NCBI GenBank assembly: GCA_026168805.1
Contig: JAPFDS010000075.1
Location: 124,001 to 188,000, forward strand
Length of the DNA stretch: 64,000 bases
DNA from: Caryophanales bacterium
GTDB lineage: Bacteria; Bacillota; Bacilli; Bacillales; Amphibacillaceae
Direction: 5' to 3'
The translations under genes and the position numbers were made by a program. The notes under the pieces are model-generated. The model was not told the DNA's origin. It saw nothing but the letters and a program-made list of their open reading frames with translations, and ran no database searches. Positions 1-64,000 of the stretch are shown here, in pieces. Positions within the stretch are counted from its first letter, which is position 1. Every line of letters starts with the position of its first letter.

Positions 1-1260
1 CGCTTCCGCTTGTTCTTCAGTGAAGCCATATGCTTCTTTAATCCGTTTTTTAGCATCTTGTTTATTTTTTGATGCGCGAATGGTTTCAATTAATTCATCT
101 AGGATAGAAACTGCTTTAATAAGCCCTTCAACGATATGTGCTCTCGTTTCAGCTTTATGTAAGTCAAAAGTCGTTTGTCGAATGAGCACGTCTTTTTGGT
201 GATCGATATACGCATCAATGATCTCACTTAAAGATAATAACTTTGGCGTTCGATCTTGGATCGCTACCATATTAAAATTATAGGATACTTGTAAATCCGT
301 ATTTTTGTACAAATAATTTAAAATACCTTCACTATTTGCATCTTTACGTAAATCAATCACGATACGAAGCCCTGTTCGATCCGTTTCATCTCGAACCTCA
401 GTAATGCCTTCCACTTTTCTATCAATAGAAAGTTCATCTATTTTACGTACCATATTTGCTTTATTGACATCAAACGGAATTTCATCGATAACAATTTGTT
501 CTCGATGACCACGAACTTTTTCTACAGTTGCACGACCGCGGATAATAATTCTTCCTTTACCCGTTTTGTATGCTTGTTCAATCCCTTTTTTACCTTGAAT
601 GATCCCGCCTGTAGGAAAGTCAGGTCCTTTTATAACTGTCATTAACTTCTCTACAGATGCATTTGGTTGATCAATCTTCATGGTCACAGCATCTATGACC
701 TCATTTAGATTGTGTGGCGGCATATCTGTCGCGTACCCCGCTGAAATACCTGTTGAACCATTCACTAATAAGTTCGGAAACTTTGCTGGAAAAACAACAG
801 GTTCAGAAATCGTTTCATCAAAGTTTGGTATATAATCTACAGTTTCCTTCTCAATGTCCCGAAGTAATTCAGAAGCAATCGTAGAAAGTCTGGCCTCTGT
901 GTAACGCATTGCTGCTGCAGGGTCACCGTCTACACTTCCATTGTTCCCATGCATTTCTATTAAAACATTACGCATCTTCCAGTCTTGACTCAACCGAACC
1001 ATCGCATCATATACGGATGAGTCACCGTGTGGATGATAATTACCGATCACTGTTCCAACTGTTTTTGCTGCTTTTCGATAATTTTTATCAAATGTGTTTC
1101 CGTCTACGTGCATTGCAAATAAAATACGACGTTGAACTGGTTTTAGTCCATCGCGTACATCTGGTAGTGCACGTTCTTGAATAATATATTTACTATACCT
1201 TCCGAACCGATCACCTATGACATCTTCTAAAGGTAAGTTTACAAATTGTTCTTGTCCCAA
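1..1260 (-). CDS. parC: DNA topoisomerase IV subunit A, C-terminal part outside window
   Basis: Breakage-reunion subunit of topoisomerase IV, which decatenates daughter chromosomes together with ParE. The first 420 codons are present and the frame is open to base 1; the family is about 800 residues long. The start is read as TTG at 1260, preceded by an AAGGGGG ribosome site, because no suitable ATG exists and the N-terminus ([19 protein letters not shown]) matches the family. The quinolone-determining stretch [12 protein letters not shown] lies at residues 76-87 and the DNA-linking tyrosine at about residue 120 in [12 protein letters not shown]. Serine and aspartate at the two classic resistance positions look like the native susceptible state. 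It starts 15 bases after parE and is almost certainly co-transcribed with it. Confident. Confidence 0.97.
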
Positions 1261-1275
1261 AGTGCTGCCCCCTTA

Positions 1276-3297
<2,022 letters not shown>

Positions 3298-3394
3298 CTA
3301 TTCCGTCGCTTTACGTTAGCATTATACATGTTTTTTGTAAATAATCTATCATGCAAAACAAAATAAATGTTCTGTATTTGTCTTTACAATCAAC

Positions 3395-3428
3395 AGCCAT
3401 GAATCTACTTTACAAATGATTCATGGCT
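3395..3428 (-). terminator. Terminator-like hairpin after the CoA-binding gene
   Basis: An 11-bp perfect stem, AGCCATGAATC (3395-3405) paired with GATTCATGGCT (3418-3428), with a 12-base loop. It lies 37 bases downstream of the minus-strand gene at 3466-3879. The following tract on the minus strand (GTTGATTG) is only weakly U-rich, so termination may be incomplete. Confidence 0.55.
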
Positions 3429-3465
3429 CGTTATTCAAAATTATATAATTGTCGTGAAGAGTTAC

Positions 3466-3879
3466 TCAATTCTTTAGTAACACTGATTCAGCAACTTTTA
3501 TACACATGTCCATAATAACCGTCTTCCCTTTATTCGTTAACAATTCATACGCTTCGTTATTACTAATTCCTTGCTGCATCCAAAATGTGGGTGCACTTAT
3601 TTCTGCTGTTTCTTCAGCAATTGGTAGGATTTGTTCAGATCTTCTAAATACATTTACAATGTCTATGTCCTCAGGCACATCTTTCAAAGAAGCATATGCT
3701 TTTTCTCCCAAAACTTCTTCCTCATTCGGATTAACCGGTATAATACGGTACCCTTGTTCTTGCATTGCTTTACTCACTTGGTGGGATGTTCGATTCTCTT
3801 TACCGGATAATCCAACGACCGCAATTGTTTTTGAGTCTTCTAATACTTTTTTAATTTCTTCATTATTTGGATTTGTCAT
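3466..3879 (-). CDS. yneT: CoA-binding domain protein, YneT/YccU family
   Basis: Single CoA-binding (Rossmann-like) domain protein of 137 residues, typical of the stand-alone YccU/YneT family. The N-terminal IAVVGLSGKENR is the nucleotide-binding turn, followed by GYRIIPVNPNEEEVLGEKAY and later VNVFRRSEQI and FWMQQGI, all standard for the family. Its biochemical role is not known. In B. subtilis the same gene sits beside plsY and parE, as here. It has its own terminator-like hairpin downstream, and plsY diverges upstream. A clear SD (AGGAAG) precedes the ATG at 3879. The identification is confident, the function is not. Confidence 0.9.
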   Translation of the reverse strand: MTNPNNEEIKKVLEDSKTIAVVGLSGKENRTSHQVSKAMQEQGYRIIPVNPNEEEVLGEKAYASLKDVPEDIDIVNVFRRSEQILPIAEETAEISAPTFWMQQGISNNEAYELLTNKGKTVIMDMCIKVAESVLLKN

Positions 3880-4063
3880 TTTAACTTCCTCCTATCGTCT
3901 GAATAAAGCTTCCTATTATTAATCGTACCATACTTTTAAAATGGTTACTTCTTATGAGATAAGGCATATAGATTTAAAGATATAGAGTTTACTATTATTT
4001 TTATCAGGTTTTATGGTAAACTAAAGGTACATTACTGTTATTTAATATGAAAGTGGGTCGTTT

Positions 4064-4645
4064 ATGGAATATGTTCTTTATGCGATTTTAGCATATATCA
4101 TAGGTTCTTTACCTTTTGCCCTAATCGTTGGTAAAATCGGTTATAACATCGATGTTCGCGAGCATGGCAGTGGTAACCTTGGAGCTACCAATGCCTTTAG
4201 AGTATTAGGTATAAAAGCTGGCTCAATTGTTGTGCTAGCCGACATATTAAAAGGTACCATTGCAGTAGTCATACCATTCCTATTCAATGCGGATGTTTAT
4301 TTATTAGCCATTGGATTATTTGCTGTATTAGGTCACACATACCCATTGTTTGCAAGGTTTAAAGGTGGTAAAGCGGTTGCCACGTCCGCAGGAATTATTT
4401 TAGGTGTCAGTCCGTTATTATTTGCTATTATGATTGTTTCATTTTTGATTTGTCTATACTTTTCAAAGTATGTATCATTGTCATCAATGATTACAGGTGT
4501 TATTACTCTTATTGTCACATTCTTCTTAAAAGATATCGGTTTAATAATTGTCATTTTAGGATTAAATATTTTCGTGTTTTATCGACATAAAGAAAATATT
4601 AAACGTATTAAAAACAAAACCGAGCCTAAAATTACGTGGATGTAA
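4064..4645 (+). CDS. plsY: Glycerol-3-phosphate acyltransferase (acyl-phosphate dependent)
   Basis: Membrane enzyme that transfers an acyl group from acyl-phosphate to glycerol-3-phosphate, the first committed step of phospholipid synthesis. The 193-residue protein shows the three loop motifs of the family: [11 protein letters not shown] near the N-terminus, [17 protein letters not shown] at about 33-49, and [12 protein letters not shown] at about 102-113, separated by hydrophobic membrane segments. The ATG at 4064 follows a GAAAGTGGG ribosome site. It leads a short plus-strand group with yidD and the HesB-like gene, set among minus-strand genes. Divergent parE and yneT on its left match the B. 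subtilis neighbourhood. Confidence 0.97.
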
Positions 4646-4698
4646 ATGGTTAAAATATCAATGAATCGACTACATCACAATGAAAGAAGCGTATATCA

Positions 4699-4923
4699 AT
4701 GAAACATCTTTTTATTGGAATGATTCGTTTTTATCAAAAAGCTATCAGTCCTTTTAAAACACCATCTTGCCGATTTTTGCCTACGTGTTCTGCATATGGT
4801 ATCGAGGCGATCAAACGATTTGGTGCCATTAAAGGTGGGTATTTAACGATTAAACGAATTAGCAAGTGCCATCCTCTTCATCCTGGTGGAATTGATCTAG
4901 TTCCTGAGAAGAAAGAGAAGTGA
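4699..4923 (+). CDS. yidD: Membrane protein insertion efficiency factor YidD
   Basis: Small amphipathic inner-face membrane protein (74 residues) that helps YidC/Sec-dependent insertion. The family signature is complete: [12 protein letters not shown] at the N-terminus, [15 protein letters not shown] with both conserved cysteines, then [19 protein letters not shown] with the third cysteine. It lies 53 bases after plsY and 36 bases before the HesB-like gene on the same strand, so the three are probably one transcript. In B. subtilis the homologue (ytjA) is elsewhere, so its position here is a local rearrangement. Confidence 0.96.
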
Positions 4924-4959
4924 ACATTCAAATACACGTACTAAAGGAGTAGGATACGT

Positions 4960-5250
4960 ATGAACATACATATTACAAAAGAAGCTGGAATCTGGTATAA
5001 AGAGGAACTGGAATTATCAACACCTACACAAATTCGTCTATACCCACGATACGGAGGAGTTGGAGGGATTATCCCTGGATTCTCTATAGGCATTAATAAT
5101 GATACACCTGAGGCGGTATACGCATCGTTTACTATTGAAGACATCCAATTCTTTGTTGAAGAGCAAGACTCTTGGTATTTTGATGGCTATGATTTAAAAG
5201 TTCAATTAAATAAAAAATTAGATGAACCTGAGTTTATCTATGAATCGTAA
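4960..5250 (+). CDS. yneR: HesB/IscA-like protein, YneR type
   Basis: A 96-residue protein of the HesB-like fold related to A-type iron-sulfur carriers. It lacks the three conserved cysteines of true IscA proteins (there is no cysteine at all), which is usual for the YneR subgroup, so a Fe-S scaffold role cannot be assumed. Visible features are the glycine-rich RYGGVGGIIPGFSIGI segment and an acidic, aromatic C-terminus. AAAGGAG lies upstream of the ATG at 4960. It is the last gene of the plsY-yidD group and is followed directly by a strong terminator. The B. subtilis orthologue sits in the same neighbourhood. Confidence 0.85.
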   Translation: MNIHITKEAGIWYKEELELSTPTQIRLYPRYGGVGGIIPGFSIGINNDTPEAVYASFTIEDIQFFVEEQDSWYFDGYDLKVQLNKKLDEPEFIYES

Positions 5251-5280
5251 GGCGCATATCATTGCGCCTTTTTATTTTTG
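5251..5280 (+). terminator. Rho-independent terminator after yneR
   Basis: Stem GGCGCA (5251-5256) / TGCGCC (5263-5268) with a 6-base loop and the U-rich run TTTTTATTTTTG. It begins right after the yneR stop codon and closes the plsY-yidD-yneR group. It overlaps the 3' end of the convergent yneQ. Confidence 0.9.
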
Positions 5281-5577
5281 TAAAGAAAATCTTTCGATAT
5301 GCTCACACATATTTTCTTTTTTTAAAATTTTCAGTTGCACGGGACCAAACAGATCAAAGTGAGGATATTCATCATGCAAATCAATCCATTCCGGTTGTAG
5401 GTTGTATTGTTTGCCCCATTCAATAAGTTTCTCTATATTCGCACAACCAGCTTTTGTAACTGTTGTACATTCAGGAAAACGCCTATCTTCCCAATAATGC
5501 GTTAAAAATGCCACTTCTTCATTCCTAACAGATTCCTTCCACTGCCGGAGTTCACCTTTTGTAATCCCAAATGCCAT
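5272..5577 (-). CDS. yneQ: YneQ-like protein of unknown function
   Basis: A 101-residue protein resembling B. subtilis YneQ, also found between citB and the parEC region. No known catalytic motif is visible; the N-terminus MAFGITKGELRQWKESV looks helical and the middle has a TKAGCANIEKLIEWG segment. The frame is open 14 codons further upstream, but the chosen ATG at 5577 follows AAAGGAG at good spacing. It converges with the yneR group and overlaps its terminator. The function is unknown; only conservation of sequence and position supports the name. Confidence 0.8.
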   Translation of the reverse strand: MAFGITKGELRQWKESVRNEEVAFLTHYWEDRRFPECTTVTKAGCANIEKLIEWGKQYNLQPEWIDLHDEYPHFDLFGPVQLKILKKENMCEHIERFSLQK

Positions 5578-5620
5578 ATAAAAAACTCCTTTACGGTTCA
5601 TCTTCCATCGATCGCTCACT

Positions 5621-5654
5621 AGAAAAACTCCCTTTCTCTACATGAGAAAGGGAG
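5621..5654 (-). terminator. Rho-independent terminator after aconitase
   Basis: On the minus strand an 11-bp perfect stem CTCCCTTTCTC / GAGAAAGGGAG with a 5-base loop is followed by TTTTTCT. It lies 16 bases past the aconitase stop codon. Confidence 0.9.
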
Positions 5655-5670
5655 AAATAATGTTGTTTAT

Positions 5671-8379
5671 TTATTGAGCTAACTTGTCACGAAGTACCAT
5701 TCTTAAAATACCACCATTTCGGTAGTAGTCAATTTCTACTTCACTATCGAATCGAGCGATTGCCTCAAACGTTTTCTCATTACCTTCTTCATCAACTGCA
5801 GTCACAGTGATTGTTTCGTTTGGTCCAACTGACTCATCGATATTCACAGTAAATGTTTCTTTTCCGCTTAGACCTAACTTTTCAGCATTTTCACCTTTAA
5901 CAAATTGTAATGGTAAAACACCCATCATTACTAGGTTCGAACGGTGAATACGCTCGTAGCTCTCAGCAATGACAGTCTTAATGCCTAGTAGGTTAGCTCC
6001 TTTTGCTGCCCAGTCACGTGAAGAACCCATTCCGTAATCTTTACCACCAATAACGATTAGTCCAGTGCCATCTTCTCGATACTTCATAGCAGCATCATAC
6101 ATAGACATCACTTCGTTTGTCGGCCAGTATGTTGTGAATCCACCTTCAGTTCCTGGTGCTAAAATATTTCTAATCCGAATATTTGCAAACGTACCTCTCA
6201 TCATTACCTCGTGGTTACCACGACGTGATCCGTATGAGTTAAAGTTTCTTGGAGAAACTCCTTTTTCTTGTAAATATTCTCCTGCTGGAACGGTAACACC
6301 GATTGCTCCTGCTGGTGAAATATGGTCTGTTGTAATGGAATCCCCGAACATGCCAAGTGCACGCAATTCTTTTAATGGTTCTACTTCATCAATTTCTGTC
6401 GTTAAACCATCAAAGAATGGTGGGTTTTGGATGTATGTTGATTCATTGTCCCACTCAAATAAAGGTTCGTCTGTTGTGTTGATTTCGTTCCACTTGTCAT
6501 TTGATTCGAAAATGTTTTCATACTCTTTACGGAAGATTTCTGGATTTACAACTGAGTCTACTTCAGTTTTAATTTCGTCCATGGAAGGCCAAATATCTTT
6601 CATAAACACGTCGTTACCTTCTTTATCTTTCCCTAAAGGTTCTTTTGTTAAATCGATGTCTACAGTTCCTGCTAACGCATACGCAACTACTAGTGGTGGT
6701 GAAGCTAAGTAGTTTGCTTTTGTTAGTGGGTGAATGCGACCTTCGAAGTTTCTGTTACCAGATAACACTGAAGAAACTGTTAGATCGTTGTCACTAATAG
6801 CCTTTTCAATTTCAGGCTTCAGTGGACCAGAGTTACCGATACATGTCGTACAACCGTAACCAACAAGGTTAAATCCTAGTTCGTCAAGGTATTCAGATAG
6901 ACCTGCATCGTCTAAGTAACGTGTTACTACAGTGGATCCTGGAGCTAGAGAAGTCTTCACATATGGCGGTACAGTCAGACCTTTCTCAATTGCATTTTTA
7001 GCAAGCAGTCCAGCACCTAACATAACATGTGGGTTAGACGTGTTTGTACAAGATGTAATCGCCGCAATTGCAAGTGAACCAGTCTTCATAACTGTTTCAG
7101 TACCGTCAGCTAATGTAACAGGTACTTCTTTATCAAATTCTTCTTTATCTAAACCAAATCCTTGGTTACCTACTGGAGCAGTAATTGCTTTGTTAAACTC
7201 TTTTTTCATGTTAGATAAAGGAATTAAATCTTGAGGACGTTTTGGTCCAGCTAAGTTTGGTTCTAATGTAGATAAGTCAATTTCTACAGTCTCTGAATAC
7301 TCAGGGTCTTCTTGATCAGAAGAATACCATAGATTATTTTCTTTACAGTACTTTTCTACAACAGCGATTTGCTCTTCATCTCTTCCAGTTAAACGCAAGT
7401 AGTTTAATGATTCTTCATCAATTGGGAAGAATCCTACTGTCGCACCATACTCTGGAGCCATGTTCGAAATTGTCGCACGGTCAGCAAGCGGCATATCTGC
7501 TAAGCCTGGGCCGTAATATTCAACAAACTTTCCAACAACATTCTTCTCTCTGAGCGTTTGGGTTACTTTTAGTGCTAAGTCTGTCGCAGTTGTTCCCTGT
7601 GGAAAACTACCTGTAAATTTAACACCAATTACATCTGGAGATGGGAAATATGAAGGTTGACCAAGCATACCAGCTTCGGCTTCAATTCCACCTACACCCC
7701 AACCAAGAACTCCTAAACCGTTAATCATTGGCGTATGTGAGTCTGTACCAACTAATGTATCTGGGAATGTTTCGAATGTGCCATCTTCGTTTTCATTTGC
7801 ATGGACAACATTTGCTAAATACTCCAAGTTCACTTGGTGAACAATTCCTCTCGCCGGTGGAACCGCACGGTAGTTATCAAATGCCTTTTGAGCCCAATGT
7901 AAAAACGAATAACGTTCTTCGTTACGCTCAAATTCTAAATCCATATTTGCTTCTAATGCTGCATGTGTTCCATAGCTATCAACTTGTACAGAGTGGTCAA
8001 TAACTAAATCTACAGGAACCTCTGGGTTAATGGAATCAGGATCCCCACCCATATCAACCATTGCCTTACGTAGTGATGCAAGGTCTACAACTGCAGGAAC
8101 TCCCGTGAAGTCTTGTAAAATTACGCGTGAAGGTTTAAAAGGAACATCTACTTGTTTTTGTCCTTTTTCTCCCCATTTTGCTAATCCCTCTACATGTTCT
8201 TCTTTAATTACTTTTCCGTCATATTGACGCAGTACAGATTCAAGCAATACTCGAATTGAAAAAGGAAGTCGAGAAATTTTACCAACTCCTGCTTCTTCGA
8301 GTACTTTTAAGTCGTAGTAACGATACTTCTTATCATTTAGCTCAAAGTGTTTCTGTGCATTGAATGCATCCTTACTCAT
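5671..8379 (-). CDS. acnA: Aconitate hydratase (aconitase A)
   Basis: Converts citrate to isocitrate in the citric acid cycle. At 902 residues it has the usual AcnA length. The cluster-ligand cysteines appear in [10 protein letters not shown] and [10 protein letters not shown]; the N-terminal half has [14 protein letters not shown] and the conserved [22 protein letters not shown], and the C-terminal swivel domain has [10 protein letters not shown]. The ATG at 8379 follows GGAAGGGG. In B. subtilis this gene is called citB and its RNA-binding apo-form also regulates mRNAs; that is family knowledge, not visible here. It is monocistronic, with its own promoter region and terminator. The sspO/sspP genes that precede it in B. 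subtilis are absent. Confidence 0.98.
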
Positions 8380-8486
8380 TTGTGCATTACCCCTTCCATC
8401 ATAAAATTCTTTTTAAAATACATAGTTAACTAGATTCCATAGATATGCACACATCCCAACCTGAGATATGTACGTAGCTACTTATA

Positions 8487-8551
8487 ATACTAGATGATGG
8501 ATGCATATAATACAACTGTTTCGTGTTTATTATTGTATACGAAATACTTAT
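8487..8551 (-). promoter_or_regulatory. Putative aconitase promoter with CcpC-like dyad
   Basis: On the minus strand TTGTAT (8510-8515) and TAGTAT (8487-8492) are 17 bases apart and could be -35 and -10. Upstream, at 8537-8551, lies ATAA-N7-GTAT, one base from the CcpC dyad ATAA-N7-TTAT. Its centre is about 64 bases before the expected transcription start, close to the position of the CcpC site at B. subtilis citB. Citrate-responsive repression by CcpC is therefore plausible but inferred from position and a one-off match. Confidence 0.4.
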
Positions 8552-8614
8552 GAATGGTGATTGGCTTTGCTTATACTGATACTTCGTTACGCTATCAATA
8601 TACTTATACCAGCA

Positions 8615-9709
8615 TCACTTCACATAAGGTAATAAAACTCGAAAAGTGGAACCTACGTGCTCATTTAGGAACACATGCAATGTTCCATTATGTCGGTCAA
8701 GAATCTGTTTAATAATCACTAATCCAAGCCCAGTACCTTCTTCTTTTGTTGTAAAAAATGGTTCGTTTATTTTATGAATGATTTCCGGATTAATCCCTGG
8801 ACCCTCATCAATGACGTCGACTTGAACAAAATCCCCTCGAATCGCACTAGTAATATAAATTGTCCCGCCTACTTCCATTTCTTCAATCGCATTCTTAAGT
8901 AGATTAATAAACATTTGTTTGATTTGGGTTCGATCACAGTGCACTTGAATATCTTTATTTACCTCAGTAACAATTTCAATTTCTTTCTGGGTAGCTTGTG
9001 GCTGGAATAACGTAACAATATCTGACACTAAACTAAGTAAAGTGAAATTGTTGAAATTTTCCGAAATAGGTTTTGCTAAAAATAGAAGTTCAGATGTTAT
9101 TTTGTCAATTTTATCAATTTCATCGACCATAACCTTATAATACGCATCCTTGTCACCAATACCTGATTGAAGTAATTGTAAAAATCCTTTAATTGCGGTC
9201 AATGGATTACGGATTTCGTGAGCAATTCCAGCTGCTAATTGTCCAGTAATAGACATTTTTTCCGCGCGTATCATTAATTCTTCTGTTTCTTTTTGGCTTG
9301 TAATATCCTGAATCGTTAATAGATAAAACTCTTCATTGTTCTCTTCTAATAGTAATACATCCACCAAACATCTGAGCCGTATTGTTTTCCCATTTGCATG
9401 TTGTTGCATGATGGGAAAAGAATTTCCATTAAAGTTTTCTTTTATTTTTGATAAAAAAAGTTTTTCAGTTTCTTTCGTTACGATGGATCTCCAACCCTTA
9501 TCAAAATAAAGTTCTTTGTCGTATCCTAATAATCGTTTAATAGAATCAGAAATAAATAGTACATTTCCAACAAGATCACTAATCACAAGTACATCATTTT
9601 GATGATTGGTTATTTTTTCTAATAATTCAATTGGAATAGAATCGTAGTTACTCGTTGTCTGAGATGCTTTGTCTTGTTGTATAGAATCACGAACGTTTTT
9701 TTGTGACAT
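8615..9709 (-). CDS. PAS-domain histidine kinase, sporulation-kinase type
   Basis: A soluble 364-residue sensor kinase. An N-terminal PAS domain (about residues 27-138) is followed by a HisKA dimerisation domain with the phospho-acceptor His164 in GIAHEIRNPLTAIKGF, then a HATPase_c domain with NLLKNAIEEM, DEGPGI and GTGLGLVI. There is no transmembrane segment. The H-box is nearly identical to that of the phosphorelay kinases KinA-KinE, and no response regulator is adjacent, so Spo0F is the likely partner; this is inference. The ATG at 9709 follows AAAAGGGG; an ORF start seven codons earlier lacks a ribosome site. B. subtilis has no kinase at this place. Confidence 0.88.
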   Translation of the reverse strand: MSQKNVRDSIQQDKASQTTSNYDSIPIELLEKITNHQNDVLVISDLVGNVLFISDSIKRLLGYDKELYFDKGWRSIVTKETEKLFLSKIKENFNGNSFPIMQQHANGKTIRLRCLVDVLLLEENNEEFYLLTIQDITSQKETEELMIRAEKMSITGQLAAGIAHEIRNPLTAIKGFLQLLQSGIGDKDAYYKVMVDEIDKIDKITSELLFLAKPISENFNNFTLLSLVSDIVTLFQPQATQKEIEIVTEVNKDIQVHCDRTQIKQMFINLLKNAIEEMEVGGTIYITSAIRGDFVQVDVIDEGPGINPEIIHKINEPFFTTKEEGTGLGLVIIKQILDRHNGTLHVFLNEHVGSTFRVLLPYVK

Positions 9710-10051
9710 GAAATTACCCCTTTTATACAAAGTTAATCGTGTTTGATCTAATACTGTTTTATATGACTGATTTGCTGAAAAAATGACAAGACTTGTATGT
9801 ATGAGTAAAAAACAATATAATTAAGGTAGATTGTATAAATCATCTGAGTAATGGCTATATAAAGATTCATGTTTAACATTCAAATGTTTGTTTAAGTTAG
9901 TATGACATATTTTAACCATTATTTCATGTATGTTATTGTATAAAAAGATAAAAATACGCATGATTCGTTTTAAATGATCGAACGAAGGGTGACATGTTGA
10001 TAGAGGATGCTAAGTAAACTCGTACACGTATCTGAGCGTTTAATACAATAA
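9710..10051. other. Divergent intergenic region without a gene
   Basis: A region of 342 bases between the divergent kinase and DUF2621 genes. It is AT-rich and must hold both promoters; on the minus strand TTGTCA-N17-TCATAT is a weak candidate for the kinase. I see no hairpin terminator, credible small ORF or riboswitch-like structure. Confidence 0.5.
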
Positions 10052-10066
10052 ATGAAGGGTGATAAG

Positions 10067-10540
10067 ATGGCCTTATTAGGGAATTATGTGATTATTTTAT
10101 GGGGAGCTTTAATGATTGGCGCTATGGGGATTGGTGGATTTTTCATGTTTAGGAAGTTTTTAAAGCAGTTACCTAAGGAAGATGGTAAGTCTGTTATGGA
10201 TTGGGAACGCTACTACCTAGACAAAACAATTCACATGTGGGGTGAAGAAGAAAAAGATTTATTAAATGAACTAGTTTCGCCTGTACCAAAGTTATTTAGA
10301 GACGTAGCAAAACAAACCATTGCAAGCAAAATTGGCGAACTTGCACTTGAACAAAACAAAACGAACATTACTAAGGAACTTCTGATAGAGGGATATATTA
10401 TCGGAACACCTAAACGGGATCATAAGTTTTTACGAAAAAAACTTGCAGAAGAAAATATTGATGTCACCCCTTATGAACGATTTTTCTCTATGTCAAAAGA
10501 TGACTACGAACAAGACTGGAAAGAAAAACATCAACATTAA
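10067..10540 (+). CDS. yneK: DUF2621 membrane protein, YneK-like
   Basis: A 157-residue protein with a single N-terminal membrane anchor (WGALMIGAMGIGGFFMF) followed by a cytoplasmic helical domain containing MDWERYYLDKTIHMW and LLIEGYIIGTPKRD. It corresponds to B. subtilis YneK, found beside ccdC there as well. The function is unknown. An in-frame ATG 15 bases earlier has no ribosome site, while the ATG at 10067 is preceded by AAGGGTGAT at good distance. It converges with ccdC, with a shared hairpin between them. Confidence 0.85.
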   Translation: MALLGNYVIILWGALMIGAMGIGGFFMFRKFLKQLPKEDGKSVMDWERYYLDKTIHMWGEEEKDLLNELVSPVPKLFRDVAKQTIASKIGELALEQNKTNITKELLIEGYIIGTPKRDHKFLRKKLAEENIDVTPYERFFSMSKDDYEQDWKEKHQH

Positions 10541-10580
10541 AAAAGCATGCTCCTCCTTGAAATATAGGGGCATGTTTTTT
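10539..10580. terminator. Bidirectional terminator between yneK and ccdC
   Basis: AAAAAGCATGCTCC (10540-10553) can pair imperfectly with GGGGCATGTTTTTT (10567-10580). The plus strand ends in TTTTTT and the minus strand gives a comparable U run, so it probably serves both convergent genes. Confidence 0.75.
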
Positions 10581-11043
10581 AGTCTAACGATTGCTCTATT
10601 TTTTTAAATTTAACGAGCATTGCAATTCTCCACGTGACAATCATTCCTAAAGCTAATAAGTAAAACATTCCGCTTAGTTCTCCAAATGCAATTACTTGAC
10701 CAATAATGAGTTTCATTCCAATCCGAATAACTAATAACGCACTAATGATTACTATAAAGGCTTTTGAGGGGATTAAATATATATCCTTTCCCTCTACTTC
10801 AAAATTAGATGTGCGAATGAGAAATATCGAACAAATCATCCCAACTCCTACCGATTCAATCACTTGGTAAAGACTTACGTGAAATGTCGGAAACACAAAC
10901 ATTAAAGCTCCTGTACTCATAAATAACGGTGGCAAAATAATCTTCTTTACTGTTGCGGGTTTCTTAGCTGCCTTTGAGCGTACAAAAATCATTGTTACAG
11001 CCATTAGAGAGGCGACTATTGTAGTAACGATAGCCCAATTCAT
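10579..11043 (-). CDS. ccdC: CcdC-family membrane protein
   Basis: A 154-residue multi-pass membrane protein of the CcdC (YneJ) family, with hydrophobic segments at about residues 3-20, 36-56, 63-80, 94-112 and 117-136. In B. subtilis it is the third gene of ccdA-ccdB-ccdC; deletion there does not block cytochrome c synthesis, so its role is unclear. Here it follows the CheY-like gene after 30 bases on the same strand, but ccdA itself is missing from the operon. The annotation rests on family likeness and position. Confidence 0.88.
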   Translation of the reverse strand: MNWAIVTTIVASLMAVTMIFVRSKAAKKPATVKKIILPPLFMSTGALMFVFPTFHVSLYQVIESVGVGMICSIFLIRTSNFEVEGKDIYLIPSKAFIVIISALLVIRIGMKLIIGQVIAFGELSGMFYLLALGMIVTWRIAMLVKFKKIEQSLD

Positions 11044-11073
11044 ACAATCAACTCTTTTTCATCTAAAATCTAT

Positions 11074-11439
11074 TTAGTTGGCTTCAAGAACATTTCGAAT
11101 CGTTTCTAGTACACGACTTTCATCAAAGGGTTTTACAATAAAATCTTTTGCTCCTGCATCAATTGCTTCAACGACTACTTTTTGTTGTCCCATTGCTGAA
11201 CATACGACAATTTTAGCTTGTGGATCATATGCATAAATTTCTTTTATTGCATCTATTCCATTCATAACTGGCATTGTAATATCCATTGTTGTTAAATCTG
11301 GTTGTTCTTTTTTATAGAGAGCAACTGCCTCTTCTCCATTTTCAGCTGTACCAACAATTTCAAAATTATCTTTTTCTAAGATCGATGACAATGTTGTACG
11401 CATAAAAGCAGCATCATCTACAATTAATATTCTTGCCAT
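11074..11439 (-). CDS. ccdB: CheY-like single-domain response regulator, CcdB/YneI
   Basis: A stand-alone receiver domain of 121 residues. The acidic pocket (ILIVDDAAFMR), the phospho-acceptor aspartate in LTTMDITMPVMNGI, and the conserved Thr/Ser (VVCSAMGQ) and lysine (DFIVKPFD) positions are all present. There is no output domain. The ATG at 11439 is preceded by AGGAGGG; an ORF start 29 codons upstream overlaps the previous gene and is not used. It lies 19 bases after the MrpB-like gene and 30 bases before ccdC. No cognate kinase is adjacent. In B. subtilis it is called yneI or ccdB. Confidence 0.93.
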   Translation of the reverse strand: MARILIVDDAAFMRTTLSSILEKDNFEIVGTAENGEEAVALYKKEQPDLTTMDITMPVMNGIDAIKEIYAYDPQAKIVVCSAMGQQKVVVEAIDAGAKDFIVKPFDESRVLETIRNVLEAN

Positions 11440-11458
11440 ATAAAATCCCTCCTGAAAA

Positions 11459-11887
11459 CTATTCTTGATCCGATGCGATTGTATAAATAATCGTAATGGT
11501 AGCACCAAGAACTGTAATATAAACACCTAAATCAAACAACATAGCTGTTGCTAATTCTACCTCCCCAAAGAAAGGAAATTGAAAGCTTCCAAATGTGTGG
11601 GTTAAAAATGGTACATTAAATATAAACGAACCTACTCCTGTTAATAATGCAATTAAGATTCCATACGGTATGATTTTTCTAAAGTTGATCGGTATCATTT
11701 TATTAACCGCATCTATCCCATGTGTTATGTATAGCAAAACAATAACTGCCGAAGTCATTAGACCTCCAACAAATCCGCCACCAGGAGAATTATGCCCTGC
11801 TAGTAATAAATAAACTGCAAATCCTAACAGGATAAAAGCAATTAATGAAGTCATTGTTCGTAAAATTAAATTGTTAGGTTTGTACAT
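11459..11887 (-). CDS. Stand-alone MrpB/MnhB-type Na+/H+ antiporter subunit
   Basis: A 142-residue membrane protein with the MnhB domain found in subunit B of Mrp-type Na+/H+ antiporters. The family signature AGHNSPGGGFVGGL is followed by three or four hydrophobic helices, and the C-terminus ELATAMLFDLGVYITVLGA matches MrpB closely. The length is normal for MrpB. Functional Mrp complexes need six or seven subunits, yet none of the others is nearby. It occupies the first position of the ccd operon, where ccdA lies in B. subtilis, and has its own AAAGGGG ribosome site. It may serve an Mrp complex encoded elsewhere or have another role. Confidence 0.88.
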   Translation of the reverse strand: MYKPNNLILRTMTSLIAFILLGFAVYLLLAGHNSPGGGFVGGLMTSAVIVLLYITHGIDAVNKMIPINFRKIIPYGILIALLTGVGSFIFNVPFLTHTFGSFQFPFFGEVELATAMLFDLGVYITVLGATITIIYTIASDQE

Positions 11888-12031
11888 GGTGCCTTACCCC
11901 TTTGCCTTTGTATGTATTATCTACATCATAGTAGAAAACGGTTTAAAAATCCATTAAAAAATTATATTCTATATACGAACGTCAACAATACTTTCTCTTT
12001 AAAATAGAATGTTTTGAATCGGCGTAATTTA

Positions 12032-12067
12032 AAACCCTTCTTAAGTATACATTTTCAAGAAGGGTTT
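12032..12067 (-). terminator. Hairpin after yneF
   Basis: An 11-bp perfect stem, AAACCCTTCTT (12032-12042) / AAGAAGGGTTT (12057-12067), with a 14-base loop. On the minus strand it is followed by TAAATT, a short imperfect U tract. It closes the sirA-yneF unit. Confidence 0.7.
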
Positions 12068-12088
12068 CTACAGTTAATCATTCACTCT

Positions 12089-12310
12089 TTATTTATCCAT
12101 TTGGTTATTCATGGAACGCATCATTTGATTAATTTTCTTCTGACTCGGTTTTTGACCCATTTGCATCATTAATGTACGTAACATTTGTTCGTTAATGGGT
12201 GGGTTTTTCTTCAAATAGTTCATCATATATTTTCTTGCAATAAAAAATCCAAGGGCCAATCCAGCAATTAATGCTGCTATGCCAATTAAAACAACCCATA
12301 TTATACTCAT
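12089..12310 (-). CDS. yneF: YneF family small membrane protein
   Basis: A 73-residue protein with one N-terminal transmembrane helix ([20 protein letters not shown]) followed by a short cytoplasmic tail with the family motifs [19 protein letters not shown] and [17 protein letters not shown]. The family (UPF0154) is conserved in Firmicutes without an assigned function. It lies directly downstream of sirA, as in B. subtilis, and is followed by a hairpin terminator. Confidence 0.93.
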
Positions 12311-12366
12311 TTATCTCTAACCCCTTTCATTTGCGCCTTTCTTAGTATATAAAATCCTTATGAAGA

Positions 12367-12813
12367 TTACAATAGTTGTCTATTATTTATAGACTCTTTG
12401 TTTTTTAAAGTCGATATCCAACCGTAGACATGTTTTTCTGCATGTACGACAAATAAGTGCGACGGAAATAACCGTAATGATTCAAATAAAAGTTCTTCTG
12501 CAACATGAATCGAAGGACACTTTAAAACAAAGTGCGTATCTAACACATGCAGATACACACTCTTTGTCCCATCTGAAATCTGAAAATATCCGGGCTGAAT
12601 TTGAGTTATTTGTATGTAATTCGATATACTTTTAATATAGTTCATTAATTTTGATTGATCAAACTCATCAATAATATACGAAAATTGATCCTTCAATTCA
12701 ATTTGATTTGCATTTTTTTCATACGTTTTTAAAAAGTTAAATAACACACTACTTTTGTAATAAAAATGATGAGCGACTTTTACTTTCATACTGTATACAT
12801 AATAAACTTCCAA
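12367..12813 (-). CDS. sirA: Sporulation inhibitor of replication SirA
   Basis: SirA binds domain I of DnaA and stops new rounds of replication at the onset of sporulation. Sequence is poorly conserved in this family; the identification rests on the N-terminal YYVYSMKVKVAHHFYY pattern, the length, and position between tkt and yneF as in B. subtilis. The first ATG of the frame abuts the AAAGGGG ribosome site with no spacer, so I place the start at the TTG three codons later (12813), which has a 9-base spacer and gives 148 residues, the length of the B. subtilis protein. A perfect Spo0A box lies upstream. Confidence 0.82.
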   Translation of the reverse strand: MEVYYVYSMKVKVAHHFYYKSSVLFNFLKTYEKNANQIELKDQFSYIIDEFDQSKLMNYIKSISNYIQITQIQPGYFQISDGTKSVYLHVLDTHFVLKCPSIHVAEELLFESLRLFPSHLFVVHAEKHVYGWISTLKNKESINNRQLL

Positions 12814-12836
12814 TACATTCATCCCCTTTCCTATCT

Positions 12837-12870
12837 ATCATACGATAGGTTTAAGGTGGAATACTGTCAT
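12837..12870 (-). promoter_or_regulatory. Putative Spo0A-activated sirA promoter
   Basis: On the minus strand ATGACA (12865-12870) and TATGAT (12837-12842) are separated by 22 bases. That spacing is too long for an ordinary sigma-A promoter but matches the arrangement of the Spo0A-activated spoIIG promoter. The transcript leader would be about 20 bases and contain the sirA ribosome site. This is inference from spacing and the nearby 0A box. Confidence 0.4.
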
Positions 12871-12893
12871 TATTTGTAAAGAAAGTAGACTTC

Positions 12894-12903
12894 TTTTGTC
12901 GAA
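12894..12903 (+). promoter_or_regulatory. Spo0A box upstream of sirA
   Basis: TTTTGTCGAA matches the extended Spo0A consensus TTTTGTCRAA at all ten positions, in the gap between sirA and tkt and about 80 bases before the sirA start. sirA is a direct Spo0A~P target in B. subtilis, so the site is most likely functional. Confidence 0.7.
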
Positions 12904-12948
12904 TGTATTTTTAGTAGATTATCATGAAGGTTTTCAAGTAAAACACAT

Positions 12949-12977
12949 AGAAAGATGGAGGTATATTCCATCTTTCT
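12949..12977 (-). terminator. Hairpin after transketolase
   Basis: An 11-bp perfect stem, AGAAAGATGGA (12949-12959) / TCCATCTTTCT (12967-12977), with a 7-base loop, six bases downstream of the tkt stop. No clear U tract follows on the minus strand, so it may act as an RNA 3'-end stabiliser as much as a terminator. Confidence 0.6.
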
Positions 12978-12982
12978 ATTGT

Positions 12983-14983
12983 CTATAAAATTTTAGAAAC
13001 GTGTTCAATAACATTTTCAACTGTAAATCCGTATTCTTCAACCACTTTCTCACCATTAGCGGACGCTCCAAATATATCAATTCCAATAATGGATGATTGA
13101 TTACCTGTATATCTTTCCCATCCTAATGTAGAACCCATTTCTATACTGACACGTTTTGTAACTTCGCTCGGAAGTACTTTTTCTTTATAGGATTCATCCT
13201 GAGCTTCAAAACGATCCCATGACGGCATACTTACGACACGTGTTTCAATTCCACGTCCTAATAACTCTTTCTGTGCCTTTATGGCTAATTGAACTTCAGA
13301 ACCTGTCGCAAGTAAGATGACTTCAGGTGATCCACTTTCACTGTCAGAAAGAATATAAGCTCCTCTTTTCACACCTTCATACGCATGTTCTTTGGTACCT
13401 TCAAGCGTTGGTAGACCTTGTCTTGTAAGAACTAAGGCTGTTGGTTGGTCCGTAGATTCTAGTGCAAGCCTCCATGCTGCTTGTGTCTCATTACCATCAG
13501 CTGGACGAATAACAGATAACCCTGGCATTGCTCTGAATGCAGCTATTTGCTCAATAGGTTCATGTGTTGGTCCATCCTCGCCAACTGCAATCGAGTCATG
13601 CGTAAACACATATGTTGCAGGTGTTTTCATAATTGCAGATAAACGAACAGCAGGACGTAAATAATCGCTAAATACAAAGAACGTACCTACATAAGGCTTC
13701 ACTCCCCCGTGAAGGGACATACCGTTCATTGCAGCTGCCATGGCAAATTCACGAACACCAAACCATATATTTCTTCCTGAATAATTTTTCTTCGTGAAAT
13801 CCTGCGCTTCTTTAATCATTGTGTTGTTTGAACTTGCTAAGTCTGCACTTCCTCCAATAAATGAAGGTACTGTTTGTGAAATCGAATTTAGTACTTCACT
13901 TGAGGCTACACGAGTCGCTAAAGTATCTTCTCCAGGCTCGTACACAGGTAATTGTTCATCCCATCCAGTTGGTAATACGCCTTCTATAGCATCTGTTAAT
14001 TGTTTTGCTAATGCTGGGTGTGCTGCTTGATAATCTTCAAACATTTTGTTCCATGATTCTTCTTGAGAACTTCCACGATTTACAACTTTTTCTTCAAAAT
14101 CGGCATATACTTGATCAGGAACTTCGAAAGGCTCAGTTTTCCATTGGTAATATGCCTTTGTTAATTGAACTTCATCTTTTCCTAGCGGGGCTCCGTGTGA
14201 ACTGGAAGAATCTGATTTATTTGGTGAGCCGTAACCTATAATCGTTTTCACCTCGATTAATGTTGGCTGATCTTGATTTTCTTTCGCTGCTTGTATAGCA
14301 GCATTAATCTCATCAATATTATTTCCGTCTTCCACACGAATGACTTGCCATCCATATGATGTAAAGCGTTGTTCTGTTTGATCTGAAAAAGAACGCTCCA
14401 AATCACCATCTAAAGAGATGTCATTCGAGTCATACAGTACGATTAATTTATCAAGACCTAAATGTCCAGCAAGGGATGCGGACTCGTGCGAGATTCCTTC
14501 CATAATATCCCCATCACTCACAAGAGCATATGTATAGTGATCGATGATAGGAAAGTCTTTTGTATTATATGTTGCGGCTAAATGTGCTTCAGCCATTGCC
14601 ATTCCGACAGACATAGCTAGACCTTGTCCTAAAGGACCAGTTGTCGCCTCAACACCATCCGTATAGTCAACTTCAGGATGTCCAGGTGTGTTCGAATCCC
14701 ACTGTCTAAATTGCTTTAAATCGTCAATGGACACATTATAGCCCGATAAATGCAAAAGACTATACAATAACATTGATCCGTGTCCGGCAGATAATACAAA
14801 CCTGTCTCTATTAAACCAATTTGAGTTTTTTGGGTTATGATTCATAAATTTTGTCCATAGAGAATAGGCCATTGGTGCAGCACCCATAGGTAACCCAGGA
14901 TGACCTGAGTTTGCACGTTCAATAGCATCGATTGATAACGTACGTATTGCATTAATTGAAAGTAGTTCATCAGTTACTTCCAC
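12983..14983 (-). CDS. tkt: Transketolase
   Basis: Thiamine-diphosphate enzyme that moves two-carbon ketol units between sugar phosphates in the non-oxidative pentose phosphate pathway. Visible motifs are the N-terminal [17 protein letters not shown], the thiamine-binding [14 protein letters not shown] stretch ([14 protein letters not shown]), and [18 protein letters not shown] with RPADGNE in the C-terminal half. The frame is open to an ATG at 15016, but the GTG at 14983 lies eight bases after AAAGGGG and gives 666 residues, the usual length, so it is the likely start. It is monocistronic, followed by a hairpin. Confidence 0.97.
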
Positions 14984-15089
14984 AATATATTCCCCTTTCA
15001 TTACTTTCATTTTCATTATACATTCATAGTATAATGAAAAAATATTTCAAACAAGTAATTCTAGTTATTGTTTATTATAGATACAATTG

Positions 15090-15317
15090 TTATCTTTCTT
15101 TATTTTGTTCGTCTTTTAACTTTTGAGGTGTAACATCTGTACCTTCAGGGTCTATCACTTTCACTGAATGCAATTGATTTTTAAACGATTTTCGGATACC
15201 TTTCAAATATGCCTGTCTTAATGTATATTGTTCATTTTTTTCTTTTTTTGTGAGTCCTTCTTCTTTGGATTTTCTTGCTAGTTCATTAATTCTTTCCAAT
15301 TCATTTTTTGAAATCAT
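15090..15317 (-). CDS. ynzC: YnzC, DUF896 family protein
   Basis: A 75-residue all-helical protein of the DUF896 (UPF0291) family. The N-terminus ERINELARKSKEEGLTKKE and the central EQYTLRQAYLKGIRKSF are diagnostic of the two-helix hairpin. The C-terminus is charged and probably disordered. In B. subtilis the gene lies in the yneA-yneB-ynzC SOS operon; here a terminator-like hairpin separates it from yneB, so SOS control may be partial. The function is unknown. Confidence 0.92.
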   Translation of the reverse strand: MISKNELERINELARKSKEEGLTKKEKNEQYTLRQAYLKGIRKSFKNQLHSVKVIDPEGTDVTPQKLKDEQNKER

Positions 15318-15388
15318 GTGTTCGATACCTCCTTACCTATCTTAATGAATTTTACAATTCATTCATCTCCTAAAGACAATTTGAACAC

Positions 15389-15422
15389 AAATAAGCAGAA
15401 GCTTTACAGCCTCTGCTTATTT
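15389..15422 (-). terminator. Terminator between yneB and ynzC
   Basis: AATAAGCAGA(G/A)GC pairs across a short loop (15390-15422), 17 bases after the yneB stop. On the minus strand a weak tail (TTTGTG) follows. It may attenuate read-through into ynzC. Confidence 0.65.
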
Positions 15423-15439
15423 TACATTTAATGAGCTCG

Positions 15440-16081
<642 letters not shown>

Positions 16082-16107
16082 TTAATTACTCACCCAAATC
16101 TCCATAT

Positions 16108-16203
16108 TTATGCACTAGTAATCATAGCAACATATAATAAAACGAGTGATAGTCCAAATGTGACTATATAAAACAGATCTGTTTTTGATATTCTTGTAAA
16201 CAT
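16108..16203 (-). CDS. 31-residue membrane micro-ORF at the yneA position
   Basis: A 31-residue ORF, MFTRISKTDLFYIV at the start and ending MITSA, made almost wholly of one hydrophobic helix (about residues 11-28). An AAAAGG motif lies 12 bases before the ATG at 16203; an in-frame ATG four codons earlier (16215) is possible but too near that motif. It lies between LexA boxes and yneB, where B. subtilis has yneA, the SOS cell-division inhibitor: a membrane anchor plus an extracellular LysM domain. Only the anchor part is present; just 26 bases separate its stop from yneB, so no LysM sequence remains. It could be a reduced YneA, a degenerate leftover, or a different SOS peptide. Translation is unproven. 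Confidence 0.55.
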   Translation of the reverse strand: MFTRISKTDLFYIVTFGLSLVLLYVAMITSA

Positions 16204-16229
16204 TATGGTCACCATCCTTTTCCGTCATT

Positions 16230-16243
16230 CGAACGTCTGTTCG
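16230..16243. promoter_or_regulatory. LexA box, yneA-like side
   Basis: CGAACGTCTGTTCG contains the perfect half-sites GAAC-N4-GTTC of the Bacillus SOS box. It lies 26 bases before the micro-ORF start and would repress the minus-strand yneA-like/yneB unit. Confidence 0.85.
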
Positions 16244-16263
16244 TGTCTGGTTATTAGTATAAC

Positions 16264-16277
16264 AGAACATATGATCT
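16264..16277. promoter_or_regulatory. Weak LexA-like box
   Basis: AGAACATATGATCT keeps the GAAC half-site but has GATC instead of GTTC. It sits midway between two better boxes, as in the three-box lexA-yneA region of B. subtilis. It is supported mainly by position. Confidence 0.4.
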
Positions 16278-16289
16278 TGTCAACAAAAC

Positions 16290-16303
16290 AGAACGAATGT
16301 TTG
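16290..16303. promoter_or_regulatory. LexA box, lexA side
   Basis: AGAACGAATGTTTG fits GAAC-RNRY-GTTY, 64 bases upstream of the lexA start, consistent with autorepression. Confidence 0.8.
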
Positions 16304-16366
16304 CTTTATGCCGTTGTTTTTGCTATTATTAGGTATAATTACAATATATGCGAGGGGTGAATAAAC

Positions 16367-16993
16367 ATGTCTAAACTTTCAAGTCGACAACAAATGATCT
16401 TTGACTATATAAAAGCGGAAGTACAGGAAAAAGGTTATCCTCCTTCCGTACGAGAAATTGCTTCAGCGGTCGGGCTCGCCTCGAGCTCAACAGTGCATGG
16501 ACATTTAGCACGGTTGGAAGGGAAAGGATATATTCGTAGAGATCCGACTAAACCACGGGCAATCGAAATTCTAATAGATCAGGATGAACAGACAAATATT
16601 CCTAAAGACGCACCATACTTTGCCCCTGTTCTTGGTAAAGTTACTGCTGGTGTTCCAATAACTGCAGTTGAAAATATTGAAGAATACATACCTATCCCCC
16701 AAGTGCAAGCTCATAACAACGAGACATTATTTGTTTTAGTTATCGAAGGAGATAGTATGATAGAAGCAGGTATATTGGACAAAGATATGGTAATTGTTAA
16801 ACAACAAAATACAGCGAACAATGGAGAGATTGTCGTTGCTATGACTGAAGATGATGAAGCAACTGTGAAACGATTTTTTAAAGAAAAAACGCATATACGC
16901 TTAGAACCAGAAAATGCTACTATGGAACCGTTAATCTATCCTACCGTAACTATTTTAGGTAAAGTTATTGGCGTATACCGAAATATTATGTAA
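16367..16993 (+). CDS. lexA: SOS repressor LexA
   Basis: Transcriptional repressor of the SOS regulon that cleaves itself when stimulated by RecA filaments. The 208-residue protein has an N-terminal winged helix-turn-helix ([19 protein letters not shown]), the Ala-Gly cleavage site in [11 protein letters not shown], the catalytic serine in EGDSMIEAG and the catalytic lysine in ATVKRFF. The ATG follows GAGGGGTGA. It is divergent from the yneA-like/yneB unit with LexA boxes between, and recA and parE in this window carry similar boxes. A bidirectional hairpin separates it from the convergent ynbB. Confidence 0.98.
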
Positions 16994-17017
16994 CCCAAAT
17001 GCATGAGGCCATTAAAA

Positions 17018-17062
17018 AAATCCCTGAATGATAAGGTGTTAAACCTTTCATCAGGGATTTTC
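17018..17062. terminator. Bidirectional terminator between lexA and ynbB
   Basis: AATCCCTGA (17019-17027) pairs with TCAGGGATT near 17059, extended by a bulged AAGGT/ACCTT inner stem. The plus-strand end has TTTTC, and on the minus strand the run TTTTTTT (17014-17020) follows, so it probably stops both convergent genes. Confidence 0.85.
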
Positions 17063-17071
17063 ATATGTCAT

Positions 17072-18322
17072 TTATTGTATTGGTGTTAAATCCTTTTCTA
17101 ATAACGTACGAATCGCAGAAGAAACTGCAATTTTGACATGTGCATATGTTAATCCACCTTGTAAAAATGCAATATATGGTGGTTTAATAGGTCCATCAAC
17201 AGAAAGTTCAATGCTTGAACCTTGAATAAAGGTACCACCTGCCATGATGACTTGTTCATCATACCCTGGCATATCGCTCGGATATGGAGTTACATATGAA
17301 TTGACCGGTGAATACTTTTGAATTTCTTCACAAAATGTAATCATCTGTTCTTCATCATGAAATGAAATCGATTGGATAATATCGGTTCTCATTGCATCAA
17401 ATGCTGGAGTTGTTTCATATCCAATTTTTTCTAAGAGGCTTGCTGTAAAAACTGCTCCTTTCAATGCTTCTCCAACAACGTGTGGGGCTAAAAAGAATCC
17501 ATGATACATTTCTTGTAACATATGAAGGGTTGCCCCTGCATCTTTTCCTAATCCGGGAGCAGTTAATCGATTAGCCGCTTGTAATACAAACTGCTCTTTA
17601 CCTACGATATATCCTCCAGCCCTAACAAGTCCTCCACCCGGATTCTTGATAAGAGAGCCAGCAATAATGTCTGCACCTACTTGTGTTGGTTCAAGTTCTT
17701 CGACAAACTCACCGTAACAATTATCAACAAATACAATTAAATCTTCGTCAATGGATTTTACAAAATCAATCATCTCTTTAATGGATTCAATTGTAAATGA
17801 CGGACGGTCTTCATATCCTTTTGAACGTTGAATACCAATTACTTTTGTTTTAGAGTGAATAGCCTCTTTAACAGCATCAAAATTAACGGAGCCATCTTCT
17901 AATAAATCGACTTCATTATATGTAATATGATAATCTTTTAATGTTCCTCCGCTATCGCCTCTTTTACCGATCACTTCTTCTAACGTATCATATGGACTCC
18001 CCGTAATATATAACAGTTCATCTTCAGGACGTAACACACTAAAAAGTGCTGTTGAAATGGCATGGGTGCCTGAAACGATTTGCGGACGAACGAGTGCATC
18101 TTCTCCCCCGAAAACGGTCGCGTAAAGTGCTTCTAAATGCTCTCTTCCACTATCATCATATCCATATCCATCTGTTGAATTAAAATGATGGTCTCCAATA
18201 TGGTTTTCTTGAAATCCTTTAAGTACTTTTAATTGATTTTTTTCGACCATGTGATCAATTTTTTTTAATTGTGTAGTGCATGATTCTTCTGCTTGTTGAA
18301 TGAGTTGTTCAATGTTAGTCAT
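17072..18322 (-). CDS. ynbB: YnbB, PLP-dependent methionine gamma-lyase-like protein
   Basis: A 416-residue fold-type I PLP enzyme, long annotated as an aluminium resistance protein. The lysine that binds PLP is in GSLIKNPGGG; the phosphate-binding region is in VSGTHAISTALFSVL and the aspartate in VFVDNCYGEFVE. The catalysed reaction is not known. In B. subtilis ynbB is one of the genes needed for normal 5-aminopentanol modification of EF-P, together with ymfI, which also occurs in this window. It overlaps hflX by eight bases, as a translationally coupled pair. In B. subtilis glnRA follows; here lexA follows instead. Confidence 0.9.
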   Translation of the reverse strand: MTNIEQLIQQAEESCTTQLKKIDHMVEKNQLKVLKGFQENHIGDHHFNSTDGYGYDDSGREHLEALYATVFGGEDALVRPQIVSGTHAISTALFSVLRPEDELLYITGSPYDTLEEVIGKRGDSGGTLKDYHITYNEVDLLEDGSVNFDAVKEAIHSKTKVIGIQRSKGYEDRPSFTIESIKEMIDFVKSIDEDLIVFVDNCYGEFVEELEPTQVGADIIAGSLIKNPGGGLVRAGGYIVGKEQFVLQAANRLTAPGLGKDAGATLHMLQEMYHGFFLAPHVVGEALKGAVFTASLLEKIGYETTPAFDAMRTDIIQSISFHDEEQMITFCEEIQKYSPVNSYVTPYPSDMPGYDEQVIMAGGTFIQGSSIELSVDGPIKPPYIAFLQGGLTYAHVKIAVSSAIRTLLEKDLTPIQ

Positions 18323-19559
18323 TTTCGTTCTCCTTTAATAATCGGTTCAATGGATGATTTTCTGGCATATGGCCTGTGACGATATAATGGTTATTTTCCT
18401 CATCAAATTCCTTAGAATTTATGATTGTCTCGACTTCCAATTCATGAAGCTCTTTCCCTTGGTCTGCTCGTAAATGAATTTCATACAACGGCCAATGCTC
18501 TTTAATGACTTGTTCAATTTTATGCGTCAGTTTATCCATATCTTCTTCCTTAAATGCACTCGTAAAGATATTTGGATGCATTTTTGGGATAAGCTCATTT
18601 TCTAAAACGTCTTCTTTGTTATAAACTGTCAGCATTGGAATATTATCAGCTTCTAGCTCTTGAAGAAGTTTTAAAACTGTTTCTTGATGCTGAATATTGT
18701 CTTCATGTGAGCTATCTACTACATGTAAAATAAAATCTGCTTCAGAAACTTCTTCTAATGTTGAGCGGAATGCTGCAATTAATGTTGTTGGAAGTTGCTG
18801 TAAGAATCCAACTGTATCCGTCACTAATGTTTGAAATCCTGATGGAAGTTGTAATTGTCTTGTCAGTGGATCCAGAGTAGCAAATAGTTTATTTTCAGCA
18901 AATGCTTCACTTTGCGTTAAATGATTGAAAAGTGTAGACTTACCCGCATTTGTATAGCCTACAATAGCAATTTGAAACACGTGATTTAATTTTCTACGTT
19001 TTCGATATTGATCACGTTGTGCTACTGTACGAGTAAGTCTTTCTTTAATGTCGTCTATTTTCCTACGAATGTGTCGCTGATCCGTTTCTAGTTTTGTTTC
19101 ACCCGGACCTCTAGTACCTATTCCACCACCTAGTCTGGATAACATAATCCCTTGACCACGTAATCGTGGTAATAAGTATTGGAGTTGGGCTAATTCAACT
19201 TGGAGCTTTCCTTCTTTTGTTTGAGCTCTTTGTGCAAAGATGTCTAAAATCAATTGACTACGATCTATTAATCGAATGTCAAATCGATCGCTAAGATTTC
19301 TTAATTGTCCAGAAGAAAGTTCATCATTCGATATAACAACATCGATATCATAATGGTCAATGGCACGAACAATTTCATCAACTTTTCCTGAGCCAATATA
19401 TGTGGCAGGATGTATACGTTCACGATTTTGAGTAATAATATGTGCTACTTTTCCACCTGCTGTTTCACTAAGTGAAACCAGTTCGTCTATCGTTGATTCA
19501 AATTCACTATCTTTTTGATTTTGGTGTTTTACGGCCATGATGAGTACTTTTTCTTGCAT
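18315..19559 (-). CDS. hflX: GTPase HflX
   Basis: Ribosome-associated GTPase that splits stalled or stressed 70S ribosomes. The 414-residue protein has the HflX N-terminal domain (IGSGKVDEIV, LRGQGIMLSRLGGGIGTRG, GETKLETDQRHIRRKI) and a G domain with G1 GYTNAGKST, G3 DTVGFLQQLP and G4 NKED. The ATG at 19559 follows AGAGGGG. It is upstream of and overlaps ynbB; spoVK lies 104 bases further upstream. The same order is found in B. subtilis, where it is named ynbA. Confidence 0.96.
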   Translation of the reverse strand: MQEKVLIMAVKHQNQKDSEFESTIDELVSLSETAGGKVAHIITQNRERIHPATYIGSGKVDEIVRAIDHYDIDVVISNDELSSGQLRNLSDRFDIRLIDRSQLILDIFAQRAQTKEGKLQVELAQLQYLLPRLRGQGIMLSRLGGGIGTRGPGETKLETDQRHIRRKIDDIKERLTRTVAQRDQYRKRRKLNHVFQIAIVGYTNAGKSTLFNHLTQSEAFAENKLFATLDPLTRQLQLPSGFQTLVTDTVGFLQQLPTTLIAAFRSTLEEVSEADFILHVVDSSHEDNIQHQETVLKLLQELEADNIPMLTVYNKEDVLENELIPKMHPNIFTSAFKEEDMDKLTHKIEQVIKEHWPLYEIHLRADQGKELHELEVETIINSKEFDEENNHYIVTGHMPENHPLNRLLKENEND

Positions 19560-19662
19560 GAACTTACCCCTCTTTTCATCACTTTATAATACATGTATAT
19601 GGATATATAGCGTATCATCAACTGCATTTCATTACTAGAAACTTCATATCATTCTTCATATA

Positions 19663-20577
19663 TTAATACATTTGTATGTCATCAGCTATAAGGTGAAGTA
19701 CATCAGGCATTTTCATAGTACCATTACTATATAAACGCATTGCTTGCCTTCGTATAGCTTTCTCCAATAGATTACGTATATACCGAGCATTTGAAAAATT
19801 TATATGTTGATTCGTCTTCATTTGTTCAATGTGTGATTGCAATTTCCATTGTGCTGTATGTGTGAGAACATATTCTTGATTATTTACCATCGTATGCGCA
19901 ATTTCCATTAACTCATTTGTTTTGTAATCATCAAAAGGTACAATAAATGGAAACCTTGAGCGTAAGCCAGGATTTAATTCTAAGAACTGTTCCATCTCAT
20001 TTGGATATCCTGCTAAGATGAGCGCAAAATCATTTTGGTGATCTTCCATATGCTTTACTAATGTATCAATTGCCTCTTTCCCGAAGTCTTTTTCGCCGCC
20101 CCTGCCAAGGGCATAAGCTTCGTCGATAAATAAAATACCGCCCATAGACTTTTGTATGAGGGCCCTTGTCTTTTGAGCCGTTTGCCCGATATACTCACCA
20201 ACAAGATCGGCACGTTCCGCCTCAATAAAATGCCCTTTTGATAAAATATTCATGTTCTTATATATAGAAGCTAATGTTCGAGCAAATGTTGTTTTTCCAG
20301 TGCCAGGATTTCCTTTAAATAACATATGCAGAACTTGCTGTGAGGTAGTTAGACCTAATTCTTGTCTTTTCGCATTCACCATATGTGTAGCATATATTTC
20401 TTTAACAATTTCTTTGACCTGTTCTAGCCCGATAAACCCTTTCATTTGTTCTTCTATTTGCATAAATGAATTTGCAGATTCGTAAGAGGAATCCCTTTCT
20501 AACGGGTCATGCATTCTCTTTTCATCGAGTACGATGTTGATTTGATTTTGTTTATTTCGAATCGCTTCCATAGGCAA
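19663..20577 (-). CDS. spoVK: Stage V sporulation protein K, AAA+ ATPase
   Basis: A 304-residue AAA+ ATPase of the CbxX/SpoVK family, needed for spore maturation in B. subtilis, with an unknown substrate. Walker A is GNPGTGKTTFAR, Walker B is ILFIDEAYALG, the second region has LILAGYPNEM, and the arginine finger is in GLRSRFPF. The N-terminus has a short variable extension of about 45 residues. The frame begins with TTG at 20577, six bases after AAAGGAG; an ATG two codons later is the alternative. It is placed between hfq and hflX, as in B. subtilis. Confidence 0.95.
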   Translation of the reverse strand: MPMEAIRNKQNQINIVLDEKRMHDPLERDSSYESANSFMQIEEQMKGFIGLEQVKEIVKEIYATHMVNAKRQELGLTTSQQVLHMLFKGNPGTGKTTFARTLASIYKNMNILSKGHFIEAERADLVGEYIGQTAQKTRALIQKSMGGILFIDEAYALGRGGEKDFGKEAIDTLVKHMEDHQNDFALILAGYPNEMEQFLELNPGLRSRFPFIVPFDDYKTNELMEIAHTMVNNQEYVLTHTAQWKLQSHIEQMKTNQHINFSNARYIRNLLEKAIRRQAMRLYSNGTMKMPDVLHLIADDIQMY

Positions 20578-20637
20578 TAATCACTCCTTTATCATTCGTA
20601 GTATACGCAGGTGTGAAAAAAGGTGTGACAAGTGCCC

Positions 20638-20673
20638 AAAAAAACGAACATTATTTCATTGAAATAATGTTCG
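20638..20673 (-). terminator. Strong terminator after hfq
   Basis: A 13-bp perfect stem CGAACATTATTTC / GAAATAATGTTCG with a 3-base loop, followed on the minus strand by seven U residues. It begins nine bases beyond the hfq stop. The CGAAC/GTTCG ends resemble a LexA half-site only by chance. Confidence 0.92.
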
Positions 20674-20681
20674 AATATATG

Positions 20682-20909
20682 TTACACATGATTTTCTAAT
20701 GAAATATTCTTAGTTGGAGAAAATGTAGATATTGCATGCTTATAAATCAATTGTTGTTTGCCGTCTGTATCAAGTATTACTGTGAAATTATCAAAGGCGC
20801 GAATAGTCCCTTTAAGCTGAAATCCGTTCATCAAGAACATGGTTACAGGCACACGATCTTTTCGTAACTGATTTAAATAATAATCTTGAACATTAACAGG
20901 TTGCGACAT
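20682..20909 (-). CDS. hfq: RNA chaperone Hfq
   Basis: A 75-residue Sm-like hexameric RNA-binding protein. Sm1 is visible in [27 protein letters not shown] and Sm2 in [14 protein letters not shown], where YKHAIST is the distal/proximal pocket signature of Hfq. The C-terminal tail is short, as is usual in Firmicutes. It is downstream of miaA, as in B. subtilis, separated by a 96-base gap that contains a repeat remnant, and has its own strong terminator. Confidence 0.98.
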
Positions 20910-20938
20910 AGAGGCTCCTCCTTATTTTCTATCTATTT

Positions 20939-20989
20939 AGTGAATTTCATAATACCTATTGTACGCTCGAGCAATTATAAAATTCTCTC
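20939..20989. repeat. Probable internally deleted copy of the 116-bp hairpin repeat
   Basis: The first 24 bases (AGTGAATTTCATAATAC...) match the left end of the repeats at 27673 and 50944 (reverse) at about 22 positions, and the last 18 bases resemble their right end (AATTAT-AAATTC). The central 65 or so bases holding the inner stem are missing. It lies in the hfq-miaA gap. Likely, but the right end is diverged. Confidence 0.5.
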
Positions 20990-21005
20990 TATTATAGATA
21001 TCATT

Positions 21006-21941
21006 CTATGTATCTTTTAAGAATCCTGCAACATCGTTTAAAATAGTCATATTTGTTTGAGAAGCTTCAGCGTTAGACACATCATACCACTCCACAGGTA
21101 AGCGGTTATTGAACCATGTATATTGTCTTTTAGCGAATCTACGTGAATTTCTTTTTAATAATAGAATAGCCTCTTCTTTCGAAACTTCTCCATCTACATA
21201 TGAAATGATTTCTTTATACCCTATCGCTTGCATCGATTTTTTATCACGAAATCCTTGTTCGATTAATGATTGGACTTCATCAATTAACCCAGCATCAATC
21301 ATGAGATCAACACGATGGTTAATTCTTTCATATAACTTCGGACGCTCCATCTCTAACCCGATAAAAAAGCAATCATATAGCGGTTCACTTTTATCTTCAC
21401 GTTGTCTCTCTGTTATTGTTTTACCTGTTGTTTCATACACTTCTAATGCCCGAATGACCTTTCGATGATTGTTTGGATGAATACGAGCAGCGTGTTCAGG
21501 ATCAATCGCTTTTAAACGATTGTATAAAGGTTCAATTCCTTCTTTTTTTATTCGTTCTTCTAGTTTACTCGTGTACACTGGATCTCTTTTTTGTTCAGAA
21601 AAGGAAAAGTTGTAAAGAGCGGATTCAATATATAATCCGCTCCCTCCAACAATAATTGGGAGTTTCCCCCGCATATGAATATCGTCGATACATGCACGCA
21701 CATCAGATTGAAAATCCGCCACTGTATATGATTCATCTGGCTCTATAACATCAATCAGATGGTGTGGAATCGATTGCATGTCACTAGGTTCTATTTTTGC
21801 AGTCCCAATATCCATTCCTTGATAGATTTGCATGGAATCTCCACTAATCACTTCACCGTCAAGCTTTTGTGCGAGTTCAATGCTAAGTGCGGTCTTACCG
21901 ACGGCTGTTGGGCCGACAATAGCAATTACTTTTTTCTTCAT
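21006..21941 (-). CDS. miaA: tRNA dimethylallyltransferase
   Basis: Adds a dimethylallyl group to N6 of A37 in tRNAs that read UNN codons, providing the substrate for MiaB, also encoded in this window. The 311-residue protein begins with the P-loop GPTAVGKTALSIELA, then ISGDSMQIYQGMDIGTAK, the DV-rich HHLIDVIEPDESYTV, and VGGSGLYIESAL. The C-terminal RFAKRQYTWFNN completes the family signature. It lies 13 bases after dps and upstream of hfq. Confidence 0.97.
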   Translation of the reverse strand: MKKKVIAIVGPTAVGKTALSIELAQKLDGEVISGDSMQIYQGMDIGTAKIEPSDMQSIPHHLIDVIEPDESYTVADFQSDVRACIDDIHMRGKLPIIVGGSGLYIESALYNFSFSEQKRDPVYTSKLEERIKKEGIEPLYNRLKAIDPEHAARIHPNNHRKVIRALEVYETTGKTITERQREDKSEPLYDCFFIGLEMERPKLYERINHRVDLMIDAGLIDEVQSLIEQGFRDKKSMQAIGYKEIISYVDGEVSKEEAILLLKRNSRRFAKRQYTWFNNRLPVEWYDVSNAEASQTNMTILNDVAGFLKDT

Positions 21942-21954
21942 GATTCATTCTCCA

Positions 21955-22395
21955 TTATTTTTGATAAGCTTTAAACATCCAGATATACTTCTCTAACGTT
22001 TGTTGCATGGATATGAGCATATCAAGGGTAGGTTCGTCACTCTCATCTGTTGCATGAGAGATTCCTCTGTTTGCAATGGATGCTTTGACTTCAGTTAAAT
22101 CTTCTATCACTTGGTTGATGATTTCTTCTTCCGTATCATCAGACGTCGCTTCTTCAATGGTTGACTCTCGTAAATATGCTGCCATTGTTGCTAAAGGTTT
22201 ACCTTCAATCATTAAAATTCTCTCTGCAAGTTCGTCGCTAATATCAGCGAAATAGGTATATAGCTCCTCAAATACAGCATGAAGCTGGAAGAAGTTTTCT
22301 CCTTCAATATACCAATGGTACCGATGAAATTTGACATTGAGCACGAAACAGTTGGATAGTAGTTCATTGAGATAATTCACATGTTTATTATCCAC
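21955..22395 (-). CDS. dps: Dps-family DNA-protection/ferritin-like protein
   Basis: A 146-residue four-helix protein that forms dodecamers and oxidises iron with peroxide. The ferroxidase ligands are in FHRYHWYIEGENFFQLHAVFEE (two His plus Glu) and ADISDELAERIL. The start is GTG at 22395 after AAAGGAG. It is inserted between mutL and miaA; B. subtilis has no dps-like gene here. No PerR-type box could be recognised in the 66-base upstream gap, so its regulation is open. Confidence 0.92.
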   Translation of the reverse strand: MDNKHVNYLNELLSNCFVLNVKFHRYHWYIEGENFFQLHAVFEELYTYFADISDELAERILMIEGKPLATMAAYLRESTIEEATSDDTEEEIINQVIEDLTEVKASIANRGISHATDESDEPTLDMLISMQQTLEKYIWMFKAYQK

Positions 22396-22461
22396 TATAC
22401 ACCACTCCTTTTTTGTTTAGCTTACACCAAGTATACCATGAATATACGCCTATATTAAAGC

Positions 22462-24309
22462 TTACATGATGCGTTTGAACATTTTTTCTAAATCTGTTGA
22501 AGAGAAGTATACAATGACTGGTCTCCCGTGTGGACACGTGTATGGATCTGTTGTACTTCTTAACGTATCAATTAACTGTTGCATGTCATCAACATTTAAA
22601 TAATGGTTTGCTTTGATGGAGTGCTTACAAGACATCATAATAGCCGCTTCTTCGCGAATTGTTTTTACGTCTACTGATTGTTCTTGAACAACTTGTTCCA
22701 CCATTTCACGAATGACACGTTCGACATCGCCCGGAAACCATGTAGGATACGAGCGAATGATAAATGATTGTGGTCCAAAGGGTTCAAAGAATAATCCTAC
22801 TTGTTCCAATGCCTCTGTAGATTCTTGAATAAACAACGTTTCTTTCATCGAAAATTCAAAGGTAATTGGAATGAGGAGCTGTTGTAATTCATTTGTTGGA
22901 TGTGCTAACTTTTCTCTGTACTCTTCATATTTAACTCGTTCTTGTGCAGCATGTTGGTCTATCATATACATTCCTAATTCATTTTGAGCAATAATATATG
23001 TTCCTTGTACTTGTCCTACAGGATACATATATGGAACTTCTTGGCTTGATTCTGCTTCTTCTGTGTAACTTTCTAGATTTTCGCCACTTTCAGGTACTTG
23101 ACTGCTTTGCTGATTCAATGGAGATGCCTGAGTGGTTTCTTCGACCAATGAAGCTGTCGGTTTATTCCAAGTAGAATCTCTAGGGAAAGACATTTCTTCA
23201 GCGCTTGGTTCGCTTCTTTCCGGCATATGAAAATGCTCTTTCCTCGGGCTTGGTGATTGCAAATCAATCATTTGTTGTTCGGAAGCTTTTGGCTGTTCTT
23301 GTTTTACATTAGGGATCAGTGACGTATTTCGTAAATGTGTACGGATCGTTTGTTCGATAAATTGATATAATTCTTTTTCTTTACTAAAGCGTACTTGTAG
23401 CTTTGTAGGATGAACGTTGACATCGACTAATACTGGATCCATGTCGATATGTAATACGACAATGGGGTTTGTGTGAATCGGCAGCAACGTATGATAAGCT
23501 TTTGTAATAGCTTTTGCTAAAGGAATAGAGCGAATATATCTTCCATTAATGATTGTCGTTATAAACGCTCTAGATGCTCTTGTTACAGTTGGTAGCCCAA
23601 TCCATCCCGATAATTCATAGTCATGTGTTGTTCCCTCAATTGGGATCATTTCCCTCGCAACTTTCATTCCATAAATAGATGCGATGACTTGTTGTAAATT
23701 GTTTGTTCCTGCTGTCTGCATCATTTGTTTATCATTATGTGTTAATTCAAAACGAATGTGAGGATGGGCTAAGGCTGCACGATTGACCACATCAACAATG
23801 TGCCCTAGCTCTGTATGAATGGTCCGTAAATACTTCAACCGAGCAGGTGTATTAAAAAATAAATCTCGTACGGTTATTTCTGTACCCTGACGAGCATCAC
23901 TCTTTTGTATGTCTTTTATATGAGAACCTTCTACATCTACTTTTGTACCTGCTTGATTTCCAGTTGAACTTTGTAATGTCAGTCGACTAACTGCTGCAAT
24001 ACTGGCAAGTGCCTCTCCCCTAAATCCAAGTGTTTGAATATGAAATAAATCTTCATCAAACTCTATCTTACTAGTCGCATGACGTAAAAAGGAACGTTTA
24101 CAATCTTCTACATCCATCCCTTTTCCATTATCAGTTATTTTAATCTGTTCAATTCCCGCTTCTCTTACTTCAACTTTTATCCAAGTACTTTCAGCATCTA
24201 TACTATTTTCGATAAGTTCTTTCACGACGGAAGCAGGTCTTTCAACTACTTCTCCTGCGGCTATTTTATTCGCTAGTGCATCAGGTAATTGAATAATAGA
24301 CACATTCAC
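22462..24309 (-). CDS. mutL: DNA mismatch repair protein MutL
   Basis: A 615-residue mismatch-repair coordinator and nicking endonuclease. The N-terminal GHKL ATPase shows IAAGEVVERPASVVKELIE, DNGKGMDVED and LGFRGEALASIAAV. After a low-complexity linker (about residues 345-435) the C-terminal endonuclease domain shows DQHAAQERVKYEEY and the zinc-site CPHGRP. The linker is rich in Ser, Glu and Gln. mutL starts six bases after mutS, so the two are coupled. The start follows GGAGGGGTG. Confidence 0.98.
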   Translation of the reverse strand: MNVSIIQLPDALANKIAAGEVVERPASVVKELIENSIDAESTWIKVEVREAGIEQIKITDNGKGMDVEDCKRSFLRHATSKIEFDEDLFHIQTLGFRGEALASIAAVSRLTLQSSTGNQAGTKVDVEGSHIKDIQKSDARQGTEITVRDLFFNTPARLKYLRTIHTELGHIVDVVNRAALAHPHIRFELTHNDKQMMQTAGTNNLQQVIASIYGMKVAREMIPIEGTTHDYELSGWIGLPTVTRASRAFITTIINGRYIRSIPLAKAITKAYHTLLPIHTNPIVVLHIDMDPVLVDVNVHPTKLQVRFSKEKELYQFIEQTIRTHLRNTSLIPNVKQEQPKASEQQMIDLQSPSPRKEHFHMPERSEPSAEEMSFPRDSTWNKPTASLVEETTQASPLNQQSSQVPESGENLESYTEEAESSQEVPYMYPVGQVQGTYIIAQNELGMYMIDQHAAQERVKYEEYREKLAHPTNELQQLLIPITFEFSMKETLFIQESTEALEQVGLFFEPFGPQSFIIRSYPTWFPGDVERVIREMVEQVVQEQSVDVKTIREEAAIMMSCKHSIKANHYLNVDDMQQLIDTLRSTTDPYTCPHGRPVIVYFSSTDLEKMFKRIM

Positions 24310-24315
24310 CCCTCC

Positions 24316-26895
24316 TTACTTTGCAAGTTCCTTTTGCAGTGCATACAGTTTATTCATGGCCTCCATCGGTGTTAATTCCAGCGTATTAATTTGTGCTAGC
24401 TTCTTCAAGATCCTTTGTTCTTTAGGTGAAGGCTGTTTTTCTTTTACAACTTCAGCCGTCATTGGCTCACCGAATAAAGAAAGTTGACCTTCTTGAACGG
24501 CAGATGGAGTAGATTTTGCTTGTTTGCCTTCCAGTTGTTCCAATATATGTGAAGCTCTTTCAATCAGCTCTTTAGGTAACTCGGCTAATTCGGCTACTTG
24601 TATCCCATAACTTTCATCTGCTGCACCTTTTTCTACTTGATGGAGAAATACTACTTTTCCATCATGCTCCTCTGCTTTTACGTGAACATTTTGTAAGTGC
24701 TCAAGAGACTCTTCTAACTGTGTAAGCTCATGATAGTGTGTTGAAAACAGTGTTTTGGCTTCAATATGATTATGAATATATTCAATAATTGCTTGAGCTA
24801 AAGCCATTCCATCATATGTACTTGTACCTCGTCCGATTTCATCCAGTAATATTAAACTATCCTTTGTTGCATGTTGTAGTGCGTGATTGGCTTCTAGCAT
24901 TTCTACCATAAATGTACTTTGTCCAGAAGATAAATCATCTGCTGCTCCAATGCGCGTAAATATACGATCAAAAATAACAAGTTGTGCTTCCTCACATGGT
25001 ACAAAGCAACCAATTTGCCCCATAATGGATAGTAAAGCTAGTTGTCGCATATATGTACTTTTACCAGACATATTGGGACCTGTGATCAAGAACATATTAC
25101 GTTCTGTGTTTAATTCAATATCATTGGGAACGAATGTTTGGTTCTCCATAACTCTTTCAATCACTGGATGGCGACCTTTTTTTATTTTTAACGAATCCGT
25201 ATGAAAAGATGGCTTTTTGTAATTGTATTTTTCACTAATAGTTGCAAAAGATTGCAAGACATCAATCGAACTAATTACTTGTGCGATCGATTGCAAGGTT
25301 GGAATATATTCGGATACTTTTTCACGTATTTCTAAAAATAACGCATGTTCGAGTGTAATACTGTTTTCTTCTGCTTCTAGAATCAGTTGTTCTTTTTCTT
25401 TTAGTTCTGGAATAATAAATCGTTCAGCATTTGTAAGTGTTTGTTTACGTTCGTATCGATCTTCGTCTACTAAATGTAAATTAGCTTTTGTCACTTCAAT
25501 ATAATAGCCGAACACCCGATTGTATCCCACTTTAAGTGAGCGAATATTTGTACGCTCCTTTTCTTCTTTTTCTAGAGCGGCAATCCATTTCTTTCCGTCC
25601 CTTGATGCTACGCGATATGTATCTAGTTTTTCATTATAACCATCTTTGATAATATTCCCTTCAGTAATAGATATTGGAGGGTCTTCTATAATGCTAGATT
25701 CTAATAGTTCAACAAGGGTATTTGGATATGTTAGTTGTTCATTTAATTGATCCATCGTCTCATGTTGAAATTGCAGAAGGACATGTTTAATAGAAGGAAT
25801 TTGTTCTAAAGAACGTTTTAATTGAATAAAATCCCGTGCATTCATATTTCCATATGCAACCCTACCTGCAAGTCTTTCAACATCATATACTAACTGAAGA
25901 GCTTCTCGTATTTCTTCACGGTTCATAAACTGATCGTACAGTTGTTCAACGATCTGATGACGCTTTTCTATTTGTGTTCGGTGCAATAAAGGACGTTCAA
26001 GCCATTTTTTTAATTGCCGAGCACCCATAGCTGTTTTTGTATCATCTAGTACCCACAATAGACTTCCGTGTTTGCCTTTTTTCAAAATTGTTTGTGTCAG
26101 CTCTAGGTTTCGTTTAGAAAACATATCTAACGTTAAATGATGTTGTAGATCAATTATTTCTGCTCGTTGTAAATGTGCAAGTGATCTTTTTTGTGTTCGC
26201 TCGATATAACTTAGTAATCTACACAAAGCTTCAATTAAACGCTCATCATTTAAATGATCATACAGATGTCGAAGTTCACCGTTAAAAGACACTTCAACTT
26301 GATAAGAGAGTGTCATTTGTAATTTATCACGAATTTCTTTTTGATACTTATCTGGTAAACTTTCACCTATGACGATTTCCTTTGCAGACTGATGGAATAG
26401 TTCGTGTATGACGGCATCCCATCCCTCTGTTACTAATGTTAATTTATTTTCACCTGTTGATAAATCACTGTAGGCAAGTACGAATGAACCGTCATCAAAA
26501 TGAGATAAACTGACAATATAATTGCTTTCAGATTCATCAAGCATTGCAGATTCCATAACTGTACCTGGCGTGACAATTTGCACAACTTCTCTTTTCACGA
26601 CGCCTACAGCATCTTTTGGATCTTCTACTTGCTCACAAATAGCAACTTTATACCCTCGATCAACAAGTGTTTTAATATATCTTTCTGCTGAATGATGAGG
26701 GACCCCACACATCGGAATAGGATCATTTTTACCCGGATCTCTTTGTGTGAGTGTTATTTCTAACTCTTTAGCTGCTTGAATGGCGTCATCATTAAATAAT
26801 TCATAAAAATCACCTAGCCGGAAAAACAAGAAGGCATCTGTATGCTGTTCTTTTATATGTAAATATTGTTGCATCATTGGCGTATGTTTTGTCAT
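24316..26895 (-). CDS. mutS: DNA mismatch repair protein MutS
   Basis: Mismatch recognition protein, 859 residues. The mismatch-probing Phe-x-Glu is in FRLGDFYELF near residue 40; the ATPase has Walker A TGPNMSGKSTYMRQ, LLDEIGRGTST and FSTHYHELT. The C-terminal segment has GQLSLFG, a beta-clamp binding motif as in B. subtilis MutS. The ORF is open 21 codons further upstream, but the chosen ATG at 26895 follows a GGAGG site and begins MTKHTPMMQQY, the usual N-terminus. mutL follows after six bases. Confidence 0.98.
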   Translation of the reverse strand: MTKHTPMMQQYLHIKEQHTDAFLFFRLGDFYELFNDDAIQAAKELEITLTQRDPGKNDPIPMCGVPHHSAERYIKTLVDRGYKVAICEQVEDPKDAVGVVKREVVQIVTPGTVMESAMLDESESNYIVSLSHFDDGSFVLAYSDLSTGENKLTLVTEGWDAVIHELFHQSAKEIVIGESLPDKYQKEIRDKLQMTLSYQVEVSFNGELRHLYDHLNDERLIEALCRLLSYIERTQKRSLAHLQRAEIIDLQHHLTLDMFSKRNLELTQTILKKGKHGSLLWVLDDTKTAMGARQLKKWLERPLLHRTQIEKRHQIVEQLYDQFMNREEIREALQLVYDVERLAGRVAYGNMNARDFIQLKRSLEQIPSIKHVLLQFQHETMDQLNEQLTYPNTLVELLESSIIEDPPISITEGNIIKDGYNEKLDTYRVASRDGKKWIAALEKEEKERTNIRSLKVGYNRVFGYYIEVTKANLHLVDEDRYERKQTLTNAERFIIPELKEKEQLILEAEENSITLEHALFLEIREKVSEYIPTLQSIAQVISSIDVLQSFATISEKYNYKKPSFHTDSLKIKKGRHPVIERVMENQTFVPNDIELNTERNMFLITGPNMSGKSTYMRQLALLSIMGQIGCFVPCEEAQLVIFDRIFTRIGAADDLSSGQSTFMVEMLEANHALQHATKDSLILLDEIGRGTSTYDGMALAQAIIEYIHNHIEAKTLFSTHYHELTQLEESLEHLQNVHVKAEEHDGKVVFLHQVEKGAADESYGIQVAELAELPKELIERASHILEQLEGKQAKSTPSAVQEGQLSLFGEPMTAEVVKEKQPSPKEQRILKKLAQINTLELTPMEAMNKLYALQKELAK

Positions 26896-27016
26896 ATGTC
26901 TGCCTCCATAAAACGATATATAATGACCCTTAGTATACCATAGAACATAAAAAACCACAGAGTCGTATGAATTAATTTTATCTCCATATGAACGGACTAA
27001 TTAAAATACAAAAAAT

Positions 27017-27045
27017 AAAACGAGAGAATTCAATTCTCTCGTTTT
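27017..27045. terminator. Terminator after cotE
   Basis: A near-perfect inverted repeat, AAAACGAGAGAATT / AATTCTCTCGTTTT, around a single C (effective loop of about 5 bases), ends two bases before the cotE stop. Both strands end in U runs, so it can work in both directions. Confidence 0.9.
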
Positions 27046-27047
27046 TG

Positions 27048-27602
27048 TTAATCATGTTGTTTTTTATTCATGAAATGAGGGTTAATGTGTTTTAAGTCTT
27101 CATCAGACACCGATTGCTTATAATGTCTTTGTTCTTTTTTTGGTTCTACACATACATTTATTGTCGTTTCCCCAATTACTTTTACTTCAAATTCACGTTC
27201 AACTTTTACTAAAATATCTTTTCCTTTATCACAAATCCAGCATTTTAAACACGTAGGTTGTTGAATGACGTCAGCTATTACGTCAACCGTTGACCCAAAA
27301 CATTTCGAGTCGATGGATGAAAGTGATACAACATCACAATATTTCACCCGTTCAACGAGTACCTCTGTAGATGTGTTGTCATTGTACGAGTACCATACGT
27401 TTATATCATAACTTCCATGTATTTCAACTTTATCTTTTGATTTCTTTTTTGCACTATAGCTATGATTAATGATCCAGCACCCTAGAATACTTGATGGTTT
27501 ATGCGTAGGCGAAATCGTATGAACGGATGTTTCACATGTATGACCTTCTCCACAAACTGCTTTCGTAATGATTTCTCTAAAGTCTTTATTTGAATATGCC
27601 AT
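27048..27602 (-). CDS. cotE: Outer spore coat morphogenetic protein CotE
   Basis: Directs assembly of the outer spore coat in the mother cell. The 184-residue protein is recognised by REIITKAV, the central KPSSILGCWIINHSY, INVWYSY, VERVKYCDV and VEREF/VIGET segments. The ATG at 27602 follows AGGAGG; an ORF start 17 codons earlier is not used. Two departures from B. subtilis are clear: it has nine cysteines, and the strongly acidic C-terminal tail is replaced by a neutral-to-basic one, though DLKHINPHF keeps the end motif. The order ricA-cotE-mutS matches B. subtilis. A 116-bp repeat lies just upstream. Confidence 0.93.
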   Translation of the reverse strand: MAYSNKDFREIITKAVCGEGHTCETSVHTISPTHKPSSILGCWIINHSYSAKKKSKDKVEIHGSYDINVWYSYNDNTSTEVLVERVKYCDVVSLSSIDSKCFGSTVDVIADVIQQPTCLKCWICDKGKDILVKVEREFEVKVIGETTINVCVEPKKEQRHYKQSVSDEDLKHINPHFMNKKQHD

Positions 27603-27672
27603 AGATTCGTATACCTCCTCTTTTGTCATAATTACTTTATGCAAGACATACACCTAAAGTGCATAGCAATTT

Positions 27673-27788
27673 AATGAATTTCATAATACGTATTTTAGGC
27701 TAAGCCACTTCAGCATGTAGTTTCGTTAAACCTTTCGAAACTACATGTTGTATTGACATAGCTGAATTCGGTAATTATGAAATTCACT
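27673..27788 (+). repeat. 116-bp palindromic repeat, copy A
   Basis: Terminal inverted repeats TGAATTTCATAAT / ATTATGAAATTCA (13 bp, perfect) enclose an inner stem CATGTAGTTTCG / CGAAACTACATG (12 bp, perfect) with a 10-base loop, so nearly the whole unit can fold into one hairpin. The reverse complement of 50944-51059 matches it at about 100 of 116 positions without gaps. It encodes no protein. It lies between the cotE start and the ricA terminator. It looks like a small non-autonomous mobile element (MITE-like). Confidence 0.88.
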
Positions 27789-27814
27789 CAATTATGAAAA
27801 GAAAGTATAAGAAA

Positions 27815-27843
27815 GAAAAAAGAGAAACCGAGTTTCTCTTTTT
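27815..27843 (-). terminator. Terminator after ricA
   Basis: On the minus strand a 9-bp stem AAGAGAAAC / GTTTCTCTT with a 3-base loop is followed by TTTTTC. It starts directly at the ricA stop codon. Confidence 0.9.
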
Positions 27844-28278
27844 TTAACTACATGATTCTGCTGGTCCCTTGTTCTTTACCTTAGAACCTGTTTCACCTGT
27901 TAATAAGTCACCGCCAGTGGAAGTAACTATTTCTTTTGTTACTTCGCGCGCAATTGTACCAGTAATCAGTTGTAGGACATCATTTACAACGAGTTGTATT
28001 TCCTTAAACTCTGCTACTACTGGAATTTCATCAAGCTCCGTTTGGAGACGATCAAGTTGTTCTTCAACAGCTGCTAGAGCTTCTTTTTTGTTATATGCTT
28101 GCAAGTTTACAGCTTGCTTTTGCAAAGCTTTTATTTTTCGAATATTATCTTGCACTTTTTTATTTTCATTTATTTTTGCTTCTAATTTTTTAAAGCGGTC
28201 AACTTCTTCTATGTTCGCAAGTTTACTTGCCAAACTTTTAGCTTCATCTAATACTTCTTTTCTTGAATAATATGTCAT
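27844..28278 (-). CDS. ricA: RicA family protein (YmcA)
   Basis: A 144-residue helical protein of the YmcA/YlbF superfamily. With RicF and RicT it forms the Y-complex, which stimulates the phosphorelay and RNase Y-dependent mRNA maturation in B. subtilis. Most of the protein is predicted helix and coiled coil (about residues 5-115), with the conserved RKIKALQKQAVNLQAY. The only cysteine is two residues from the end (ESCS). It starts one base after miaB, as a coupled pair, and is followed by a terminator. RNase Y, its functional partner, lies 3 kb away in this window. Confidence 0.92.
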   Translation of the reverse strand: MTYYSRKEVLDEAKSLASKLANIEEVDRFKKLEAKINENKKVQDNIRKIKALQKQAVNLQAYNKKEALAAVEEQLDRLQTELDEIPVVAEFKEIQLVVNDVLQLITGTIAREVTKEIVTSTGGDLLTGETGSKVKNKGPAESCS

Positions 28279-28279
28279 G

Positions 28280-29827
28280 TTATTTCACTCCAACTGTTTG
28301 ATCGACCATTTCACCATTCAGTGACCATGTTCGTGTTTCTGTAATTTTGACATCTACTATTTCGCCAATAATAGAGTGTGGACCTTTAAAGTTTACGACC
28401 TTGTTCTTTTCCGTATATCCAGATAACACGTCTGGATCTTTTTTACTCTCACCTTCCACAAGAACTTTCACAATCTCGCCTTTATATGCTTTCATTGATT
28501 CAGCAGATTGCTTATTTACGAGAGCATTTAACCGCTGTAGTCGTTCACGTTTCACTTCCATAGAAATGTCATCCTTTTGTACAGCTGCAGGCGTTCCTTC
28601 TCTTGGCGAGTATATAAAGGTGTAAGCCGATTCAAAGCCTACTTCTTCCATTAGAGTCATTGTTTCTTCAAATTGCTCATCTGTTTCGTTCGGAAATCCA
28701 ACGATAATATCTGTTGTTAAAGTAACGTTGGGAATCGCTTGTTTAATTTTATCGACGAGTTCCAAATAAGACTCTCGCGTATATTTACGGTTCATTTTTC
28801 TTAAAATATGACTGTTTCCTGATTGAACCGGTAAATGAATATGATCTAATAAGTTTCCGCCTTGAGCTAACACTTCTATTAAATGATCATCAAAATCTCT
28901 TGGATGAGATGTTGTAAATCGAACACGTGGAATGTCTATTTTGTGTAAATCATTCATTAAGTCTCCAAAACGATATGAATCATCTTCAAAATCTTTTCCG
29001 TACGCATTCACATTCTGACCAAGTAATGTTACTTCTTTATATCCTTGTGCGGCTAAGTGACGAACTTCTTGGATGATATCTTTTGGTAACCTACTTCGTT
29101 CTTTCCCTCTAGTCATTGGCACGATACAGTATGTACAGAATTTATCACACCCGTACATAATATTTACCCATGCTTTGATTTTACCATGTCGTACTTTTGG
29201 AAGGTTCTCAATAATATCGCCTTCTTTCGACCACACTTCTACGACATTTTCTTTAGAAAACATTGCTTCCTTGATGAGCTCTGGTAAGCGATGAATATTG
29301 TGCGTTCCGAAAATCAAGTCAACATGCTGATGTTTTTGAAGGATGCGATTGACAACACCTTCTTGTTGAGACATACACCCACAAACCCCAACAATGATGT
29401 CTGGATTTTCTAGTTTGAGTGGCTTTAAATGACCTATTTCACCAAATACTTTATTTTCCGCATTTTCACGGATTGCACATGTGTTTAATAAAATAATTTC
29501 TGCATCTTCAGTATTCGTTGTTGGTGTATACCCCATTTCTGTAAGTATTCCGGCCATAACTTCTGTGTCATGTTCATTCATCTGACACCCATATGTTCGA
29601 ATGAGGAAGTGTTTACCTTTTCCAATCATTCGCATATCTTCAGGAACCTCAAAATCATAATGTACTTCTATTTCATCTCGTCCACGTTTACGAGCCTTGT
29701 TAATATTAGGTGGCTCATAAGTCGCTTCAAAGTATTTAGCAAAATCTGCACTCGTTTTTTCATGTAGTGGTTTATTGTTTTGATCTGTCTGAATATGGGA
29801 CATTTCTTTTCTTTGTTGTTCATTCAT
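28280..29827 (-). CDS. miaB: tRNA-2-methylthio-N6-dimethylallyladenosine synthase MiaB
   Basis: Radical-SAM methylthiotransferase that adds a methylthio group to the A37 modified by MiaA. The 515-residue protein has the N-terminal UPF0004 domain with three cluster cysteines ([30 protein letters not shown]), the radical-SAM motif [13 protein letters not shown], and a C-terminal TRAM domain. An N-terminal extension of about 65 residues is normal for bacilli. The ATG at 29827 follows AAAGGAG; an ORF start 11 codons earlier is not used. ricA follows after one base. Confidence 0.97.
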
Positions 29828-30002
29828 TGTGCATTCTCCTTTCTCTTTAAAAATGATCAACGATATGTATCCTCAAACGTATATTTTAAACCATATGTTC
29901 AGAAGTAACAACAGATAACTTCTGTAAGTTTCATCGAATTCATGACAAATGAACGTGAGAAGCACCGATGTCTGTATTTGGAGCGATTCATTGTAATGAC
30001 AG

Positions 30003-30036
30003 AAAAAGTGCTGCACGCATTTGTGCAACACTTTTG
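30003..30036 (-). terminator. Terminator after spoVS
   Basis: On the minus strand AAAAGTG(T)TGCAC pairs with GTGCA(G)CACTTTTT around AAATGC, with the T run completing a standard terminator 12 bases after the spoVS stop. Confidence 0.85.
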
Positions 30037-30047
30037 AAAATACTTCA

Positions 30048-30308
30048 TTACCTTGGCTCAATAATTAATTTAATAGCCGTCCGGTCTTCATTATCAATAG
30101 TAATATCGGTAAAAGCTGGAATACAAATTAAGTCCACTCCACTTGGAGCTACAAATCCTCTTGCAATTGCTACTGCCTTGACTGATTGATTAATTGCTCC
30201 CGCTCCGATTGCCTGTATCTCTGCTGTACCTTTTTCTCTCAGCACATTTGCTAATGCACCTGCAACCGAATTTGGATTTGATTTTGCTGAAACTTTTAAT
30301 ATATCCAT
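30048..30308 (-). CDS. spoVS: Stage V sporulation protein S
   Basis: An 86-residue Alba-like protein, exactly the length of B. subtilis SpoVS, which is needed to progress past stage V and influences septation. The sequence MDILKVSAKSNPNSVAGALA at the start and ARGFVAPSGVDLICIPAF in the middle is diagnostic. The ATG at 30308 follows AAGGAGG; the six-codon upstream extension is not used. It lies between ymdB and miaB, as in B. subtilis, except that tdh and kbl are missing in between. Confidence 0.97.
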   Translation of the reverse strand: MDILKVSAKSNPNSVAGALANVLREKGTAEIQAIGAGAINQSVKAVAIARGFVAPSGVDLICIPAFTDITIDNEDRTAIKLIIEPR

Positions 30309-30421
30309 GTCTAGTACCTCCTTCATTTCCTAATGTAGTGCTACTAGCTACTATATTCATGGAGATGATGGCTTATTACCTATTACTTTCATTATGCATG
30401 AAATATTTTATACTTCAATGA

Positions 30422-31219
30422 TCATCCATAAAAAGGGTTGTCATCATTAATTAATATTCTTTTTATATCTGTTGCTTTTCCTGTTGAAGGATCAAGTGTC
30501 AATACAATACCATTCAGTTGATTTCTTCCTTTTTTATCTACTTCAAAGCGAGCTGGAAGGGCAGAAATAAAGCGATTAATGATGGTTTCTTTCTCAACGC
30601 CCAATATACTGTCATAAGGGCCTGTCATTCCGACATCTGTGATAAATCCTGTTCCATTTGGTAATATTCGTTCATCTGCTGTTTGTACATGTGTGTGTGT
30701 ACCAACTACCCCGCTTACTTTACCGTCTAAATACCATCCCATTGCTTGCTTTTCACTCGTCGCTTCTGCATGAAAATCTACAAAGATATATGGTGTTCGT
30801 TTACGAGCGGATTCTACTAATTCATCTGCTTTTTTAAACGGACAATCAATAGGTGTCAAAAATGTTCTACCTTGTAAGTTAATGATCGCAATTTCCTGAT
30901 CATTTACTTTAATATAGACAATCCCTTTCCCTGGTGTACCTTCTGGAAAGTTTGCGGGTCTAACAATGTTTTTTTCTTCATCAATAAAATCAAAGATTTC
31001 TTTGTTAGCCCATGTATGATTCCCTAGTGTGACAGCCTGTGCTCCCACTTGCAAAAAACGTTTATAAATCTTTTTGGTAATACCATTACCACCTGCTGCA
31101 TTTTCTCCATTAATAATGGTAACTGCAGGACGGTATTTTTCTTTTAACTTTGGTACGTATTCATCAATAATTGCTCGTCCTGGTGAGCTAACGACATCAC
31201 CAATAAATAATATATTCAA
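30422..31219 (-). CDS. ymdB: YmdB-type metallophosphoesterase
   Basis: A 265-residue calcineurin-like phosphodiesterase. The metal ligands are in LFIGDVVSSPGR, NGENAAGG, TLGNHTWAN and VVGTHTHVQTAD, with DFHAEATSEK in between. The B. subtilis enzyme cleaves cyclic nucleotides in vitro and affects motility, biofilm formation and RNase Y-dependent decay. The start is TTG at 31219 after AGAGGATGAG. It is downstream of rny as in B. subtilis, but a long hairpin lies between them here. Confidence 0.95.
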   Translation of the reverse strand: MNILFIGDVVSSPGRAIIDEYVPKLKEKYRPAVTIINGENAAGGNGITKKIYKRFLQVGAQAVTLGNHTWANKEIFDFIDEEKNIVRPANFPEGTPGKGIVYIKVNDQEIAIINLQGRTFLTPIDCPFKKADELVESARKRTPYIFVDFHAEATSEKQAMGWYLDGKVSGVVGTHTHVQTADERILPNGTGFITDVGMTGPYDSILGVEKETIINRFISALPARFEVDKKGRNQLNGIVLTLDPSTGKATDIKRILINDDNPFYG

Positions 31220-31283
31220 CTATATCTCATCCTCTAACTGTTGTTCGTATCTTTACGTACAGTATACATGAAATAAGTGAATC

Positions 31284-31335
31284 AAAAAAGAAGAACACGT
31301 TATCTATATATAGAATAACAGTGTTCTTCTTTTTA
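31284..31335 (-). terminator. Long hairpin terminator after rny
   Basis: AAAAAGAAGAACAC (about 31285-31298) pairs with GTGTTCTTCTTTTT (31321-31334); inner GTTAT/ATAAC and a central CTATATATAG extend the stem. On the minus strand the stem ends in U residues. It begins about five bases after the rny stop. Confidence 0.9.
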
Positions 31336-31339
31336 TAAT

Positions 31340-32905
31340 TTATTTCGCATATTCGACTGCACGTGTTTCACGGATTACCGTTACTTTAATGTGGCCAGGG
31401 TAGTCGAGTTCATCTTCAATTCGATTTCGAATATCGCGAGCGATGCTTACGGATGATACATCATCAATTTCATCAGGTCTAACAATAATTCGAATCTCTC
31501 TACCTGCCTGTACAGCAAAGGATTTTTCAACCCCTGCGAATGACTCTGAAATCTCTTCTAATTTCTCTAGTCGTTTAATGTAATTTTCTAACGTCTCACT
31601 TCGAGCACCTGGTCGTGCTGCTGATAACGCATCAGCTGCAGCAACAAGTACTGAAATGACCGATGTAGCCTCTTCATCTCCATGGTGTGAAGCGATAGCA
31701 TTAATAACAACTTCATTTTCTTTGTATTTAACTGCTAACTCTTTACCAATTTCGACGTGGCTTCCCTCGACTTCATGATCAATGGCTTTACCAATATCAT
31801 GAAGAAGTCCGGCTCTTCGCGCTAACGAAACATCTTCACCTAATTCAGCAGCTAATAAACCTGATAAGTAAGCTACTTCCATAGAATGTTTCAATACATT
31901 TTGACCATAGCTTGTACGATATTTTAATCGCCCAAGTATTTTAACTAAGTCAGGATGTAATCCTAAAATGCCTAATTCAAATGTTGTTTCTTCTCCTGTT
32001 TCACGGATGTGCTCATCTACATCTCGACGGGCTTTTTCTACCATCTCTTCTATACGAGCTGGATGAATACGTCCATCTTGAACTAAATTATTTAGTGCAA
32101 TACGAGCGATTTCTCTACGAACAGGATCAAAACCAGATAAAATTACTGCTTCAGGTGTATCATCAATAATTAAATCGATTCCTGTAAGCGTTTCTAATGT
32201 ACGGATGTTACGGCCTTCACGCCCAATAATCCGTCCTTTCATTTCATCATTCGGTAGGTTAACTACCGATACAGTTGTTTCAGCAACGTGATCTGCAGCA
32301 CAACGTTGAAGAGCTAATGATAAAATACTTTTAGCCTTTTTATCGGCTTCTTCTTTTGCACGTGTTTCTGTATTTTTTATCAATAAAGCTGCTTCGTGTG
32401 TGACTTCTTTCTCTACACGATCTAAAATTATTTTCTTAGCTTGGTCAGTAGTATATCCTGAAATGCGCTCAAGCTCAGATTGCTGCTTTTCTTGAATTGC
32501 TTCCACTTTGCTTTCCATTTCTTCAATTTGTTGTTGTTTTTTAGTTAGGGATTGTTCTCGATCCTCCAACATAAGTTCACGCTTATCTTGCGTAACACTT
32601 TTCTTGTCCAGATTTTCTTCTTTTTGCGTCAGACGATTTTCTTGTTTTTGTATTTCCGAGCGTCTTTCACGTATATCTTCTTCAGCCTGTTGACGAAGTT
32701 GATGATTTTCATCCTTCGCCTCAAGAAGCGCCTCTTTTTTAGCGGCATCTGCATTCCGATGTGCCTGTTCAACAATCTGCTTCGCTAGATTTTCTGCACT
32801 AGCAATTTTTGCTTCAGCGATTGACTTTCGAATCAGATAACCAACAACAATACCGACGATTAGGATTACTGCTAGCAAAATGGAGATGGTTAAGGGACTA
32901 TCCAC
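31340..32905 (-). CDS. rny: Ribonuclease Y
   Basis: Membrane-anchored endoribonuclease that starts decay of many mRNAs. The 521-residue protein has an N-terminal membrane helix ([19 protein letters not shown]), a long coiled coil (about 25-200), a KH domain ([17 protein letters not shown]) and an HD domain ([12 protein letters not shown]). An ATG five codons upstream overlaps the ribosome site, so the GTG at 32905, seven bases after GGAGG, is taken as the start; the resulting length matches B. subtilis (520). A canonical promoter lies about 120 bases upstream. Confidence 0.97.
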
Positions 32906-33025
32906 GATCTCACCTCCCATTGCTTTTAAATTGTTTCAATCAATATTTGTCGGCATGTACCCATATTCAATGAATAAAATACATTCTAATGTATAATTTT
33001 TATAATATATAATTATACACTGTTA

Positions 33026-33054
33026 ATTTTAAGTCTCTCAGCTAGCAAAGTCAA
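33026..33054 (-). promoter_or_regulatory. rny promoter
   Basis: On the minus strand TTGACT (33049-33054), a 17-base spacer and TAAAAT (33026-33031) form a good sigma-A promoter. The predicted leader is about 115 bases. Confidence 0.6.
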
Positions 33055-33238
33055 GGAAACACATTTAATGATTCTATTTTTTTATACTTACTATAATATT
33101 AAAAAATAAAAAATAAGGATTGCGAAATAAAAGGTTGGTAATCTGGACTATTCAAACAAAACATTATTAAATTATCGTATAATATCCGTCATAAAGATTA
33201 TTGGATGAATCAAAAGAGAAAATAAAAAGCAATTACAC

Positions 33239-33279
33239 AAAAAATCCGATATGCTCTTCAGTCTTGGCGAAGGATTTTA
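33239..33279 (-). terminator. Second hairpin beyond recA
   Basis: AAAATCC (about 33240-33246) pairs with GGATTTT (about 33272-33278), and on the minus strand a T run follows. It lies about 55 bases past the recA terminator, so it may be a backup terminator or mark the end of a short unknown transcript. Confidence 0.4.
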
Positions 33280-33331
33280 GGTTTTTCAGCTACATGCCCA
33301 CTGGATGTAACGTAAATAACTTATATATATA

Positions 33332-33370
33332 AGAAAAAGGGTGCTACATCTATTATGATTTGCACCCTTA
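33332..33370 (-). terminator. Terminator after recA
   Basis: On the minus strand an 8-bp stem AAGGGTGC / GCACCCTT with a 16-to-17-base loop is followed by TTTCTT, about 65 bases after the recA stop. Confidence 0.85.
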
Positions 33371-33433
33371 CACCTTATTTAAATACAGACGATCCCTATC
33401 ATTGATAGGTGTCATCAAAAGTCGTGGAACATA

Positions 33434-34486
33434 TTACTTTTGATCTTCTATTAATTCTTGTTGTTCTTCTTTTGTTTGTTCTTCAGACGCATCCGGAGAT
33501 TCGTCTAATTCATAGTAATCTCGGATCGCACTGTGAATTTCTTCACGAATGGCATCATTTTCCATTAAGAATTGTTTTGCATTATCTCTTCCTTGGCCTA
33601 ATCGCTCTTCTTTATAGGAATACCAAGCACCGCTTTTTTGAACGATATCGAGCTCAGATCCAATATCGAGAAGTTCACCTTCTTTAGAAATACCTTGACC
33701 GTACATAATATCTACAATTGCCTGTTTAAATGGTGGAGCAACTTTATTTTTAACAACTTTTAAACGTGTTTTGTTTCCAACCATATCATTCCCTACTTTT
33801 AGGCTTTCTGCACGACGAACTTCCAGTCGAATAGATGAATAGAATTTCAGTGCACGCCCACCTGGTGTTACTTCTGGATTTCCAAACATAACTCCAACTT
33901 TTTCACGAATTTGGTTAATGAAAACTGCGATGGTGTTTGACTTATTAATTGCACCAGATAACTTTCTTAATGCTTGAGACATGAGCCTTGCTTGTAATCC
34001 AACATGAGCATCGCCCATTTCTCCTTCAATTTCTGCTTTAGGTACAAGTGCTGCAACTGAGTCGATAACAACGATATCCACTGCACCACTTCGAACAAGA
34101 GCTTCTGCAATTTCTAGTGCTTGCTCACCAGTATCAGGTTGGGACAGTAATAATTCTTCTATATTAACACCTAACGCACGTGCATAATTTGGGTCTAAAG
34201 CATGTTCTGCATCGATAAATGCAGCATTTCCGCCTTGTTTTTGAGCTTCAGCAATTGCATGCAGTGCCATTGTCGTCTTACCAGAAGACTCAGGTCCATA
34301 TACCTCTATAACTCTACCTTTTGGATATCCGCCAATACCTAATGCTAAGTCTAAAGCAAGAGAACCACTAGGAATAGACGCAATTTGTCTAGTTTCATTT
34401 TCACCCAACTTCATAATGGAACCTTTACCGAATTGTTTCTCTATTTGTTTTAAAGCCATATCTAACGCTTTTGTACGATCACTCAT
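33434..34486 (-). CDS. recA: Recombinase RecA
   Basis: Strand-exchange recombinase and co-protease for LexA. The 350-residue protein has Walker [14 protein letters not shown], the conserved [10 protein letters not shown], the L2 loop region [11 protein letters not shown], and [15 protein letters not shown]. The C-terminal tail is strongly acidic, as in most RecA proteins. An SOS box and sigma-A promoter lie immediately upstream, and a terminator downstream, so it is probably monocistronic, with some read-through from cinA possible. Confidence 0.99.
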
Positions 34487-34516
34487 TAAAATGCCTCCCC
34501 TTATTTAACTATCTCT

Positions 34517-34544
34517 ATCATACCTTGTTTTAAGAAATTTGCAA
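34517..34544 (-). promoter_or_regulatory. recA promoter
   Basis: On the minus strand TTGCAA (34539-34544), a 16-base spacer and TATGAT (34517-34522) lie 31 bases upstream of the recA start. The LexA box ends nine bases before the -35. Confidence 0.7.
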
Positions 34545-34552
34545 TATAAAAG

Positions 34553-34566
34553 CGAATATACGTTCT
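34553..34566. promoter_or_regulatory. LexA box of recA
   Basis: CGAATATACGTTCT differs from the SOS consensus CGAAC-RNRY-GTTYC at two positions, and closely resembles the B. subtilis recA box as I recall it. It lies directly upstream of the promoter. Confidence 0.75.
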
Positions 34567-34662
34567 CATGTTTTAGGATGCGTTTATAGCCTCATAATTG
34601 AATTTCATTCAATCCAAGTATGCATTTTAATAGCTTTATCTTATGTGAATTATTATTTTTAT

Positions 34663-35910
34663 TCATTCCATTAAATAATGGTAAAGTAATTCAAAGCCTT
34701 TCATAGAAGCTTTTTTCTGTATGGATTGGCGGTCCCCTGAAAATATAAATTTTCGAACCATTTTTTGTTCATTATTTGCATAGATAGAAATAAACGTCGT
34801 CCCAACTTCTTTTCCTTCGATTGTACTTGGTCCGGCAACGCCTGTAAACGAGATGCCCAGTGTTGTATCCATTCGTTTACTTACTTGTTTAGCCATTTCT
34901 ACCGCACACGATTCACTGACAACGCCGTGTTGCTCAATTATTTCATGAGAGATTTGTAGAACATCTTGTTTGATATTTGTTCCGTAACTGATAATACTTC
35001 CGGGACAAACGTTAGATGCTCCAGCTTCTTTAATTAATGTATTGGTGAATGCTCCACCTGTTAAACTTTCTGCTGCAGAAATTGTATACCCTTTATTTTC
35101 GAGTAACTGGATAATTTTCCGTTCAATCGTATCGTTACCTGACCCATAGATATACTGACCTACACGCTCGTAAATCAATTGCGACATTTGATTCAGTTTG
35201 TTCTCCGCCTGTTCTTTATTAGCTGCCTTCACTGTAAGACGAATCGTAATTCCATCGTTTTCAGATAGTAAAGCTATAGTAGGGTTGTCTTGTTGCTCAA
35301 TTACATCAATTAATTCCTCTTCTAGTGTTGATTCCCCAATTCCAATACATTTAAGTACACGAGATTCAATCATTTCATATGCACTCATCTGCCTGATGAG
35401 ATATGGAAACACCTCATCGGTTGCAATTTGTTTCATTTCGGTAGGGACGCCTGGTAAAAATATCCACAAAACATCTTTGTACGTTACCAACATACCAGGA
35501 GCCATCCCTTGTTTATTCTGTAGTACTTTAGCGTTCTTAAAAATACGAGCTTGACGCTTATTGTTATTTGTCATTTCTAACGATTGTTTTTTATAAAATG
35601 TTGATATCTTTTCCATTGCGTCATCATCGTAGATTAATGAAAGATTGCTCAATGCTTGAAATGCTTCACGTGTTAAATCGTCTTCAGTGGGGCCAAGACC
35701 CCCACTAACAATGACAACATCTGAACGTTCTTGTGCTTGCATAAATACGTCTTTTACCCTTTGTAAATTGTCACCTACAACCGTATGATGAAACATATTA
35801 AAACCATAGGCTGCCAGCTGTTTGGAAAACCACTGCGCATTTGTATTAGCGATTTGTCCTAATAACAACTCTGTTCCCACTGCAATAAATTCTGTGCGCT
35901 TTTGGTCCAC
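34663..35910 (-). CDS. cinA: CinA-like competence/damage-inducible protein
   Basis: A 415-residue protein with an N-terminal MoCF-biosynthesis (COG1058) domain (FIAVGTELLLGQIANTNAQW, VVIVSGGLGPTEDDLT) and a C-terminal CinA domain related to nicotinamide-nucleotide deamidases (SAAESLTGGAFTNTL, GISFTGVAGPSTIEGK). The likely role is NMN deamidation and ADP-ribose hydrolysis; in pneumococcus CinA also brings RecA to the membrane. The start is GTG at 35910, immediately after the pgsA stop, with AAAGGG upstream. It lies before recA, as in B. subtilis. Confidence 0.95.
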   Translation of the reverse strand: MDQKRTEFIAVGTELLLGQIANTNAQWFSKQLAAYGFNMFHHTVVGDNLQRVKDVFMQAQERSDVVIVSGGLGPTEDDLTREAFQALSNLSLIYDDDAMEKISTFYKKQSLEMTNNNKRQARIFKNAKVLQNKQGMAPGMLVTYKDVLWIFLPGVPTEMKQIATDEVFPYLIRQMSAYEMIESRVLKCIGIGESTLEEELIDVIEQQDNPTIALLSENDGITIRLTVKAANKEQAENKLNQMSQLIYERVGQYIYGSGNDTIERKIIQLLENKGYTISAAESLTGGAFTNTLIKEAGASNVCPGSIISYGTNIKQDVLQISHEIIEQHGVVSESCAVEMAKQVSKRMDTTLGISFTGVAGPSTIEGKEVGTTFISIYANNEQKMVRKFIFSGDRQSIQKKASMKGFELLYHYLME

Positions 35911-36489
35911 CTACATCGACCCTTTCATGACATGCCAATTCTTCACAAAATAATCAACCCCTGAAAGAGCTGTGAAAAATGTCGCAATATACAACATCCA
36001 CATATCTACAGGAAATGGTAAAAATGCTAATGGGAAGTTATGTAGTAACAATAAAGCAATCGCAACTAATTGTGTTGCTGTTTTAATTTTTCCCATTTGA
36101 CTTGCTGCAAGAACAATTCCTTCTCCAGAAGCAACAAGTCGGAGTCCTGTTACTGCAAATTCCCTACTAATAATAATGATAACAGCCCACGCTGGAGCTA
36201 AATCAAACTGCACGAGCATGATAAGAGAGGCTGAGACAAGTAACTTGTCAGCTAGAGGATCTAAAAATTTACCAAAGTTCGTAATTAAATTATATTTACG
36301 AGCGTAATGTCCATCTAACCAATCCGTTCCAGCTGCAATAATAAATATAATAGCACCGATGAAATGAGTTACGGGCATAGTAACATTTGCAAGGGTGATA
36401 TCGCCAAACTGAAATGGAACACTTAATATAATGATGAAAATTGGGATTAAAAATATTCGGGAAACCGTAATCTTATTTGGTAAATTCAT
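35911..36489 (-). CDS. pgsA: CDP-diacylglycerol-glycerol-3-phosphate 3-phosphatidyltransferase
   Basis: Membrane enzyme that makes phosphatidylglycerol phosphate. The 192-residue protein carries the CDP-alcohol phosphotransferase motif D-x2-DG-x2-AR-x8-G-x3-D-x3-D (DWLDGHYARKYNLITNFGKF, then LDPLADK), among four or more hydrophobic helices. The ATG at 36489 follows AAAGGAG; an ORF start six codons earlier lacks one. Its stop codon is contiguous with the cinA start. A terminator lies between it and the RodZ-like gene upstream. Confidence 0.97.
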   Translation of the reverse strand: MNLPNKITVSRIFLIPIFIIILSVPFQFGDITLANVTMPVTHFIGAIIFIIAAGTDWLDGHYARKYNLITNFGKFLDPLADKLLVSASLIMLVQFDLAPAWAVIIIISREFAVTGLRLVASGEGIVLAASQMGKIKTATQLVAIALLLLHNFPLAFLPFPVDMWMLYIATFFTALSGVDYFVKNWHVMKGSM

Positions 36490-36534
36490 CTTGTACTCCT
36501 TTGTCAAACATTTTTTTATAAAAACACGTCCATA

Positions 36535-36573
36535 AAAAGAAAACCCCTCCCTTTTTAATTAGGAAGGGGTATT
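36535..36573 (-). terminator. Terminator after the RodZ-like gene
   Basis: On the minus strand ACCCCTTCC pairs with GGGAGGGGT around an AT-rich loop and is followed by TTTTC. Confidence 0.85.
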
Positions 36574-36580
36574 CTCATCT

Positions 36581-37507
36581 CTACTCTTCTGCTTTTTCAA
36601 TATCAATCCATAACGTTTGGACAACATATTGTTTAGGATCAACAGGAAACTCCATTTCTTCTCCATTAATTGACACTGTCGTCGTAGCCGCATTCCCTAT
36701 GTTAATATACAGTCGTTTAGTGTCTGATGCATCAATTTCAAGCGGCGAGTTCTCAGTAGTCAACATTTGGTCAATGGAAACATTATTTTCTTCATCTTTC
36801 ACTGAAAGCCATGTGTCTGCTTCAGATGTTTCAATCGTTACCTCTACATCGTCCGTTCCACTTGTAAATAACAATGTGGATTCTGGTCTACTACCTGAAC
36901 CTTCTTCAGTGACTTCCCATGTATGTTCTTCCGTTTCTGTTTCATCATTTTCTTGATCATCTGATTCTTCATCAGAATCTTCCTCATCTGCACTATCTTC
37001 TTCTGTGTCTTCGTCTCCATCTCCCGTTTCATCATCATTTTCATTTGTGTCACCAGGGTTTCGGATAATCGAATCTGAACTTGGTTCCTCTGAGTCAACA
37101 GGGTCATCTGAATCAGCAGACTTTTGATACAGAGTCCACGCTACGAATATAATACCTATTACTAGCAACACAACAATTACCGTTGGAATAAATGAAAACA
37201 CAGCTGTATTCCTCGGTTCATTTCTTTTTCGACTTCGCTGCATACGTGTATACGGTTCTGTCGTTTCTGTTTCTACGGAGGGGATTTCATCTTGATACTG
37301 ATCAAGTAATTCATTCGGATCCAGTCCTACTGCAATAGCGTACTCTTTTATAAATGCACGGGCATAAAATGAGCCTGGCAGTACATGGAAGTCTCCATTT
37401 TCAATTGCAATTAAATATCGTTTTTGGATTTTTGTTTTTTCTTGCAGTGTGTCTAAAGATATACCTAATTCTTCTCTTGTTTCTTTTAACCTTCCACCTA
37501 TTTCCAT
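36581..37507 (-). CDS. ymfM: RodZ-like helix-turn-helix membrane protein, YmfM
   Basis: A 308-residue protein in the RodZ family, thought to link MreB to the cell envelope and cell shape. An N-terminal Xre-type HTH (about 1-70, RLKETREELGISLDTLQEK) is followed by a basic stretch, one transmembrane helix (about 105-126) and an extracytoplasmic part. The region at about 132-200 is a low-complexity linker dominated by Asp and Glu, preceding a C-terminal DUF4115-like beta domain. That linker is much more acidic than I would expect from B. subtilis and may reflect a salty habitat. It follows ymfK, as in B. subtilis. Confidence 0.9.
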   Translation of the reverse strand: MEIGGRLKETREELGISLDTLQEKTKIQKRYLIAIENGDFHVLPGSFYARAFIKEYAIAVGLDPNELLDQYQDEIPSVETETTEPYTRMQRSRKRNEPRNTAVFSFIPTVIVVLLVIGIIFVAWTLYQKSADSDDPVDSEEPSSDSIIRNPGDTNENDDETGDGDEDTEEDSADEEDSDEESDDQENDETETEEHTWEVTEEGSGSRPESTLLFTSGTDDVEVTIETSEADTWLSVKDEENNVSIDQMLTTENSPLEIDASDTKRLYINIGNAATTTVSINGEEMEFPVDPKQYVVQTLWIDIEKAEE

Positions 37508-37528
37508 GAATATAACACCTCATCCGTT

Positions 37529-38320
37529 CTAGAAATCAAACATGGAAAAATCTTGTTGTCCAGAAAAACCATTATTTTCTAATGATTCATATGTGATTTC
37601 TTCATTTTCTTCACTTCTTAGTTCAATTATATAATCAAAGTCATCCATCGTATATTCAGTTGCTTGAACAAATATATCAGGATGTTCTACTACTTTAACA
37701 GCTGGTAATTGCATGATTTCGCGTATAAGTTGCCAATGTTGTTCGTTTGATCTGTTTTTGGAGACAACACCGTCTATAATATAAATATTTTCGTCGCTAT
37801 ATTCGCCTTCTATTAATTGATTTCGAACGGTTTGCTTTAGTAAGGTGCTCGACACAAAAACCCATCGTTTGTTTGCACATACACTAGCTGCTACAATCGA
37901 TTCGGTCTTTCCTACGCGAGGCATACCTCTTAATCCGATTAATTTATGTTCATTGCTCTTGCAAATTTCAGCCATGAAATCAACCAGGACACCTAGCTCA
38001 TCTCGAACAAATCGAACAATTTTGCGGTCATCTACATCTTGAATGATGTACCTGCCATGTCGGACAGCTAATCGATCTCTCAACTTTGGTTTTCTTAACT
38101 TCGTCAATTGTATATCATCAATTGTTTCAACAATGGACTTGAGACGAATGATCTGCTCATCGTGTTCAGAAAGTAGAAGCATTCCTCTTCGCGTATTCTC
38201 CACTCCATTAATTGTAATAATATTAATCGATAACATGCCTAATAAGGAGGAAATATCACCTAATAATCCAGGACGGTTATACTGAAGTTCATATTCAAAA
38301 TACCATTCCGTTCGATTCAT
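37529..38320 (-). CDS. ymfK: YmfK, DUF3388 protein with ACT-like and P-loop-like parts
   Basis: A 263-residue protein of the YmfK family. The N-terminal 75 residues look like an ACT domain (RPGLLGDISSLLGMLSINI), often a ligand-binding regulator. The middle carries GLRGMPRVGKTESIVAA, which resembles a Walker A motif with an unusual preceding sequence. No further nucleotide-binding motif is obvious. The function is unknown. It lies between ymfJ and ymfM, as in B. subtilis, with an AAAGGGG ribosome site. Confidence 0.88.
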   Translation of the reverse strand: MNRTEWYFEYELQYNRPGLLGDISSLLGMLSINIITINGVENTRRGMLLLSEHDEQIIRLKSIVETIDDIQLTKLRKPKLRDRLAVRHGRYIIQDVDDRKIVRFVRDELGVLVDFMAEICKSNEHKLIGLRGMPRVGKTESIVAASVCANKRWVFVSSTLLKQTVRNQLIEGEYSDENIYIIDGVVSKNRSNEQHWQLIREIMQLPAVKVVEHPDIFVQATEYTMDDFDYIIELRSEENEEITYESLENNGFSGQQDFSMFDF

Positions 38321-38457
38321 TATTCATTCCCCTTTATGTAATCATACGTGGTTACATACGTTCAATATACATTGTACACTCCATCATATATCGAAACAAC
38401 AATAATTAAAAGCTTTTTATTTAAATTTGATAATTCAGTGAAACTTGTTTCTATATG

Positions 38458-38491
38458 AAAAAGAAGCTGTATAAAATATACAGCTTCTTTT
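38458..38491 (-). terminator. Terminator after ymfJ
   Basis: A 14-bp palindrome, AAGAAGCTGTATA / TATACAGCTTCTT with a 3-base loop, is flanked by U runs on both strands, 16 bases after the ymfJ stop. It is probably functional on the minus strand. Confidence 0.9.
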
Positions 38492-38507
38492 AATGATTGT
38501 CATTTTT

Positions 38508-38762
38508 TTACTGTGTTTCATTTTGTACGAGTTTAACCATCGTGTTCGCCAATGCCTGCTGTTCCTTATCAGATGCCACATTCCACAAATCTTTCAAGAC
38601 TTCCACTTCTTTATTTGTAGAATTTACGTTTTCTGACAGATAATCTCCTACTTCATGAGCAAGCATGGAAATCGTTTTATCTGTCATTCCACTTGCTTCA
38701 GCTTCATCAATACGACTAGATAAAAACTCTTTCCATGTATCAAAATCATCTAATACAGACAT
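38508..38762 (-). CDS. ymfJ: YmfJ, DUF3243 protein
   Basis: An 84-residue helical protein of the DUF3243 family. The N-terminus VLDDFDTWKEFLSSRIDEAEASGM and the central HEVGDYLSENV are characteristic. The function is unknown. It sits between the YmfI-type reductase and ymfK, in B. subtilis order, with its own terminator; the 72-base gap upstream contains no recognisable signal. Confidence 0.92.
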   Translation of the reverse strand: MSVLDDFDTWKEFLSSRIDEAEASGMTDKTISMLAHEVGDYLSENVNSTNKEVEVLKDLWNVASDKEQQALANTMVKLVQNETQ

Positions 38763-38834
38763 AACTATTCCTCCTTCTTGTTCCTCATGGGTAGTATTTG
38801 GAGGAATGAGTTATTTCATACATAGAAATCTGGT

Positions 38835-39554
38835 TTACCATCCGCCAGTGACTTTAATAATTTCTCCTTGAATATAAGAAGAGCGTTCATCTAGTAAAAA
38901 TGCAACAACATGGGCTACCTCTTCACTTGTTCCAGCGCGTTGTAAGGGTATATCCTCTGCAATTAACGCACGTTCGTCATGTGTCATATGTGCGTTCATT
39001 TTAGTATCAATAAAACCCGGACTAACGCCATTTACATACACTCCACTTGGTCCTGTTTCTTTCGATAGAGCACGAATAAAGCTGTTTTGTGCTCCCTTAA
39101 CCGTTGAATAGAGCACTTCATTACTTGCTCCAACAGACCCCCAAATCGAAGTAATAAAAACGATATGGCCTTGTTGACGCCGAATCATTGTTGGAAGAAG
39201 TGCTTGTGTAATTTCAAGAGGCGCTTGTACGTGTAAATACAGCATTTGTTCCCGATCATCTGGTGAGCAGTCTTGAAACAAACCATATGCCGCTGTACCA
39301 CTAGCAAAAACGATTGCATCAATGGTATAAGGTGAAACATTATTTAATATCTTCTGAACTCCCTCATGTGTGGTTAAATCTGCTTGGATCACCGTTTCGA
39401 TTGTCTCAGAGGGCATTTCATCTAGCAGCTCAGTGATGGTTTTTTTATTTGAATGATAATGCAAAATTAATGAATATCCTTGCTGAACAACATCTCTAGC
39501 AATTGATTTACCTATTTCCCCACTTGCTCCAATGAGCAATAATCTTTTTTTCAT
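38835..39554 (-). CDS. ymfI: YmfI, EF-P 5-aminopentanone reductase
   Basis: A 239-residue short-chain dehydrogenase/reductase. The NAD(P)-binding GASGEIGKSIARDV, the catalytic serine in ITSIWGSVG and the YSTVKGAQ (Tyr-x3-Lys) pair are present. In B. subtilis YmfI reduces the 5-aminopentanone on Lys32 of EF-P to 5-aminopentanol; absence leaves an inhibitory form of EF-P. It follows ymfH after 12 bases, in a unit with the two M16 proteins. Confidence 0.92.
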   Translation of the reverse strand: MKKRLLLIGASGEIGKSIARDVVQQGYSLILHYHSNKKTITELLDEMPSETIETVIQADLTTHEGVQKILNNVSPYTIDAIVFASGTAAYGLFQDCSPDDREQMLYLHVQAPLEITQALLPTMIRRQQGHIVFITSIWGSVGASNEVLYSTVKGAQNSFIRALSKETGPSGVYVNGVSPGFIDTKMNAHMTHDERALIAEDIPLQRAGTSEEVAHVVAFLLDERSSYIQGEIIKVTGGW

Positions 39555-39566
39555 AATGACCCTCTC

Positions 39567-40850
39567 TTATTTTGGACAAACAATATTCGTTGCCAAATGT
39601 TCCTCCTGAATCCATCTCTTTACAAACAAATGTAAATCTTCTAATGTAAGTTCTTCAATGATTTGATGTACTGTTAAGAAGTCAATTCCAAGAAAATGGT
39701 AATGTGTATATTGATTGGCCACATACTCTAGCGAATTCATATTGCGTACCATTTCTCCAATGAGTTTTTTCTTCATCGTTTCAAATGTTTCCTCACCCAT
39801 CTCCATTGTTCTTACTTGCATTAAGCAATCTTTCATTTTAGTCGCAAATCTTTCTGGATGATGTGTGTTTGTGCTAATCATAGAAAAGCCAAAGTTTTTT
39901 TCAAGTGTCGCACTGTAAGAGAAACTATTATCAATATATTCTTCATTATATAATTCCTCATAAAATGGTCCGTTTTTAGAGCAGATATAATCCAAACACA
40001 TGCTTTGAAGTACATCTTGCTTGACAAATTGATTCGGGCTGTTGCCTACAGGAATATACTTAATACCAACAACACTTTTAGGTACAGCTACTGGCATATG
40101 AATGAACTTTGTCTTTTCATGTACTTCTGCAGGCTCATCTGGATATGCTCGTGAAATTTTTTCCGCTTTAGGAAACGATTTTGAATGTTGATTTTCCTCA
40201 ATGAAGTGCATCATTTCTTCAGGTTCAAAATTACCTGTCATAAAGAACAACATATTCTCTGGATGGTAAAATGTTTTATAACACGTATATAAATCTTCTT
40301 TTGTTATGTCAGTAATTGATTGAACCGTTCCCGCAATATCAATATTCACTGGATGTTTTGAATACATGCTTTTAATACTTCCACTAAAAGATTGCCATTC
40401 AGAATCATCGTCATACATTTTAATTTCTTGTGCGATAATTCCTTTTTCCTTTTCTACCGTTTCGTCTGTAAAGTAAGGCTCTTGGACGAAATCAAGTAAC
40501 GTCTCTACATTGTTATGAATATGGTTTGTTGCTGAAAATAAATAGGCTGTTTTAGTAAAGGATGTGTAAGCATTTGCTGAAGCACCTTGTTTACCAAAAT
40601 CTGCAAATACATCGCCATCTTCTTTTTCGAACATTTTATGTTCCAAGAAATGTGCGACTCCGTGCGGAACTTCAATAAAATCCTGTTTATTCAAAGGAAT
40701 AAAGTGTTGATCAATGGAGCCATAATTCGTTGTAAATAAGCAATGTACTTTTGACATTTCAGGACGGGGCAGCAATGCAACATGTAAACCATTGTTTAAC
40801 ACTTTGCTATATATAGTTTCTTGTAAATCGTCATATGTTGTCTTATGCAT
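39567..40850 (-). CDS. ymfH: YmfH, active M16-family metallopeptidase
   Basis: A 427-residue insulinase-type zinc peptidase. The inverted zinc motif HxxEH is intact in GVAHFLEHKMFEKE, with the downstream glutamate in a helix about 75 residues later. It overlaps the ymfF gene by eight bases, so the two are translationally coupled and probably form a heterodimer with one active subunit. Database naming links both to EF-P 5-aminopentanol modification because of the neighbouring ymfI, but a direct role is not established. The start at 40850 follows GGAGGAG. Confidence 0.93.
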   Translation of the reverse strand: MHKTTYDDLQETIYSKVLNNGLHVALLPRPEMSKVHCLFTTNYGSIDQHFIPLNKQDFIEVPHGVAHFLEHKMFEKEDGDVFADFGKQGASANAYTSFTKTAYLFSATNHIHNNVETLLDFVQEPYFTDETVEKEKGIIAQEIKMYDDDSEWQSFSGSIKSMYSKHPVNIDIAGTVQSITDITKEDLYTCYKTFYHPENMLFFMTGNFEPEEMMHFIEENQHSKSFPKAEKISRAYPDEPAEVHEKTKFIHMPVAVPKSVVGIKYIPVGNSPNQFVKQDVLQSMCLDYICSKNGPFYEELYNEEYIDNSFSYSATLEKNFGFSMISTNTHHPERFATKMKDCLMQVRTMEMGEETFETMKKKLIGEMVRNMNSLEYVANQYTHYHFLGIDFLTVHQIIEELTLEDLHLFVKRWIQEEHLATNIVCPK

Positions 40851-42126
40851 GTCCTTCTCCTCCTGACGTCAATAAATAGACTGTATCTTCTTGAATATTA
40901 TTTGCTACGTTCATCACTTCTTCTTTGGTAACTTGTTGAATATGTTCACTGAACGAATCCAGTGGCCAAGAACTTTCGCCTAAGACTTGGTGATAATTCA
41001 TTTCGACCATTCCTGTTGGGTTATCAAGAGATTCAAGAAATTGATTGATAATCATTTCTTTTGTTTCATTCATCATTTCATCCGTAAAATCACCGTTTTG
41101 CATCGCCAACAATTGATCCTCGATAATTGTCCGTGCTTTTTTGTAGTCTGATCCGTCAATTCCGCTAACAATGATTAATAGCCCCTTCAAACTTTCGAGT
41201 CTGGACGCGGCATAATACGCTAAACTATGCTTCTCTCGTACATTCATAAATAACTTTGAATTAGGAAATCCACCGAACAGACCATTAAATACTTGTAAAG
41301 CAAAATAAGCATCATCTTTATACGTACAATGAGTTCGGTAACCGATATGCAATTTCGCTTGTTGGACATCCTGTTGTTCAATCACTTCTTTTACTTCAAT
41401 TTCAACTGTTTCTTCAGTTTCAGTTTGTAATGATTCAGTCTTCGTGTGGATGGGAGGAAATATATTTTCTATATCCTTCATTAATTCCGCACTCGATATG
41501 TCTCCTACAACATATAAATCGCACAGATTATTTTGAAGCATGTTTTTATAGTAGGTATACAATTCAAATCGATCTACCTGTTGTAAATGTTCTTCATTTC
41601 CGTGTACGCGTAAGCGATATTTTTCATGTGCGCACATCTCATCAATGAGGCGCAGATTTGCATAAGCCATTTTGTCATCAATCATCGCTTCAATTCGATT
41701 GCGCAATGAGTTTTTCTCACGGGTGAAGATTTCTTCATTAAAACCTTCATCTTGCAGGAGTGGATGGAAAACAATTTCATTTAAGAGCTCCAGTCCTTCT
41801 GTTAAAGTATTCGAGGCACTAGGAATGTACTTTTCATTTGGGATTTCTAGTCGTATCGATAAAATATGATGATTCCCTTTCTTTGCCCCATCCATAGATA
41901 AGACTGCACCGTACAGTTGATCTAGTTTTGTTTGAAGCTCTTTTTCACTTGGATATTTCGTTGAGCCTTTTCGTAAAATATACGGAAGCAGTGCTCGTTT
42001 CGTAATTGTTTCTTCATCAAGTGATGCTCTAAATTTTAAAACAACCTGAATTGTTTTGAACTTTTTGGTTGGAAGTAGATGGACAGTTAAATCATTTAGA
42101 CTTTTTGTCTCCATTGCTTCACTCAT
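40843..42126 (-). CDS. ymfF: YmfF, catalytically inactive M16-family partner
   Basis: A 427-residue M16-family protein without the HxxEH zinc motif: the corresponding segment reads LPYILRKGSTKYPSEKEL. This matches the usual pairing of an active and an inactive subunit, so it is a normal feature and not decay. The R/Y substrate-binding pair near the C-terminal half is present in the SLAYYAASR segment. The ATG at 42126, one codon after a TTG, follows AGGAGG at good spacing. It is first in the ymfF-ymfH-ymfI unit. Confidence 0.9.
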   Translation of the reverse strand: MSEAMETKSLNDLTVHLLPTKKFKTIQVVLKFRASLDEETITKRALLPYILRKGSTKYPSEKELQTKLDQLYGAVLSMDGAKKGNHHILSIRLEIPNEKYIPSASNTLTEGLELLNEIVFHPLLQDEGFNEEIFTREKNSLRNRIEAMIDDKMAYANLRLIDEMCAHEKYRLRVHGNEEHLQQVDRFELYTYYKNMLQNNLCDLYVVGDISSAELMKDIENIFPPIHTKTESLQTETEETVEIEVKEVIEQQDVQQAKLHIGYRTHCTYKDDAYFALQVFNGLFGGFPNSKLFMNVREKHSLAYYAASRLESLKGLLIIVSGIDGSDYKKARTIIEDQLLAMQNGDFTDEMMNETKEMIINQFLESLDNPTGMVEMNYHQVLGESSWPLDSFSEHIQQVTKEEVMNVANNIQEDTVYLLTSGGEGHA

Positions 42127-42186
42127 CAAATGCTCCTCCTAACATAGTTTGAATCTTCTATAGTAGTATAACCGCTTCTTCACTTC

Positions 42187-44451
42187 CTATGTCTGAGGAG
42201 TTTCCTTTGATGTTTCCTCTTCACCTAGACTTGTAATAAGCACTTCACGTGGACGATTCCCTTCATAAGGCCCTACATAACCGCGGTCCTCCATGGCATC
42301 AATCAGTCTTGCAGCACGTGTGTAACCGATTCTGAAACGTCTTTGTAGCATGGAAACACTCGCTGTCTCCATTTCGATAATAAGAGCTACTGCATCTTCA
42401 AATAATTCATCTTCCACTTCTTCATGCACTTGATTCGTTTCATCTGGAATCATTTCTTCTTGATACGTAACCTCTTGTTCGGAAATACAGTGACTAATAA
42501 CCGCTTCTACTTCTTCATCAGACAAAAATGCACCTTGTACACGAATGGGCTTTGATAAGCCGACGGGTAAGTACAGCATATCTCCTCTTCCTAATAATTT
42601 CTCTGCACCACCTGCATCCAAAATCGTACGTGAGTCTGTTTGGGAAGATACACTAAATGCTATGCGGGATGGTATATTTGCCTTTATGACCCCTGTAATA
42701 ACGTCGACGGATGGTCTTTGTGTGGCAATAATTAAATGAATACCAGCAGCACGAGCCATTTGAGCGAGTCTTGTGATGGAGTCTTCAACGTCTCCTGAAG
42801 CAACCATCATTAAATCTGCGAGTTCATCTACAAGCACTACGATATACGGTAAAGGTTCTACTTTGTCAGAATCTTCCTCAACGGCCGCATTTGTTCGCTG
42901 AATATAAGCATTGTACGCTTCAATATTTCTTGTACTTGTTTCAGAGAACAGTTCATATCTACGTTCCATTTCAGCAACAACTTTTTTTAGTGCGCGTGAA
43001 GCCTTTTTAGGATCTGTAACAACAGGTGTTAACAAATGTGGGATGCCATTATATATATTTAGTTCTACTTTTTTAGGGTCAATCATCATCATTTTTACCT
43101 CATGCGGTTTAGCTCTCATAAGGATTGTTGTAATAATTCCGTTTACACAAACACTTTTACCGCTTCCAGTCGCCCCTGCAATGAGTAGATGAGGCATTTT
43201 ATTTAATTCACCAATAATTGAATCTCCTGAGACATCTCGTCCTAATGCAAATAATAATTTTGAAGGATTGTTCATGGTCGAATCAATGACTTCACGTAAG
43301 GAAACCATAGCGACTTCCTTATTAGGAACTTCAATGCCTACAGCTGACTTTCCTGGAATTGGCGCTTCAATACGAATGTCTTTAGCTGCCAAAGCTAATG
43401 CTAAATCATCATGTAAGCTAACGATTCTACTCACTTTAACACCCGCTTCAGGGGACACTTCATATTTCGTAACAGCTGGTCCTACATGAACTTTGGAAAT
43501 CCGCGCCTTCACTCCAAAACTTTGAAATGTTCGTTCAAGTTTACGAACGGTCGCTTGAACTTGTGATTTCTCTTGTTGTTGGGATGCACTTTTAGGTTCG
43601 TTTAATACGCTCATTGGTGGTAATTTATAATCAACATTCTCGATATTTTCCACATGAGAAATTTCGTCTATATCTTCTTCTACTTGTTCGGTTTTTTCTA
43701 CTTGCTTAGGTTCTTCCACATGTTTATCTTCTTCGTTAAAGGAATAAACTGTATCCTCATAGTCTAATTCCGGAGAGTCCTCCTCTACTTGCGGTGGTTC
43801 CTCTGTATGAGAATCTTTAATCGGTACTTTTTTACGTTCTTGGATACGGTCTTTAATACGATCTTTTAATTGAATGACCTTTTTCCAGAAACGTTTCATT
43901 ATATCCCCAACGGACAATTCAGTAATAAATATCAAGCCAATAAAAATTGAAAATACGGAAACAATCTTCGCTCCAATGGATGAAAATAAAAAATATGTAA
44001 TGGCGAACAAGAGGCCTCCTATAAGTCCGCCCCCTGTTAGTAAAGCCGAACCGTCACCTTGTATATATGCAGTGAAACTACTCCATGTGGTTGCCAAAAT
44101 GGATAAATCTTCATTCGCTGCCATTGCTTTAGATAATGTTTGAATATGTGTTAATAATAAAAGACCTGAAAAAGCAATATAAAATCCAACCATCTTCTTA
44201 TGCATATAATTAGGATAGCGTTTTTTTACTAATATCGTGATTCCTGTAATCAGAAAAGCTATGGATGCAATAAAATACCATATTCCTAAAAAGAACCTAA
44301 ATATATTGTCTAAAAATCCTGGAATGAAACCATCGCTAATTGCACTAGCTCCACTTCCAAAAATAGCTACAAAAATAAATAATAAGCCGATTAAATCTAA
44401 TTTCACATGTTTTTTAAGTGAGATTTTCTTTTTTCGTTTTTTCGGTGCCAT
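42187..44451 (-). CDS. spoIIIE: SpoIIIE/FtsK family DNA translocase
   Basis: Hexameric DNA pump that moves the chromosome into the forespore and clears the division septum. The 754-residue protein has four hydrophobic helices in the first 180 residues, an acidic linker (about 200-300) with a small VE-rich repeat, then the FtsK motor with Walker [24 protein letters not shown] and [13 protein letters not shown], and the C-terminal winged-helix gamma domain [21 protein letters not shown], which reads orienting sequences. The start at 44451 follows AGAGGGG. Whether it acts in sporulation, division or both cannot be told from the sequence. Confidence 0.95.
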
Positions 44452-44490
44452 GATATACCCCTCTTTCACACATAGACTCTAGGAAGAATG

Positions 44491-44518
44491 AACCCCTGCC
44501 TTCTGTAGGGCAAGGGTT
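44491..44518 (-). terminator. Hairpin between ylzJ and spoIIIE
   Basis: AACCCCTGCC (44491-44500) pairs with GGGCAAGGGTT (44508-44518). No good U run follows on the minus strand, so this may be a partial terminator or leader hairpin upstream of spoIIIE. Confidence 0.4.
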
Positions 44519-44577
44519 GTATTTGTTTATGTGTACACCAGTATACCATAATTAGCCATTTGGAAAACACATCAATT

Positions 44578-44781
44578 TCAACTCATTTTAATCTCTTCTC
44601 CAGGTTGCAATGATGCATCCATAAAATCATGTGGATTTGTCGAAAGTAACTGTACAACAGTATACATACCTTCTTGTTCATCGACACAAACCGTTTTCCC
44701 ATTCACATTCACAAACGTATGATTCGTTTGATTCTCTTCAGGAAAAATATCTTCATTACATAGTGGTGTATATAAAATCAA
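44578..44781 (-). CDS. ylzJ: YlzJ-like small protein
   Basis: A 67-residue protein of the YlzJ family: the N-terminus [13 protein letters not shown], then [13 protein letters not shown] and the C-terminus [19 protein letters not shown] are typical. It overlaps the end of tepA by four bases (ATGA) and so is co-translated. The function is unknown. It lies between tepA and spoIIIE, as in B. subtilis. Confidence 0.9.
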
Positions 44782-45491
44782 TGTGCATGTTCTCCCCCTT
44801 CTGGATCGATGAGTTGTTTCATTTTCTCCATTGCCTCTTTTACCCCACCGACTTGATTAATCAAGCCATATTTAACAGCATCTTCACCTACAATATTTGT
44901 CCCAATATCTCGTGTTAAATTCCCTTTAGCAAACATTAATTCCTTAAATGTTTCTTCTTTAATATTTGAATGTTCAATGACAAAATTAATGACTCGATCT
45001 TGCATTTTATCTAGGTACTCAAATGTTTGCGGAACACCGATGACTAAACCAGTCAAACGAACGGGATGAATGGTCATTGTTGCTGTTGGTGTAATAAATG
45101 AATAATCTGTACTTACGGAGATCGGAACACCGATCGAATGTCCGCCCCCTAATACAATGGATACCGTTGGTTTGGAGATTGATGCAATCATTTCAGATAG
45201 TGCCAACCCAGCTTCTACGTCTCCTCCTACTGTATTCAGCAAAATGACTAAACCTTTAATTTCTGGGTTTTGTTCGATCGCAATCAATTGTGGTAAAAGG
45301 TGTTCATATTTCGTCGTTTTGTTTTGAGGTGGCAAATGCATGTGTCCTTCAATTTGTCCAATGATTGTTAACACATGAATAGTGGAATCAGGCGATTTCG
45401 GTACATTCGTTTGACCAAGCTGCTCTATTTTCTCTACAATGGCATCTTTTTCTTGTTCCTTTGTTTCTGTTTTAGGCACTTCTTCAGGCAT
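44778..45491 (-). CDS. tepA: TepA, ClpP-like serine protease
   Basis: A 237-residue ClpP-like peptidase. The oxyanion and active-site pattern is visible: [18 protein letters not shown], the serine in [13 protein letters not shown] and the histidine in TMTIHPVR. In B. subtilis TepA helps degrade small acid-soluble spore proteins during germination and was first described as affecting protein translocation. It is coupled to ylzJ. The rnjB gene, which precedes it in B. subtilis, is absent. Confidence 0.93.
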
Positions 45492-45570
45492 TACAATCCA
45501 CTCCTATATATAACGTATATCATGTAGTATGAACGACTTAGGAATAACCATACAAACTCAATTTTACTCA

Positions 45571-45602
45571 AGAAAAAACATCGACTAACGATTAGCCGAT
45601 GT
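45571..45602 (-). terminator. Terminator after dapG
   Basis: On the minus strand AACATCGGCTAA pairs with TTAGTCGATGTT (one G-U pair) around a CGT loop and is followed by TTTTCTTG. It ends the asd-dapG unit, 13 bases after the stop. Confidence 0.9.
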
Positions 45603-45614
45603 TAAAAGGAACGT

Positions 45615-46880
45615 CTACATATTTGAGTTACGAGAAGATGTAGGCGGTTTGTTTTTGAAATTATCATATGTTTCGTGTAACCCAAATTCATTATGAAGGG
45701 CATTCATCGCTTCATGAATGTTTTTTTCTGCAATGAGTACCCAAATCGTAGAATGACTGTCTGCCGATTGTAAAATATCGATGTTTTGATTCGCTAAAGT
45801 TGTTACAATGCGCGCAGCAACACCTGGAACTCCTGTCATTCCTGAACCAACAGCCGAGATCTTTGCACAATTTTCGACGGTATCTACTGAAAATTTTTGC
45901 TCTTCCAATAAGCGAACAGCAATTGGTGCAACATCAGTTAGTACAGTAAATACAATTTCTGACGGCGATATATTTATAAAATCAACAGATATTCCTGCTT
46001 CTGCCATTGTCTTAAACACAATGGATTGTCGCCGTTGTTCGTCTTTTAAATGAACTTTAATTTGTGTAATAGACTTTAAATGAGCGAACCCCGTGACTAC
46101 ACGATCTTTTATTGATATTTCAGGATGATCGTTTAAAGAACGAGAAATATACGTTCCTGGATCCTCTGAATACGTGGATCGTACTCTTAAAGGCACTTCT
46201 GATTGCATAGCAATCTCCACAGCTCTTGGATGAATCACTTTTGCTCCTTGGTAGGCAAGGTGGCATATATCATTGTAGGTGACTGCCTGTAAGAGTTGTG
46301 CACGTTTAACAATTCTCGGATCAGCTGTCATAATGCCTTCTACATCCGTATAAATTTCTATTTGTTCTGCTTCTAACGCAACTCCAAGGGAAGCGGCTGT
46401 TGTGTCACTTCCACCTCTACCTAGTGTCGTTACTTCGCCCGTAGGTGTTTGTCCCTGAAAACCAGCTACAACGACTACATTATGCGTATTTAACTCATGT
46501 AATAATCGGCTTGGTTGAACAGAGGTGATTGTAGCATCAGAAAACTCATCATCAGTAATGATTCCAGCTAAGCCTCCAGATAATGCGGTAGTTGATATGC
46601 CTTCAGCGAGAAGTTCACTTGTTAAAACTACTGACGAAATTGTTTCACCACACGACATAAGCATATCCATTTCTCTACGTGTATTTTCCTCTTCAGAAAA
46701 ATGTACCAAGGACAGTAGAGTGTCTGTTGCGTAAGGTTCAGGGCTTCTTCCCATTGCCGACACAACTACGACTACTTTTTTGTTTTTTTGAATCGCTCGT
46801 TTGATATGGTTTATTACATGTATGCGATTTTCTTTTGATTGTACAGATGTACCACCAAATTTTTGGACAATTATTTCCAT
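45615..46880 (-). CDS. dapG: Aspartate kinase I (DAP-sensitive type)
   Basis: Phosphorylates aspartate in the first step of lysine, diaminopimelate and dipicolinate synthesis. The 421-residue protein has the kinase core VQKFGGTSVQSKENR, LGRGGSDTTAASLGVAL and two C-terminal ACT domains (GSGMTGVPGVAARIVTTLANQ). It is about 15 residues longer at the C-terminus than B. subtilis DapG. It follows asd after 17 bases. dapA, which comes next in B. subtilis, is missing; a terminator follows instead. The neighbourhood (asd, dpaAB) favours the mother-cell DPA role. Confidence 0.95.
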   Translation of the reverse strand: MEIIVQKFGGTSVQSKENRIHVINHIKRAIQKNKKVVVVVSAMGRSPEPYATDTLLSLVHFSEEENTRREMDMLMSCGETISSVVLTSELLAEGISTTALSGGLAGIITDDEFSDATITSVQPSRLLHELNTHNVVVVAGFQGQTPTGEVTTLGRGGSDTTAASLGVALEAEQIEIYTDVEGIMTADPRIVKRAQLLQAVTYNDICHLAYQGAKVIHPRAVEIAMQSEVPLRVRSTYSEDPGTYISRSLNDHPEISIKDRVVTGFAHLKSITQIKVHLKDEQRRQSIVFKTMAEAGISVDFINISPSEIVFTVLTDVAPIAVRLLEEQKFSVDTVENCAKISAVGSGMTGVPGVAARIVTTLANQNIDILQSADSHSTIWVLIAEKNIHEAMNALHNEFGLHETYDNFKNKPPTSSRNSNM

Positions 46881-46897
46881 ATGGACACCACTACCTT

Positions 46898-47944
46898 TTA
46901 AACAATTTCATTTTCAATTAATGACTGCGCAATTTGTACTGTATTTAATGCAGCACCTTTCATAAGGTTATCACTAACAATCCATAAATGAAATCCTTTG
47001 TCATTTGTTAAGTCTTTCCTAATTCTGCCAACAAATACAGCCTCTTCATCAGTAGCATCTAAAGGTGTTGGATAAACCTGATTTGCTGGATCATCTTTAA
47101 CAATAATACCGGGTGCATCTTGCAAAACGTTCTTCATATCTTCAACAGATACCCCTTCTTCTTCAATTTCAATATATACGCTTTCTGAATGAGAAGTAAC
47201 AATTGGTAAGCGAACGCATGTCGCTGCTACTGCTAAATCCGGCATGTGCAATATTTTCTTTGTTTCATTAATCATTTTCATTTCTTCCGCTGTATAACCG
47301 TTGTCTTCAAACACATCTATTTGCGGAAGGGCATTATATGCAATTGGAAAATGACGTTTATCTCCGCCAACTGGAAGTACTTCAGCAACCATGTCTTTTC
47401 CATCTAAATAGGCTGCAGTTTGTTCCTCTAACTCTTCTATTGCTTGCAATCCTGCACCGGACACGGCTTGATACGTTGACACATTCACGCGTGTTAAGCC
47501 AAATGTGTTAAGGATTGGTTTTAGTGCAACAACCATTTGAATCGTTGAACAATTTGGATTAGCTATTACACCTTGATGGTTTTCAGCATCCTGTGCATTC
47601 ACTTCTGGTACGATTAAAGGTACATTTTCATCCATACGAAAGGCACTCGTATTATCTATCACAACAGCTCCGTGGTCAATCGCTTCTTTCGCTAATTGCG
47701 CGGATACAGACCCACCCGCTGAGAAAAATGCAATATCAATTCCTATAAAACTTTCAGGTGTTGCCTCTTGAACAGTAACTTCTGTAGTTCCAAATAGTAC
47801 CTTTGTTCCTGCTGACCTCGCTGATGATAAAAGCACAAGCTCTTCGACTGGAAATTGCTTGTCTTCTAGAAGTCCCATAATTTTTTGGCCCACGGCTCCT
47901 GTTGCTCCGACGATTGCAACACGATACTTTCTTTCATTCGGCAT
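46898..47944 (-). CDS. asd: Aspartate-semialdehyde dehydrogenase
   Basis: Reduces aspartyl phosphate to aspartate semialdehyde, the branch point to lysine, DPA, threonine and methionine. The 348-residue protein has AIVGATGAVGQKIM at the N-terminus, FFSAGGSVSAQLAKEA, the catalytic cysteine in ANPNCSTIQMV and the substrate-binding CVRLPIVTSHSES. The ATG at 47944 follows GGAAGGGG; the six-codon extension is not used. It lies downstream of dpaAB and upstream of dapG. Confidence 0.97.
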   Translation of the reverse strand: MPNERKYRVAIVGATGAVGQKIMGLLEDKQFPVEELVLLSSARSAGTKVLFGTTEVTVQEATPESFIGIDIAFFSAGGSVSAQLAKEAIDHGAVVIDNTSAFRMDENVPLIVPEVNAQDAENHQGVIANPNCSTIQMVVALKPILNTFGLTRVNVSTYQAVSGAGLQAIEELEEQTAAYLDGKDMVAEVLPVGGDKRHFPIAYNALPQIDVFEDNGYTAEEMKMINETKKILHMPDLAVAATCVRLPIVTSHSESVYIEIEEEGVSVEDMKNVLQDAPGIIVKDDPANQVYPTPLDATDEEAVFVGRIRKDLTNDKGFHLWIVSDNLMKGAALNTVQIAQSLIENEIV

Positions 47945-48019
47945 ATTCGTTTCCCCTTCCAATTTCTGTATTGATATGATTCATTTAGACTCGTTTACTA
48001 AAGTATTATAATACCACAT

Positions 48020-48610
48020 TTAATTTGTATATGGAACGAATACAGGTTGTATTTGCTTGTGTTCAAGCGCTTTTTTAATCGTATCTTGTATTAAATGCAT
48101 ATGGGCGACCATTGATCGAGGTTTCGAATGTGGGTCATCTTGACCAAGTGGAATAAAATAAATGTGTTTCATATTCATTAATGACATAATATTTGTTCCA
48201 TTTAACCCGAGAGCATCATTCGTAGAAATACCTAAAATTACAGGATTTTCATTACGTAATGTTGATTTAGCTGCAAATAATACAGGTGAATCTGAAGCTG
48301 CTTGAGCAAACTTACTTAACGATGTTCCTGTCATAGGTGCTATAACCATTGCATCCAGGGGATACTTAGGGCCAAATGGCTCCGCATCAATAATAGATGT
48401 AATCACTTTGTTTTTGGTTAGTTGCCTTATTTTTTCCATTCTGTTCACTGCGGTTTCTAGTGGGCTGTCGACTGTTGCCATCGTATGAGTGACAAACACA
48501 TACACATGCGCACCCGCTTCTATCAGCTTTTCAATTTCAGGAAGTATGAGATGAAACGTTGTATGTGAACCTGTAATCCCAATTCCGATTCGTTTTCCGC
48601 TTAAATCCAT
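48020..48610 (-). CDS. dpaB: Dipicolinate synthase subunit B
   Basis: Flavoprotein-like subunit (196 residues) of dipicolinate synthase, SpoVFB, which makes the DPA stored in the spore core. The N-terminus SGKRIGIGITGSHTTFHLI and the central DAMVIAPMTGTSLSKFAQ and GTNIMSLMN match the family. It starts 16 bases after dpaA. The operon dpaA-dpaB-asd-dapG is as in B. subtilis, where it is expressed in the mother cell under sigma-K. Confidence 0.96.
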   Translation of the reverse strand: MDLSGKRIGIGITGSHTTFHLILPEIEKLIEAGAHVYVFVTHTMATVDSPLETAVNRMEKIRQLTKNKVITSIIDAEPFGPKYPLDAMVIAPMTGTSLSKFAQAASDSPVLFAAKSTLRNENPVILGISTNDALGLNGTNIMSLMNMKHIYFIPLGQDDPHSKPRSMVAHMHLIQDTIKKALEHKQIQPVFVPYTN

Positions 48611-48626
48611 TAAAATTCCTCCTTCT

Positions 48627-49496
48627 TCATATTTCTTTCAACATATGAAGAATGACATCTGCTAATATTTTTCCTGCTGTTTTAGGCGCAACAATACCTG
48701 GTAAACTTTTAGCTAAATATGCTTTGATCCCTCTTTGTTTAGCATAGATAAAATCAGTACCGCCAGGTTGTGAGGCTAAATCAATAATCATACTGTGTGC
48801 TGGTAGGTATTTCATCGAACCTTTTTCAATGACACGAGCAGGAACTGTATTAATTAAAATATCACATGTTGGTGTATGACGGGGTAATTTTTCTAGAGGA
48901 ATAGAAACATAGCCACGTTCAGTTATTCTTGCTAAATCACTTACATCTTTCGCACTAACAGAAACATGTGCTCCTAATGCAGAAAATTTATTTGCAACGG
49001 TATCACCGACTCTTCCAAATCCAACAACAATCACTCGGGATGAGTGAATCGTATAATCTGTATGTTCCATCGCCATTAGTAAGGCACCTTCAGCTGTTGG
49101 AATGGAGTTATAAATGGCTACATCATCCCGATCTAATAATGGAATAAGGGATGTATTTGTCTCCTTTGCCATGGTTTGCAGCAAATCATTCGCCATTCCT
49201 GTAATTACAATTGCATGTGGTGATAAACGACGAAACCAGTCCTTCGTTATTTGAATGGGTTGGTCTGAAAAAACAGTTTCTACATGTCCCTCTACATCTA
49301 TTCCTGTAATGGGTAAAATAACGACATCAATTGATTCTACGGGAAGTGCTTTAAAATCGATATGCTCTGCATGCACAAAACCTTTCGCTATGGAATCAAA
49401 TCCAACCGCAATAATTGAAGTGGTAATTCGTTGTAATTGCACAATTAATTCTAAATACCTTGCATCTCCTCCGATAACTGCAATTTTTTTATTCAT
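48627..49496 (-). CDS. dpaA: Dipicolinate synthase subunit A
   Basis: Rossmann-fold dehydrogenase-like subunit (289 residues) of dipicolinate synthase, SpoVFA. It opens KIAVIGGDARYLELIVQL and has a second dinucleotide-binding motif VVGFGRVGDTVANKF at about residue 160, followed by ADILINTVPA-type residues (CDILINTVPARVIE). It leads the dpaAB-asd-dapG group. The start follows GGGGGAAGCG. I see no confident sigma-K promoter in the 107 bases upstream. Confidence 0.96.
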   Translation of the reverse strand: MNKKIAVIGGDARYLELIVQLQRITTSIIAVGFDSIAKGFVHAEHIDFKALPVESIDVVILPITGIDVEGHVETVFSDQPIQITKDWFRRLSPHAIVITGMANDLLQTMAKETNTSLIPLLDRDDVAIYNSIPTAEGALLMAMEHTDYTIHSSRVIVVGFGRVGDTVANKFSALGAHVSVSAKDVSDLARITERGYVSIPLEKLPRHTPTCDILINTVPARVIEKGSMKYLPAHSMIIDLASQPGGTDFIYAKQRGIKAYLAKSLPGIVAPKTAGKILADVILHMLKEI

Positions 49497-49573
49497 TCAT
49501 CGCTTCCCCCATATATTGCTGAAATATGAATCAATGTTAGTTTATGTATGTATAAAGGAAACGTTCGCAGTAA

Positions 49574-49605
49574 AAACAAAAAAAGAGCTATGATGTATAG
49601 CTCTT
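49574..49605 (-). terminator. Terminator after ymxH
   Basis: On the minus strand a 9-bp stem AAGAGCTAT / ATAGCTCTT with a 5-base loop is followed by TTTTTG. It overlaps the ymxH stop codon. Confidence 0.9.
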
Positions 49606-49846
49606 AATGTGGATCTATATGTTTGATCATAATCATATCTTCACCAATTTTTTGAATAGAGTTCCAAGGTATTTTTGTTACTACTCCTTCTTTTTTTAAC
49701 CCAAGCCATTTATAACTAGGGATAACAAAGGCATTGATTTTCCCTGTATTTACGTGTATTTCAACATCTGTTTGACCGAGAACTCCCAAACGAGACCCTT
49801 CGGTTATATCAACAATTTCTTTCCCGCTAATGTCTTTATATCTCAA
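49604..49846 (-). CDS. ymxH: YlmC/YmxH family sporulation protein
   Basis: An 80-residue PRC-barrel-like protein of the YlmC/YmxH family: LRYKDISGKEIVDITEGSRLG at the start and IPWNSIQKIGEDMIMI at the end. The frame is open far upstream into the ylxY gene, but the TTG at 49846 follows GAGGGGG at nine bases and gives the family length and N-terminus, so it is taken as the start. The function is unknown. mlpA, which lies between ylxY and ymxH in B. subtilis, is absent here. Confidence 0.88.
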   Translation of the reverse strand: MRYKDISGKEIVDITEGSRLGVLGQTDVEIHVNTGKINAFVIPSYKWLGLKKEGVVTKIPWNSIQKIGEDMIMIKHIDPH

Positions 49847-49919
49847 CGAACTATTCCCCCTCTCGATCGCATATCCTCTGTTCATGTATATGAACGAGTG
49901 GATATATGTATGAAAAAAG

Positions 49920-50882
49920 TTACCTTTCAGTCCGTAGTAATTGTTCAATGGTACCCATTCGATACTCCTCTTTTTTAATCGACTCAATGAGAGGGTCAAG
50001 ACCTTTAGCCATAACTTCAGTGGGATGCATTAAAATCGTTGCACCATTGTGTATATTGTCCATTACCCGATCGTGCATTACTTGAACAGAAGGATTTTTC
50101 CAATCAATCGTATCAACTGTCCATAGAACGGTCTCCATCTCTAAAGTAGATGCTTCTTCGACAACACTCATGTTGAAACTACCACTTGGCGGGGCTAACC
50201 ATTTGGGTTCTTCGTTTGTAATAGCTCGGATAATTTCATTTGTTTGTTCGATTTGCTCTTTTATATCTGCTTTTGATAACCGTTGCATATCCGGGTGATT
50301 GTACGCATGGTTTCCAATTAAATGCCCTTCATCTTGAATCATTTCAACGTATTCCGTCTCTTTTTTTGCCCATTTTCCTTCAATAAAAAACGTAGCTTTT
50401 ACATCATGTTTTTTTAATGTTTCAAGGATCGGAGGAATATATTCTGTACCCCATGAGACATTGATGAGAAGAGCAACCATATCTTTTTTAGGATGCCCTC
50501 GATAAATTGGAGAAGGTGGTAAATCTGATAAATGAATATCAGGCTTGATGGATTCGTAAATGAATAATGAAGAATCGACACGATCTTCCTTTTTCATATT
50601 TTGTATCGTTTGTTCTACGTCAACTCGCCGGCCATCTCTACCAGGTGTCTTTTTCCAAACTTTATCGATATATGCATCTTCTGGTTCTTCATACAACTCC
50701 TCTGATTGTTTGGTGATTTCCTGCATGAGTTGATCGTTTTCTTTCGTTGTTTCAACGGCAAGTGGATTAAAATTAAGTGGAAATAGTGAGCTGGGTTGCT
50801 CTGTATTTGCTGGATTTGTAATGATAATTAATATCAGAATTAAAAAAAGAATGACATGGATATATTTTTTATAAAGATGCAT
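49920..50882 (-). CDS. ylxY: YlxY-type polysaccharide deacetylase family protein
   Basis: A 320-residue exported protein with an N-terminal signal or anchor helix (YIHVILFLILILIIIT) followed by a NodB-like domain. The domain shows GTEYIPPILETLKKHDVKATFFIEG, IGNHAYNHPDM and APPSGSFN. The usual Asp-Asp pair of active deacetylases is replaced (VSWGTE), as in other YlxY proteins, so the catalytic activity is doubtful. The TVDTIDWKNPS and ILMHPT segments are conserved. It lies between pnp and ymxH, as in B. subtilis, and is probably linked to sporulation. Confidence 0.9.
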   Translation of the reverse strand: MHLYKKYIHVILFLILILIIITNPANTEQPSSLFPLNFNPLAVETTKENDQLMQEITKQSEELYEEPEDAYIDKVWKKTPGRDGRRVDVEQTIQNMKKEDRVDSSLFIYESIKPDIHLSDLPPSPIYRGHPKKDMVALLINVSWGTEYIPPILETLKKHDVKATFFIEGKWAKKETEYVEMIQDEGHLIGNHAYNHPDMQRLSKADIKEQIEQTNEIIRAITNEEPKWLAPPSGSFNMSVVEEASTLEMETVLWTVDTIDWKNPSVQVMHDRVMDNIHNGATILMHPTEVMAKGLDPLIESIKKEEYRMGTIEQLLRTER

Positions 50883-50943
50883 CTGCTGACCCTCCTCTTT
50901 TCCATAAGTCTATGAACAAGCAGGACAAGTTATGATGCATCCG

Positions 50944-51059
50944 AATAAATTTCATAATTACCAAAATCAGCTAAGCCAATACACCATGTAGTTTTGAAAG
51001 GATCAACGAAACTACATGGTAAAGTGGCTTAGCAGAAAATACGTATGATGAAATTCACT
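50944..51059 (-). repeat. 116-bp palindromic repeat, copy B
   Basis: Its reverse complement aligns with 27673-27788 end to end at about 100 of 116 positions, no gaps. The outer inverted repeats (AAATTTCAT / ATGAAATT) have drifted a little, but the inner arms pair even better than in copy A (GCTAAGCCA and ACCATGTAGTTT on both sides). It lies between the ylxY start and the pnp terminator and codes for nothing. Confidence 0.88.
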
Positions 51060-51076
51060 AATCCGTTAAAAATAGA

Positions 51077-51113
51077 CATAAAAAAAAGAAACTGGCGAAT
51101 CCAGCTTCTTATT
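51077..51113 (-). terminator. Terminator after pnp
   Basis: On the minus strand AAGAA(G)CTGG pairs with CCAG(T)TTCTT around ATTCG and is followed by a run of Ts. It is adjacent to repeat copy B. Confidence 0.85.
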
Positions 51114-51122
51114 TTACTCGGG

Positions 51123-53243
51123 TTATTTGGATTGTGCTTCTTCTTTACGTTTCTTTTCATCAAGTAAGACATCTTTTCGGGACAGGTTAATACGGCCTTG
51201 TCGATCAATTTCTTTCACTTTAACCATAATTTTGTCACCTATGCTAACGATATCTTCTACTTTGTTTACGCGCTTTTCATCCAATTGTGAAATATGGACG
51301 AGTCCATCTTTTCCTTTAAATAGCTCTACAAATGCTCCAAACTTCTCAATTCGACGCACAGTACCTAAATAAAGTTCGCCTACTTCAACTTCTCGAACAA
51401 GGTCTTCAATAATCTTTTTCGCTTCCTCGTTTTTATCCGCTTCAGTTGATCCAATGAACACCGTACCATCTTGCTCAATATCAATTTTCACGCCTGTTTC
51501 ATCAATGATTTTATTGATTTGTTTTCCGCTTGGTCCAATAACGTCACGAATTTTATCAGGATTAATTTTCATTGTGATGATTTTCGGTGCGTACTCTGAA
51601 AGTTCCTTTTTAGGCTCTTTAATTGTATCAATCATTGAGTTGAGAATATGCATTCTACCTGTGCGAGCTTGGTTTAATGATTCTTCTAAAATGGACTTAG
51701 ATAATCCTTCAATCTTAATATCCATTTGAAGTGCTGTAATTCCTTTTTCAGTTCCAGCAACTTTAAAGTCCATATCCCCTAAAGCATCTTCCATGCCTTG
51801 AATATCAGAAAGGATCGAATAATCTTCGCCTGTTTTTACAAGTCCCATAGCAATTCCCGCTACTGGAGCTTTAATAGGTACACCAGCATCCATTAAAGCA
51901 AGCGTACTTGCACAAATACTTGCTTGAGATGAAGAACCGTTAGATTCTAATACTTCTGAAACAAGACGAATGGTGTATGGAAACTCTTCTTCATCAGGAA
52001 TAATTTGTTCTAATGCCTTCTCACCTAATGCACCATGTCCAATTTCACGACGACCTGGTCCCCGAATTGGTCCAGTTTCACCAACGCTGTATTGTGGGAA
52101 GTTATAGTGATGCATAAATCGTTTTGATTCTAATAAATCTAATCCATCTAAGATTTGTACGTCCCCTAGTGCCCCTAACGTACAAACACTTAATGCTTGC
52201 GTTTGTCCTCGAGTGAATAATCCAGAACCGTGCGCACGTGGTAATACTTTAACTCTAGATGAAAGTGAACGAATTTCATCAATTTTTCTTCCATCTGGGC
52301 GTACTTTTTCTTCTGTGATGAGACGACGAACTTCTTCCTTCACCATGTGATCGACAATTGCTTTCGCTTGCTTAAGTTTTTCTTCGTCTTCTTCTTCCTC
52401 AAATGGTTCTAAAATAGAAGCTTTCACTTCTTCCATTGCATCTTCACGTGCATGCTTTTCTTGGACTTGGATCGCTTTCGTTAAATCTGCTTTTGATTGT
52501 TCTTCTATTTGATGTAGCATATCTTGATCAATTTCAAAGACAGGGATATCTCGTTTCTCTACACCTACTTTTTGAATGATCTCTTCTTGGAATTCAACAA
52601 GACGTTTCACTTCGTCATGGCCAAACATAATGGCTTCAAGAACAACATCTTCTTCTACTTCTTGCGCTTCCGCTTCAACCATATTGACGGCATCTTTTGT
52701 ACCGGCAACTGTTAATTCAAGATCGCTAGCCTCTTGTTCTTCAATGGTTGGGTTAATGACAAACTCGCCATCAACTCGTCCAATGTTAATTCCTGCAATA
52801 GCTTCTTCAAATGGAATATTTGAAATGGATAATGCGATGGATGATCCAATCATCGCTGCAATTTCTGAAGAACAGTCTTGGTCTACACTCATAACTGTAC
52901 TAATGACTTGAACTTCGTTTCTAAATCCTTCTGGAAATAATGGACGAATAGGTCGATCAATGAGTCGTGAAGCTAATATTGCTTTTTCACTTGGTCTTCC
53001 TTCTCGTTTAATAAATCCTCCTGGTATTTTTCCTACTGCATACAAACGTTCTTCGTAATTAACAGTCAGTGGGAAAAACGGTAAATCTTTCGGCTTATCT
53101 GATGCTGTAGCAACACATAGCACAGACGTGTCTCCATACTGAACCATACAAGATCCATTCGCTTGTTTAGCTAATTCGCCAATTTCTACGACAAATGGTT
53201 TTCCTGCAATCTCAGTGGAGAAAACTTGTTTAGTACTTTCCAT
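51123..53243 (-). CDS. pnp: Polyribonucleotide nucleotidyltransferase (PNPase)
   Basis: A 3'-to-5' phosphorolytic exoribonuclease, the main RNA-decay exonuclease of Bacillus. The 706-residue protein has two RNase PH domains (first with [19 protein letters not shown], second with [16 protein letters not shown] and [17 protein letters not shown]), a helical linker rich in Glu, a KH domain ([20 protein letters not shown]) and an S1 domain at the C-terminus ([19 protein letters not shown]). It follows rpsO with a terminator hairpin between, as in most bacilli. Confidence 0.99.
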
Positions 53244-53317
53244 GAATGAATGCTCCTTTCAAAGTGCATACTTATATTCATTTTATAGTGAATACGCTAT
53301 AAAGTAAATTTTATGTA

Positions 53318-53346
53318 CGAAAAAAGCAGGAGAATCTCCTGCTTTT
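53318..53346 (-). terminator. Terminator after rpsO
   Basis: AAAAGCAGGAG / CTCCTGCTTTT forms a perfect stem with a 3-base loop, nine bases after the rpsO stop, and U residues follow on the minus strand. Confidence 0.9.
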
Positions 53347-53355
53347 CATTAAATC

Positions 53356-53625
53356 TTATCGACGTAACCCTAATTTTTGAATGATTTCACGATAACTTGT
53401 AACGTTATTATTACGTAAGTAGTTTAACAAGTTACGACGTCTACCAACTTTTTTAAGTAATCCACGACGTGAGTGATGATCTCTTGTGTGTGTACGTAGA
53501 TGTTCGTTTAAAACGTTAATTTCTTCTGTAAGTACTGCAATTTGTACTTCAGTCGAACCAGTATCGTTTTCATGTGTTTTAAACGACTCAATAATTTCTG
53601 CTTTTCTTTCATTCGTAATTGCCAT
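53356..53625 (-). CDS. rpsO: 30S ribosomal protein S15
   Basis: An 89-residue 16S rRNA-binding protein. The signature [26 protein letters not shown] and [16 protein letters not shown] are canonical, and the length is standard. A strong GGAGG ribosome site precedes the ATG. A sigma-A promoter lies about 95 bases upstream, so the gene can be expressed apart from ribF. Confidence 0.99.
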
Positions 53626-53717
53626 TCTGGTTCACCTCCTAAATTTTGTCTTCATAGCCCCGTTCGCCGAGAAAATGTCGGAGATACAAATTTCCAAGCG
53701 AAGGTTTTACGTGTTTA

Positions 53718-53746
53718 AGCATACGTCTTTTTACGTAAAATTGCAA
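53718..53746 (-). promoter_or_regulatory. rpsO promoter
   Basis: On the minus strand TTGCAA (53741-53746), a 17-base spacer and TATGCT (53718-53723) form a good sigma-A promoter just past the ribF stop. The leader of about 85 bases could hold an S15 autoregulatory structure, but I cannot define one. Confidence 0.6.
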
Positions 53747-53760
53747 GGAGTATGCTGTTT

Positions 53761-54699
53761 TTATTTGTTAAAAAAAGCCTTTATTGTTTTTTCATCGTCT
53801 TCTAATTGTTTAATGAGTTCATCTACCCCATTAAAAGCTTTTTCATCACGGATATATGAGTGAAAAGATACGCGAACATCTTCATTATAAATATCTTGTT
53901 TAAACTTAAAAATGTATACTTCTAATCTTGCTTCTGGTAAATTCTTATGAAAGGTAGGCACATAACCAACATTAGCCATCCCTTGATACGTTTCTCCCTG
54001 AACAGTGATTGTTACTGCATATACGCCAATAGCAGGTAGTAAAGCGTCTTGTTCACATTTCACATTGGCAGTCGGGAAACCAATGGTCCTTCCCCGCTTT
54101 TCACCAGTAACAACCGTGCCTCTAACAGTGAAATAACGTCCTAACAATTCTGTTATCTCTTGGATATTCCCTTTTGATAATAGCTTTCGTATAGCTGTTG
54201 AACTAACCTTTTCACCATGGTTCGTTAATTTGGGAACAATAATCGTCTCATACCGACCATTAGCTTCTTTTTTCATAGTTTCCATGGTACCTTTTCCTTT
54301 ATGACCAAAAGAGTAATCAAATCCACCGATCACATGTGTAATATGTAACTGCTCGACAAAATGATTAATAAACGTTTCGGGTGCTAGCGCTGCAAGTGAT
54401 TCATTAAATGTAACGACATATAAATAGTCAACACCCATACTACTTAAAATAGCTTCTTTTTCGTTGAGTGGTGTAATATACTTCATCGGTTCGGATTGTT
54501 TTTGTAGCACGTCTTTTGGATGCGGATGAAACGTCATCACAGCGCTTTTTATACCATGATTATTTGCAGTATCTATTGCTGATTGGATAAGTTTTTGATG
54601 GCCTTTGTGAACTCCGTCAAAAAATCCAAATGCACAAGCAGTTGCGGGTAGCGCACTTTTTGTAAACGTGTGGGGATATGTAAGTCGTATTGTTTTCAT
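53761..54699 (-). CDS. ribF: Bifunctional riboflavin kinase/FAD synthetase
   Basis: Makes FMN from riboflavin and FAD from FMN. The 312-residue protein has the N-terminal nucleotidyl-transferase signature FGFFDGVHKGHQKL and the C-terminal flavokinase motif GRTIGFPTANV. In B. subtilis the gene is ribC. The frame can begin at a GTG that overlaps the truB stop, but the ATG at 54699 is better spaced from AGAAGG. It starts five bases after truB. No FMN riboswitch is seen. Confidence 0.97.
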   Translation of the reverse strand: MKTIRLTYPHTFTKSALPATACAFGFFDGVHKGHQKLIQSAIDTANNHGIKSAVMTFHPHPKDVLQKQSEPMKYITPLNEKEAILSSMGVDYLYVVTFNESLAALAPETFINHFVEQLHITHVIGGFDYSFGHKGKGTMETMKKEANGRYETIIVPKLTNHGEKVSSTAIRKLLSKGNIQEITELLGRYFTVRGTVVTGEKRGRTIGFPTANVKCEQDALLPAIGVYAVTITVQGETYQGMANVGYVPTFHKNLPEARLEVYIFKFKQDIYNEDVRVSFHSYIRDEKAFNGVDELIKQLEDDEKTIKAFFNK

Positions 54700-54704
54700 A
54701 GTAG

Positions 54705-55610
54705 TCACCTTCTTCCGTATGTATTAAATACCCGAACTGGTTTAACAATGCCAGTTTCAGTCGGATGATGATCATAAATTGCTAATAGTTGTTGCTTAGA
54801 AACATATGCAAATGGAAACGTTTGAACAGAAGAAGGGGTCGGTAATTTATTCCCATGATGAATTTTCACCCGTGTAGCTTCATCAACCTCTACTTGTTCC
54901 ATTTCACCAATCCCACGTTGCAATGGGTATAATAGTTCTTCTCGTTTGCCTAATTCTTTTGCTTCTTGAATGTGTGAAAATGTGATTGTTTCCTCTGCAG
55001 AAAATGAACTTGCTTTTGTTCGCACTAACGCTGACATATGTGCAGGATAACCTAACTTCTCTCCAATATCAACACATAAAGTTCTGATATATGTCCCTTG
55101 TGAACATGTTACTTCTATCGAGAAAGATTGAGATTGTTCATCATATGAATCAAGTACATCGATCGAATGAATCGAAACGGATCTTTCAGGTCGTTCAACA
55201 TATTCATTCGCGCGTGCATATTCATATAATCTTTTCCCTTTCACTCGAATGGCTGAGTACATAGGAGGAATTTGGATGATATTTCCAATAAACTCTTTAA
55301 GTACAGCGTTTATATCTTCATCTGATATTGACTGATGAACCTCTTTTTCCTTAATCACACGTCCATGCGCATCTTCGGTTTCAGTTGCAGTGCCAAGTGT
55401 GACTGTTGCCACATATGTTTTAGAACCTTTCGTTAAATAAGGTACTAACTTTGTTCCTTCGCCAATACATATACCGAGCACCCCTTCTACTTCTGGATCA
55501 AGGGTTCCTGTATGACCGACTTTCTTTGTTTCAAAAAGCGTGCGAATACGCATGACACAATCATGGGAAGTCATTCCTCTTGGTTTCCATAAAGGAAGTA
55601 TACCATTCAT
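54705..55610 (-). CDS. truB: tRNA pseudouridine(55) synthase
   Basis: Makes pseudouridine 55 in the T-loop of tRNAs. The 301-residue protein starts NGILPLWKPRGMTSHD, with the catalytic aspartate in GHTGTLDPEVEGVLGI, and has EFIGNIIQIPPMYSAIRVKGKRLYEYAR in the middle. The ATG at 55610 follows AAAGGAG; the six-codon extension is not used. A strong terminator lies between rbfA and truB, so truB-ribF may have its own transcript in part. Confidence 0.97.
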   Translation of the reverse strand: MNGILPLWKPRGMTSHDCVMRIRTLFETKKVGHTGTLDPEVEGVLGICIGEGTKLVPYLTKGSKTYVATVTLGTATETEDAHGRVIKEKEVHQSISDEDINAVLKEFIGNIIQIPPMYSAIRVKGKRLYEYARANEYVERPERSVSIHSIDVLDSYDEQSQSFSIEVTCSQGTYIRTLCVDIGEKLGYPAHMSALVRTKASSFSAEETITFSHIQEAKELGKREELLYPLQRGIGEMEQVEVDEATRVKIHHGNKLPTPSSVQTFPFAYVSKQQLLAIYDHHPTETGIVKPVRVFNTYGRR

Positions 55611-55630
55611 ACAAACATCTCCTTTCAAAC

Positions 55631-55669
55631 AAAAAAATCTGATCTGAATGAACGAAAATTCAGATCAGA
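55631..55669 (-). terminator. Terminator between rbfA and truB
   Basis: A 12-bp perfect stem, TCTGATCTGAAT (on the minus strand) / ATTCAGATCAGA, with an 8-base loop and a run of seven Us. It splits the nusA-infB operon from truB-ribF. Confidence 0.92.
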
Positions 55670-55676
55670 AATAGTA

Positions 55677-56024
55677 TTAATCTTCTTCTTCAAGACTCTT
55701 TAGGATGGAGTCAATACGAGTACCATGGGCAAGTGCTTCATCATACTCAAATGTTATTTCAGGTGTTTTTCGTAAGCGAATACGGTTTCCAATTTCAGTT
55801 CGTATAAATCCTTTAGCCTTGGACAATCCAATTAATGTTTGTTCTTTCTTTTCGTCATCTCCAAGGACAGAAATAAACACTGTTGCTTGCTGTAAATCTC
55901 CTGTAATTTCAACGTCTGTAATTGTTAAAAAACCAATGCGCGGATCTTTAAGTTTTCGAGTGACAATGTCACCTAATTCTTTTTTGATTTGTTCTGCTAC
56001 ACGATTTGCACGAACATTACTCAT
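55677..56024 (-). CDS. rbfA: Ribosome-binding factor A
   Basis: A 115-residue KH-like factor needed for 30S maturation and 16S 5'-end processing. The start [19 protein letters not shown] and the central [24 protein letters not shown] are canonical. ATG at 56024 follows GAGGTGAAGG; the three-codon extension is not used. It is the last gene before the terminator. Confidence 0.97.
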
Positions 56025-56057
56025 TTCCTTCACCTCGTCAGAAAATAATTGTGCTAA

Positions 56058-56336
56058 TTAAACCCATTCTTTATTGGTAATCGTTCGCTCAACTTCTCCA
56101 AATGCATCAATTGTTTTTAAAATATCTTGCATAAGCTTTTCTGTATAGGCACGTTCATTTGCTATCGTCACGATTCCCAAACCTATTTGGTTCCATAGAT
56201 CATGGTATTTTAATTCACAAACGGCAACATTCGGTTCGTCTTTTATTTTATGAATCAATCGTTTCACAACAGATCGTTTGCCTTTTAAAGAGTGGACGTC
56301 ATAAATCATACATTCGACTTCCGCATATAAAATCAT
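56058..56336 (-). CDS. ylxP: YlxP, DUF503 protein
   Basis: A 92-residue protein of the DUF503 family. The family motif is [26 protein letters not shown], followed by [14 protein letters not shown]. In B. subtilis the orthologue affects ribosome biogenesis. It overlaps the end of infB by four bases (ATGA), so is translated with it, and precedes rbfA. Confidence 0.94.
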
Positions 56337-58387
56337 TTGCGTTCGATTTCCTCCATAACAAATGCTTCTATAATATCTCCTACTTTTATATCATTATAAT
56401 CTTTAATCGTAATTCCACACTCATAGTTTTGTGCAACTTCACGTGCGTCATCTTTGAAACGTTTTAATGCGTCAAATTCACCTTCAAAAAGAACTACACC
56501 ATTTCGAATGAGGCGTAAGTTTGCATCACGTCTCATTTTTCCGTCTATTACATAACTACCCGCTATCGTTCCAATGCGAGAAACTTTAAATGTTTCGCGA
56601 ACTTCTGCTTGACCAATCACTTTTTCTTCGTATTCTGGGTCGAGCATACCTTTCATTGCTGCTTCCATTTCCTCAATCGCTTGGTAAATAACTCGGTGTA
56701 AACGGACATCAACCTTTTCAGATTCTGCTGCTTTTTGTGCGTTCACATCTGGACGAACGTTAAAACCAATCACAATTGCATTCGAAGCGGATGCTAAGCT
56801 AATATCTGATTCTGTAATTGCTCCAACACCTGTATGAATAATTTTAATGTTTACATTTTCCACTTCAATCTTTTGTAAGGATGAAGCAAGTGCTCCAGCA
56901 GAACCTTGAACGTCTGCTTTAATAATGACGTTAATTTCTTTTACATCACCTTGTTTTATTTGTTCAAACAAGTCATCTAATGAAAGCGTTGCATGTTCTG
57001 ATCGACTTGCTAAAACGTGATCTTGGTGACGCGCCATACCAATTTGACGAGCTCTTTTCTCATCTGTAAACACTAAAAATTGATCTCCAGCTTGTGGAAC
57101 ACTATTTAAACCAGTAATTTCAACGGGTGTTGAAGGACCTGCACTATTTACACGAGTTCCTTGATCGTTAACCATTGCTCTCACTCGTCCATATGTGTTT
57201 CCTACAACTAATGTTTCTCCTACGCGTAATGTACCATTTTGTACAAGTAGACTTGCTACAGAACCTCTACCACGATCGAGTTGTGCGTCAATGACTGTTC
57301 CAAATGCATTGGTATTTGGATTCGCAGTTAATTCTTCAACCTCTGATACAAGGATGACCATTTCTAGTAAATCATCAATACCTTCACGCTTAACAGCTGA
57401 GAGATTGACAAAAATCGTATCTCCACCCCATGCTTCAGCAATTAAATTATGCTCCGTTAATTCTTGCATAACTCGGTCTGGATTTGCACTTTCTTTATCC
57501 ATTTTATTCACAGCAACGATGATTGGCACTTCTGCTGCTTTCGCATGGTTAATCGCTTCTACTGTCTGTGGCATGACTCCATCGTCTGCTGCGACAACTA
57601 AGATGGCGATATCAGTAACTTGTGCTCCTCTAGAGCGCATACTCGTAAATGCTTCGTGACCAGGAGTGTCTAAAAATGTAATTTTCTTACCTTCTTTTTC
57701 TACCTGATATGCCCCAATGTGCTGTGTGATTCCGCCTGCTTCACCTTCTGTAATCTTTGTATGACGAATGGAATCAAGCAATGTTGTTTTACCATGGTCA
57801 ACGTGCCCCATAATTGTAACAACTGCTGGACGTTCCACTAAATCAGTTGGGTCATCTTCTTCAATATATTTATCTAAATCTGTTTCTTCTAAAATCACTT
57901 CTTTTTCTACTTCAACATTATACTCATCACAAATTAATTCAATAGCCTCATCATCTAAATCCTGATTCTTATTTGCCATTACACCTAAAAACATTAAGTT
58001 TTTAATAATTTCAGCTGTTTCCACATGAAGCTTTTCTGCTAAGTCTTCAACCGTTAAACGCCCGTGATACGTAACTTTTTCAGGCTTATTACTAGCACTT
58101 TGTTTGTTTTTTGGTGCAGTTTGTTGTTTCGATTGCGTTTTATTGCCTTTAGGACGATGTTGTTTGTTACTTTTCTCATTCTTAGGCTTTTGAGTTTGCT
58201 TTGGTTTCTTTTCTTTCTTTGGTTCACCTTTTTTATTGAACTGTTGATCTAACTTTTTCATCTCATCTTCAGAAATCATAGTCATGTGATTTCCAACCTC
58301 AATTTCTAACTTTTTAAGATGGTCGATCACTTCTTTACTTGTAACATTCTTTTGTTTTGCATATTCATGTATACGCATTTTACTCAT
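56333..58387 (-). CDS. infB: Translation initiation factor IF-2
   Basis: GTPase that brings initiator tRNA to the ribosome. The 684-residue protein has an N-terminal IF2N part, a basic low-complexity linker of about 50 residues rich in Lys, Gln and Asn, a second IF2N segment, and the G domain with [27 protein letters not shown] and NKMDKES. Later beta-barrel domains are complete. It is slightly shorter than B. subtilis IF-2 (716) because of the linker. The start follows GGGGGTGAACGT. Confidence 0.98.
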
Positions 58388-58407
58388 ACGTTCACCCCCG
58401 AAAGTAA

Positions 58408-58710
58408 TTACACCTTAAGTAACGTTTCTAGTTTGTTTGCAAAGCCTTTATCCATAATTGCAACTGCAACTCGGTCTTTAGATCCGATTGCACGAGATAA
58501 CGTTTCACGGTCATCTACAAATACATAAGGTATATCATAAAACTTACATTTATCTGTTATTTTTTTACGTGTTTGCTCTCCTATATCAGAAACTATTAGT
58601 ATAAGTTGAGCCTTTTTAGCTTGCACTTCTTTGATTATTTGTTGTTCGCCAAGAACTACTTTCCTTGCACGCATCGCAAGTCCTAGTAATTGTAAGTAAG
58701 ATGCATTCAT
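58408..58710 (-). CDS. ylxQ: YlxQ, L7Ae-family RNA-binding protein
   Basis: A 100-residue protein of the L7Ae/L30e/S12e/Gadd45 family, likely to bind K-turn RNA. The segment [21 protein letters not shown] and the later [21 protein letters not shown] are typical. It overlaps ylxR by four bases and precedes infB by 20 bases. The function is uncertain; a ribosomal or K-turn role is inferred from the fold. Confidence 0.94.
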
Positions 58711-58982
58711 AATGCTTCCCTTTCAATTATATCGCGTATTTGTTCATAGATCGTTGGATCGATGTTTGCATGTAAATGACTTGCTAAAACTTCTGTCTCT
58801 TGCGCCTTTTTAAGTGCTTCCTTTGATTTAGAAATGTATGCACCGCGTCCGTTCTTTTTCCCTGTTGGATCAACAAATACGTCACCTTCTTTTGTGCGTA
58901 CAATTCGAATCAACGTATCCTTTGGGAACATTTCTTGGGTGACCACACATTTTCTAAGAGGAGTTTTTCTCTTCTTACTCAC
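58707..58982 (-). CDS. ylxR: YlxR, DUF448 nucleic-acid-binding protein
   Basis: A 91-residue protein of the YlxR family. The conserved LRKCVVTQEMFPKDTLIRIVR and DPTGKKNGRGAYISKS are present. In bacilli it has been described as an RNA-binding or nucleoid-associated regulator. It starts 14 bases after nusA and overlaps ylxQ by four bases. Confidence 0.95.
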   Translation of the reverse strand: MSKKRKTPLRKCVVTQEMFPKDTLIRIVRTKEGDVFVDPTGKKNGRGAYISKSKEALKKAQETEVLASHLHANIDPTIYEQIRDIIEREAL

Positions 58983-58996
58983 ACAACATCAACTCC

Positions 58997-60130
58997 TTAT
59001 TCTACTTGATCATCTTCCTCATCTTCAAATAAAAATAGTGGTTCTTCTACTATATCATCTTCTTCATTTTCTTTCTCAAATGGGAAAATCCCTTCTTCTT
59101 TAGCACCTGTTTCACTCTTAATATCAATTTTCCATCCAGTTAGCTTTGCAGCTAAGCGAGCATTTTGTCCCCGTTTACCAATAGCTAAAGATAATTGATA
59201 GTCTGGAACAATAACAGTTGTTGATTTCTCTTCTTCATTTACAAGAACATCAACTACTTTAGATGGACTTAATGCATTTGAAACATATACTTTAGGGTCT
59301 TCAGACCACTCTACAATATCAATTTTCTCACCTTTTAACTCATCTACTATTGCTTGCACTCTTTGACCGCGTTGGCCTACACAAGAACCTACTGGATCAA
59401 TTTCAGGGTCTGACGCGTGTACTGATATTTTAGAACGATCTCCTGCTTCTCGTGCAATGGATTTAATCTCAACAATTCCATCATAAATTTCAGGAACTTC
59501 CATTTCAAATAAACGCTTTAATAAACCAGGATGAGCTCTAGAAACAAATATTTGTGGTCCTTTGCTCGTATTTTCTACTTTTGTTACGTACACCTTCATA
59601 CGATCATGCACAATATATTCTTCCGTTGGCATTTGTTCAGCTTCGGCTAATTTTGCTTCTATTTTTCCTAAATTAATATAAACAAAGCGATGATCTAGCC
59701 GCTGGATAATTCCTGTCATCACGTCTTCTTCGCGGTCCGAGTAAGTGTCGAAAATCACTCCTCGTTCTGCTTCTCGCACTCTTTGTGTAACTACTTGCTT
59801 GGCAGCTTGAGCAGCGATGCGACCAAAATCTTTAGGAGTGATTTCTACTTCAATGATATCATCTATTACATAGTTAGGGTCAATATCATGTGCATCTTCT
59901 AACGATATTTCCTCTTGAGGATTTTCGACTTCTTCAACAACGGTTTGTTGAGATAAGACACTCATGTGACCTTCCTCTTCATCCAGCAACACGCGAACAT
60001 TCGATGCTGATTTAAAATTTTTCTTATATGCTGAAATAAGCGCTGCTTCAAGTGCTTCTAATAATACTTCTTTATCAATCCCTTTTTCTTTCTCTAAAAA
60101 ATCAATCGCTTCAAACAATTGACTACTCAC
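58997..60130 (-). CDS. nusA: Transcription termination/antitermination factor NusA
   Basis: Binds RNA polymerase and modulates pausing and termination. The 377-residue protein has the N-terminal domain, an S1 domain ([18 protein letters not shown]), and KH1/KH2 motifs ([21 protein letters not shown] and [20 protein letters not shown]). The C-terminal tail is acidic and short. It has the usual Bacillus length and follows rimP after 15 bases. Confidence 0.98.
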
Positions 60131-60145
60131 TTCAATATTCCCCCT

Positions 60146-60616
60146 TTAAAATGCAACCGCAAGTCGAGCTTTTGCAATTTTATCATATGGTATTTCAATT
60201 TCTTTTTTACGTGATAACACGCGATATTCAATCGTTATGATGTCTTCTTCCACGTTTGTTAAAAGTCCTTCATACTCTTTTTCTCCATCAATATGAACAT
60301 AAAGCGACACGTGTATGTGATGATTGATGTGTTCTTTGATTTCTGAGAGTGATCGTAGTGGTCGTTCTACACCAGGTGAAGAAACTTCTAAAGTGTAAGC
60401 GCCCTTAATAAAATCATCTTCGTCAAGACCATCACTTAGTTCTAAAGACACATCCCCACATTCTTCAATGTCAACTCCTCCTGGTTTGTCGATAAATACA
60501 CGTAAAAACCAATCTGGACCTTCCTTCACATATTCGATTTCATAAAGGGATAAACCTCTTTTAGATAAAATTGGTTGTAATAATTTTTCTGTACGTTCTC
60601 TAACAGACATACTCAT
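60146..60616 (-). CDS. rimP: Ribosome maturation factor RimP
   Basis: A 156-residue factor for 30S maturation. The N-terminal domain has LYEIEYVKEGPDWFLRVFIDKPGGVDIEECG, and the second has YTLEVSSPGVERPL; both are diagnostic. The ATG at 60616 follows AAGGAGG. It is first in the rimP-nusA-ylxR-ylxQ-infB-ylxP-rbfA operon; a region with a tandem hairpin separates it from polC. Confidence 0.97.
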   Translation of the reverse strand: MSMSVRERTEKLLQPILSKRGLSLYEIEYVKEGPDWFLRVFIDKPGGVDIEECGDVSLELSDGLDEDDFIKGAYTLEVSSPGVERPLRSLSEIKEHINHHIHVSLYVHIDGEKEYEGLLTNVEEDIITIEYRVLSRKKEIEIPYDKIAKARLAVAF

Positions 60617-60693
60617 GCATATCCTCCTTCAATAAACGACTTTTACTATATAGAGTAGTATGAACATGAACTGCACATTTCATTTATGTTATC

Positions 60694-60727
60694 AATATAA
60701 AACCCCTGCCATGAAAATCGGCAAGGG
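60694..60727 (-). terminator. Terminator before rimP
   Basis: On the minus strand CCCTTGCC pairs with GGCAGGGG (one G-U) around a 9-base loop and is followed by TTTTATATT. It is the second, U-tailed hairpin after polC. Confidence 0.85.
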
Positions 60728-60752
60728 AATCATCAATTCCTGTTTGTACAAA

Positions 60753-60783
60753 GAGAGAGTGGGATTGATACATCCCCACTCTC
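60753..60783 (-). terminator. First hairpin downstream of polC
   Basis: A 9-bp stem GAGAGTGGG / CCCACTCTC with a loop of 11 bases, followed on the minus strand by TCTTTG. With the next hairpin it forms a tandem stop between polC and the rimP operon. Confidence 0.6.
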
Positions 60784-60899
60784 ACATTCACGTTACATAT
60801 CTGTACATGTTAGGAAAATTATAACATGTATCGACTCTACAAGCAACATTTAACAGCTTTGAACACGGGTGTACAAAAATGAAAATACATTCCTTCATT

Positions 60900-63800
60900 T
60901 TAATCAAATAAAGATAATTGATTTTGTTCAGCCATTCCTTCTAAACAGCCATGTTGATCTAAATACTCAAGAACCGTTTTTGAAATTCTACTTCGTTCTC
61001 GTAAGTCTTCTTTGGAGAGAAAGTCTCCATCTTCTCTCACTTTAACAATGTTAATTGCTGCGTTTGTCCCTAACCCTTCAACAGCATCAAATGGAGGTAT
61101 GAGTGTGTTTCCATCGACAATAAATTCGGATGCACTGGACGCATATAAATCAACACGTTGGAAGGAAAACCCTCTTTCATACATTTCTAACGCCACATGT
61201 AAAACAGTTAATAAGTTTTTCTCTTTAGGTGGCGCATCATTACCCTTATCCGTAATTTCCTTCATTCGTGCACGGAGCGCATCTGCGCCTTTGACCATTG
61301 TATCCAGCTCAAAGTCTCTCGCACGTATTGAAAAGTATGCGGCATAAAAGTAAATAGGGTGATGAACTTTAAAGTATGCAATACGAACAGCCATTAATAC
61401 GTACGCAGCAGCGTGCGCTTTAGGGAACATGTACTTAATTTTTTCACACGACTCAATATACCATTGAGGTACATTGTTTTTTCGCATTTCTTCAATCCAT
61501 TCGTCCTGCAATCCCCGACCTTTACGAACAGACTCCATAATTTTGAATGCTAAGGATGCTTCTAGTCCTTGGTGCATTAAATACACCATGATATCATCCC
61601 TACACCCAATTACTTCTGGTAGACCACACGTACCGTTATTGATTAGCTCTTGAGCGTTGCCTAACCAAACATCCGTACCATGAGATAGCCCTGAGATGAT
61701 AACCAGTTCTGCAAATGTTGAAGGTTTCGTCTCTTCTAACATTTGACGAACGAACTGTGTACCAAACTCAGGCACGCCTAACGTTCCAACCTGACAATCA
61801 ATTTGGTTTGATTCTATACCTAAGGAAGCCGTCGATGAAAAAATCTTCATAACTTCTTCATCATCGATTGGTATAGTCAACGGATCAATCCCACTTAAAT
61901 CTTGTAGCATACGTATAACTGTTGGATCATCATGACCAAGGATATCCAGTTTTAATAAGTTATCCTCTATGGAGTGAAAGTCAAAATGTGTTGTTTTCCA
62001 TTCACTTTTACGATCATCTGCCGGAAACTGAATCGGTGTGAAATCATAAATTTCATAATCATCTGGTACAACTATTATACCACCCGGATGTTGCCCAGTT
62101 GTTCGTTTAACACCAGTACAACCATGTACAAGTCGATCAATTTCCGCATTTCTCATATGCAGTTGTTTATCCGTTGCATATCCTTTTACATAGCCATAAG
62201 CAGTACGTTCTGCGATTGTACCAATGGTACCTGCGCGAAAGACTTTTTCTTCTCCAAATAACTCTTTTGTGTAGTTATGGGCTAGTGCTTGATATTCACC
62301 AGAAAAGTTTAAATCAATATCTGGTACTTTATCACCTTTAAACCCTAAGAATGTTTCAAACGGAATATCTTGGCCATCTTTTATCAAAGGTTCATTACAC
62401 GTGGGGCAATTCTTATCAGGCAAATCATACCCACTCGCATATGTACCATCCGTATAAAATTCGTTGATGTGACAGTTTTTACAAATATAATGTGCTGGGA
62501 GTGGGTTTACTTCTGTAATTTCAGTCATTGTGGCTACAAATGATGAACCTACTGAACCTCTCGATCCTACTAGGTAACCGTCTATTAATGACTGTTTTAC
62601 AAGTTTATGAGAAATTAAATATATTACAGCAAATCCATGTCCGATAATACTTTTTAATTCTTTCTCAATTCTTTCCACGACTATTTCTGGTAAATCTTCC
62701 CCATATAAATCTTTTGCATTTTTATAAACAAGTGTCCGTACTTCTTCCTCTGCTCCATCAATATTCGGTGTATACAAATCACTTTTTAATGGTGCAACCT
62801 CTTCAATGCTGTTAGAGATTTCAAGTGAATTGGTTACAACAATTTCACGTGCAAGTTCTTCACCTAGGAAATTAAAACAAGAGAGCATTTCATTCGTTGT
62901 ACGAAAGTGAGTCTCCGGTAATGTTTGTCTACTTAAAGGATTTCCTTTTTGAGAAGCGAGTAAAATCTGTCGATACACTTGTTCGTGTTCATGAATATAA
63001 TGCACATTACCAGTTGCAACTACTCGTTTATCTAAACTTTTCCCTACATCTACAACATTTGTAATCACTTCAAGAAGTTGGGCTTCGTTTTGGACAATTC
63101 CTCTTTCAATTAAACCGATATAATTTGCTGGTGGTTGAACTTCAATAAAGTCATAAAAGTGGGCCACTTGCTCTGCTTCTGTTTGAGACTTCTGCATCAT
63201 CGTCTCAAATACTTCTCCTGAATCACATGCAGAACCTATTAATAAGCCCTCTCTATACCGTTGCAATAGTGACCTAGGAACCCGAGGGACTCTATAAAAA
63301 TAGTCAATATGTGATTTTGATATAATCTTGTATAAGTTTTTGAGTCCGACTTCATTTTGAACGAGAATCGTCGCGTGATGCGGACGTCCATGTTGATAAC
63401 TTTGTTCGTCATCTAATTGTTCATTTAGTATGTTGTGATTGGTTATATCATCTTCTAATAACATGCGCAAAAACTTCCAAAAAAGATATCCTGTTGCCCG
63501 CGCATCATAGATTGCTCTATGATGTTGCGTTAACTCAATATCCATTTTTTTACACAATGTATTTAATCGGTGGTTCCCTAAATCAGGTAATAAGAGTCTA
63601 GCAAGTTCCAATGTATCAATAACAGCATTTTCAATTGAATCGATTTCGATTCTTTTTAAACCATTATTTAAAAATCCCATATCAAATGAAGCATTATGAG
63701 CAACAAGTACACTATCACCTATCCATGCATAAAAGTCATGCAATACTTCATCTACTTCTGGGGCGTCGACTAACATATCATCTGTAATTCCAGTGATTTC

Positions 63801-64000
63801 AGTAATAATATCTGGTAATGGACGATGAGGATTCGCAAAAGATTCAAATTCATCTACGATTTCACCATCGTTCATTTTCACACCAGCAATTTCAATGATG
63901 GTGTCGTATACAGCAGAAAGACCTGTTGTTTCAACGTCAAAGACAACATAAGTACCCGTCGCTAAATCGATATCTTTTTCATTATATGCGATCGGTACAC
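60900..64000 (-). CDS. polC: DNA polymerase III PolC, N-terminal part outside window
   Basis: Main replicative polymerase of low-GC Gram-positives. The C-terminal 1032 residues are present, the frame open to the window end; about 400 N-terminal residues (OB/PHP start) are missing. The intrinsic 3'-5' exonuclease begins near the edge ([15 protein letters not shown], bases just below 63960), with HNASFDMGF and [15 protein letters not shown] completing it. The polymerase part has [17 protein letters not shown] and CPTC zinc cysteines, [18 protein letters not shown] with catalytic aspartates, and [10 protein letters not shown]. The end, QNQLSLFD, is a beta-clamp binding motif. It is followed by two hairpins and the rimP operon, as in B. 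subtilis. Confidence 0.98.

Follow-up and report, generated by a model that had tools for sequence, protein, structure and literature searches.

What is a long hairpin doing twice, in opposite orientations, in a single 64-kb stretch of bacterial DNA (the window, as we call the whole of the stretch that was analysed)? The initial annotation had noticed that positions 27673-27788 match the reverse complement of 50944-51059 at about 100 of 116 positions, and had compared the structure with that of a MITE or a hairpin RNA. The match is real: without gaps, exactly 100 of the 116 positions are identical. In our opinion, the repeat is a non-coding MITE of 118 bp, which has inverted repeats at its ends, is flanked by target-site duplications (TSDs) of 4 bp and is likely moved in trans by an IS1182-family transposase of the same genome; we would put this reading at a little over nine chances in ten. 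The MITE-like interpretation is supported by dispersed copies, by TSDs, by a transposase gene between the same ends and by relatives that lack the element next to cotE, the part played by the transposase being judged from sequence comparison.

The unit of 116 bp, as first described, stands as a core but is not the whole element. Alignment of 41 copies from the same genome with their flanks added one base on each side, usually T on one side and C on the other, and it is this alignment that sets the edges. Copy A occupies 27672-27789 on the plus strand, between AATT duplications at 27668-27671 and 27790-27793. Copy B lies in the opposite orientation at 50943-51060 on the minus strand, is identical to copy A at 102 of 118 positions, and has ATCC on its low-coordinate side (50939-50942) and its high-coordinate side (51061-51064). 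The 13-bp perfect terminal repeat previously read in copy A is indeed there (TGAATTTCATAAT and ATTATGAAATTCA), and each copy does fold into one long hairpin: the computed energies are -42.2 kcal/mol for copy A on the plus strand (z -8.65) and -45.5 kcal/mol for copy B on the minus strand (z -8.96), and none of 200 shuffles was as good in either case. Both copies are intergenic, as had been stated, copy A between a gene for a YlbF/YmcA-domain protein (27844-28278) and cotE, copy B between pnp and ylxY, and terminator-like hairpins, judged by eye, adjoin both of them. The window also holds a third, short copy, a 52-bp relative at 20938-20989 on the plus strand between miaA and hfq; it has the same ends (the second with two mismatches) and TATT on both sides, and it is missing from the covariance-model list described below. 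Copy A gave no match in either a plasmid collection or a phage collection.

The repeat is by no means confined to these two places. In the 3.24-Mb draft genome, copy A matches 41 distinct places by BLAST (79 matches in all, because a palindrome is hit on the opposite strand as well). Allowing one mismatch, the end motif RTGAATTTCATAATW occurs 116 + 99 times in this genome, against 1 + 0 times for the reversed control. A covariance model was also built from 72 elements; 74 had been extracted, and two (L081:2270-2386 and L085:2087-2204) were omitted from the alignment since their orientation looked wrong. With 150 of 2907 first-look candidates scored, the model gives at least 145 matches, which represent at least 85 distinct places, the three weakest of them doubtful (E about 0.001). 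Among the matches listed, 72 places are of 110 bp or more and 13 are shorter than 100 bp. The short copies (52-85 bp) retain both ends and would be internal deletions; an exact 4-bp repeat flanks 9 of the 14 that were listed. A pair of copies joined only by homologous flanks, which would have spoken against a dispersed element, is thus not what the genome contains: there are dozens of copies, and similarity ends at the element edges.

A direct repeat, constant at 4 bp in length, bounds the element and is exact in 28 of the 41 aligned copies; its mean identity is 0.88, compared with 0.49 for randomly paired flanks (z 12.9). In larger sets the TSDs, which the initial annotation had named among the things to look for, are exact in 45 of 67 elements of this genome and in 66 of 92 from named species. 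Between them lies an element of 52-119 bp with terminal inverted repeats and no transposase gene. In copies with exact TSDs the first duplicated base is A at 64% of the 45 own sites and 71% of the 66 named-species sites, and the fourth base is T at 96% and 95%. At the cotE site four aligned relatives (G143, G058, G151 and G092) have no element, and their sequence is conserved up to the insertion point; these are distant relatives, not the sister strains originally envisaged. In the pnp-ylxY gap, among five relatives with both flanks matched, three are shorter by 116, 114 and 205 bp and two are longer; the gap itself does not align cleanly, which makes this second site no more than suggestive. 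As a separate observation, the sequence upstream of cotE at window positions 27600-27671 (TTTATGCAAGACA...ACCTAAAGTGCATA), which runs as far as the point where copy A is inserted, is strongly conserved in the same four relatives, as one would expect of a promoter region.

Which enzyme would move such an element? A transposase with matching terminal repeats, as the initial annotation suggested seeking, does exist: a gene of the IS1182 family lies between the same ends in this genome and in relatives. Five contigs of the genome break just inside the same terminal repeat, and an identical sequence then leads into a reading frame. There are two intact IS copies with the ends of the element, on contigs C61 (1564 bp, TSD ACTT) and C59 (1565 bp, TSD ACAT), whose transposases score 290.5 and 283.9 bits against the NCBIfam IS1182 cut-off of 270; the copies at the five contig ends are broken. 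Among 159 genomes of the taxonomic family, 36 have a relative of the transposase at E 1e-30. Of 30 IS loci returned we examined the 17 with full or nearly full matches (one of them, L213, being the C59 copy itself). In 16 of the 17 both sides carry the end repeat, mismatched at no more than two positions, the remaining one being truncated; the TSDs of these 16 are an exact 4 bp in nine, an exact 5 bp in two and, a point against our reading, neither in five. Two IS left ends (L112 and L113) also contain the short palindrome CCCTT..AAGGG, immediately inward of the left terminal repeat and ahead of the transposase gene.

The similarity between element and IS is confined to the ends, up to about 24-26 bp, and comparison with the IS interior gave no match that reached 20 bp at an E value under 0.1. 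An origin of the element as an internal deletion derivative of an IS1182-type IS was rejected, its interior being unrelated to the IS. It also counts against our reading that the base at the T end is T in the element but G in the IS. Across genomes the two co-occur only weakly: the IS is matched at 1e-30 in 4 of the 12 listed element-bearing genomes, two of them (G014 and G155) with fragments only, versus 32 of the 147 others. The weak co-occurrence would be explained if the IS were lost once a burst is over, although this is no proof of dependence. The mechanism we have in mind is that the IS1182-family transposase would bind the ends of the element and insert it where the DNA is rich in A and T, with a stagger of 4 bp and a preference resembling ANNT.

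The distribution of the element is wide but patchy. At E 0.001 the covariance model finds it in at least 12 of the same 159 family genomes and in at least 9 of 46 genera, both counts being lower bounds because 23 candidates were scored per genome and the filters were stricter. Five genomes (the own genome, G010, G014, G071 and G113) have at least 10 matches each by the model, and only these five were matched by BLAST at E 1e-6 among the family genomes. For the other genome of the same genus, no element match is among the model matches listed at E 0.001. In a scan of named GTDB contigs, the 80 loci listed come from species that include Oceanobacillus alkalisoli, Oceanobacillus indicireducens, Aquibacillus rhizosphaerae, Aquibacillus halophilus and Aquibacillus saliphilus, as well as a Pseudogracilibacillus MAG and one contig labelled Candidatus Sphingobacterium. 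The last is a 3.3-kb MAG contig assigned to Candidatus Sphingobacterium stercoripullorum, with a copy (L138:1960-2077) about 81% like the nearest element in the set; it is probably a misbinned Bacillota contig.

The age of the copies seems to differ between hosts. In O. alkalisoli the median identity to the nearest copy is 99.2%, 35 of 66 elements have another copy at least 99% identical, and exact TSDs flank 52 of the 66. Because its copies are nearly identical, movement in this species looks recent, in the manner of a burst. The own-genome copies, with a median nearest-copy identity of 90.7% and exact TSDs in 45 of 67, are on this measure older than those of O. alkalisoli.

Other explanations have to be considered. 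A local duplication of about 116 bp with inversion would also leave two oppositely oriented copies, here separated by 23 kb, but the similarity stops at the element edges, the TSDs differ (AATT versus ATCC) and dozens of copies are on other contigs; we rejected this candidate, and its probability is virtually nil. It is also conceivable that another enzyme moves the element, or that the element is a landing pad which the IS replaces, as was proposed for IS1272 of the IS1182 family. According to PMC5678879, IS1272 replaces stem-loops without TSDs, whereas both the IS and the element here carry 4-bp TSDs. Further, stems and complementarity at the target sites show no excess over shuffles (45 + 66 sites). 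Replacement of the IS1272 type, at a palindromic target and with no TSD, was rejected accordingly, since TSDs are present and there is no palindromic target signal. An exact swap of the element for the IS between existing TSDs is compatible with the data; taken together, we consider such scenarios exceedingly unlikely.

The most serious alternative is that these are dispersed hairpin RNAs or 3'-end elements, REP- or BOX-like, under selection for a host function such as termination or message stability, with mobility secondary. The long hairpin with its paired changes speaks for it, and so does an excess of copies at gene 3' ends. Of 71 own copies, 67 have no overlap of 25 bp or more with a called ORF, and after rejoining the flanks only 3 of 67 own elements and 4 of 92 from named species fall well within one. 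The excess concerns the 8 bp next to gene 3' ends, with 24 versus 10.5 expected among 63 own elements and 17 versus 9.7 among 84 from named species, the expected values being rough, as they come from a simple ORF caller (at least 90 aa). However, by the same rough expectation gene 5' ends are depleted (1 versus 9.9 own; 3 versus 8.2 named-species), which fits purging of harmful insertions, and the TSDs, the IS-like ends and the patchy spread outlined above point to mobility. A scan of the 64-kb window against Rfam 15 gave no match at the gathering score, so that a named RNA family was rejected as well. We regard a host function of this kind as highly unlikely. If the repeat is a MITE, its copies would persist mainly in gene gaps, often beside stop codons, since insertions in such places are nearly harmless.

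Does the hairpin itself matter? Over the 72 aligned elements 89.5% of cells are paired, versus 85.0% after shuffling, and pairing falls to 30-40% when the partner is slid by 1-3 columns. There are 131 two-sided changes versus 43.6 in column shuffles, which ignore relatedness (0 of 500 as high); 18 pairs show such a change versus 13.6, a number that 5 of 500 shuffles attain, and covariation scores 0.142 versus 0.074. The structure behind these pair counts leans towards the same sequences, as it is the RNAalifold result with RIBOSUM scoring (-50.5 for the 72-row alignment) plus three hand-filled pairs; default RNAalifold on this alignment gives almost no structure (-0.03 kcal/mol). In the inner stems, two-sided changes number 35 in the own genome (shuffle mean 10.8, largest 18) and 48 in other genomes (mean 22.0, largest 31). 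Own-genome variability is 7-8% in the 12-bp inner stem versus 13-14% in the spacers and loop. Strict constraint is argued against by the arm middles, the most variable parts (29% left and 16% right in the own genome), and by two column pairs, 38/85 and 40/83, that fail to pair in 48 and 38 of the 72 sequences. One may tentatively suppose that the inner stem has a function in the mobile element, being recognised as folded DNA or RNA in IS1182-type transposition; the arms would therefore change in sequence between genera and yet remain complementary. We think this rather doubtful, and slightly more so because the arm middles vary. Template-switching mutation inside the palindrome could produce paired changes with no selection at all.

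Is an element of this kind new? The bcr repeats of the Bacillus cereus group are likewise dispersed, hairpin-forming and mobile-like elements of Bacillaceae; by description they are longer and have a 5-bp duplication. MITEs dependent on IS1182 and flanked by 4-bp repeats are already published. MITEPye1 of Paracoccus yeei is non-autonomous, with terminal repeats of about 18 bp resembling those of the IS1182-family ISPye18, 4-bp direct repeats, a mostly intergenic location and a long predicted stem-loop, and its mobilisation in trans was proposed (PMC11578231). Our element resembles it, by description, in the IS1182-type ends, the 4-bp repeats, the intergenic bias and the long stem-loop. It differs in phylum and in number: MITEPye1 has 1-3 copies per chromosome (PMC11578231), while here there are at least 85 model-matched places, and several genera. 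In Methanosarcina acetivorans an ISMac2 (IS1182) MITE has 160 bp, 14 copies, 26-bp inverted repeats and a 4-bp direct repeat, and a second MITE assigned to ISMac2 has 169 bp, 7 copies and no direct repeat (PMC3852290). The first shares with ours, again by description, an IS1182 partner and a 4-bp repeat, and differs in having an archaeal host. Agreement between a MITE and its IS at the borders only, over less than 20 nt, is common according to the same source (PMC3852290). The IS1182-family ISs, such as ISPse1 (1653 bp, 16-bp inverted repeats, 4-bp direct repeat; PMC3281130) and IS1272, have inverted ends, as the element does, ISPse1 also sharing the 4-bp duplication, but they encode a transposase and the element does not.

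Among openly licensed literature, judged by titles and abstract openings, we found no Bacillaceae MITE tied to IS1182. What is new here is the existence of this family in Bacillaceae, the number of its copies, its occurrence in several genera and the measured paired changes. An otherwise unexplained hairpin gains defined boundaries and a likely partner, and a high-copy, multi-genus case joins the few published IS1182-dependent MITEs. The older copies here, the apparently fresh burst in O. alkalisoli and intact copies of the partner IS offer a clean system for asking whether a MITE depends on its fold in order to move.

Some minor observations concern the arrangement of individual copies. Elements occur in pairs 40-100 bp apart within one gene gap, as in L015:1500-1617 with L015:1656-1773 and L081:2057-2174 with L081:2270-2386. 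Stop codons lie a few bases from many copies (for instance L069:1955-2072, L073:3156-3273 and L004:1498-1615), and in some copies the stop codon is seemingly supplied by the element's own end (TAATGA, or T|GA).
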